Shown in pieces: positions 1 through 64,000 of a stretch of DNA of 64,000 bases. The stretch lies in the NCBI GenBank assembly GCA_964035545.1, contig OZ037773.1, positions 2,172,751-2,236,750 on the forward strand, in the 5' to 3' direction. Each line of letters starts with the position of its first letter. Within the stretch, counting starts at the first letter, position 1. The translations under genes and the position numbers were made by a program. The DNA is from Bugula neritina. Lineage: Eukaryota; Bryozoa; Gymnolaemata; Cheilostomatida; Bugulidae. Under the pieces are notes generated by a model. That model saw only the letters and a list, made by a program, of their open reading frames with translations. It was not told the origin of the DNA and searched no databases.

Positions 1-650
1 TAAACACCTAATATGAATGTACACATTTTGCAAAGTCTTGCTAACAGTTAAAATACCGCTAAATAAATCAATATGTTCTCAGTAGGTCTTCTTTGATGCT
101 ACAATACGATCTAGAGGAAATATGTAAATAATAATGGAACAATCAGCTGTCATTCTTTACTTTGAAAGTGACAATCGCAATCACAGTGGTGTGACAGCTA
201 CATTGAAACCAAACCAATTTGTAAAAAGCAACTTGATTACATTGGAGTCTTGTGACGGAGCTGGTGGTTTACTGTTCTGTCAACTCAGCAGTCAACTTCA
301 AAGGACTTGCACATGCTAGCAAGCAAGTCCTATGAATTTGTAACAGTGAGTAGCGCAGGGAAATATTCCAAGGATTCTCTTCTTGAACACAAACAAAGCT
401 GCCAAAACAAACAATCAACAAATTACAATTTTCTTCACAAGTGCAAAGCTAATGACAAAACACACAGCAAAAAATAAACAATATAGCTGATTATACAGCT
501 GTACCTTTATCACAGTTATTAGAACCAGAATGTCCGTAATACTTATTGCATTTATTCTTGGAGCTAATTAAATCTTTGTTCCTGCAACACCAATAAACTG
601 CTCTTGTATTGCGCCTCTTTGTATACAAGTATTAGTTAAATACTTCTCAC
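1..650. other. Left flank, no assignable gene
   Basis: AT-rich sequence with only short open frames. The downstream part of the neighbouring minus-strand protease-like gene should lie here or to the left. I looked for its C-terminal His box (Gly-His-Tyr context) on the minus strand and did not find a convincing one. Confidence 0.4.
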
Positions 651-1784
651 CCCACTCTTATCTGTTATATAAAGCAAATCCAGTACTTCCAAGTTTTTAG
701 TTAACTTGACTCCTGGTTCATCAAATCTTTTCAAAGTGATAGCTAAGACTTTTGGAAGCTTTGTAAACTGAGACAGTTGTACAGTTATATCTAGACTACT
801 AGAGCTCAAAAATAGTAACATGAGTATTTATTCAGTAGTCAGAAATTCTCAAGAATATGGTCCAAAATATTATGTAAACATAAAATACACAAAGTACCCT
901 TCGAAAACATATCCATCTAGTTTCTTGGAACTGAATTGATGCCCTGCAGTGTGACCTCACTCTGTAACAAATAAAATAGCCAATACAAAAACGTGATGCT
1001 ATAGTGCCAATAAAATAAATGTTCTATTTGTTGCCAAATCACCTCTAATAGAGGAACTGGTAATAAATTCATTGACTGAGCAAATGCTGTTTCAGCATTG
1101 CAGAAATGACATTTAGTCAACTATTCAACTTCTGACCAGAACAATTTTGTCCCATTGAAGAAAAGAGCATAAGTGTTTAGTGTACCTACTAACTGTCACT
1201 TTAGGAATTATAAACTATACATAAGCAACAAATGTGTTCAAGCAATGTTAATGTTACCCAACCTATTGCATCGCATGTTATAAACTTCCATTAATACCTC
1301 GGCAACATCATGCTGCTCATTATTCATGAAATCAGGTAAAACCTCTAAAAACAAAATATGTATGTAAAAGAAGCCTTAATTGGTGGCTATTCTTGATTAA
1401 AATGTCAATTATACATTTGGTTTTTGATAAGGGATTTGAAATTTATCGTTAGCCATGAAATTCAACCCTTGATCTGTGGAATTGCTACTGGCACAGTAAC
1501 AAATGAAGCATATATAACCAAAAAAGAACACTAAAGTGAAACCAAAAGACCAAAACAGTGATCTACTTCTCGATTACAGTATGAAAAAACATGACCATTT
1601 ATTTCCTATATAAATAGAACAAGTTACTTTAAATCTAGGTTTAAAGTCATATTAATCCCCTAAGAAAAAGATAAATTAAAATTTATGTACTCACAATTTA
1701 CTTGTAGCGGTGGTGTGCGGTTTATAGTTTGAATACATGCATTTAAAAAGCATGTATTTCCAAAATTAGTTATACCTCTATAAT
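651..1784 (-). CDS. Ubiquitin-specific protease-like gene (partial, possibly decayed)
   Basis: Four minus-strand exon-like segments fall in the order expected for a USP/UCH peptidase (family C19), an enzyme that removes ubiquitin from proteins. Exon 1695-1784 encodes the catalytic Cys box, GITNFGNTCFLNACIQ, with the nucleophile in NTCFLN. It sits between an acceptor ttacag and a donor gtgagt. About 1245-1344 encodes the QQD-type box (MNNEQHDVAEVL). Exon 1043-1120 carries CHFCNAETAF and a strand like the USP 'LPVPL' element. Exon 651-767 encodes LPKVLAITLKRF, close to the family motif LPxVLxxxLKRF. Direct joining of the Cys-box exon to the QQD exon would create a stop, and the phases around the QQD exon do not close, so exons are missing from my model or the gene is decaying. 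The catalytic His box was not found. I recognise the family, not the member. Confidence 0.55.
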
Positions 1785-2250
1785 CTGTAAAAATTATCAA
1801 AACAACAGGACCATTACAATGAATGCTAAACAATGAATATTCTTGACTTCAAATTATATTATCAGAACAACAATTTGGCTTAAAAAAAACCTAGACTTTT
1901 TGGCTTATTTAATATGAAAAAGACTGTTACTCTCACAAGACAAATGTCAAATACACTATATCTGCACCACAAGACCAAAATGAGTCTTAACAGGGTATAC
2001 AATGGGTTTTAAGATAACATGTGACTGAGTGTTATAGCCAATTCATTAAACACATATATGTTTAAGTTCAACTGCATCAATGTGAAAGTTTGATGCACTT
2101 TTTCTCAACGATTTGAATAAAACACTCAAGTAGTATAAGTATTACTATCCATCTTGTCTTAGACTTACTAATTATTAATCAATATACCATAAGTATAGTT
2201 ATAAGCTTATATTAATATCACAATACCATTTAACAATAACTGGTTAGTGA
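1785..2250. other. AT-rich, no gene seen
   Basis: No open frame with recognisable homology. The 5' part of the protease-like gene may lie here or beyond the satellite, around 3.0-3.35 kb, where base composition is less AT-rich. Confidence 0.3.
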
Positions 2251-3768
2251 ATTACATATATAATTAAATGAATTAAAATAAACATAAGATTAGCAGATGT
2301 GAATTACTACTACAGTATTAGAATAAGAATACCAATACAATTATGAATTATTATTATTAATAATACAAAATTATATTAAAATAATAGGCTAATAATAATA
2401 CTACACTTTATATAATGACAATGATTATCATTATGATTATATTATTATTATTAATATTAATAATTAATTTAATACTAAAATATTAATTAACATAATACTA
2501 ATACTTATACTTATACCAAGTTTAATAGTAATAGTAATACTAATAGACAATAGACATAGTAATAGAACTAGTAGCACTAAGTTTAATAGCTATACTAATA
2601 GTATTACATTTACTATTAGTATTAATATTAGTATTAGTAATATAATTATAATTATAATAAATGTAATTCAATACCTAAAGTTAAAATGATATCGTAATCT
2701 ATAAGTTATTATATAATTATCACTATAACTATAAGTATAAGTATATTAATTATTATTTATATTATTAATTAAACGCTATTAGTATTACTATTAGTATTAG
2801 TAAAAGTGATACTATTACTATTAGTATTACAGCATTACTATTACTATTGAGTATTAGTATTACTATTAGTATTAGTATTACTATTAGTATTATTAATATT
2901 TCTATTAATATTAATATTATTATTTATTAAATTTAATCGTTAATATGATTTAGATTATTATTTTAATCGACAATTATTTAGTTTAAAAATGTTATTAATA
3001 ATTTATAAGCAGATTGAGCTTACCCATCTCTAGCTTTATTTGTTATATTGGAAAGTCGAAGTGAGAATTTTAGGTTCAAGCAAAAAGATATAAGCTGTTC
3101 AGTTGAAGGGGTGTACTTGTAGAGTTGAAGATATCACGTTGGTTGCGAGGGATGAAATAGACTAAGTACTTAACACGTTGCCGAGGTTTTCTTAATGCAA
3201 GATTATTTTAATTTTAGAGTTGTGTCATTTTTCAACTAAAACCTATGCTTCGTGCATACACAAAAGTATTACGCAGCGATTACTAAAAAAATTGCTCGGT
3301 TAAGTACTTTTCCGCCGTTTTTGCAGAAATTTCCGCTTTTCCGTTTACGCAGTTTACAAAAACCGGTAAAAATGAGTGCAAAAACGTAACCATAATAATA
3401 ATCATAATCATAATCATAATAACAAATTACCAAAGTCATTATAATGATGGCAGGTGTGATTATTATAACATAACAGTATGAGCATTATTTAAATTGCACT
3501 TTTTAACGGCAACTAATAATTTGGTAATAGTAAATGTAATACTATAAGTATAAGTATAATAAATATAATTATAATATTAATACTAATAGTAATAGTAATA
3601 GTAATACTAATAGTTATAGTAATAGTATTACTATTAGTATTACTATTAACTATTTAGTCTATTACTATTACTATTAGTATTAGTATTACTACTAGTACTA
3701 GTGACTATTACTATTAGTAATACTGTATTAGGCGTATTACTATTACTAATACTAATAGTAATACTAAC
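2250..3768. repeat. ATTAST-type hexamer satellite, block 1
   Basis: Long runs alternate the triplets ATT with AGT or ACT, mixed with the reverse-complement phase (ACTAATAGTAAT). Orientation switches several times, for example around 3575-3720, where one phase is followed by its complement and could form hairpins. A unique, less AT-rich stretch lies at about 3010-3380. The array directly abuts a LINE fragment at 3769. Confidence 0.8.
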
Positions 3769-4200
3769 AAATCCCTATGCCTTCCTCACCTAGACTATGC
3801 CTCTGCTGTTTGGGACCCCTACACTACAAAAGAAATAAATTCCATCGAAGAGGTACAAACACGGGCAGTAAGAGCCATAGCTAACATCAAAGGTAGAAGA
3901 GGAGTGCGAGAAGCAAAAGAAAGACTGGAGCTGGCCGCCCTCGATGAAAGAAGAAGAACTCAACGGCTAAGACTCCTTATGAGGATACTCCAAAAGGAAG
4001 AATATCACCCAGCACTCTCTGCAGCGTATGACGAACTAATAAATACCCCGGAAAGTTTTATCCAAACTAGGGCCCAAACACTAGGACAGCCAAGATCAGT
4101 CAGCACCAATAATAACTGCTATTATAACAGCTTCTTGCCACGAACAATCCGTGACCTTAAAGGGAACAATCCTTGCAAGACTAATTTACACACAGAATAA
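3769..4200 (+). mobile_element. Non-LTR retrotransposon RT C-terminal fragment
   Basis: An open frame of 143 codons starts with LCLPHLDYASAVWDPY, then IEEVQTRAVRAI, then a charged tail ending in a stop. This is the conserved region after the reverse transcriptase domain of Jockey/CR1/L2-type LINEs (the 'LDYASxVWDP...xLExVQxxAxR' block). The element is 5' truncated, with no catalytic FADD box. It is bounded on the left by the hexamer satellite and followed by about 190 bases of possible 3' UTR before the satellite resumes. It cannot transpose by itself. Confidence 0.85.
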
Positions 4201-4389
4201 TCTAAACATTGACAGGTTAACTTACCTGTACTAATAAACAATATTGCAACACACACTGCAACCAATTTATGGACTATTGTATGCATTTTACTTTCTGACC
4301 AACCATAAACATATGAGGCATGCCGCTTCTGCTACCTAGTGGTCTAGCATGATCGTAATCTGGAGGTAATTGGAGGAGGTAAACAGTAA

Positions 4390-5110
4390 TAATTAAGTTC
4401 AACAATTACAATAACTAATAGTAATACTATAAGTATAAGACTAAGTCAATAACTATCAGTATCACTATGAATCTGACACTGATATTCATACTCATAGAAT
4501 TACTATTAGTATTAGTATTACTATTAGTATTAGTCATGCTCATACTCACACTGATACTGTTAGTTAGATAGTAGTATTACTATTAGTTGTTGGTTAGTTA
4601 GTTGTTAGTTACTATTAACTATGACTATCACTATGTGAGTATGTTCTCATTATGATTATCAACGAAATTATCTTTATCATTATGTTTTTTGATATTTGAT
4701 TATCATTAGACACTATGATTATTTACACTATTGGTATTACTTGTAAAACTAAAAGTAAGCAAAGTAATCATTAAATTTAGTAGTGATAGTATTACTATTA
4801 CTATTAGTCTAATAGTAATAGTAATACTAATAGTAATACTAATGTCTAATAATCTTTTCGAGTGCGTCTTCCTTTTAGTTTGCACATACTCAGTGATAGT
4901 CTTAGTATTACAGTATTACCCACACTATTACTTATAGTTATACTATTAGTAAATATATTAGTGTTACTAATATTAATATTTATTATTACTATTAGTAATG
5001 CTCATAGTTATAGTTATACTGAGTTTAATAGTGATATTGATGCTGATATTCATAGTCGTAGTGATAGTCATACTTATAGACATAGTAATACTAATACTAA
5101 TATTCATTAC
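4390..5110. repeat. ATTAST-type hexamer satellite, block 2
   Basis: Same imperfect hexamer as 2250-3768, with orientation switches (ATTAGTATTACT and ACTAATAGTAAT). Open frames of up to 101 codons here have Ile/Ser/Thr-rich low-complexity content and come from the repeat itself. Confidence 0.75.
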
Positions 5111-5819
5111 AAATATAGTTTAAATTGGTCCCTGGTGGCATTAAATTTAATTTTAATTTTCAATTAGATAGCTAAGCAATGTGAATAATAATGTGAATAC
5201 CAATAGGCAATAGGCGTAGACTTAAAGGGACAGACAATGGTAAATGTAATATTTAATGTAATGTATTTCAGGTTCTCACTAAGCATATATTCAAGATGGC
5301 AAAACAGGTCTTCATTTGTACACATATTCATTATGCTACTACTTCCATATCACCAGTTTTTGTTAAATCGAGAAGCTAAGTTTTCAACTCTTTTATTTGG
5401 GTAGACATGGTAGTTGCTTCAAGCTGATATTCCTTTTACTACTTTTAAACGCCATTTTGCTGTTAACTTAGGTTTTTCTAAAAGCTGATTAACTCTTGAA
5501 TGAATATAAATTTTTAATCTCATTTTATATTCAAAATAGAAGTAATGACTATAACGTAGTAGCTTAACCAGTTTCTATTGATTCTATTCTTTGTTCATTC
5601 TAAGGACTGACTACAATGACACTCAGCTTAAAATCTCCCATTTTAAAAATGTTCTTTATAAGCAGTTTTCTTTAAATAATCCTTGAAGCATAAGGAATTA
5701 AATCAATACAGATATATATTACTTCAGCTTGTACAATGTATGTATAATACTGTATTTCATTATAATTAATAATATTATATTCTCTTCTAGACTCCCCAAG
5801 CTAGGATTTCTATTTCACT
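5111..5819. other. Intergenic and probable 5' region of ZNRD2
   Basis: No gene seen. The stretch directly before 5820 presumably holds the ZNRD2 promoter and 5' UTR. No clear TATA box or other motif stands out in the AT-rich background. Confidence 0.3.
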
Positions 5820-8800
5820 ATGGCGGAAGGTGAGCTACAAACTTTCAATATTTACAGACAGTTGAACCAATTTTATAGAACTGGTTTATAATAGTATACA
5901 TGAGATTACATTCACTGTTGATGGTAGGTGGAGATATGGATGATTGGAAACCTCCCTCTGAAGCAGAAATGAAAGTAATTAACGCTCGCCGTGAGAGACA
6001 GAACAAGATCAGTAAAATTATGGGAGAGTATCTATTGAAAGGATATAAAATGTTGAATTCTATTTGCAGTTTATGTGGGGTGAGTGTAACATTGTCTACT
6101 AGTATGTAGCTGCATGCAATATAGATATTGTCTCATATTACAAGTTTAAAAGTACTTCATGCATGGTGATTGGTAGTTAAGGTCCATTTGATTTTTGTTT
6201 CAATGAAATGTTCGTAAAGACGTCAACTAAATTTCTCATTCTGTTATCACTTAGATTTCTGACAAGTCATACAGGCTAGTGAATTAGTAGACAAGATAGA
6301 GTATGACCCTTTGGCTCAGCACTGTATTACTTTGTCTAACTCTTTCACTGTCATCTCTTATGCAGACGATACTGCTGCAAGACCGAGAAGGCGGGGAATA
6401 CTGCGTATCCTGTAGAGAGCTCACCTCAGACACTGATAAAGACGACCCTGGTTAGAATACACATGTTGTTTGCTGCCTTTTCCTGAATGACCTTCAAGTT
6501 ATTGAAAGCTTCTTGCTGTCATTTTATATTTCTAGTAATTTTCTGTATGATCAGTGGTAAAAGTTGTATTTTTGGTTTTTTATCTACTCGTAAGCATCAT
6601 ATATCAACATCCTTAACTGAAATTATCTATATGCAGCCCTGAGTTAGGGGTGACTGAGTGCAGTAGTTCAAGGTCTCCAGTTGGGAAGTTTCAAGTTCCA
6701 ACCTACAACCCGCAACTCTAAACTCAAGAACCCCAAACTCGGAGTTGCTTATAAAAAAATTTCCTTCGGTTCCTGTTTTGTAGTCGTGAATCCTGATGCA
6801 GCAGAGTCACAAGTACGGGAGGGGTTGTCTCAGGCCACCACTGAGCATTCAGTTGACGCAGATTCTGGGCTCCACTATGTAGATATGCCACCCGAAGTCT
6901 CTCACTCTCTACCTACTCAGGTGAGTGTCTGTTAACTGCCAGAGCTATAGCATTGCTGTCAGTTCTGATTGCCTTCTTTTGTTTGGCTGTTGATTTGTAT
7001 CAAGGACTGCTGTAAATAAGTATTTTATTCTCAATATCCATGATTGATGCTGTAGTGTGTGAACTTAGAAGTTGACAACTCCATCCTTTATACAGAATAG
7101 TTTTGCTTGTTCTGTAAATTGTAAGAGCTTAGTTTAAATTATGTTTTGGTTTGAAGCCAGCATAGAGAGTAACTTACTGTACCAAGAGAATATATTATTA
7201 CTTTTTATTACTTTCATAACAAGGAGTTGAATTAGAAACACATTACGCTGAATTTCCTGGCCTCAGCAGAGTTTGTACAATCTGTTCTGAAGTTGGCGCT
7301 AAGCTGGGTCTGAATGAACAACTATTTTCATATCTTTCCGTTGTATAGAAAGCTGCAGCTTTCAACTGCTGCTTTCAGCAGTGAATAAATCAGCTATTAG
7401 ATTTCCAACTGATGCTGACACCCCTCTACTGTTGAGGCATCAGAAAGTCATTCTGTTTGGGTTTGTAGCAGCCGATGCCGAACATCACCGCGGCAGCTGG
7501 TCGACTGCTGGCCAAGCTCCAGCAGGGATCGAGTCATGACGCTGACATCGAAGTTGGCAGTTGTCTTCCTTCGACACTCGGCAAGTCTAACATAGTAAGT
7601 GAATACTTCATACACTGAATATAAAATAGGTCACATTATCCTTTATTTAGGTCACATTTTCTTATATATATATATATATATATTATATATGTCACATTTT
7701 CTTCTATATAGGTCGCATTGTCTGACATATAGATCACATTTTATGCTATATAGTTCACATGGTCTGATATATAGGTCACACTGCTTGATATATAGAACCC
7801 ATTGCTGAATATATAGGTAAATTTTTTGATAGATGAGACACATTTACCGGCTTTCCATGTACCGATCTCAGATCGATCTTAGCGAGATCGATCCATGGAA
7901 AGACGCTAAAGATCGATCTCCGTCGATCTGAGCTGGTCGGTCTGTAGAGCTCGAACTCAGATCGATCTCATGTCAATAAGACCATGGAAAGACGCCAGAT
8001 CGATCTGAGAAGTAGAAAAAGACTGCGCGCTACAATGTTGTCTGCTAATAAAAATGATAACTTATTGATAACTACTAAGCAAAGTATTGAACAATCATGA
8101 TAACTACTTTTTCAGATGCCAAAACTTTGACTTTCAGTACAGTGATTAAGAAAACTCAATTATATGCAGTAGAAGGTAAAAAAATGGGAAAATTTAAAGT
8201 GAATTCAAATGACTATCAAAACTTAGTTTCATTAGCTATTTTCTTTGTAATTTTAAGCCTAACAGTCCTGTAAGTTTGTTAATAATCTGCAAGACAGCCA
8301 TTAATTTTATATAAGCTGTTGAGCTAAAAAATTAAAATTAATTATTTTAAATTGGCTAAATTACCATACACTGAAAGCTTTGCTGCGTATAGTTTATAGC
8401 TGGGATTAAATTTTAGACCACTACTATCTTGTTTTCAACAGTAGTAGCTTTAATCACTCAAATAGGTGAACAAATTATACTTTTAAAGTATCCTTCACTT
8501 AAGAGGAGGCAACTTCGCGAGATCGATCTGACACTATCATGGAAAAATGATCGATCTGAGCACATTTCTCAGATCAGTACATGGAAAGCCCGTGATTGTG
8601 TGTGTAGGTCAGATTTTCATATATAAAGGTCACGTCAATTTCTTATGTATAGGTCACTTTGTCTGATATAGGTCACATCGTCTGTTATATAGGTCACGTT
8701 TTATTGTATGCAGGTCACCTTTTCTTGTATATAAGTCACATTTTCTTGTATATAGGTCACAGAGACGATTTCCGCCCTCCAGTCTAGGTTGCACTGGGCA

Positions 8801-8914
8801 AACTCACAGCTACTCAACACTACACAGAGTGATCAGATTATCACATTATGTTCTGTCATAGAAAAGTGTGTTAGTGCCATCAAAGCAGTCCAGAGTTTAG
8901 ATAATGTTTTATAG
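5820..8914 (+). CDS. ZNRD2: ZNRD2 (SSSCA1/p27) zinc-ribbon protein
   Basis: Six exons: 5820-5829, 5928-6079, 6366-6450, 6784-6920, 7472-7594 and 8765-8914. All phases close and give 218 residues; from memory the human protein is about 199. The N-terminal region (WKPPSEAEMKV, ARRERQNKISKIMGEYL, then LKGYKML) is the conserved ZNRD2 signature. A zinc ribbon follows, with CSLC (Cys50, Cys53) and YCVSC (Cys67, Cys70). The middle is acidic and variable. The last exon encodes the conserved C-terminal helix (LQSRLHWANSQL and SVIEKCVSAIKAVQSL). Known family role: small cytoplasmic Sjogren/scleroderma autoantigen 1, tied to the centromere/mitosis and tankyrase literature; the biochemical role is unsettled. 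Exon 5 has a tandem acceptor (TAGCAG), so one Gln may be optional. The last intron holds a minisatellite and an inserted TIR element. The first coding exon has only 10 coding bases. Confidence 0.93.
7628..7846 (+). repeat. Minisatellite, ATAGGTCACATTTTCT-type units (left part)
   Basis: Units of about 19-22 bases built on TATATAGGTCACATT, imperfect, with a short (TA)n inside. The array sits in ZNRD2 intron 5 and resumes at 8608, so a TIR element has split it. Confidence 0.8.
7847..8592. mobile_element. Non-autonomous TIR element rich in GATCGATCT
   Basis: The ends are inverted copies: left CGGCTTTCCATGTACCGATC, right (reversed) CGGGCTTTCCATGTACTGAT. Subterminal copies of AGATCGATCT and CCATGGAAAGACGC cluster at both ends. 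The centre is AT-rich with no transposase frame. Length is about 746 bases. It interrupts the GGTCACA minisatellite in ZNRD2 intron 5. I could not define a convincing target-site duplication, so the superfamily is open. Confidence 0.7.
8608..8762 (+). repeat. Minisatellite, ATAGGTCACATTTTCT-type units (right part)
   Basis: Continuation of the array at 7628-7846. It runs right up to the acceptor of ZNRD2 exon 6. The acceptor (GTCACAGAG) looks derived from the repeat unit's GGTCACA. Confidence 0.75.
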
Positions 8915-9049
8915 ATTAGGGAGACAACTCTACAGGAAGCTGACAGTTTTTGCCCACGAGAGGGCTAATGTATCTATAAATCTCATTTAGTGTAAATATT
9001 ATGTTATGTGACTCTTTTATTACTATGTGCAATAAAATATCATGAATCA

Positions 9050-9240
9050 TTGCATATTCTACAGTGAATTGTAGTATATTCTACAGTGTATTGTGGTGTA
9101 TTCTATAGTGAATCATTGCATATTCTACAGTGTATTGTAGTGTATTCTATAGTGAATTGTGGTATATTCTACAGTGTATTGTAGTATATTCTAAACTAAA
9201 TTGGGGTATATTTTATGTTTGGTTGTAGTATATTCTACAA
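9050..9240 (+). repeat. Minisatellite, TATTCTACAGTG units
   Basis: Roughly eight imperfect units of 24-27 bases with core GTATATTCTACAGTGAATTG, a short distance downstream of the ZNRD2 stop. Confidence 0.8.
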
Positions 9241-9375
9241 TGAAAGCAGGCTGTTGAAGGGAATTAAAACAATATGTGAAATTACTTCAATTACTTCTGG
9301 GCACTTCTGAACTTTTAATGGAGTTCTAAAAGTATTTCTCTGAGTTACCTCTCAAAAAAGAGCTAGATTCTTAAC

Positions 9376-9880
9376 TTGACATGTGACCCATTGCAACGCT
9401 TTGTTGAAAAGTTTTTAGAGGAATTACAGGAGGATTTCATTGAGTTGGTTCACTATTCAGCAATGAAGAATGATTTGAAATCTTCTCCAATTGATGTATT
9501 GTGGGTGGTGTCCAGTAAAAATGATACAGGTAATAATGGCACAAATGGGAAAGTAGGTAAAAATGGCACATGCTTTTTTAATATTAGGGTGGGGGTTTGA
9601 AGTTTGAAGTTTGAAAGAGAAGTTTCAGGTGAGGATTTCGGGTTTGTACTTAGGGTTCTGGGGTTTGGGTTCAAGGGTTGGAGACTTAGGGTAGAGAATT
9701 TGGGGTTTGAGTTTGGAAAAATTCAACATCAGTGTGCCATTTTACCTACTTTTCTATTTGTGCCATTATTACCTGTGCCATTTTAATTTAAAATTATTCT
9801 GAGTTTCAACAAGCAAAATTTTCCCACACATAGCTAACAAAGCAGAGTTCTGGTGCCATCCAACACCACCTCTCTGTATG
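9376..9880 (+). CDS. Possible unrecognised exons interrupted by a MITE
   Basis: A plus-strand open stretch at about 9379-9505 includes RFVEKFLEELQEDF and LVHYSAMKNDLKSS, with amphipathic, protein-like composition. After an inserted MITE (9526-9776), 9834-9880 could be an exon (acceptor cacatag, donor gtaagattc). I do not recognise a family, cannot find a start and did not link the parts in phase with certainty. It may also be a chance frame or a gene relic. Confidence 0.22.
9526..9776. mobile_element. MITE family A, copy 1 (GGCAC-rich TIR, G-rich core)
   Basis: A perfect-looking foldback. The left end ACAGGTAATAATGGCACAAA is matched by an inverted right end finishing TGGCAC...TTACCTGT, with TIRs of about 45 bases. 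The core is a run of GGGTTTGAAGTTTG and GGGGTTTGGGTTC-type repeats. Length is about 251 bases with no coding capacity. Related copies lie at 26552-26690 and 52075-52300. Confidence 0.8.
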
Positions 9881-10235
9881 AGGTAAGATTCTCATCAATT
9901 CAAAGAGAAGAGAAACTGCCTCAACCTGCAGAGTTACTTAAGATGGGCCGGGTCAAACACAAAGCCAGGCTTAAGCAAGCTGGCACAAAAGTATCAACTA
10001 AAGCCATAACATCAATAATTGACCTGCTCTGTGTTTTATAACATTAAAATAACAATAATATTATTATTATGATAATTATATTATATGCAAATGTAAGAAA
10101 ACAAAATATATTGCATTGTATCATATATTCTGATTCCCTAAGTCATGAAATCTTTTCGCTCTTCAAAGGGGGGGAATTAATAGTCAATCTTAATGAAAAG
10201 GGGAATAGTATGAAAAAGGTTAGAAACCACTGTTC

Positions 10236-10520
10236 TATACTCTTTACTTTGTGCTGTAAATGTAACTTTACATTAGCTAGTTGATGTTTACTTTTGCTCA
10301 GTTCTGTTTGCTATGTAGAAGAGTCAAGATGCAAATACCGGTGGATAATAATGAAGCTACTATATATATGTAGCCATAGGAATAATGTGACTTGAATATG
10401 AATCAGAACAATCTGATACTACACTCAACTGTGTGCTAAAAGCATAATAGGGCATAGGCTATAAAACAAAACCTCTCCATACGCTACAATGTCTAGTGTA
10501 TGTTATATAGGTAAGTTATG
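10236..10520 (+). repeat. Dispersed repeat R1, copy 1
   Basis: Shares long segments with 24088-24400: CTATACTCTTTACTTTGTGC, then AGCTAGTTGATGTTTACTTT, then ATACTACACT and ACTGTGTGCT, with indels. No coding signal. Element type unknown. Confidence 0.75.
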
Positions 10521-11225
10521 ATAACTATACCAATATTTCAATATACACTGATAAACTTATTGTATATGTTATGTTACAAAGATGTGACATGGTACATTTT
10601 TTATTGTCGACAGTTTTGTATTTTCAAAGCTATAAAATGAGAATGTTCCATTATTGCTGCTGTGATGCATGGTTTTTTCTGAGTTATAATATGCTGACTA
10701 ACAGTATTCAAACATTTGGTTGATTAAAAAGGACTCACCAATATCAGGTTTTTTGAATTCTTCAACATGAATTAGAAGTTGTGTCACCTTAACTGACAGG
10801 TGGACATTGTTATAGGAGGAAGAGTGTTCAACGAATTTATACCTGCTATAGTACTAAAGCTTTCTATTGTAAAATGTATCATAACATTATGTGTTGTGGC
10901 TTGTATAGCTCATGTTTGTTTAATACTGATATTGTTATTACAGAGTGGAACATACAAACTATAAAGATAATTAAAATGTAATTCAATCTAGAGCCTCATT
11001 GTGAGAATGTTTCATTTTTGTATATACAATTTATTGAAACATTATAAGTAAGGATTAGGCTGCAGCTTCTTGGGTTACAAATTGTTACAATCTTGTCTGC
11101 TTAGAAGTTTTTTCTACTCTATTTCATTAAATAACCAGCTTGTTTTTTTTTTCAATTTTTAACTCATTGATTTCTTAATTAGAAGAAGTTAACTATTTCT
11201 TGAATTCTAATTGAAATATAAAAAA
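10521..11225. other. AT-rich, no gene seen
   Basis: No open frame, splice-bounded exon or repeat that I can support. Confidence 0.4.
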
Positions 11226-11374
11226 TGTATGGATTATGTATGTATGTATGCATGTAATTATGTATGTGTGTATGTATGTGTGTATGTATGTATGTATGTA
11301 TGTATGTATGTATGTATGTATGTATGTATGCATGTAATTATGTATGTGTGTATGTATGTGTGTATGTATGTATG
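11226..11374 (+). repeat. (TATG)n microsatellite
   Basis: Nearly pure TATG repeat with a few TGTG and CATG variants. The His/Thr/Ile-rich minus-strand frame here is repeat-derived. Confidence 0.95.
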
Positions 11375-11435
11375 TTCCAAGTAGGCAATTGATATATCCA
11401 CATGTATATACTGTCTGAACAGCAAAACATTGTTG

Positions 11436-11584
11436 TATTACACCTATATAAAGGTGCTGAAGGAAATGCACCCAGACAAGGTATATCCAGGAAAGCCATG
11501 AGCATAATGAACAGGTTTATAACTGACTCGTTGCTCACAACTTCAAAAGATGCAGTCTCACTATGGCAGCAAGATGCACAGTAG
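11436..11584 (+). pseudogene. Histone H2B pseudogene 1
   Basis: One frame gives YIKVLKEMHPDK (compare the H2B block [11 protein letters not shown]). After a frameshift, a second frame gives ISRKAMSIMNRFITD (compare [15 protein letters not shown]). The N-terminal half is replaced by the (TATG)n tract, and the C-terminal half (HYNKRST onwards) is gone. The downstream flank is shared with the H2B pseudogene at 30103, so both belong to the same duplicated segment. Confidence 0.85.
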
Positions 11585-11689
11585 TGAATTTAATAAATTA
11601 GAAATTAGGTTCATGCATTTTGTACCTGATAGCCCTACAATCTGTTTTTGAGGTGTTGCTCTAGCATAATTAATTTGTGTGTTTATGTT

Positions 11690-12000
11690 CAGAGAAATTA
11701 GTGCGCACAAAAGTTTTTAATTGGTAAAATGAAAAAAATTACATTAAATTTTTTTTCAACTTTAATAATTATAATCCTGAAAATTTCCTGTTTTTTCTGT
11801 TAAGTTATATAACAATAAAAGATGCAATATTATCAGGGGAGATTACTACAAGGTAAATTACAGAAAACGCACAAGCTAGATATAAATGGACGAAATTCTT
11901 ACAATTTAAATGCTAGCTGTTATATGAGAAAAGCTTTTTGTGCAATTTGTATGCATATTTGATAATAACAGGAATAGAAAAATAACTGCAAGTGTCCATT
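11690..12000 (+). repeat. Duplicated block downstream of H2B pseudogene 1
   Basis: Matches 30470-30750 over about 300 bases with moderate divergence. Shared stretches include AGTTTTTAATTGGTAAAAT-like sequence, GATGCAATATT followed by AGGGGAG, then CACTAGATATAAATGGAC-like and TTTAAATGCTAGCTGTT. It is a segmental copy of an H2B 3' flank. Confidence 0.8.
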
Positions 12001-12059
12001 TTTATTAATGTTATCTAAAAACCGTACAACTATAAAATGTCATAAATATTTACAAATTC

Positions 12060-12325
12060 AATTATATGTTCTTTCTAGTAAAATGGCTTCCAATATGATT
12101 ACCCAACTAACGATTTATACCAACAGTATGCAGAGAGTAGACAACTCTAGATAAAAACTATTTGTAAAGAATGTATAGGATGTGATGTGGGCAAGGAGTG
12201 TGTGGTTGTAGATACTATGATCTGTTAGACTAGATTGTTTAGAGACAGGGGAATGCATGTGTTACAATTAAGCATGTCCTATGTTTGTGTAATAATTGTT
12301 TAGGACTTTTTATTTGCAGTGAATT
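12060..12325 (+). repeat. Dispersed repeat R3, copy 1
   Basis: Matches 24896-25150 over about 260 bases, sharing TTTCTAGTAAAATGG, AGAGAGTAGACAACTCTAGA and GTTGTAGATACTATGATCTG. No coding signal. Confidence 0.85.
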
Positions 12326-13068
12326 GTTTTTTACATTTGCTATATGCATATAACAGCTTGTATAGCAGATGCAGTATATAAATAATTATGTGCCAGTTTA
12401 TTAGGTTTTATAAATTTTTGTATTTGATAAGATTTTTTGAACTGAAAAACTCACAAGGTAGACATTTTAGTTATTTCAAATTGTTTTATAGTAACTCATA
12501 TAATCATACTCTGTAATTATTCATTCCTTTATAAACTATAGTATGTCTACTAAATAATGACCAATACTAATTAAGTGAATGAATGATTAGAAGAATAAAG
12601 CAGCAAAATGATTTTAAGTTTCCTTTAGAAGAAATTTCAAACAACTAGAGCAGATTATATGAAGTTCAATAAAGTAAGCAATAAGGCATGTATATTTGTA
12701 TGCTCTGGTCTCTGAGCACTTAAGAGACAAAGAGGTTTCCAATAAAAAAGAATCCAGAGAATAGGTTATGAGCATCTGTTGACTGAGTAATCCATCTACA
12801 CATCAGATAGTATATGCTGTAGTGTTGAATGGTTCATGTAGAAGATCTAGATAATAAACAGAAACATAGAGTAAGGTGGACAAATTGAGTATATGAAATG
12901 AGAAGACAAGCAAGAATGAACAGAACAAGTGACTAATATGAAAGGTAGGGGAATCTAAATATATATTATGAATAAATTAACAGCTCCTCTGAAGATTTTG
13001 AGAAAATATATTTATAATTATTGAGCTCTAACCTCATTCACTGTCTTGAACACAGCAACAAAAAAACT
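12326..13068. other. AT-rich, no gene seen; 3' region of next minus-strand gene
   Basis: The 3' UTR of the gene ending at 13069 should lie in the upper part. I see no other supported feature. Confidence 0.4.
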
Positions 13069-16016
13069 TCAAGATTCTATTTCTTCGATTCTGCTGTGTA
13101 GCTGGTTCTTGAACTGCTCTAAGCCCTACAAAATATCATAGTGTTTTTCTTGACATACTGATTGATGTATTATAGCAATATTTATATTCATTTTATTAGT
13201 TATATTATATTGGCTGTTTCACAATCCTATCTAGTAAACAACAGTTATTTTCTTTAAAGTTTTGACAGCTAGATTCTCACTAATCTTTTTATAATTCATT
13301 ATAACCTGTTTATTAGAAAATAGCTTCTTAATGTCTTAGAAGATTTTTCTATTTGTTAATGACATTCTAAAACAATAGACGTGTGGCTTCTAAAAATTGT
13401 TTTGGTTTCATCTGTGGTTTTCTCTTCAACATACATAATAATAGCCACTAATAACAACCCTTTGGCTGACTTAAGAATACTTACCATTCTGAACTTCACT
13501 AGAGGTTTTGGCAAAAGCTGGGAGTCGTGTCTCCTTCACTGATTGGCTGAAAATATTGAGATGAGCGTTGATCGAGTCTCCACCAGCTTCTAAATATATC
13601 AAATGTGCTGCAGCTTAACACTGTTGGTTTAAGACTCATATAATATTTGTTACTACTTGGCTGATTGTAATGGGAAATATTTATTTTTCCATTATAGATT
13701 TGCAATATTAGTTAGTATTGCCAATTTTGTGGATAAAAATAGTTGATATGGCTTAATAAAAATGTACACATCCTAATCTAAATTTTTGATTGATTTATTG
13801 TAAACTACTTATATATCATATCTAAACAATTGAAAGCTTTTTCAATCACATTTATCTCAAATGATAACTAGCTAGCTTGAGTGATTTAAATGTTGCTTCT
13901 TTGTAGATATTTCCTAGCTTTAATATTTACCAGACAAGTTGGAAGGTGTTGGGGGTTTTCTGTCATCGATTTCTTGAGTTGGTTTAAGATCCTGTTTCAC
14001 AGGTTTATTTTCTCCATTAACCTCTTTTTCCTTGTTTTCACCAGACTGTGGTACACACTGGTTTCGTATTCCATCTATTGAATTAATGTTTTTTCCATTT
14101 ATACTTTTTATATAAAAAAGCATAATTACACAAGATTTGGTTAAATATATTGATTAATGTGACTGGTAATAAGTTAGTAGTGTGCTTAGAACTTGTTCTT
14201 TCACGGAGGCTATGTTTTCATTTGGCTGCTGAATTATTCAAGCAATAAAGTACAGATTATTGAAGAATTAACAATTTGATATTTGAGTAAGTGACACAGT
14301 GTATTGAAAAGTAAAAAGTTTTGCAAGATATTTACTGTAACAGCTGAATTTTGTTGCCTTTTCTACAAATATATTAACAAACAGTTTGTGTTTAAAAATG
14401 TAGTTAGATATAAAACATTACTTCAACAGGTTTGGTTTTATTGTAAAAATAAATATTGAAATATTATCCTACCAGGTAAAATTTGAGGTTTAATGGAAGC
14501 TCTTTGATTGGCCTCTTGTGCTTTTAGGGGTACTTCACTGATTTGTTCAACAGCCTTTTTGATAATATCATCAGCTTCTGTCTTCTTGACTCCCAACTCC
14601 TTAATATCCCATTTGAGAGAGGCTATATCCTTCTTCAACTCATCTATTGAAGTAACAGCAAGTTAATTAGAAAATTTTTTGTTGCAATAAAAGCAAAAGC
14701 GTTAATCTTACTGTACAAAATGTATATACTGTTCTAACAAAAGAAATGGATGTTGTACCTTCACAATCCGTGATTTCTCTATTCATATATTCTTTGGAGA
14801 AAAGTGGCAATAATTTCCATTCCATTCCATCCACAGAAGTGAATGTCTTTTGCATTTGCACTTGTCTGGGTGCAGTATTTTTAGGTGCTGATGTGCTCAT
14901 TCTATTTCGAGGAGATTGTCTTCTCTCCTTGTCCAAACCTTTTATTTGGCTTCCAGATAGTTTGGTGGTAGGTTTGAGAGATTTGTACAGTTCATTATCA
15001 GTGTTTGCTGTAACATTGCAATGCAAATGCTTTTATTTGGAGACAAGTTTGTGTTAAAGATAGTATAAACGGCATCATAGATTTACAGTTTAGACTATCT
15101 AATAAACTAAAAATAAACTGAAACAGAATGAGTGAGTAATTATTTGAACTTACGCAAAATAATTTCTGGCCGAAGGTAAAGTTTATGAGTTTTTGGCCGC
15201 GTTCCACTTCCTTCGAACTTTTTCAGGAAATCCTCCAACTGTATTGGCTCTGTAGCTGGAGAATTGGGGAGAGAAGCTGCTCTTCTTGGTTGACTTCTGT
15301 TAGTTTCTTGTATCAGCTGATCTCTGGCCAATAGGAGAGGAGATGCTGTTTCATTGGAAGTAGACTCTCCGTGCCAGCAGGCGCCGGCACACCCGCAGTC
15401 ATTCCATGAGTGTAAAGAGGCATAAGTTGAAAGAACCTCTGCCTTTTTTAAGCCTTTCTCCTGTTTGTCTTTGCTGCTACCAAACATTCAATAAGCACAC
15501 ATTATAGTATTTAAGAGCAATTGATGTTTCATTAGCCTGTACCACAATATTATAACACTCAATATGTAGATCAATGTCTTAAACATTCAATCTAATACTT
15601 GAACTACCAACTTCTCAACATCAATTAATTCACAGGAAATATGTCAGTATGAAACTTCTTACCTCTTAATCCTGCCTTGATAACTCACAGTTCTATTTTT
15701 TAATCGAAACAACTCTTTGAAAATGACTCTAAGTATAACACAATCATAAAACATCACCTCCCACGTGCTGTAACAAATAATTATCATACTTTGAGTAAAC
15801 CTTTTCCTAATTTAAAGGCAGCAAAACCTCAACAAGTCAACGTAAAAAGACAATATCCATAAAAGTATCAAAAGATGAAGATGACAAAGAATTACAATAA
15901 ATATTAATATCAATATAGTATATTTATTGAAGAAATATTACTTACCGATATAACTTGGCTGCCATGACAGTGGATGCCAGCAGGAGAATTAGAGAAATTA
16001 GTATAAGCGAGAACAT
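13069..16016 (-). CDS. Unrecognised N-anchored coiled-coil protein, 405 residues
   Basis: Eight minus-strand exons: 15946-16016, 15663-15767, 15154-15476, 14759-15007, 14473-14643, 13931-14074, 13485-13589 and 13069-13118. All junction phases close and the total is 1218 bases. The first exon starts at an ATG encoding MFSLILISLILLLASTVMA, a signal peptide or signal anchor. Residues 25-58 are basic and aromatic (WEVMFYDCVILRVIFKEL). Residues 79-96 are Cys-rich (WNDCGCAGACWHG). A Ser/Pro-rich linker follows. Residues 251-290 form a coiled coil (ELKKDIASLKWDIKEL), and the short last exon (QFKNQLHSRIEEIES) is also heptad-like. Exon 3 has a tandem acceptor (TAGCAG). The last acceptor has two close options; I chose the one that keeps the coiled-coil frame. 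I do not recognise the family. Most downstream introns are phase 1, which suggests exon-shuffled or disordered regions. Location and function are inferred only as membrane-linked. Confidence 0.72.
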
Positions 16017-16474
16017 ATTAAAATTTATACAGTAAACAGTTGCATGAAAGATATACATTTTGTAGCAGCAATGATTAAACTGTCAATCTGTAAACTCAGT
16101 AAGCGCGCAATTAAGGCATCATTGAGTCACTCGTTGTGTCATTCTTTATTATTGAACATTTTTTGAATATTTTGTTATACTTATTTAATAACATATTTAG
16201 ATAATTATTATAATAATTGTTTGCTTTGTTCTTATTTATTTGTATATTATAGTGGTCATTAATTGTGATAATTTGTAGGGATTTATAATTATGTGGACCG
16301 TTTAATGGTTTATTAAGTTGAATGCATTATAATAATATAAAACACAGTATTTATATAGATAGAATAAGTGGGAGGAGTTTATAACATAAACAATAATTAT
16401 CATATTATTTAGTACATCTCTCTTTCATTAATAAAATAAGATAATAATTTGTGACATCAGTCCAATGATTAAAT
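16017..16474. other. Intergenic, probable 5' region of the 13-16 kb gene
   Basis: Very AT-rich. No clear core promoter motif and no other feature. Confidence 0.3.
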
Positions 16475-16806
16475 CAGGGGTGTTCAACTTTTTCAGGGTG
16501 AGGGCCACCAAAAGAGAATATTTTATGGTGAGGGTCACATTGAAAACTTTAGCTTGAGCTGGGGGTCACAGCATCAGTATTTTTTAATTTGCATTATTTT
16601 AAATTCTTAGAAATCATACACGATAAATTCTCAATAGTTACTGCAGGTTTTGTAGTTTTGTAGCATATGTATAAATATAAGACATTTAAAATGTAGTATT
16701 TCACTTTAACTCATGTATACCTGTGAAAAATAATTTTAGCTTTGTGTCACATGCGTGTAAGCTGGTAGTCACATCTGGCCCTGGGGTTGCCCGTTGGGTA
16801 GTCCTG
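16475..16806. mobile_element. hAT-like non-autonomous DNA transposon, copy 1
   Basis: The left end CAGGGGTGTTCAACTTTTTC and the reversed right end CAGGACTACCCAACGGGCAA are inverted-repeat-like, with GAGGGCCAC and CATCTGGCCCT just inside. This is the end structure of hAT (Charlie-like) MITEs. There is no transposase frame. The flanking 8-mers do not match convincingly, so the insertion is old or the boundary is off by a base. A second, truncated copy ends at 24806. Confidence 0.75.
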
Positions 16807-17804
16807 TGATGCATGGTGGATGGATGTGCTTATAATTATGTTTCTGGGCTGATTCTGAGTTATCATACCTTACTAATTCTGGGAAAACCACCACTACATA
16901 TCCTGGTCCCCCCTCTTACATGGTAAACTGGAAAGCAAATAGCGGCAGCCGTTAACTTTCAAAAAGAAGCCCAATCAGTTGAAATATAAACATTTGTACA
17001 AGCTGTGATTAAGGATGAAATGCTGATTAGCGTGTAAACATGTAAACTTGACTGGGTCAAGTCTGGCTTCACATCTATCCATGTACCACTAAGAAGATAA
17101 TCATATTTGTTTTATAAATAATTAAATTGAGGTTGACACACAGAGCTTACATTTATTAATTTACAAAAGATAAGACTTGAAAACAATATAGCCTACTATG
17201 CTATAGTAAGGTTTTATTAGAAAGTTTTATAACTCAAATCTTATTCCAATAACCACTGATAACGCCACCTGTGTAAAAAAACTCAAAGATGAACAAGTAA
17301 AGGGAAATATTTTCATAAACATAACATCACTGTAAATTTTATAAATTAATAGGAATATGAGTGAACATTAAAAATTGCACAATATAAAACGAGAAATAGA
17401 GCTAAATATTTTCTCAGAACTAAAATTACAATTAGGTAATGCATGTACTCTTATATTATGTTTATTGTTATAATTATTTTTAATATTATGATATGGTAAC
17501 TATTATGATGGCATTCAATAATGTAATCATATATAACATATACTTTTGAGACACAGTATTTTGGGATCAACATGCAAACAACGAGGTTCAAGCAATGAGT
17601 TCTAAACTAAGATAAGTCAAGTGAATGAAATCAACGCTACAAAATGTCTAGCTGCATATTATATGCTTAGTCAAGATCTATTTGATTATGCGCAGGTTGA
17701 TATAGAGAAGTGACAACGCCATGACTTGCAGCTCAGAAAGTTTTCCATCATTTATCTGAAAGTTATTTCTCTCCCTCTCTCATAATATAACATACGGGTA
17801 AGTG
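16807..17804. other. AT-rich, no gene seen
   Basis: Spacer between the hAT-like element and the 3' end of the sulfotransferase gene. No supported coding or repeat feature. Confidence 0.4.
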
Positions 17805-20800
17805 TTAGCTTCTACTTTTAACACTAGACTCTAAATATTCTAATTCCTCGGCTATTTTCTCTTTATAAAAATTTCTGACTTTTTCTTTGGAGCTCTCAAT
17901 AACAGCCACTCTAGGTCTTCTCATTACTTCTTTCTCTTTACTCTTGGTAAGGAAACATTGGAATCTTCTTTGTCTGTCAAAGCAAATAATCAACATGGTG
18001 TAATATTAAATTCAACAAAGTAATGGCAGGAAAAATGGTACTACATGTATCACATGACATCACCTCACAATATAGCATATGACAGTAGAATATGTCACAA
18101 CATAGCGTACACATAATAGGGGCAGTCATCGTCTAGTGGTTAGGGTGTTTGCCTAGTAAGCCCGAAGTCATGTGTTCAAACCCGACAAGATGCCATTGGA
18201 GTTATGAAGAGCATCCAGTCATAATTGCTCCTGTGCCACATCTGAATAAGTCCTTAATCCGATTTAACAAAAAAAGCGTTTTATCAGGGGTTTTTCTACA
18301 GGGGTGGTGACTATAAACTCGCGTGAGTTTTATAGCATGTGCATAATATCATATCATATCACAATATTATATCATATGTGGCATAATGCAAAATATTTCA
18401 GAAAACTCAACACCCATGAACGACCATTTGTCCTGGCATACACAGGTGCAGCCTGTTACATGACATCAAGCTCATTGCATTTGGCTTCTGATATTTGCAT
18501 AAAAATTAGGTAGCTTTTGCTACAAGTTTCTTGTGTTTAACCAGAAAGGCATGATATAATGGTTAGCAATATTCTCCACTACCTCGTTGGGGTTGATGTG
18601 ACATCAAAACCAAAATAATTTGCTATATCTTGAAATAATGTCACGTCTTCTACTAAATCAGAATATTGAACAACTTTAAGAGATCCGGTGAAGTTTTTGA
18701 GCCAGTATTCATGATGGCTTCTCCAGTTTTTAAAGAACCTTGTCAGGTGATTTCGAAGATCTAAAAAATTGAAACCATATATTATTTATATAGTGGGAAA
18801 ATGCATGCAATAAAATCTTATCATAAAATCAATGATTGATTTATAAAACTAAGAAAAACTTTGATGCAATATTGTCTTTATTTTGCTTTAACTTCCAGAT
18901 TTTTTTTTCTACGGCATAATAATCTGGAACACACATATTATTGAAAACTTTGCACAGACAGCAAGATGTAACTGGTTTGTGTGAATTTCATGTGGTCAAC
19001 ATGGTGAAGGGATAGGAAGAGTTCTTGATGTTGTAAACTGAGGGTGTCTACGCTATGCTTTCATTTCAACCAATTACATGTAAGTGTTATTGGGAGGTTT
19101 TAGTGGAATTTCAAGATGTAATAATTTATGAGATGGTCAGCTTTAAAGTCATAGGAAAGTACCAGTTTTAACTCAGACTTTGGTTTTATATTGTTTGGTC
19201 CCCGTGAGGTTACGCACTTGAAATTTTGCTACATGCTGCAGATTATAGGTTATAAGTAAGAACTTTACCCCGACAAAAACTTAGCAACATTGTATATAAT
19301 TTAGCCAAGTTTTGTGCAACGCATATGATATTTTGTAATTGTCTATAATCAAACCTTTTTCTGAGGCACCATAATAGCTATAATATGAAGTTGTATGACT
19401 ACGTTTGTAAATCAGCTCAAATTAATATTATCATAAATGCTGTGAGGATTCCTATATGGAGATAAAGTGGTGTTGAAAAAATGTTGTCAGTTTGACTCGT
19501 AATGATATTCCTATATAACTAAGTGACAGATACAGCACACAACTCTCTACTATATGAATGATCAGCTACTAATATTTCGATTACTCAATGTATACACACC
19601 TCTAGAGGGTCTATCTGATGAGTTGGACTCCAAAAAGCTTGACTCTTTGAAAATGGATTCCACATTTAGATATTTTTTAGAATATGCATTTTTTGAACTG
19701 ACGGCTTGCCTAAAACAAAAGTTGTGTTACATAGGCTGATGTAAAACATCTAGGTGCAGCAGTGGAAAAATTAAATAGTCCAAATTTTGATACTTTTATA
19801 AGGCATATTTATTTTACGTGTATGGTTGAAATTTCTGAAAGAACATAACTTCTTTGGCTACATTTTTAATCAAGAGCACATGCTTTTCTCAATTTCTTCA
19901 CTACTGCAAAAAAATCCTTGAAGTAGCACAACGTTGGGGTCAATGAGTGCAGTGGTTGGGAGTCTGGATTTTGGAGTTGAGGTTTGGATCACTCAGTGAC
20001 CCCAAGCTTTGTGCTGCAAATCTAGAAAATTGTAATATATTGAACGCAGAATAAAAGGTAGTAACTATTAGACATAATACATTATAGCTGGATTGTATAG
20101 GAAGAAATTCCACTCAGCATAATATTATTTTTAGGCAGATTAAATGTTCTGAAGAAGTTAATACTTTGAGATAGTTACCTGACAAACTCTGAGAAACCGG
20201 CATCATAGGGATTCCTAAGAAGTAAGACAACTCTGACAGGGTGTGTGTTCAAGTACGTATCTACTGGCCCAAAGTGTCGCATGAAAGGCCAGTGTGTTTT
20301 GTAATATAGAGCTCTGCGGGGAAGCTCGTCCAGGCTCTTGCTGTGAAGGTAATTGTAAACAGAGTCGGTGGTATGGCCTGGAAGAATAAACTGTCTGCAT
20401 GAAGCTAGTTTTCTACAATTTTCAACTCTTATCAAGAGATTTTTCTTGCAGACATAGCATCTCCTACTTCGGTAGCAATACTATATAAAGATTTGTCTAG
20501 CTTAGAATAGATCAATGCTTGGTGCATTGATATTGTTTAAGTATAGAACTCATTAGTTTGGAATACTATAGGAATTAGTTGTATAGCAAATAGAATTATA
20601 GAGCATAGATTAGCAACTTCAATAAAAATCTCTAAACAATATTTAGGACGCAGATTGCATCTTTAAACTAGTATGAAACCTACTTGCATATTATATAGCT
20701 AATATCATAAAATTAACTTATTACCAGCAACTTTAAGTAAACAATTTTTCTTTATAATCTCATGAGGAAGTCATGTTAAATATAATGTTTTGTATTTCCA

Positions 20801-23800
20801 TCAGCTATTGATACCTTTTATTTCAAGTATATGCAAACATTTTAAAACAAAAGTAACACTCAGTTTGGTACATTGTAACATATTTTTAGTTTTCAACGCC
20901 AAAAGCTTCTTTCTACTTTTCTCAGAATAGAACTGGGAAAAGCATTGAGAAAGTAGCATTTATCACAGGAGATGGTGACTACCCTGTAATACACTTGGTT
21001 TCTATCATCCGTTTGGAAACAGTTACATTGAATGAAACCACAACCGTAAGTTCATGCAAACGTCAACTACAACGTCATCTAAGATTATCCATTCTCATAA
21101 TTATGACCAGTCATGAAAACGCAGTGATAGTACATGCCAATAATTTCTATTAGTGTGCTGTTATACCTCCAATAAATGTGAGCCCTATAATAACGGCTAT
21201 TAATTCAAGATTATTAAACTACTTAACCAATTATACAAACAACTTCCTTTATAATCAAGTAATTTAATTCAATTCTCAAGTTTCTTTATTATCACTTTAT
21301 AAATGAGATCTCTTCTCAGCATCCAGGGTAGCACAGAAACAAACATTACTGCAGGTCTTTTGACTGACCATTGTCCAACATGGCCAGGCCTCTCTACCTG
21401 CTTTCCAGCTCCTCTACCAGGTCAACCAGTGCCTCTACCAGGTCAACCAGTGCCTCTACTTACATGGTTAGTGCTTTCAATCTAGGTCAAGACTGAAATT
21501 TTCAACAAACTTTTAATCTATCATAATTTGGGAGCAGCCATGGTCTAGGGGTTAGAGCGTTTGCCTAGTAAGCACGAAGTCATGGGTTCGAACCCTGACA
21601 AAGGCCATTGGTGATGTTACGAAGAGCATCCAGTCATAATTGCTCTTGTGCCTTTTGTGCCTTTCTATCAGGGGTTTTTTTTACAGGGATATCGACTATA
21701 AACTTGTGTGAGTTTTAATCTACCATAATTTGAGAAAAAAAATTTACCACAAATAATATGAAGATGCTTTGTCACATGTTGAATTATTATTATTGATATA
21801 TATGGTTCAACAAACTGCATCTTTCTGCTATTATTACCTGCATGCAGTATACTTTTAGTTGTCTTATGAAATGTCATATCAAATGGAAGAAATGTTGACT
21901 TTGAGTATATAGTAAGAACTATAATTGTGTAAACTCTTTGTAGACATTAGTGTCATATATCAGGCTACAGCAAACAGAAAATTTACATTTGATACCCATA
22001 TATATCAAACTTTAACTAATATGTAAGATTTACATAAGTTGTTATAAATATTATTAACATTGATAAGGGTCAACCTGAAACCACAATAAATAAATAAATT
22101 ATGTGCTAGGAGGTCTAGAACCGTTTATTATTGTTTATATATTAATCACTCTTTTTACCAATCAATCATAAAACATGTAATATGAAATAATGCAAATAGA
22201 GTACAGAATAAAATGTGCATGAAGCATCTTTTACTAAGCCAACACTTGCTATAATCAGCATCATGGAAAAATATTGGTTCAAAACATTTAAAGTGACGAG
22301 TAACAAACAACTGAATTTAAAAGTTTACAGTGTGACTTTTTAGAAAATTGATGTGCAGCAAACAGATTTAAGGAAAGCTGTAACCTTTTATGTATCATCT
22401 TAAAGTTTAAAAGTTTTAAAAAATATACAATGGAATTTTTCAGCTATAATTTTAGGATTGTAGAATAACTTTCAGCCTGCCAAGAGGAGGATTTTAATTT
22501 TGCAGACAAAAATCTTTTAATAAACGGAACTAGAATTGTGTAAGACTATAAGATAAAAAGACATATACAAATTGTAAACTTAGCCAAGTGGGTATCAAAG
22601 GGAAATTTGTCTCGCATCACAAAAACAATAAATATTAGTTTATATTACTTAGCAGATTTATAATATTTAATTCGTATTAATTAAGAATCATCTTTATATG
22701 TGAATGTTAATAGCTACTTCATTTAATATCATTATGTTATAAGAACAGTGCTTCTTGGGTATTTTCTATTCGAAAAATCTGAAAGCTTTCGACATCTACT
22801 AATTAATATTAATATATTAACATCAATATATTATCTATTTACTCTATACTATATTATACTCTATATACTGTATATGCTCTATAATATTGTGTGGTCTGTT
22901 GGAAGGAAATATGTTGTTATTCGTGGCACAAAGTGTTACAAAATACTCCAAGGTGTCATAAGATTCTCCAAAGTGTCACCAGATACTCCAAGATGTCACA
23001 ATAGACAGAAATATGTCACAGGTATCACAACATATAACAAGGTGTCACTTACTGTCACAATATGTATCAAAGTATCACTAAGCATTGTAAAGTCACAAAA
23101 AACATCAGACCGACTAAGAATTGTATACAAACTTGCAATGAAATTAAAATCATACAGCCACCTGTTAGCATTGCCATTGCAGAGCAACACCAGTCACTTC
23201 CAGATCCTGGTGAGGCAGTAATTAGTTGAATTCTGTAATCTGATTGGTTGACATCACTAACTTTTTCTAGCAAACTGTCACAATGTTCAAAATTTTCTGT
23301 GTAATTCAAGTCTCTGCTCTCAGAATTTTGCAACCAGTTGTGGTGAAGTTTCTCCCTAAATTTATAAATGAAAGTCTTTTAGTTGGGAAAAGAGTTGTAA
23401 TTCACTAGAATGAGATTATGGAAAACTTGTGATTTCTTAATATACACTGCAGAAAATCTTTTGAGAAAATTGATTTTGCTGGTAAAAAGTAAAAATACGT
23501 TTGGCTTTCATTTACTAATATTGATACCACAGAAAGTCTTGTAATTAATGAAGCATGATATCTGTTTACTTTAAATTATAACAAAGTTATATAATTGTTA
23601 TAAATGTGTGCATACTATGTGTATTTATACTATAGTAGTTGTTCTAATATATAGGCACATACATTATTTCCAAAATTCAAACTGTGATATATGTAGCCCA
23701 CTTTACACACTATAATTTATACATGTGCTACAGTAGCTGTAAATTATTTTCAGATAACTAGAAAAACAAAAGCTCAATTAGTTTTGGCTTTTAGCAAAAA

Positions 23801-24045
23801 AATTTTTAATAATTTTAAGTTGACATTCTATTTTAAGTTTATTATGTAATAATGTTGTAATACTTTCATTATATATGGCATCTACTTGATTGCCAATTAT
23901 ACCACCTTGGCGTTTTAATTTAAATAACATAGCAATATACTCACGGTAAAGGTGCATTCATCAAATGAAATCCACAAATAAAACTCCAAATTAAAACACC
24001 GGAGATGGCAGCTGCTAGAATGCGTTTTCTCTTACATTTGCCCAT
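17805..24045 (-). CDS. Type II membrane sulfotransferase, WSCD/carbohydrate-sulfotransferase-like
   Basis: Six minus-strand exons: 23945-24045, 23162-23355, 20179-20404, 19600-19709, 18583-18760 and 17805-17973. All phases close and give 325 residues. The N-terminus is a Golgi-type signal anchor: MGKCKRKR, then the hydrophobic ILAAAISGVLIWSFICGF. Residues 83-89 (PGSGSDW) are the 5'-phosphosulfate loop that binds the PAPS donor; GSDW replaces the more usual GNTW. Residues 159-172 (LLLRNPYDAGFSEF) are the 3'-phosphate-binding motif with Arg162 and Ser170. Residues 236-266 (GSLKVVQYSDLVEDV and then IANYFGFD) match the late sulfotransferase block. The last exon (FQCFLTKSKEKEVMRRP) resembles the C-terminal block of WSCD proteins. 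No WSC domain is present. The predicted role is sulfation of a glycan or related acceptor in the Golgi; the acceptor is unknown. The acceptor site of exon 3 is the least certain junction. Confidence 0.86.
18119..18330 (+). mobile_element. tRNA-derived SINE, copy 1
   Basis: The head has RNA polymerase III box A-like (CGTCTAGTGGTTAGGG) and box B-like (GTGTTCAAACCCGAC) sequences. A conserved body follows (GAAGAGCATCCAGTCATAAT, then TGCTCCTGTGCC), and the end is ACTATAAACTCGCGTGAG. Flanks ATAGCGTACACATAATA and ATAGCATGTGCATAATA look like a decayed target-site duplication. It lies in intron 5 of the sulfotransferase gene, opposite to the gene's strand. Confidence 0.85.
19751..19907. mobile_element. 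MITE family B, copy 1
   Basis: Left end TAGGTGCAGCAGTGGAAAAA and right end TCTCAATTTCTTCACTACTG are inverted copies of each other. The interior contains AACATAACTTC and GCTACATTTTTAATC, shared with copies at 39705, 46446 and 53361. Non-coding. It lies in intron 3 of the sulfotransferase gene. Confidence 0.75.
20405..21530. other. Sulfotransferase intron 2, distal part
   Basis: AT-rich intronic sequence. A 19-base CTCTACCAGGTCAACCAGT motif is repeated around 21411-21460. No exon with a closing phase was found. Confidence 0.4.
21531..21712 (+). mobile_element. tRNA-derived SINE, copy 2 (intact TSD)
   Basis: Starts GGAGCAGCCATGGTCTAGGG, with box B GGTTCGAACCC, the body GAAGAGCATCCAGTCATAAT, and the 3' end ACTATAAACTTGTGTGAG. 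It is flanked by 20-base direct repeats TTTTAATCTAYCATAATTTG at 21511-21530 and 21713-21732, differing by one base. That is diagnostic of LINE-mediated insertion and indicates a fairly recent event. Confidence 0.93.
21733..22917. other. Sulfotransferase intron 2, middle part
   Basis: AT-rich intronic sequence without a supported exon or element. Confidence 0.4.
22918..23095 (+). repeat. GTGTCACA-based minisatellite
   Basis: Imperfect units around AAGTGTCACAAGATACTCCA-like sequence, about 12 copies of GTGTCAC or GTATCAC, in intron 2 of the sulfotransferase gene, close to exon 2. The overlapping long plus-strand frame is repeat-derived. Confidence 0.7.
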
Positions 24046-24087
24046 GACTGCTTTCTGTGCAGGAATTCTACATGCTGTCAGATACTT

Positions 24088-24400
24088 TCTATACTCTTTA
24101 CTTTGTGCTGTAGATGCAACTTTACATGTTAGTGACCATCACATGCAAGCTTTAGCTAGTTGATGTTTACTTTTACTCAATTATGTTTGCTATATCCGAA
24201 AAGTCAATGTACAAATGCTGATGGAAAAAGTTGAAGCTATGGCTAGCTATAGGAAAAATCGTGATGGACTGTAATATGAGACAATATGATACTACACTTA
24301 ACTGTGTGCTGTGTGCTGTTTGCAAAAGGCACATGATAGGCTATCCGACAAAACCTTCCATTCGTACGCCACAATTTCGATCATCATATGATAGCTATAA
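24088..24400 (+). repeat. Dispersed repeat R1, copy 2
   Basis: Counterpart of 10236-10520, beginning 43 bases upstream of the sulfotransferase start codon, so it may supply part of the promoter or 5' UTR. Confidence 0.7.
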
Positions 24401-24530
24401 GATAACAAGATTTCAAACAACACAGATAAACATATTATAGTCTGCAGGCAAAACTGGGGGTTAGGTTCCCAATCTCGGATAAAGTTTTTTCTCTCATGAT
24501 TATTTATCTTGAGGGTGTAGGTAAATCTTT

Positions 24531-24531
<1 letters not shown>

Positions 24532-24618
<87 letters not shown>

Positions 24619-24625
24619 GTATATG

Positions 24626-24661
<36 letters not shown>

Positions 24662-24665
24662 TATA
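24532..24665. repeat. (TA)n microsatellite
   Basis: About 130 bases of nearly pure TA with a few GTATAT interruptions at its right end. Tyr/Ile-alternating frames on both strands are artefacts. Confidence 0.97.
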
Positions 24666-24806
24666 TAAAATAAGACATTTAAAAGGTGATTTTACCACTT
24701 TAATTCATACACATATGCACATAAAATAATGTTATGTCTTTGAGGGCCACATAAATGTAAGCTGGTGGCCACATCTGGCCCTCGGACTGCCTGTTGGAAA
24801 GCCCTG
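24663..24806. mobile_element. hAT-like element, truncated copy 2
   Basis: Only the right half is present. It begins at the TATAAAATAAGACATTTAAA segment shared with copy 1 and ends GGCCACATCTGGCCCTCGG ... GCCCTG. The left half is replaced by the (TA)n tract. Confidence 0.75.
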
Positions 24807-24895
24807 CTTTAGATAGTAGCTATACTTAACTAAAACTTCAGGTTAATAATATTGTGTTTATTAGAAGTAATGATGTCATATATTTAAAAATCACT

Positions 24896-25150
24896 CATAC
24901 TCTTTCTAGTAAAATGGTTTCCAATATGATTACCCAGCCAACAGTTTATACCAGCATTGGGTAGAGAGTAGACAACTCTAGATAAAAACAATTTGTAAAG
25001 AATGTACAGGATGTGATGTGGGCAGGAGTTGTGTGGTTGTAGATACTATGATCTGTTTGACTAGATTGTTTAAAGTAGAGACAGGGGAATACATGTGTTA
25101 GAAATAAACATGTCCTACGTTTGTTTAATAATTGTTTAGGAATTTTTATG
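24896..25150 (+). repeat. Dispersed repeat R3, copy 2
   Basis: Counterpart of 12060-12325 in the same orientation. Together with R1 it shows that parts of 10.2-12.3 kb and 24.1-25.2 kb are copies of one ancestral segment; the H2B pseudogene part is missing here. Confidence 0.85.
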
Positions 25151-25767
25151 AGTAGTAATTTGTATTTTAAATATACATGCATAGATTCCACTGTCAGTTA
25201 TAATGCATTATAAATATTTTTTAAAGATTTTGGTGGTTCCTCATAATAAATGTATTTTTATAGAGAGTCTAAGCTATGAGAAAATTGCTTATGCAGCCTA
25301 ATAGCTTGCATATATGGCTTACTCCAGTTAAAACCATATTAAAATAATAATTACGTATAATAAATCTGTATGTTTATAGTTTCTTAAATGTAGTTAAACA
25401 TTTGTATATTGTTGAGGTTTTAATAAACTTAGGAAAAATTGCTCTAGCAAATATATTAGAGTGCCATGCAAGCGAAATTTTAGAAAAATTACCACCCAAA
25501 TTTGAACACATTTGTAGGATAAATGTTTCACCTTGCTTGCTCCTAAAAGTAAGCTTTTTATGTAGTTGAATTAGATTTTTATTTATAGTATGCTATCTAG
25601 CTAAAAAATTCAAGCTGTAAGTTTTGCTTTTATTGAAGGACAAATAATATACATATATGGGAAAGTTTATAATATATCTTTTTATAGCACAGGATGTAAC
25701 CTATAATATAGTGCAGATATTTAAACTTATATAACTGACGCATTTGAATTAGTATGAGCCAATATTA
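25151..25767. other. AT-rich, no gene seen
   Basis: No supported feature. Confidence 0.4.
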
Positions 25768-26146
25768 CATAATATATATATGTTATACTTTTTGTAATGA
25801 AGCTGATCCACTACTGGTGTAGAACTTTCTAGATAGTCTAGACAAGTATTATCCGCAGATTATTGGTGTAAGTTAGGAATCCTATCATATCTACTATTCA
25901 ACTCACAGTTCTTATAACTCTGTTTGTATAATGGTGTAACCAGGCAAAATTTGAACATATTTGCAATGAGCTCCATGCAAAGCTGCAACACACTGTCCAT
26001 GTTTATAGACAACAGCACCTCAACAAGTTGCATCAGGTGTCTGCTTGAAAATAATTATTTTGATTTGTGAAATCTACCTGTAATATTTACTGTGATTTTT
26101 ACAGCCTGCAGGGATTGATAATTACTGGAATGCAGGTTTTGCTTGA
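25768..26146 (+). repeat. Inverted repeat around H2B, left arm
   Basis: Reverse complement of 27633-28010 with indels. Shared landmarks are ACCTCAACAAGTTGCAT, TTTATAGACAACAGCACCT, ATCATATCTACTATTCAACT and CTGGAATGCAGGTTTT. The arms flank the histone H2B gene with a spacer of about 1.5 kb. Confidence 0.85.
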
Positions 26147-26551
26147 TTGAAAATGATACTTTGTTTTTTTTTCTATTTATGTATAATACTGGTTTAGATT
26201 TTAAATAGAATAAGTTGCCGAGTGAATTGTAAATTTTATACAGCCCAATATATATTTACAAATTTTATCTATTTTTAACCCTTCCGGATCAGTGAACCAT
26301 AAAATATGTATATGTCCTACTCAATATCCACAAATCAATGGACCAAGTAAAGTGCTTCAACTATATAGCCTTAACAATAGCGCTTAAGTTAAGCTTCTAG
26401 TTTTCAGCCAAACAACTTAAAAATTTCGTAAGCATTGTTAATAGTGTATAGCTTAGTAATTTATGGATAATTATCGACAATAAATATGGGTAAATAAATA
26501 GCTACCAAGCCAAGTGCTATATTATGAAGCAGTCATTTTTCGCAAGTATAA

Positions 26552-26690
26552 AATTTGCACAGGTAAAAAATTGCACAGATAAAATTTGTGCAGGTAGAAA
26601 TTGCACAGGTAATAATAGAAAAATTGGAAAAGTAGGTAATACTTGTGGGCCGGTTGTTTGGTGTGGGGGTTTCTGGTGAAGGGTGGGGGG
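26552..26690. mobile_element. MITE family A, copy 3 (one end)
   Basis: Contains several GCACAGGTAAAAATTG and GCACAGGTAATAATAG-type subterminal units, then AAAAGTAGGTAATAC, then a G-rich core (GTGGGGGTTTCTGG). The opposite TIR is not visible, so this is a partial or diverged copy. Confidence 0.5.
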
Positions 26691-26782
26691 GTTGAATGTT
26701 GAATGCACTGAACTGGAATATTATTGAGTTCGATGGTTGAATGCTTGCTCTTGCAGTTTCGCATGACTGCATTGTATAAGAT

Positions 26783-26926
26783 ATGCAAATTAGATTGTTC
26801 TACGAGTTTCATTGGTCTATGACAAATAATTGTTTTCAATGCAAACATTAGGGCACACTGAGACGCCAGTTTACGCAACCGCTATCTGATTATATAATTT
26901 CTAACTACTGTTTATACATATAAATA
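26783..26926 (+). promoter_or_regulatory. Histone H2B promoter elements
   Basis: ATGCAAAT at 26783-26790 is the inverted H2B octamer (ATTTGCAT). ATTGG at 26811 is an inverted CCAAT box. TATAAATA at 26919-26926 is a TATA box about 98 bases before the start codon. This set is the known layout of replication-dependent H2B promoters. Confidence 0.8.
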
Positions 26927-27023
26927 CAGATCGATCTAGGATCTGAACATCATTTAGCATCAAACTGCTGTTGCAGTCATTACATCGAGAGCAAGCATTC
27001 AACATTATCGTTAATTGAACAGC

Positions 27024-27398
27024 ATGACTCCTAAAGTTAGCTCTAGAGGTGCCAAGAAAGCAGGAAATGCTAAAGTAGCCCGAACTGCCGGTGATAAGAA
27101 AAAGAAGAGGAAAAGAAAAGAAAGCTTTTCGATTATATATATCTATAAAGTACTGAAGCAAGTGCACCCAGACACTGAGTTATCTGGAAAATCCATTACC
27201 ATCATGAACAGCTTTGTCAATGATATGTTTGAAAAGATTGCTGGTGAAACGTCACAATTAGCTCACTACAACAAGCGATCCACCATAGCAAGTCGAGAGA
27301 TACAAACTGCTGTGAGACTGATTCTGCCAGGAGAGTTGGCTAAGCATGCAGTGTCTGAGGGCACAAAGGCTGTAACTAAATACACCAGCTCCAAGTAA
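27024..27398 (+). CDS. Histone H2B (replication-dependent, divergent)
   Basis: Intronless 124-residue protein. The ATG at 27024 is chosen because it gives the expected H2B N-terminus; the upstream in-frame codons are not conserved. The basic tail ([10 protein letters not shown]) leads into the histone fold [13 protein letters not shown], then [16 protein letters not shown], then [18 protein letters not shown], and the C-terminal helix ends [19 protein letters not shown]2B pairs with H2A in the nucleosome. Compared with the usual animal sequence it has unusual residues: FSIIYIY for [17 protein letters not shown] for GISSKAMSIMN, and VRLIL for VRLLL. Promoter boxes upstream and the 3' stem-loop downstream support S-phase expression. 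It is a solitary histone gene: no H2A, H3, H4 or H1 lies nearby. It lies between the arms of an inverted repeat, and two H2B pseudogenes lie elsewhere in the window. Confidence 0.96.
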
Positions 27399-27427
27399 TC
27401 TCTCCAAGCTCCGCTACTAACCCCAAC

Positions 27428-27443
27428 GGCCCTTTTCAGGGCC
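27428..27443 (+). terminator. Histone mRNA 3' stem-loop
   Basis: GGCCCTTTTCAGGGCC, a six-base stem with a TTTC-type loop, 30 bases after the H2B stop codon. It matches the canonical signal bound by stem-loop binding protein for non-polyadenylated histone mRNA. No strong purine-rich U7 site is obvious in the next 25 bases. Confidence 0.95.
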
Positions 27444-27632
27444 ACTAATGTTAACTTGTAGAGTTGTTCAAACTTATGAATAATAAATTATTGATAAACC
27501 TTCTAGATATATATTGGGCTCTATAAAATTTGCAATGCACTCACTTATTAACATGTTCTACTTAAAATCTAAACTATGTAGAGTAGTGAATAAACAACTG
27601 AATAAAAAGTATAATCTTCTACCAGGCTTTTA

Positions 27633-28010
27633 AAACCTGCATTCCAGTAATTGTCAATCCCAAGGCTATAAAAGTCACAGCAAACATTATGAGCAGACTT
27701 CACAAATCAAAGTAATTATGTTAAAGCAGACCCATTATGCAACTTGTTCAGGTGCTGTTGTCTATAAACATGCATCAGATAGCACCCTATATAGCTACTG
27801 TTCAGATTTTACCTGCAGCCACACTATTACAAAAATAGAGTTATAAGAGCTGTGAGTTGAATAGTAGATATGATAGGATTTATAACTTATATCCCAATAA
27901 TCTATAGATAATACTTGTCTAGACTCCAGAAAATTTTACACCAGCAGTGGACCTGGTGGAAACTAGCATCAGCATTTTCCTTACAAAAAGTGTAATATAT
28001 ATTATGTAAT
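27633..28010 (-). repeat. Inverted repeat around H2B, right arm
   Basis: Reverse complement of 25768-26146. Confidence 0.85.
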
Positions 28011-28149
28011 TATTCCACACATAATGAGTGCAGGGCTAATAATATATCTACAGCAAGTCATTATCTGCTCAGCTTTAGTTTAACAGGTTAAGCTGATTTA
28101 TTTTACATCAGCTCATCATGCCAGAGCTGTTCTAAATTAACCATAATAT

Positions 28150-28490
28150 GTTTACGGCTTGTCACCTCAAAAAGTTGCACTGGAAAATGTCAAAAGTCTA
28201 TAACACAGATTTGGTGAAAACACTACCACAAATTAATCCTTAGCTACATCTATTCCAATTATCAAGATGTAATAAAATATTGGTGTAAGAGGTTTGTTAC
28301 TCATTGTGAGCATTAAATTACCGTTGCGGCTATGACGAAACAATAAAACCAACGGGCTAGTCTTTTCATTGCATCAGTATAAATTCAAGAGTTGCCCCCT
28401 CATAAGCACAGAACAAAACTAACAGTATGCATACACATATACATAATAATGTATATTAACTAAACTTAAACTAGTCGGAGAAGATGGTTT
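28150..28490. repeat. Duplicated block D, copy 1
   Basis: Shares with 29450-29775 the segments ATTGGTGTAAGA, GGGCTAGTCT followed by CTTCATTGCATCA-like sequence, and a (CATATA)n then CTAAACYTA stretch. Weak membrane-like frames on the minus strand are not conserved between the copies. Confidence 0.65.
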
Positions 28491-29449
28491 ACTTAAAGTG
28501 AATCAAAACTTCTTCTTGCATCTAAATCTAAACATTTTGGTATTTTATTGATGTTGATTCATTTCAAAATAGTATGATTTTGCTAAATATTTGTAAGGAA
28601 AACAATTTTGTATGTAAAATAGCCAATAGAATATGCAATAATAAGAAATGCAAAGTTATCAGGGGAGATTATTACGAGATAAATTAGATAAAAATATGTT
28701 TAGGTTAATGAAAACAAATATTTGAAAAAACCTAAAACCATGCAAGTGTTTATAGTTATAAAAATATTATAACTTTTAGGCAAGAAAATGAACGTCTGCA
28801 GTGTTTGCAGACAGAGAAGATAATTGCTCAGAAATTGGGCCATGGTCAGATTTACATTTTTAAGCCACCAATCTTTTTCATAACCTTTTTCCTTTGATAA
28901 CTTTGTATAGAGTAGCTGCATAAACATTGAGCATCTTTCCATGCGTCGACTGTTTCTTTCTGGGCTACAAACAAATGACGTTATTTCATTTCATGATACA
29001 GAAATGTTTGATGGGAATATAAATGCTGATGACATTAAAACTAAACTGTAAGAACAATAGATTCAATATCAATACACAACACAATATTTTTAAACCAGAT
29101 CAAAAGTTGTAAATTTTTGCTTTAGAAAATTATGAGCACTAATATGATGTAATATAAGAATTTTGTGTTTGTGGGCTTTGCACCTTTCTGGTATTTGCAA
29201 ATATATATAATTCCATATAATAATTATATATAAGAATTGCTTGATCAAAGTTATCTAAAGACTTCCAATGTTATAATATAGCTGAATTCTTTTTGTGACA
29301 ATTTAAACAGTCAACTGATTTAATTTGTATACTTGTACGAATAGAACACATACAAATGATTTTATTTTGGTATTATTTCAAATTGACAATTCATCCAACA
29401 TGAATAGTATGTTTTTTATATTTACTTTTGAGTTCAAGGCGATTATAAT
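28491..29449. other. AT-rich, no supportable gene
   Basis: A minus-strand frame around 28700-28942 has protein-like composition but no family match and no partner exons in phase. Confidence 0.3.
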
Positions 29450-29775
29450 TTTATGAGCCGAAGCCTCAAAAAGTCACTCAAGAAATTTTTAGAATAGAAA
29501 AAATAAATAATTTGTGAAATGTTTGAAACATCCCGAAGTCATCAACTCCTGGTTAAAGTCTAACAGCTCACTGTAAACAAGAATTCCAATCATCAGGAGA
29601 TTATAGTAAAACATTGGTGTAAGACATTTATCACTGATTGCATTTACTGTTGCAGCTCCAAGAAAATACAACAACTGGGCTAGTCTCTTCATTGCATCAA
29701 TATAATTTAAGGAGAGAACAGAGCTCACCATATACATATATATTTACTAAACCTACTCTAGTCAAGAAATAGTAA
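29450..29775. repeat. Duplicated block D, copy 2
   Basis: Counterpart of 28150-28490. A minus-strand frame of about 80 codons here is hydrophobic. It could be an exon, but the other copy has stops in the same place. Confidence 0.6.
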
Positions 29776-30008
29776 AAGAACAAACAACAGCTAGCATTAA
29801 AAACAGTTGTTATACTATAGCTTGGTATACCATACTTCACTATAATATACTATTAGTCTTTACCTTTGTATAGGTTGATATTTCATACTTTTACAAACCA
29901 CTTTTGCAGATTTAAATAATGGTAAACTCTCAGAAATGATCTGTGACATAATTATATTTTTATTATCACTATATGAAAATTAAAAGCAAAACACATCTTC
30001 ATGATTGA

Positions 30009-30365
30009 CCAATGGAACTAGTAGAACTATCTAATTTGCATATATAAACACAAGTAACTGTGGGAGCTTGCATTCAGCATAGTTATTTACTAGCACATCA
30101 TCATGCCTCCAAAGGCTACTGTAAAAATATCAAGAAAAAGAGAAAAAAGTGATGGTACCTACATTACACCTATAGGCTAAGGTGTTGAAGCAAGTGCACC
30201 CAGACAAGCAGGTGTGTCCAGCAGACCCATGGCCATCATGCATGGACAGGTTTGTAAATGACTTATTTCAAAGAATAGCTGTAGCCTGGAGATGCCTCCA
30301 GCAGGTTTGCTAGGTACAACAGATTGTCACGGATCACCAGCAGAGATTGCAGATTTGAAATAAGC
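30009..30365 (+). pseudogene. Histone H2B pseudogene 2 with preserved promoter
   Basis: The promoter has CCAAT (30009), the H2B octamer ATTTGCAT (30034-30041) and TATATAAA (30041-30048). The ATG at 30103 begins MPPKATVKISRKRE, like an H2B tail, then frameshifts and stops. Later pieces read VLKQVHPDK and DRFVNDLFQRIA in other frames. The C-terminus is lost and there is no 3' stem-loop. It arose by segmental DNA duplication rather than retroposition, because promoter and flank were copied with it. Confidence 0.87.
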
Positions 30366-30469
30366 AGGCATAAAACTGGTTCATGCATTGTTATGTTTCA
30401 GCTACTCACTCTGTTTGTCTCATAGTATTGCTCTCTATTATTAAATGGTGCGTCTATATCTAGAAAAGC

Positions 30470-30750
30470 TAGTGGGCATAAAACTTTTTAATTAGTAAAA
30501 TTAAAAGAATTAAATTAAATTTTTTCTTCAAATTTAATAATTATAATCTTGAAAATTTCTTGTTTTTCTTGTTAAATTATGTAATAATAAAAGATGCAAT
30601 ATTCATTAGGGGAGGTTATTACAAAGTAAATGACAAAAGATGCACACACTAGATATAAATGGACAAAATTCTCACAATTTAAATGCTAGCTGTTGTGAAA
30701 AAATCTTTTTGTAAAATTCTTATACATATTTTATAATAACATGAATATCA
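30470..30750 (+). repeat. Duplicated block downstream of H2B pseudogene 2
   Basis: Counterpart of 11690-12000 in the same position relative to the pseudogene. Confidence 0.8.
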
Positions 30751-31291
<541 letters not shown>

Positions 31292-31309
31292 TGAAGTGCA
31301 CAAAGGTGA

Positions 31310-31311
<2 letters not shown>

Positions 31312-31407
<96 letters not shown>

Positions 31408-31426
31408 ACATATATATATATATACA
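31312..31426. repeat. (TA)n microsatellite
   Basis: About 115 bases of nearly pure TA just right of the LINE fragment; it may be the element's 3' tail. Confidence 0.95.
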
Positions 31427-32979
31427 ATAACAATATAATAACAATATAGTTCATATCAAATAATGTTATGCAATGGTATTTGATACTGCGACTGCTTTCT
31501 ATAAAACATTTTATAGTTGTACCATTTTTAGGTAATATAAATGAGGATGGAAACTTGTGGTTAATTTTATATTCCTGTTATCATAAAATATGAATATAAA
31601 TTTCACAAAAAGCTTTATACAATATCAAGATATTCATATATTTTAGCTATCATCTACAGACTGTGTGAGGGTCGTACAATTTTGTTTTTTTTTTAATTTG
31701 TGACGACAAATTTTGGAATTTCTGATCACCTGTTTCCAGTCGGCTCTGTAATCCTTGTATTACAAAACTAACAGTATTGCTGACTTTCATTGCATGCTAT
31801 TCTTAGCTACTGCAACACTCATGCTGTGTAATAACTGGGCTAGCTTCATGATGAAAGAGTGTTGCAGCAGCTAAGGATAGCATGTGCCGGGGAATTTTTA
31901 AATTATTTTTCTTGAGTAGAATTTAAAGCTTATTTGACAGTTTATAGAGTACCGAGTAGCTTTCAGTTAAAGTAATATGAGCCTATGCAATCTCTGCCAG
32001 CATTAATCTTGCTCTAACAGATTATATTGATTTCAGTATTGATTAATCAAATTTAGGATGTCAATGTTTTCACAAACTGCTGCTTTTTCAATAAAATGCA
32101 TTTTTCATTTTCAACGAATGAAAATTTATCTAATCATAAATGAAAACAAAGGTCACTGTATTATTGCTGTTTTAGAAAAGATTAAATCGAAAAAGCTGAA
32201 AACGATATTGGAAGTTGAAGATCAAATGAACTCAATACAGAAACAGAGGGCTGTTACTACTCATACGAATAAAAGTATTTACTGGTTATAGCATATGCAT
32301 GGAATTTCTGCTAAAAATAATGATAATAGTATTAGACCATCGGCAATAATAGTTAAAACTTTAACTTATGTCTGCTAAATTGTGAAAATGTGCTATTTTA
32401 ATGTTTTATTTCAAAACCATAATTATTATAATTGATTCATTTTTGTCAAATTTATTTTATTTAGAAACAAAACAGTGTCAAGAAAATATGACATTTAGAA
32501 ATATACGATGCTTGCATGTTATATATTAGGGTGAATAAAATTGCGGACAAAAAATAAGCCATTACAAAAAAGGTGAATTGTCTTTTTGATTATCATACTA
32601 TAAATCATAATACAAAAATAAATATAGAATATGTATAGCAATGCTAAAGTATTGTTTATAAAGCAAAGATTTTATCTCAACCAAAGCGTTCAGTAAACAA
32701 ATAAAATTCCTTGAGAGAAAATTGGAATAGAGTTGTACACAAGGAGTAGAAGGTCTTATCAAGTAATCAATAACGGAAAGTTCAGTTAGAAATGCTTGTC
32801 AACAGCCAATCAAATTTCAGATCTCAACCAGTAGGCATTTGGCTACAGTTAATGTTTTTGTGCCTCAACTTAAATAAGTTTAGTTAAGTAATATAGGCTT
32901 AGAGTTTTATGTTAAGGGAAATAGTTGGTTAAACTCAGCCATCTGGATAGAAAGAGAATATGAAGTGATGGAACTGATT

Positions 32980-35900
32980 CTACCAGCGTTTTCCTTGCCT
33001 GAGGTGGCAGTCATAAGTACCCTTGCCATGCTTATTCTTTATAATCCAGAAAGAATCAGTGATTTTCCCATTCAGTTCATCATCAACCTACACAATATTC
33101 ACACAAATAGAGAACAGGGAATATAAATATGAATGCATAAAAATTGTGTGAATATTTGTTGAATGACTTGGGACCAGAAGGGCAATTATTGATTTTGAAT
33201 GACTGTATTGATAATCATGGCATGCCGACATATTAATGAAAACACACAATAAAACTTTCCCATGTCGTTATTTTAATATTCATCACTTACCCATTCAACA
33301 AATATGTGGGTGGAGTTACTGATATGGAACTTATTGTACCCATAGTTACGGACTCGATATGCACTCCAGAAAGGTTCGTCTTTGGTGAAAGGACTGTGCT
33401 CAGCATACATCCCCTGTAAATAGTAAGTATATACATCCCATGTAAATAGTAAGTATATACATCCCATATAAATAGTAAGTATGTACATCCCATGTAAATA
33501 GTAAGTATGTACATCCCATATAAATATTAAGTATATACATCCCCTGTAAATAGTAAGTATATACATCCCATGTAAATAGTAAGTATATACATCCCCTGTA
33601 AATAGTAAGTATATACATCCCATGTAAATAGTAAGTATATACATCTCCTGTAAATAGTAAGTATATACATCCCATGTAAATAGTAAGTATGTACATCCCC
33701 TGTAAATAGTAAGTATGTACATCCCATGTAAATAGTAAGTATATACATCCCATGTAAATAGTAAGTATATACATCCCATATAAACAGTAAGTATATACAT
33801 CACATGTAAATAGTAAGTATATACATCCCATGTAAATAGTAAGTATATACATCCCATGTAAATAGTAAGTATGTACATCCCATGTAAATAGTAAGTATAT
33901 ACATCCCATGTAAATAGTAAGTATGTACATCCCCTGTAAATAGTAAGTATGTACATCCCATGTAAATAGTAAGTATATACATCCCATGTAAATAGTAAGT
34001 ATATACATCCCATATAAATAGTAAGTATGTACATCCCATGTAAATAGTAAGTATATACATCCCCTGTAAATAGTAAGTATATACATCTCCTGTAAATAGT
34101 AAGTATATGCATCCCCTGTAAATAGTAAGTATATACATCCCATGTTTGTTTGTTTGTTTGTTTGGTTTATTTCATCAAAGGTATTTAATAACACAAGGAC
34201 ATTAGAAAATGCCAAGGAGGCGATGATGAGGCCCATTGCGCTATAGCCTAGCTAGTCATGCGCGGGCCAACACGAGCTGACAGCGACTCTATCCAGAAAA
34301 ATACAAAAAAAATACAACTATTCTAACAGATAAAGCCTCAGCTTCCTCCCAAATTCATTAGGGTTGCTAATTGACCGTAAAGGGATTGGCAGTTCATTCC
34401 ATAGTGCCACCTCCTGATAACAGTTTCTTCTGTGACCTGCTGCTGTTTGAGAGTGAGGAAGGGGGAGATTTATGAATGATTGACGTGTATTGATAGAGTG
34501 AGTGGGAAAAAAATTGTCAGAGTAGAAAAAAGAATGAGCTTTCTTTAACACTTTAAAACGGTAAATCTGGTATATTGAGAGAACTTTATGCTTAGTAAAT
34601 AGAGGCGCTGATGGATGGTCAAACGGTTTTTTGTTCATGATACGCATTACCTTTTTTTGAAAAATAAAAATCTTGTTTAGATGGGTATTAGCTGCATTTC
34701 CCCAGGCCTCTGCACAATAATTTAACTTGGAATTGATGAAAGAATTATATATCAAAAGTAAAATTTTTTGAGGGAGATATTCAGAACATCGGTATATTAA
34801 TCCACTAAGTGGTCGTAATTTTGTAAGTAGGTTTGAGATGTGCAAGCTCCAATTTAAATTTTTATCTATTTGTACACCTAGAAAAGTTATGCTGTTAGAG
34901 TAATTTATAGGTCTTCTATTTAATAATATACAGTTTTCTAGAATTTGAAAAGGATTTTGGTAGTTTTTTAAAACAATATAGTTGCATTTTTCATAGTTTA
35001 TAGTGAGTTTGTTTTTATTGCACCAAATTGACAGAGAGTTTAGATCTTGATTTATAGCTTCCAAATGGGAGTTCAAATCTTTTGATTCAAAAAATAAATT
35101 AGTGTCGTCGGCATAGAAAATGGGATTAAAAAGTTTAAATTGTTGAGCAAGATCGTTTATATATATCAAAAATAAGGTAGGGCCCAAGACAGATCCCTGG
35201 GGAACCCCACAGGTCACTGATCGTGAACTTGATAAGGTTGCATTTACTAGTGTGGAATGACTTCGGTTTGATAGGTAGTTAGCAACCCATGACACTGTGG
35301 ATTCACTAAAACCAAGTTTTCTCATTTTTGCAAGTAAAATATTGTGATTTATGGTGTCAAAAGCCTTACTAAAATCTATAAAAATTCCGAGAACGCAATT
35401 TCCATTGTTAAAAGCTTCGAGCGTATTATTTTTAAATTTAACAACAGCATCTGCAGTACTTAAATTTTTTCGAAAGCCATATTGATTCTTAGAAATCAAA
35501 TTTTTAGATTCTAAAAAGTTTAAAATTTGATTGTTAACAATTTTTTCAAGTATTTTACTAAAAATGGGGAGGATTGAAATAGGGCGGTAGTTTTCACATC
35601 TGTCATGAGAACCTTTTTTGTAGAATGGTAATATTTTAGCAGTTTTAATTTGCGCTGGAACAATTTTTTCTTCTATGCTTTTGTTAAATAAATAGGCAAG
35701 TGGTGTAGATAGTGAAATTTTGCAAAATTTGATAAGTTTAGTCGGGATATTGTCTAAACCTATAGCTTTCTTGGAATCTAGTTTTTCAATGATCTCAATT
35801 ATTTGAGATTCATCAGTTTTTTTTAAATGAAATTCTTCTTTAGTAATATTTGTCAACATTGAGTAGGTATCGGAGTTCGAATTTGTAAAATTTGAAGCTA

Positions 35901-38900
35901 GTTTTTGGGCTATTGTTGAAAAATACAGATTGAAATTGTTAGCTATATCCATATTGCTATCTAGCATGGTCTCAGAGTCCTCAACCGAATACAGTTTTGA
36001 TGAAAAGCATCTTTTGTTTAGTTTGGCTTTCCCTGTTTGTTCATTTATAAGTACCCAAAGCTGCGAACTGTTACAATTGCTAATAAAAGCTTTAAAATAA
36101 TCATATTTAGCGGTTCTCAGATCAGCATTCAAATTATTTCTAAAAGCATTATATCTTTTTAAAATCTTTTTATTCATTTTATGTAAATAGTAAGTATATA
36201 CATCCCATGTAAATAGTAAGTATATACATCCCATGTTAATAGTAAGTATATACATCCCCTGTAAATAGTAAGTATGTACATCCCATATAAATAGTAAGTA
36301 TGTACATCCCCTGTAAATAGTAAGTATGTACATCCCATGTAAATAGTAAGTATATACATCCCATATAAATAGTAAGTATGTACATCCCCTGTAAATAGTA
36401 AGTATATACATCCCATGTAAATAGTAAGTATGTACATCCCATGTTAATAGTAAGTATATACATCCCATGTAAATAGTAAGTATATACATCCCATATAAAT
36501 AGTAAGTATATACATCCCATATAAATAGTAAGTATATACATCCCATGTAAATAGTAAGTATATGCAGTTATTAAACATACAGCTAGCAAACATACATACA
36601 CCCCCCTCCCCCCCCCCCCCCCACAGCTGTTTATCAACTAACAACACCAAACATAATAAGTTTACATTCAGTCCCAATAAAATCATAGTTTTTACCAAAA
36701 ACACTGCATATTCCGTCATACAACTTCTTATTCATTTATCATATATGAACTTTGCAGGTTCAACAAATTAAGAAATAATATTTGAATACTTTTTCAAGGC
36801 CACCCGATGGTCACAGGTTTTGATAATACTCTTGGTCCAAAAAGTTTAATTTCATCTTTCACATTTTTTGTTCACACTTCACATATTGTAGGATATGAGT
36901 ACAGCCAATTAATCTTGCTTATGCTGCCATAGAATATTTCAAAATTCTAAGCAACCAATCAGGTGCTAGCAAGTGATAGACTTACAGCTGATCCAGTTAT
37001 AATATGAATGGGTGCATTTGGTTCAGTGTACGGGTGGTCATAACTTCCATTACATATCTACAAATTTATTAAAAACACACTAACACTAAATTGTTGACTC
37101 CTGTATAACATCATAACCACATAAAACAAAGTAAATAATAAAATTACTGGAAACTAAAAGCAATATAATAAAATACAATGTCTTATCACAACACTTACAT
37201 TAAATGAATATAAGTAGAGTTAGGTGACAATAATAATATACTATCAGATGTAGCCAAATTATACAATCAACCATGGTATTTTCAGCAACACAAAGGATTG
37301 ATATAAGATAGTAAAATACAATGACAATGCATTAACCTATTTATAACTGAAACAGAATTAAATAATTCAGTACAAAATTGAGTTAAAGTTCACAATTAAG
37401 TAGTGAAAGCAATACTATAGTTTCTGGCTTTTAGTCAGTAACAAAGCAGTTACTGGGTTGGGGTATGAAATAGAAGGGTGCCTTCATGAAATCCTGAGAA
37501 CTTATCCTAGCAAGCACAGAATGCTGCAAGTTTTCTATATAACTATATAAGTTGATAGAAAATACAAACCTTTCTATTATAAAGAGGCCAGGACCGTTCG
37601 TAGAAATGTTCGTGTGCTCCGATATAAATATCAACCCCGGAGTCATAGAACAGATCTTCAAACGCATACCTTGTCTATAAACAAATGTTACATAATTGAA
37701 CAGCTAAATTAGTGGAAAGGTATAACAAAAATAACTATACAAAGTAAACAATTATTATAGTAATATTAAATATTATCGTTATATAATACTATTATTTTAT
37801 TATATAGTGTTTTATTTTTACAAGAGGCACAGTATACAAGCTAAATAAAATCATGATATGCGTTTATTTAGTTTTTACAGCCTGAGAAGTCTACTTCAAT
37901 TCTTAAAAACCGAGGCAGTGATATCAGCATGGGCAAAAGAACTCCGCACATCTCATCTATTCACGCAGTTTATGAGAATCACTGTTATGCATACCAGGGT
38001 AGTATAAAGTAAACGCTTTTTGCACCGAGACAAACATAGATTTACATGTCAGTAAAGTACTTACAAAACCTTCATAGTACGTGCAGTCATTAGCATTTGC
38101 ATTTGAGCAGTACATCGGTTTGTGACCTAAGACTATCAACCAAGGTCGTTCTGCTCGATTTTCATTCGCCTTCTATAGACAAAAGAGTGAAAACTTACAC
38201 GATGAATAAATAATTATTAAAAAGTGATTGGACACACAGCATACTAAATTAATTCAATTGTACAATTATCTAACTATTTTTAGAAATGGCCAATTGGATG
38301 ATATTACCTTTAAATCTTCCTTCAGCCATTTTTTCTGTTTACCAATAAGTCCTGGCCCTGTGATATCTTGAAAGAAATAGATTTCAGTGTTGATTGTGAT
38401 GATGTGAGCCGGCCCATAATCAAAGCTACAACACACAGCATTAATATGTTTATTATAGTACCCTAAAAGAGGACACAACTTCAATTTATGCAATAGTTAG
38501 TTGAAATTTTAGAGTATTTATTTACTAGCTTTGATATGATTTCGATAATTTGCTGTTAGAAAGCAATAAGACAAAATGTAATTTGCTCATATGAGAGCTT
38601 GTTACTATTTCGTTAACTTAAGAAAGTATGCAAAACTAAAGCAAAATCACCAGTTACAATAGATATGAAACGAAATAGGTCTGCATACAGTAAAATAGAG
38701 TAATAGTATAATAATGTACTGCCAACAAAGCAGTACATTATGAGGGAACTAAAATAGATATCAAATATCAAATCTTAGACTTTGAAATGAAAACGAGTCC
38801 AATATGCTTTTATTTATTAGTTTGTTATCAGCATTGGCCCAGGTCAATAGTTTACAAATCCATGTCATTACTGACTGCATGGTGCAGTCTCCCAACTCAT

Positions 38901-41900
38901 GGAGAGAAAAACATAACAAATAACAGTAATATAACAGTAGAAAGTAACACAATATTCACGTGATAATGACCTACTTATAATGCTAAAGGCTGTGAATTGT
39001 TCTTTTAGTTATCATCAGCTTTTAATGAATTCAACATTGAGAACAATAATATGCTGAGGTTGAGCCATGGCAACAATTGTTTATCATGGCTTAGCATGAG
39101 ACATTTTCACTACAATGATCATTGAACCCGAGCAGAAAGGTTATTCATGACAAAATTTTCTACAAAAGAACTTAATACCACTGAAAAGTTATCACTGCTG
39201 TATCACTAATAACTAACACTGTATCACTAATAACTAACACTGTATCACTAGTTACTAACACTGTATCACTAATAACTAACACAGTATCACTAGTTACTAA
39301 CACTGTATCACTAATAACTGACACTGTATCACTAGTAACTAACATTGTATCACTAATAAAGTTAACACTGTATAACTAGTAACTAACACTGTATCACTAG
39401 TAACTGACATTATATCACTAGTAACTAACACTGTTTAACTAACACTGTACCACTAATAACCGAGACTGTATAAACCCACCTGTACCACAATCCTTCACCA
39501 TCTCCTCCTTTCTTAGGCATGGAGAACCTGTTTCTATAGTTACTAAAGTTATAGCCTCTCTCATGATTGCCCACTGCTGTCATATACGGCACGTAGGCAG
39601 CAACGCTCTGTATCTGGTCCATAAACATGTCACCTATTCTTGCATTTTGCTACAAATATAGAATTCAGCCACTCAGAGCAGAACTACCAACATTTTACTT
39701 AGAAGCAGTAAGGGAAAAATTGACATAGCCTAAGTTCTTTAATTTTATATTAAATTTTGGTTTGGGGCGCGGGGTTGAAATTCTTGCGAGAACATAACTT
39801 CTTTTGCTACATTTTTAATCTAGAACACAGGCTTTTCTCAATTTCTCCATTCCTGCACCTACCTCCAACATTTTATATCTAAACTTTGCTCATTACTCTG
39901 TTTTATAAGCTATATAATTACATTTAAATATTTTAAATTCATACAGAATGGAACAAATGACATTCTTTTTGTAAATGTATAAATCATTATATTAATATAT
40001 AAATTATAATAAAACTTTAGCACAAAAAACTAAATTGCCAGTGTAAGTGTTTGAACTCCCCAACAGTTTTGTGAAAATACAAGCCTAATTTTGAACTAAA
40101 CAGCTGCTCAAAAACAGGAAGTTCAGTTGAAAGTATTTAGACGGATGACATTGTATTCAGTATACTCACGTCTTCCATATTATATGCAAAGTCACCTAAA
40201 ATATATAATATATTGCTGAATATCATTACTATAATATAAGTTACAGCATATTTACTAAACATAACATACAAAAAACATACATGTATTTTCACCAGTTTGG
40301 GCTACTGTCACATGTTCTTCTACATCATAAAATATTATACATTATACTTTTCTAATATTAACCTGCATATGTATAATAGCATGCAATTTTACTACTTGCT
40401 AGCGTGACATGTACTTTTACTACTTGCTAGCGTAACATGCACTTTTACTACTTGCTAGCGTGACATGTACTTTTACTACTTGCTAGCGTGACATTCACTT
40501 TTACTACTTGCTAGCGTGACATGCAATTTTTGGAAAACATATCATTGTGCAATACTTATCCATATGCTTAGCCACCTTCTACTAACATATATAAACAATA
40601 CCTGTTCCACATGTGGAATGTGGTACAATTTTCTAGACTTTTGTATCAAGTTAGTATAAAAGTAGATATGGTACTTTATTTATACACATTAGTTTACTAC
40701 CATATTATACCACACAGCTCTACAATAAAACACTATTATCTATCACAACAGGACATCCCTTGATTTTAATTCTGATAGAGATATCACGATATTTTCAGAA
40801 CTTTTTGAAAGAACCGACATTATTTTAACTTTGTAACTCGCTAATAGGAAGTGATGTCATTTAATACATTACGCGATCATTTTTCAAACAGTGCCCTACA
40901 CAAATTATTTGTATGAGTAACTTGATTTCAACTGGTACCTAGAAAAATATGTGCTACGAAATTTGAGTTATGTTTTTACAAAAAAAAACTTTACCTCAAC
41001 AAAATACATACCAAAATTTAATTATTATGTAACTGACTTATGAAGCATTACAAAAGATTCAGCTAAAATAGCAAGACCAGTATGAAAATACATTCACTTT
41101 TTAAAAATATACATAAGTTAATTTTAAAACTAGTTAAATTGCAATAAAACACAAGCCCAAGTTAGCTATTTATCTAAATCCATTCCTTTTTATACTTAAA
41201 CCTAAGTCAGAAGACTTGACGACTCAAGATTACTTGAAAACATCCACGGGTTCATAAACCTAGCTATGAAGCCTTTGCAGTAGGCTGAATAGACTTGTAC
41301 TAACATACGTTGCAACATTGTAATAGCACATTATATTATACTGTGACATTTTAATGACATATAATCCTAGACTTAGAACTCAGGAACAGCTGACAACCTA
41401 TTATAGGACTGGTGACTCACCCACATGAAACACGGCATCAATTGATCTCATCTCAGCCTCTGTCTGAAGTCTACCGATAGATCTACCATTTACATTGCCC
41501 AAGTCCCCGTAGATGGCCACAACTGGTGACCAGTCGGGCCCTGTGATAGGGGCCCGGTATGAGAAGATAGCTGACCAACCGGCATCTTCATTCCCAACAC
41601 GATAGTCTGTAACGTACAGGAAAGTTAAATAACTATAACTGTTTTGACTCCAATATCTGACTTATTTTGTAAAATGGACTCAATGTATATTGTCATAATA
41701 GTAAGTGACATAAAAATTACTGTAGAATTTTGCTGGTTTCAAATTGGTCATGGTAGCTCTGTGTATGAATAGCTGACGCTTTTCTGTCCCTCCATCAGTA
41801 AAAAGAGTTACTGTAGCATTTGCCTCTTTCCACAAAGAAGTGCCTTGAAGATTGTATTGTACGACTCCTTTAGTATTTTGAAAAGTTGTCCAGGTTGCAA

Positions 41901-42413
41901 CCATATCGCCATTGTATTCTACAACATACACAGCAGCTAACTCGATAAACAAACTCTGGTATATGTTTATAAAAATTAATAAGGGTAAAAACTGACATTT
42001 TTGAAACAGCCAAAAATATTTTTAAAAAAATTAGTAGCATAGACACTGTGAACTGCTTTGAAATATGTGCATTATAACTATTTTAATCTTTATAAAACTG
42101 AGACATTGTTCACTATCAATACATATTAGCATTATGTAATACGTCACTAAATCTCAAAATGAGAAGCTTAGGATCTGGCTGTTTAAATTATAGAGTGTTA
42201 CTTGCCTCCTATGGATAGATGCACTTGGCGAGGGTATCGAAGGTCTTGTGGGAAAGGAAAATCAGTTGCACCAACAGACAGAATTTTATCAGAGTCAGCA
42301 TTTGATTTTAAACTTGGAATGTAAGTCTTGAATAAACCGCCAACAGCAGACACTGAGATAATTGAGGCACTAAATAACAATAGTGCACAGCAGGAGAAAA
42401 GCTGAACATGCAT
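32980..42413 (-). CDS. Purple acid phosphatase type 7 (left copy)
   Basis: Eleven exons: 42206-42413, 41721-41918, 41421-41606, 40170-40195, 39480-39649, 38308-38425, 38065-38172, 37570-37674, 36986-37057, 33291-33413 and 32980-33087. All phases close and give 473 residues. Residues 1-23 are a signal peptide (LLLFSASIISVSA). A fibronectin-like N-terminal domain (VHLSIGEYNGDMVATWTTF) precedes the metallophosphatase core. Dinuclear-metal ligands are all present: GDLG (Asp170), GDFAY (Asp199, Tyr202), GNHE (Asn234), GHKPMY (His319) and GAHEH (His359, His361). It is an ACP7/PAPL-like secreted or lysosomal phosphomonoesterase. Intron 1 is GC-AG (AG|GCAAGT). Exon 4 is a 26-base microexon. Residue 362, in the AHEHxYER motif, is Phe where the right copy has Ser. 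Intron 9 contains the 26-bp acceptor minisatellite and a LINE, which may alter splicing of exon 10. Confidence 0.95.
33414..34142 (-). repeat. 26-bp splice-acceptor minisatellite, block 1
   Basis: About 28 units of 26 bases, ending exactly at the 3' splice site of phosphatase exon 10. In the sense direction a unit is ATACTTACTATTTACAG (intron end) followed by GGGATGTAT (exon start). Variants have TTTACAT or TTTACAG before GGGATG. About a third (the CCCCTG or CTCCTG units on the plus strand) keep the acceptor AG. There are no stops in any of the three sense frames, which creates long Tyr-rich frames of period 26 residues. Confidence 0.97.
34143..36180 (-). mobile_element. Non-LTR retrotransposon with intact RT frame, inserted in the array
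   Basis: Frame 34318-36177 (619 residues from the Met at 36177) is uninterrupted. Landmarks run in order: KAIGLDNIPTKLIKF, YRPISILPIFSKILE, NQYGFRKNLSTADAV, GIFIDFSKAFDTINH, CGVPQGSVLGPTLFLIYIND and the catalytic FYADDTNLFF, then the CR1/Jockey-like C-terminal block (NSKLNYCAEAWGN). No endonuclease domain is present, so it is 5' truncated. On the minus strand it ends with a short GC-richer 3' UTR, AATAAACC, and a (CAAA)n tail (plus-strand GTTTGTTTGTTT at 34145-34164). It shares the orientation of the host gene. The intact frame suggests recent insertion and an active relative elsewhere in the genome. Confidence 0.95.
36181..36565 (-). repeat. 26-bp splice-acceptor minisatellite, block 2
   Basis: About 15 further units of the same array, on the other side of the LINE insertion. 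The unit farthest from exon 10 joins normal intron sequence (AATAACTGCATATACTTACT sense), which is also the sequence next to the single unit in the right arm. A C-rich run follows at 36600-36622. Confidence 0.97.
36566..36985. other. Rest of phosphatase intron 9 (left copy)
   Basis: Includes a plus-strand poly-C run (36600-36622, one T interruption). The mirror position in the right arm (about 49597-49640) is a shorter G run. No exon. Confidence 0.6.
39180..39470 (+). repeat. Intron 5 minisatellite, expanded in left arm
   Basis: About 12 units of 21-24 bases with core AACTAACACTGTATCACTA, directly next to the donor of phosphatase exon 5. The right arm has only about four units at the same place (46838-46930). 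Confidence 0.85.
39705..39861. mobile_element. MITE family B, left-arm copy
   Basis: Right end TCTCAATTTCTCCATTCCTG then CACCTA; left end GCAGTAAGGGAAAAATTGAC is a diverged inverted copy. It predates the duplication because the right arm has it too (46446-46609). Confidence 0.75.
40385..40535 (+). repeat. 28-bp minisatellite with GCTAGC (left arm)
   Basis: Five units containing TTACTACTTGCTAGCGTGAC, in phosphatase intron 3. The right arm has four units at 45820-45935. Confidence 0.85.
40536..41420. other. Phosphatase intron 3, remainder (left copy)
   Basis: AT-rich. 40740-41340 has no clear counterpart in the right-arm intron, which is shorter there, so one arm gained or lost about 0.6 kb. 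Confidence 0.5.
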
Positions 42414-44528
42414 TCTTGTAGTTGATGTTCACTTCAACTTCTGGACACAGAAATCTAAATTAAAATTAGGTTTATTTAGGTTACAGCACCAAGTGTAGCG
42501 TATAAATTGAAATACACGCGCAGTCACACTGCCCTTGTCACTAGCGGTAACTCTAAGTGACTTTTACTTTCACTCTGTCCGGTGATGTATATCACACTCA
42601 ATGTGCCTCAGTGACCTTTACAGAGAGTCAGAATGACGCTGACAGTGAGTCAACGTCAAACACAATCGAAAATCAGTATCACAATGACAATCACAATGAG
42701 AATAACTGTCAATGAATTATACGATGACAATCACACACACAACGGCTACCGCTATCGGCTATGGCCGATGAGTATGAGTATCAGTATGAGTATGTGAATA
42801 AGAAAATTTTACTTTTTATTCAAATCGAAGTTTATCAAAAATCTTTGCGGCTAGCCTCTGTGCACCACTGTGACTGTATGTTAGTCAAAATACATTAGGT
42901 AATTTAGATAAGTGTTCAAAACTTGTGCCTTTTTGCTTAGTTGCTTGGTGGGTTATTACATCACTAGCGAAGACTTGCTTATAAACAAAAGAAGAAGGTC
43001 AAGGAGAATCACGTGCATGAATGTTTATTTTTATTATTCTTCTAGCCACGCCCCGTGAGTCGAAATGTAGAAAATACCTATCAATGCAAATTATTTATCA
43101 TGAAAACCACTGAAATAAAATATTTATTGCAATTTAATGATAAAAAATGTAAATTGTTTTGACAGTAAATTTGCAACTGTGAAAAAAGTTATTGAGTCAG
43201 AGGCTATACAATTCAGAAAATTGAATATTTCTTTGAAAAGGCTCATTTTGAGCAGATGACTCTAACAACAACAACTAGGATTATACATAAAATAGTCTAT
43301 ATTGCGCAAAATTATTATAAGTTTTATAACTTAGAACATTTGCAACTTCAAGTAAATTGGCTGCATAGCTATCTGCACAACATGCTGTCCTTTAATCGAG
43401 TAGTTTTGTAGGAAACTAATCTTCATATTTTTATGAAACACAGTGACTAATGTACTATATTTTATAAATCATGTTGATCTACTTTTATGATTGATGTGAA
43501 ACTGAAGTTTGCTCTAGCTACTAGGTCTTGCAGTGGTCAATGATGCGGTTGAAAACAACTTCCACCAGTAAGCGTGCAATTAACATCAGGTCTTTGTCGT
43601 TTATACCAACCCGCAACATAATAATATTATATTATTTTATAACCCTAGTTGTTATTATTAGAGTCATCTGCTCAAAATGAGCCCTTTCAGAAAAACATTT
43701 AATTGTATGAATTTTATAGCCTCTGATTTAGGAGTTTTTTCACAGTTACAAATTTACTGTAAAAACAATTATCAAATTTTAATACATATTCTATTTTAGT
43801 GGCTTTCATATTAGATAATTTGCATTGATTAGGTATTTTCTATGTTTCAACTCACGGGGCGTGGCTAGAAGGTAAATAAAAATAAACATTCAAGCACGTG
43901 ATTCTCCTTTACCTTCTCCTTTTGTTTATAAGCAATTCTTCGCTAGCGATGTAATAACCCACCGAGTAGTAGTAATAGTAACTAAATCATAAGGCTCAAT
44001 TTCCGCAAACTTAACCCTTGTTTGAACACTTATCTAAATTATCTAATGTATTTTAATTATCGTACAGTCACAGTGGTGCGCAAAGGTTAGCCGCAAAAGT
44101 TTTTGATAGACTTCGATTAGAATAAAAAGTAAAATTTTCCTATTCACTTACTCATAACTCATAAGTCATAGGCCATAGCCGTTGCGACTGTGATTGTCAT
44201 TGTGAGTATCAGTATAATTCATTCATTGTGATAGTTGTTCTTATTGTGATTGTCATTGTGATACTAATTTTCGATTGCGTTTGACTTTGACTCAATGTCG
44301 GCGTCATTCTGACTCTCGATAAAGGTCACTGAGGCACATTCACATTGAATTTGATTCACATCGCCGAGCAGAGTGAAGCTGAAAGTTAAAGTCGTTTAGA
44401 GTTACGGTTACTGACAAAGACAGTATGACTGTGGGTGTATTTGTAAGCTACACTTGGTGCTGTAACTTGAATAAATTTTAGTTTTAGATTTCTGTGTCCA
44501 GAAGTTGAAGTGAACATCAATTCCAAGA
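42414..44528. promoter_or_regulatory. Shared divergent 5' region of the two phosphatase genes
   Basis: The two genes point away from each other from this 2.1-kb region. The arms continue as mirror images up to 43279 and 43643, leaving a unique centre of about 363 bases. Both sides carry imperfect GACAATCACAATGA-type repeats (42650-42740, mirror 44190-44270) and the sequence CACGCCCCGTGAGT / ACTCACGGGGCGTG (43049 and mirror 43853). A pyrimidine-rich CTGTGTCCAG just before each start codon could be a 5' UTR acceptor. No TATA box is clear. Confidence 0.5.
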
Positions 44529-47500
44529 ATGCATGTTCAGCTTTTCTCCTACTGTGCACTATTGTTATTTAGTGCCTTAATTATCTCAGTGTCTGCTGTT
44601 GGCGGTTTATTCAAGACTTACATTCCAAGTTTAAAATCAAATGCTGACTCTGATATAGTTCTGTCTGTTGGTGCAACGGATTTTCCTTTCCCGCAAGACC
44701 TTCGATACCCTCGCCAAGTGCATCTATCTGTAGGAGGCAAGTAACACTCTATAATTTAAACAGTCGGATCCTAAGCTTCTCATTTTGAGACTCGGCGATT
44801 TATTACCTAATGCTAATATGTATTGAAAGTGAACAATGTCTCAGTTTTATAAAGATTAAAATAGTTATAATGCACATATTTCAAAGCAGTTCACAGTGTC
44901 TATGCTACTAAAATTTTTAAAAATAGTTTTTGCTGTTTCAAAAATGTCAGTTTTTACCCTTATTAATTTTTGTAAACATAATACCAGAGTTTGTTTATCG
45001 AGTTAGCTGCTGTGTATGTTGTAGAATACAATGGCGATATGGTTGCAACCTGGACAACTTTTCAAAATACTAAAGGAGTCATACAATACAATCTTCAAGG
45101 CACTTCTTTGTGGAAAGAGGCAAATGCTACAGTAACTCTTTTTACTGATGGAGGGACAGAAAAGCGCCAGCTATTCATACACAGGGCTACCATGACCAAC
45201 TTGAAGCCAGCAAAATTCTACAGTAATTTTTTTATGTCACTTACTAATATTATGACAATATACATTGAGTCCATTTTACAAAATAATGGTCAGATATCGG
45301 AGTTATTTAACTTTCCTTTACGTTACAGACTATCGTGTTGGGAATGAAGATGCCGGTTGGTCAGCTATCTTCTCATACCGGGCCCCTATCACAGGGCCCG
45401 ACTGGTCACCAGTTGTGGCCATCTACGGGGACTTGGGCAATGTAAATGGTAGATCTATCGGTAGACTTCAAACAGAGGCTGAGATGAGATCAATTGATGC
45501 CGTGTTTCATGTGGGTGAGTCACCAGTCCTATGATGGGTTGTCAGCTGTTCCAGAGTCCTAAGTCTAAGATCTAAGTCTAGGATTATATGTCATTACAAT
45601 GTTACAGTATAGTATAATGTGCTATTACAACGTTACAACATTATATTATAGTATAATATGTTACATTACTATTTTATATTAACTTGATACAAAAATCTAG
45701 AAAATTAGACTACATTCCACATGTGGAACAGGCATTGTTTATATATATTAATAGAAGGTGGTATGGCTAAGCATGTTATAGCCAAGTATTGCACAATGAT
45801 ATGTTTTCCGTAAATTGCATGTCACGCTAGCTAGTAGTAAAAAGTACATGTCACGCTAGCAAGTAGTAAAAGTGCATGTCACGCTAGCAAGTAGTAAAAG
45901 TACATGTCACGCTAGCAAGTAGTAAAAGTACATGCTATTATACATATGCAGGTTATTATTAGAAAAGTAAATGTATAATATTTTATGATGTAGAAGAACA
46001 TGTGACAGTAGCCCAAACTGGTGATAATGCATGTTTTCTGTATGTTATGTTTAGTAAATCTGCTGTAACTTGTATTATAGTAATGATATTCAACAGTATA
46101 TTATATATTTTAGGTGACTTCGCATATAATATGGAAGACGTGAGTATACCGAATACAATGTCATCCATCTAAATACTTTCAACTGAACTTCCTGTTTTTG
46201 AGCAGCTGTTTAGTTCAAAATTAGGCTTGTATTTTCACAAAACTGTTGGGGAGTTCAAACATTTACACTGGCAATTTAGTTTTTTTGTGCTAAAGTTTTA
46301 TTATAATTTATATATTAATATAATGATTTATACATTTACAAAAAGCATGTCATTTGTTCCATTTTGTATGAATTTAAAATATTTAAATATAATTATATAG
46401 CTTATAAAACAGAGTAATGAGCAAAGTTTAGATATAAAATGTTGGAGGTAGGTGCAGGAATGGAGAAATTGAGAAAAGCCTGTGTTCTAGATTAAAAATG
46501 TAGCATAAAAAGTTATGTTCTCACAAGAATTTTAACCCGCGCCCCAAACCAAAATTTAATATAAAATTAAAGAACTTGGGCTATCTCAATTTTTCCCTTT
46601 CTGCTTCTAAGTAAAATGTTATTAGTTCTGCTCTGAGTGGTTAAATTCTATATTTGTAGCAAAATGCAAGAATAGGTGACATGTTTATGGACCAGATAGA
46701 GAGCGTTGCTGCCTACGTGCCGTATATGACAGCAGTGGGCAATCATGAGAGAGGCTATAACTTTAGTAACTATAGAAACAGGTTCTCCATGCCTAAGAAA
46801 GGAGGAGATGGTGAAGGATTGTGGTACAGGTGGGTCAATACAGTGTCAGTTCCTAGTGATATAATGTCAGTTACTAGTGATACAGTGTTAACTTTAGTGA
46901 TACAGTGTTAGTTATTAGTGATACAGCAGCGATAATCTTTTCAGTGGTATTAAGTTTCTTGGTAGAATATTTTATCATGAATAACTTTCTGCTCGGGTTC
47001 AATGATTATTCTAGTGAGAATGTCTCATGCTAAGCCATGATAAACAATCGTTGTCATGGCTCAACCTCAGCATATTATTGTACTCAATGTTGAATTCACT
47101 AAAAGCTGATGATAATAACTAAAAGAACAATTCACAGCCTATAGCATTATAAGTAGGTCATTATCACTTGAATACTGTGTTACTTTCTACTGTGATATTA
47201 CTGTTATTTGTTATGTTTTTCCCTCCACCAGTTGGGAGACTGCACCATGCAGTCAGTAATGACATGGATTTGTAAACTATTGACCTGGGCCAATGCTGAT
47301 AACAAACTAATAACTAAAAGCATATTGGACTCGTTTTCATTTCAAAGTCTAAGATTTGTTATTTGATATCTATTTTAGTTTCCTCATAATGTACCACTTT
47401 GTTGACAGTACATTATTATACTATTACTCTACTTTATGCAGACCTGTTTTGTTTTATATTTATTGTAACTGGTGATTTTGCTTCGGTTTTGCATACTTCT

Positions 47501-50165
47501 CTAAATTAAAGTAAAAACAAGCTCTCATATAGGCAAGTTACATTTCATCTTATTGCTTTTTAACATCAGCAGATTATGTAAATTGTACCAAAGGTAGTAA
47601 ACAGATACTCTAAAACCTCAACTAACTATTGCATAAATTAGAGTTGTGTCCTCTTTTAGGGTATTATAATAAACATATTAAAGTTGTGTGTTGTAGCTTT
47701 GATTATGGGCCGGCTCACATCATCACAATCAACACTGAAATCTATTTCTTTCAAGATATCACAGGGCCAGGACTTATTGGTAAACAGAAAAAGTGGCTGA
47801 AAGAAGATTTAAAAGTAATATTATCCAATTGGCCATCTCTAAAAATAGTTAGATAATTGTACATTTTAAACCAATTTAGTATGCTGTGTGTCTTTCGCAT
47901 ATTTTTATCATTTTTCTCATTTATGCTACTTGATTCTTATCCAGTCACATGTTCCATGCTGATAATTTATTTCAAATGTAAATTTTAATTTTCTCAATTA
48001 TAGAAAGCAAATGAAAATCGAGCGGAACGACCTTGGCTGATAGTCCTAGGTCACAAGCCGATGTACTGCTCAAATGCAGATGCGGATGACTGCACATACT
48101 ACGAAGGTTTTGTAAGTATTTCATTCACATTTAAACTTATATTTCTCTCAGTGCAAAAGAAAGCCACTCTATACCATCCTGATATGTAAAACGGTTATTC
48201 TCATAAACTGCGTGAAAAGATGAGATGTGCCAAGTCAAACATTGTGTTTATTTGTTAGACTGTTCGCTTTTTTGCATTGAAAGTTCTGGGGCCGCTGCCG
48301 ACATCATAGCGTGCTATTTTACAAGTTTAGAGTAAACTTTTTAGGCTGTACACAGGAAATAAACCGAATACTGTGTATCTTGTTGAAATAAAAGGCTATA
48401 TAATGATATTATATAGTAATAATATATATAATATTACTTTGATAATTGTTTACTTTGTATATAGTTATTTTTGTTATACCTTCCCACCAATCTAGCTGTT
48501 CAATTATGTAACATTTATTTATAGATAAGGTATGCGTTTGAAGATCTATTCTATGACTCCGGGGTTGATATTTATATCGGAGCACACGAACATTCCTACG
48601 AGCGGTCCTGGCCTCTTTATAATAGAAAGGTTCGAATTTTCTATGAACTTATAGTTATATAGAAAACTTGCAGCATTCTGGCTTGCTAGGATAAGTTCTC
48701 AAGATTTCATGAAGACACCCGTCTATTTCATACCCCAACCCAGTAACTGCTTTGTTACTGACTAAAAGCTAGAAACTATAGTATTGCTTTCACTACTTAA
48801 TTGTGAACTTTAACTCAATTTTGTACTGAATTATTTAATTCTGTTTCAGTTATAAATAGGTTAACTCATTGTCATTGTATTTTACTATCTTATATCAACC
48901 CCTTTGTGCTGCTGAAAATAGAATGGTTGATTGTATAATTTGGCTACATCTGATAATATATTATTATAATATATTATTATTATCTACTTAATAAACAGTT
49001 GGCTATATTCATTTAATGTAGGTGTTGTGATAAGACATTGTAATTTATTATATTGGTTTTAGTTTCCAGTAATGTTATTATTTACTTTGTTTTGTGTGGT
49101 TATGATGTTCTACAGGAGTCAACAATCTAGTGTTAGTGTGTTTTTAATAACTTTGTAGATATGTAATGGAAGTTATGACCACCCGTACACTGAACCAAAT
49201 GCACCCATTCATATTATAACTGGATCAGCTGTAAGTCAATCACTTGCTAGCACCTGATTGGTTGCTTAAAATTTTGAAATATTCTATGGCAGCATAAGCA
49301 AGATTAATTTGCTGTACTCATATCCTACAATATATGAAGTGTGAACTAAAAATGTGAAATATGAAATTAAACTTTTTGGACCAAGAGTATTATCAAAACC
49401 TGTGACCGTCGGGTGGCCTTGAAAAAGTATTCAAATATTATTTAGTAATTTGTTGAACCTGCAAAGTTCATATATATATGATAAATAAATGAGAAATTGT
49501 ATGACGGAATATGCAGTGTTTTTGGTAAAAACTATGATTTTATTGGGACTGAATGTAAACTTATTATGTTTGGGATTGTTAGTTGATTAACAGCTGTGGG
49601 GGGGGGAGGGGGGCGTATGTTTGTTTGCTAGCTCTAGGGGGGCGTATGTATGTTTAATAACCGCATATACTTACTATTTACAGGGGATGTATGCCGAACA
49701 CGATGGTTTCACCAAAGACAAACCTTTCTGGAGTGCATATCGAGCTATTAACTATGGATACAATAAGTTTCATATCAGTAACTCCACTCACATATTTGTT
49801 GAATGGGTAAGTGATGCATATTAAAATAAGACATGGGGAAGTTTTATTGTGTGTTTTCATTAACATGTCAGCATGGTATGATTATCAATACTTGGTGAAG
49901 CACACCTGTATTCTGTAATTTACTGGATTAATTGTATAACAGTCATTCAAAATTAATAATTGCCTTTCTGGTCTCAAGTCATTCAACAAATGTTCACACA
50001 ATTTTTGTGCATTCATATTTATGTTCTCTTTTCTCTATTGGTGTAAATATTGTGTAGGTTGACGATGAACTGAATGGGAAAATCACTGATTCTTTCTGGA
50101 TTATAAAGAGTAAGCATGGCAAGGGAACTTATGACTGCCACCTCAGGCAAGGAAAACGCTGGTAG
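44529..50165 (+). CDS. Purple acid phosphatase type 7 (right copy)
   Basis: Eleven exons: 44529-44736, 45025-45222, 45329-45514, 46114-46139, 46660-46829, 47697-47814, 48004-48111, 48525-48629, 49159-49230, 49684-49806 and 50058-50165. All exon lengths equal those of the left copy; the product is 473 residues. By my count 17 residues differ (about 96% identity). Differences cluster in the signal-peptide region and in exon 10 (HDGFTKDKPFW here, HSPFTKDEPFW in the left copy). All seven metal-ligand positions are kept, and the usual AHEHSYER motif is present. Intron 1 is GC-AG, as in the left copy. Intron 9 ends in a single ATACTTACTATTTACAG. This copy is likely to show the ancestral structure. 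Confidence 0.96.
45820..45940 (-). repeat. 28-bp minisatellite with GCTAGC (right arm)
   Basis: Four units, mirror of 40385-40535. Confidence 0.85.
46446..46609. mobile_element. MITE family B, right-arm copy
   Basis: Mirror of 39705-39861; begins TAGGTGCAGGAATGGAGAAA. Confidence 0.75.
46838..46930 (-). repeat. Intron 5 minisatellite, short allele in right arm
   Basis: About four units with core TAGTGATACAGTGTTA; counterpart of the 12-unit array at 39180-39470. Confidence 0.8.
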
Positions 50166-51566
50166 AATCAGTTTCATCACTTCATTTTCTCTTTGTATCC
50201 AGATGGTTGAGTTTAACCAACTATTTCCCTTAACATAAAACTCTAAGCCTATATTACTTAACTAAACTTACTCAAGTTGAGGCACAAAAACATTAACTGT
50301 AGCCACATGCCTACTGGTTGAGATCTGAAATTTGATTGGATGTTGACAAGCATTTCTAACTGAGCTTTCCGTTATTGATTACTTGATAAGACCTTCTACT
50401 CCTTGTGTACAACTCTATTCCAATTTGCTCGCATTGTTTGACAATATATTATACAAGGGATTTTCATTTGTCTACTAAAAGTTTGGGTGGAGATAAAATC
50501 TGTGCTTTATAAACAATACTTTAGCATTGCTATTTATGTTCTATATTTATTTTTGTATTATGATTTATAGTATGATAATCAAAAAGACAATTCACTCTTT
50601 TTAGTTTAATAGCTTATTTTTTGTCCTCAATTTTATTCACTCTAATATATAGTATGCAATCATCGTATATTTCTAAATGTCATATTTTCTTGACACTGTT
50701 TCGTTTCTAAATCAAATAAATTTGACAAAAATAAATTAATTGTAATAATTATGGTTTTGAGATAAAAGATTACTGTAGCACATTTTCACAATTTAGCAGA
50801 CATAAGTTAAAATTTTAACTATTATTGCCAATGGTCTAATACTATCATCATTGTTTTAGCTGAAATTCCATGCACATATGCTATATAGCCATTTAATATC
50901 TTGTTCATACGAAAAGTGGCAGCCCTCTGTTTCTGTGTTGAGTTCATCTAATCTTCAACTTCCAATATGGTTTTCAGCTTTTTCGATTTAATCTTTTCTA
51001 AAACAGCAATGATACAGTGAGTGACCTTTGTTTTCATTTATGATTAAATATATTTTCACTCGTTGAAAATGAACGTTGCATTTTATTGAAACAAAAGCAG
51101 CAGTTTGTGAAAACATTGACATCCTAAATTTGATTAATCAATACTGAAATCAATATAATCTGTTAGAGCAAGATTAATGCTGGCAGAGATTGCATAGGCT
51201 CATATTACTTTAACTGAAGGCTACGTGGTACTCCATAAACTGTCAAATAAGCTTTAAATTCTACTCAAGAAAAATAATTTAAATATCTTTAGCTGCTGCA
51301 ACACTCCTCCATCACGAAGCTAGCCCAGTTATTACACAGCATGAGTGTTGCAGTAGCTAAGAATAGCATGCAATGAAAGTCAGCAATACTATTAGTTTTA
51401 TAATACCAGGATTACAGAGCCGACTAGAAACAGGTGATCAGAAATTCGAAACTAATTCGAGATAATATGTTGTCACAAATTTAAATAAAAAACAAAATTG
51501 TTTGAGCAAACAGCCTGTAGATGATAGCTAATATATATGAATATTTTAATACTGTATGAATAAAGC

Positions 51567-52074
51567 AATGTCAGGGATTCTATGAGTACATAATATTATA
51601 TCATGTCAATGTTTACTATGACTAGAAGAATTTGGCTATTAACATTTCATAGAGCACATGTTTATGTTTGATTCATGTAAGAGGTAAGGAAAAGGGTTCT
51701 GTTATGTTAAGGCAAACCTAAGAATAAGTCAGTATTTTAAAGCATATGTGCTACTGGTTTGTAGGGTTTTCCTTTGACTCACAGCTTGGCAGCCTGCCTT
51801 GCAGCAGATATAAATATTTCGCAGGTTCAAATCTTAAAGATTTTTTGATGCAATGGTGAATAATAACTGTGTGTTCCACACGTACCTGCTACTTATTCCC
51901 TTATACATAACTGACAACAAAATGATTATTTGTAATATCTCATTGAACACTATAGAACTTTGCATAATGTATAATTCAGCTTATAGCTACAAGCATATAT
52001 GTTAAAATAACAAAACTGGTTTTTTTCAGTCTCAACTCTCAATAACCATACATACACAAAAGATGGTGTAGGAC
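51567..52074. other. Intergenic, no gene seen
   Basis: AT-rich spacer outside the right arm. Confidence 0.4.
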
Positions 52075-52300
52075 AAAAATGGCACAAGTAAAGATGGCAC
52101 AAGTAATAATACGTCCCAAATGGAAAGCTAGATAAAAGTGGCACATTTTCAATATTGGGGTTTGAGTTTTGGTTTGGGGTTTGAGTTTTGAGTGGGGGTT
52201 TGGGTACGAGTTTGAGGTTTGAGCAAATTCAAACTCAGTGTGCCATCTTTACTTACTTTTTCATTTGCGCTATTATTACCTATGCCATTATTACCTGTAG
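52075..52300. mobile_element. MITE family A, copy 2
   Basis: Left end has AATGGCACAAGTAAAGATGG and GGCACAAGTAATAATACG. The core is TTGGGGTTTGAGTTTTGG-type G/T repeats. The right end has TGTGCCATCTTTACTTAC and GCCATTATTACCTG. Same plan as 9526-9776. It lies just beyond the 3' end of the 52.4-63.7 kb gene. Confidence 0.75.
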
Positions 52301-52399
52301 CTACTATTTTACCTAGAATCACTGAAAATATCTCCTCAGCTTGCCTAACATCTAATAATAAGACTCTATTACATAAGAAGATTCACAAATGGCCTCATG

Positions 52400-63731
<11,332 letters not shown>

Positions 63732-63791
63732 TTCGACAACATGCAGCAGGTAGAGACAGCCTAAAACATTACCAGGTATGTGACATAATAC

Positions 63792-63960
63792 AGGGAGCAG
63801 CTATGGTCTAGGGGTTAGAGCGTTTGACTTAGTAAACACCAAGTCACGGGTTCAAACCTTAGTGAAGGCCATTGGTGATGTTAGGAAGAGTATCCAGTCA
63901 TAATTGCTCTTGTGCCCCAGGTTTTCTCACAGGGATGGCAACTATAAACTTGCGTGAGTT
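63792..63960 (+). mobile_element. tRNA-derived SINE, copy 3 (intact TSD)
   Basis: GGGAGCAGCTATGGTCTAGG head, box B GGGTTCAAACC, body GAGTATCCAGTCATAATTGC, end ACTATAAACTTGCGTGAG. Direct repeats TATGTGACATAATA flank it (63777-63790 and about 63963-63976). It sits just upstream of the 52-64 kb gene's first exon, on the opposite strand. Confidence 0.93.
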
Positions 63961-64000
63961 GTATATGTGACATAATATAATGGATAGTTAGTTAATTACT

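Follow-up and report, generated by a model that had tools for sequence, protein, structure and literature searches.

In Bugula neritina, a 3′ splice site has been multiplied into a minisatellite. In the left-arm gene of a phosphatase pair, on the minus strand, 43 units of 26 bp, phased on the junction of intron 9 and exon 10, occupy positions 33405-36561 of the window (the whole 64,000-nt stretch of DNA that was analysed, from contig OZ037773.1 of assembly GCA_964035545.1, positions 2,172,751 to 2,236,750). This acceptor-born minisatellite is real and, within the search made, unique in this genome. We read the array as neutral or mildly harmful, and we assign a probability of about 0.5 to the following explanation: an array born by slippage at a 3′ splice site is tolerated in one gene of the pair, where leaky competition among acceptors makes it a burden and not a source of isoforms. 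As judged from the predicted products, the left gene probably yields some mis-spliced, mostly unproductive mRNA.

The two genes are divergently transcribed and lie in a large inverted duplication (31700-43080 / 43830-51460); further phosphatase paralogues are found about 65-245 kb onward on the same chromosome. The left gene (32980-42413, minus strand) and its right-arm paralogue (44529-50165, plus strand) each have 11 exons and an intact frame of 473 codons, with splice sites that are usable in both copies and a GC-AG intron 1 in both. Sequence comparison identifies the pair as purple acid phosphatases of the ACP7 type: the right-arm protein is above cut-off for Pur_ac_phosph_N, Metallophos and Metallophos_C, a solved purple acid phosphatase structure matches it (E 9.4e-39), and the named bryozoan relatives among the proteins listed are ACP7. 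Bryozoan relatives among the matches listed include Watersipora subatra (68%) and B. neritina ACP7 (61%). This B. neritina protein is probably another member of the cluster, because its C-terminal end resembles the translated paralogues. The window's own phosphatase protein was absent from the best 120 of 1303 protein matches. Exon 9 of the left gene (36986-37057, minus strand) ends in GSA, in phase 0, and exon 10 (33291-33413, minus strand) starts with GMYAEH. Intron 9 measures 3572 nt in the left gene versus 453 nt in the right one.

Units were numbered in gene sense, from the distal unit 1 (36561) to the exon-proximal unit 43 (33405). The unit consists of the 17 terminal bases of intron 9 and the 9 opening bases of exon 10, and the closing 9 bases of unit 43 are exactly those that open the exon. 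An earlier note on this DNA had described about 43 copies of this very junction, ending exactly at the exon, and all three statements hold. With TRF, the 26-bp repeat was detected at 33405-34145 (28.5 copies) and at 36181-36563 (14.7 copies), with 93% matches in each case; with 43 such units it belongs to the minisatellites (tandem units of approximately 10-100 bp in several near-identical copies). Phased on the junction, the proximal block (33405-34145, minus strand) comprises units 16-43, all 28 of them intact, plus a 9-base tail of unit 15, and the distal block (36181-36561, minus strand) comprises units 1-14 plus the opening 17 bases of unit 15. Only this unit is split, by an insertion, the other 42 being intact. 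The span of 33411 to 36565 previously given for the array also takes in positions 34146-36180, which are a LINE.

This element (34146-36180, minus strand and gene-sense) interrupts unit 15 between unit bases 17 and 18. It has a reverse transcriptase domain (RVT_1, E 6.4e-41) in a frame that is open for 620 codons in gene sense, a truncated 5′ end, a (CAAA)n 3′ tail and a target duplication of CAT or ACAT, that is, the reverse transcriptase, 5′ truncation, simple-repeat tail and target duplication of a non-LTR retrotransposon. Among the 40 genome matches scored out of 150 candidates, the query included, all had a printed identity of 99-100%, and at least 13 of those other than the query, with a printed identity of 100%, extend from position 5 to position 2030 or beyond on the 2035-base query. 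Across the 40, starts are scattered and the 3′ end is mostly common, two of them ending well before it. Since the copies elsewhere are near-identical, the LINE is young. Taking into account also that five unit types are common to both flanking blocks, the insertion should be later than the mature array.

Variation among the 43 units falls mostly at three positions (counted from 0): 16 (T in 31 units, G in 12), 25 (T in 30, C in 13) and 14 (C in 35, T in 8). The acceptor AG has its G at position 16. The claim that a subset of units keeps the acceptor was confirmed, as TTTACAG is retained in 12 units, nine of the 28 in the proximal block (16, 17, 18, 23, 32, 34, 36, 38 and 43) and three in the distal block (7, 10 and 12). 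T replaces G in the other 31, which end in CAT (23 units) or TAT (8 units). The 42 intact units comprise thirteen distinct variants, whose order along the array is not periodic. Unit-order runs gave no clear multi-unit duplication, the longest run being of 4 units, a length reached or passed in 81 of 500 shuffles; higher-order duplication blocks were therefore rejected, and the amplification mechanism cannot be read off the array. Long G runs in gene sense (left arm, 36601-36622, 15 + 6 G; right arm, 49598-49642, 9, 6 and 6 G) sit some 25-70 nt before the array or the single right-arm unit, respectively, and a G-quadruplex near the expansion site is possible on the basis of these runs.

The exact unit, ATACTTACTATTTACAG followed across the junction by GGGATGTAT, has a single copy in the right arm (49667-49692, plus strand), where it spans the intron 9/exon 10 junction, with exon 10 starting at 49684; the array unit thus carries the splice site, with TTTACAG followed by G in 12 of 43 units. 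As the flanks on either side of the array match those of this lone unit, the array replaces exactly one unit. The 215.85 Mb of the genome (295 contigs) were searched with a 25-mer, allowing up to 2 mismatches. All 42 reverse matches fell within the array and the sole forward match was the right-arm junction, as the earlier note had it for the paralogue, with no match elsewhere in the approximately 216 Mb; a reversed-pattern control gave no match on either strand. A dispersed or genome-wide element was thus rejected, the unit being confined to the array locus and its mirror copy. The portion of the paralogue cluster that was retrieved contains eight exon 10 matches, seven of them with a legible exon start; each of these seven shows a single acceptor, of different sequence, and lacks an array within 40 bp. 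One copy is therefore, on the simplest reading, the ancestral state. A family-wide feature was likewise rejected, as none of 50 exon rows (49 exons) from the fetched cluster paralogues has an array of 10-70-bp units within 40 bp of the exon edge.

The many competing acceptors proposed in the earlier note are reduced to a smaller set. The 12 CAG units offer a local sequence near-identical to the real exon 10 acceptor, and their use in splicing is putative. The other 31 units lack an AG at the junction and cannot serve as acceptors, so 43 competing acceptors were rejected. A branch-point-like TACTTAC, claimed for each unit, is found in 42 of the 43 and is missing from unit 39. The adenine of CTTAC lies 10 nt before the AG of its own unit, a spacing shorter than is usual in animals, and the idea that each branch point serves the unit in which it lies was rejected; that adenine should lie 36 nt before the AG of the following unit, as calculated from the unit sequence.

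Products were predicted by joining exon 9 to each CAG unit, with the AGs internal to the LINE left out. The exon-proximal site reaches the normal stop. Among the 11 extra TTTACAG acceptors, nine are predicted to lead to premature stops: units 7, 10 and 12, with which the LINE is included, and units 17, 18, 23, 32, 36 and 38. Unit 16 (27 units before the normal site; +702 nt, +234 aa) and unit 34 (33639-33664, minus strand, CAG followed by GAG; 9 units before it; +234 nt, +78 aa) are predicted to remain in frame. A further AG, 3 bases into the exon part, would also be in frame in unit 34 (+231 nt) and leads to an early stop in unit 17. An in-frame insert, which the earlier note expected for n in multiples of three, is predicted for n = 9 and n = 27 and is the exception among the extra acceptors. 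An in-frame share of 2/11 does not exceed the chance expectation of one in three; it gives no sign of selection on the frame or length of the array, and selection on phase was rejected.

A tolerated burden is supported by a left gene without any frame break, by the low dN/dS between the arms and by the premature stops predicted from nine of the 11 additional CAG units. The array would have been built by replication slippage or unequal exchange and would have been functionless at birth; one early G-to-T change would have spread along with the copies, the LINE insertion being the last event. Unit 43 would be retained as the working acceptor because its loss would put unit 42, a CAT unit, at the exon edge. 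The 11 other CAG units may then compete weakly with it, so that a portion of the transcripts would splice early, mostly carrying a premature stop that would lead to degradation provided that nonsense-mediated decay operates here. The array would in this way lower the output of one gene in a conserved pair. Against this reading, the clean frame of the left gene could also be due to conversion between the arms.

Not far behind this leaky competition stands a silent array, in which the exon-proximal acceptor alone would be used, as set by exon 10 sequences or by distance effects, the array being an ordinary intronic repeat of incidental splice-site origin. We consider it possible, although the less probable of the two. 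It accords with a left gene intact across its 11 exons and with units 39-42, just before the real acceptor, being devoid of AG, so that the closest upstream AG is 130 nt away. Scoring the units as splice sites, a check proposed in the earlier note, bears on the same point. The acceptor matrix was built on 39 distinct family acceptors with exon 10 left out, and its training scores (5.3-15.8) were obtained without cross-validation. It gives the exon 10 acceptors 3.0 in the right gene and 3.5 in the left one, and the CAG units 2.6-6.5, ten of the 12 falling at 2.6-3.5 and the GAG-variant units 17 and 34 reaching 6.1 and 6.5, so that unit 34 is the array's top-scoring acceptor. The matrix nonetheless discriminates poorly: in the right gene, 31 of the 302 AGs that are not acceptor sites equal or exceed the score of the gene's exon 10 acceptor, nine AGs within the LINE exceed the 3.5 of the exon-proximal site, and an AG at 36583, upstream of the array in left intron 9, scores 7.8. 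As it cannot single out the real acceptor, equal scores do not mean equal use, and what these values indicate is a similar local strength of the CAG units and the real site. Of 62 family acceptors, the nine of exon 10 that were read have the lowest scores with matrices trained without exon 10, which suggests that their recognition may depend on other signals. Against a silent array stand the 12 units with nearly the same local acceptor sequence, 11 of which lie upstream of the normal site and are therefore transcribed before it.

The acceptor array might also act as a fast-mutating dial, the number, phase and AG status of its units setting the share of productive transcripts from the left gene, which we regard as unlikely. 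Were it true, length changes would retune dosage with the coding sequence untouched, and an occasional in-frame insert of 78 or 234 residues would result.

An incipient pseudogene, in which the array and the LINE would reflect lost constraint and the clean frame would be due to recent age or to conversion from the right arm, is in our opinion rather improbable. The LINE does sit in the same intron as the array, the left copy carries a Ser-to-Phe difference at HEHSYER, and exon 10 differs between the arms at 14/123 positions (6 synonymous, 8 nonsynonymous), which makes it, together with exon 7 (11/108), one of the two most divergent exons. However, the 11 exons show no stop, frameshift or broken splice site, and the 31 synonymous and 20 nonsynonymous differences between the arms give an overall dN/dS of 0.018/0.112 = 0.16, a pairwise value that cannot be attributed to the left gene. 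Of 50 bins of 150 bases, 32 show an arm-to-arm difference of at most 7%, and the exon 10 bin shows 9% divergence. An island of 15-30% arm divergence was observed at 47900-48500, in four 150-base bins that comprise exon 7 and its flanks, perhaps from conversion by another paralogue; as this island is more divergent and far from the array, the divergence of exon 10 is not specific to the array.

Functional isoforms with an in-frame Tyr-rich insert, the use implied by the earlier note, appear very unlikely. The main unit types are indeed stop-free in the three sense frames, the exon 10 frame is open across the entire proximal block (297 aa), and units 16 and 34 are predicted to give full-length products. 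The stop-free property is mildly unusual at most, since it recurs in all three frames in 508 of 20000 sequences obtained by simple single-base shuffling of the unit, and it does not extend to four of the 42 intact units (5, 13, 28 and 39), in which changes create a stop in some frame when the unit is repeated. Frame is kept by just two of the 11 extra acceptors. The insert would follow residue 397, inside Metallophos_C (residues 388-450) and beside GSAG; the predicted peptide has a high content of Ile, Leu, Tyr and Trp, and no insert was present at the matching place in the sequences of two bryozoan relatives. That the copy number or the LINE reflects a collapse or join error is hardly credible: tandem arrays and young LINEs do pose problems for assembly and a single assembled haplotype was covered, but the variant units follow a non-periodic order and the assembly report gives 132-fold HiFi coverage and a QV of 53.7 (PMC11480708).

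Other arrays lie nearby. A 21-bp array constitutes a second exon-edge minisatellite of the phosphatase gene: in the right arm (46838-46926, 4.3 copies) it begins 9 bp past the end of exon 5, and in the left arm it occupies 39198-39442 (11.6 copies), a degenerate 35-bp row (39401-39488) extending there into the exon 5 edge. Its GTGATACAG resembles the exon end GTGGTACAG. A 28-bp array is mirrored in intron 3 of both arms (40380-40530, 5.4 copies; 45818-45934, 4.1 copies). At 52771-52887, the repeated unit of an 18-bp array contains CTACAGGTAGTA and the array adjoins, by eye, an apparent minus-strand exon end.

The left gene may be viewed as a natural multi-acceptor test construct whose built-in control is the opposite-arm gene with one acceptor. 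With a dozen near-identical acceptors, some of them 26-52 nt apart, RNA could show which site wins: the first one, the nearest one or the one defined by the exon. The array also illustrates a possible route for the birth of a minisatellite from a splice junction, and how a one-base change that abolishes the site (AG to AT) can be propagated along repeats.

Among the matches listed in searches of open-licence PMC text, we recognised no minisatellite built of acceptor sites. The units of Epstein-Barr virus IR1 are far longer than those of the Bugula array. IR1, with its W exons, likewise repeats splice sites in tandem, variable numbers of which are used, and its units, unlike those of Bugula, are described as entire exons plus a promoter, with known products (PMC5834210). 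Internal tandem repeats at exon-intron boundaries have been described in human paralogues within segmental duplications, where boundary repeats are reported to form novel introns (PMC2812944). The Bugula array similarly lies at an exon-intron boundary, differs in copy number, 43 to 1, between recent paralogues and could alter splicing; unlike those novel introns, its unit repeats an existing intron-exon junction. The 38-bp VNTR in TERT intron 6 is likewise an intronic minisatellite; the copy-number-dependent effect on splicing is that of TERT, whose repeat is reported to lie more than 1 kb from the junctions and to act via RNA pairing (PMC3948165). In contrast to this VNTR, the Bugula array repeats the splice site itself.

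The closest known case is the human gene 6-16 (IFI6/G1P3), of whose minisatellite the Bugula array is, by analogy, the acceptor-side counterpart. The 6-16 minisatellite reportedly lies at an exon edge and, as Turri, Cuin and Porter are said to have described in 1995, provides multiple splice donor sites for the transcript. Both arrays have a unit that holds a splice site, a position at the exon edge and several sites that may compete. They differ in that the 6-16 sites are donor (5′) sites serving the transcript, whereas those of Bugula are acceptor (3′) sites known here from genome sequence, most units of the array having lost the splice site.
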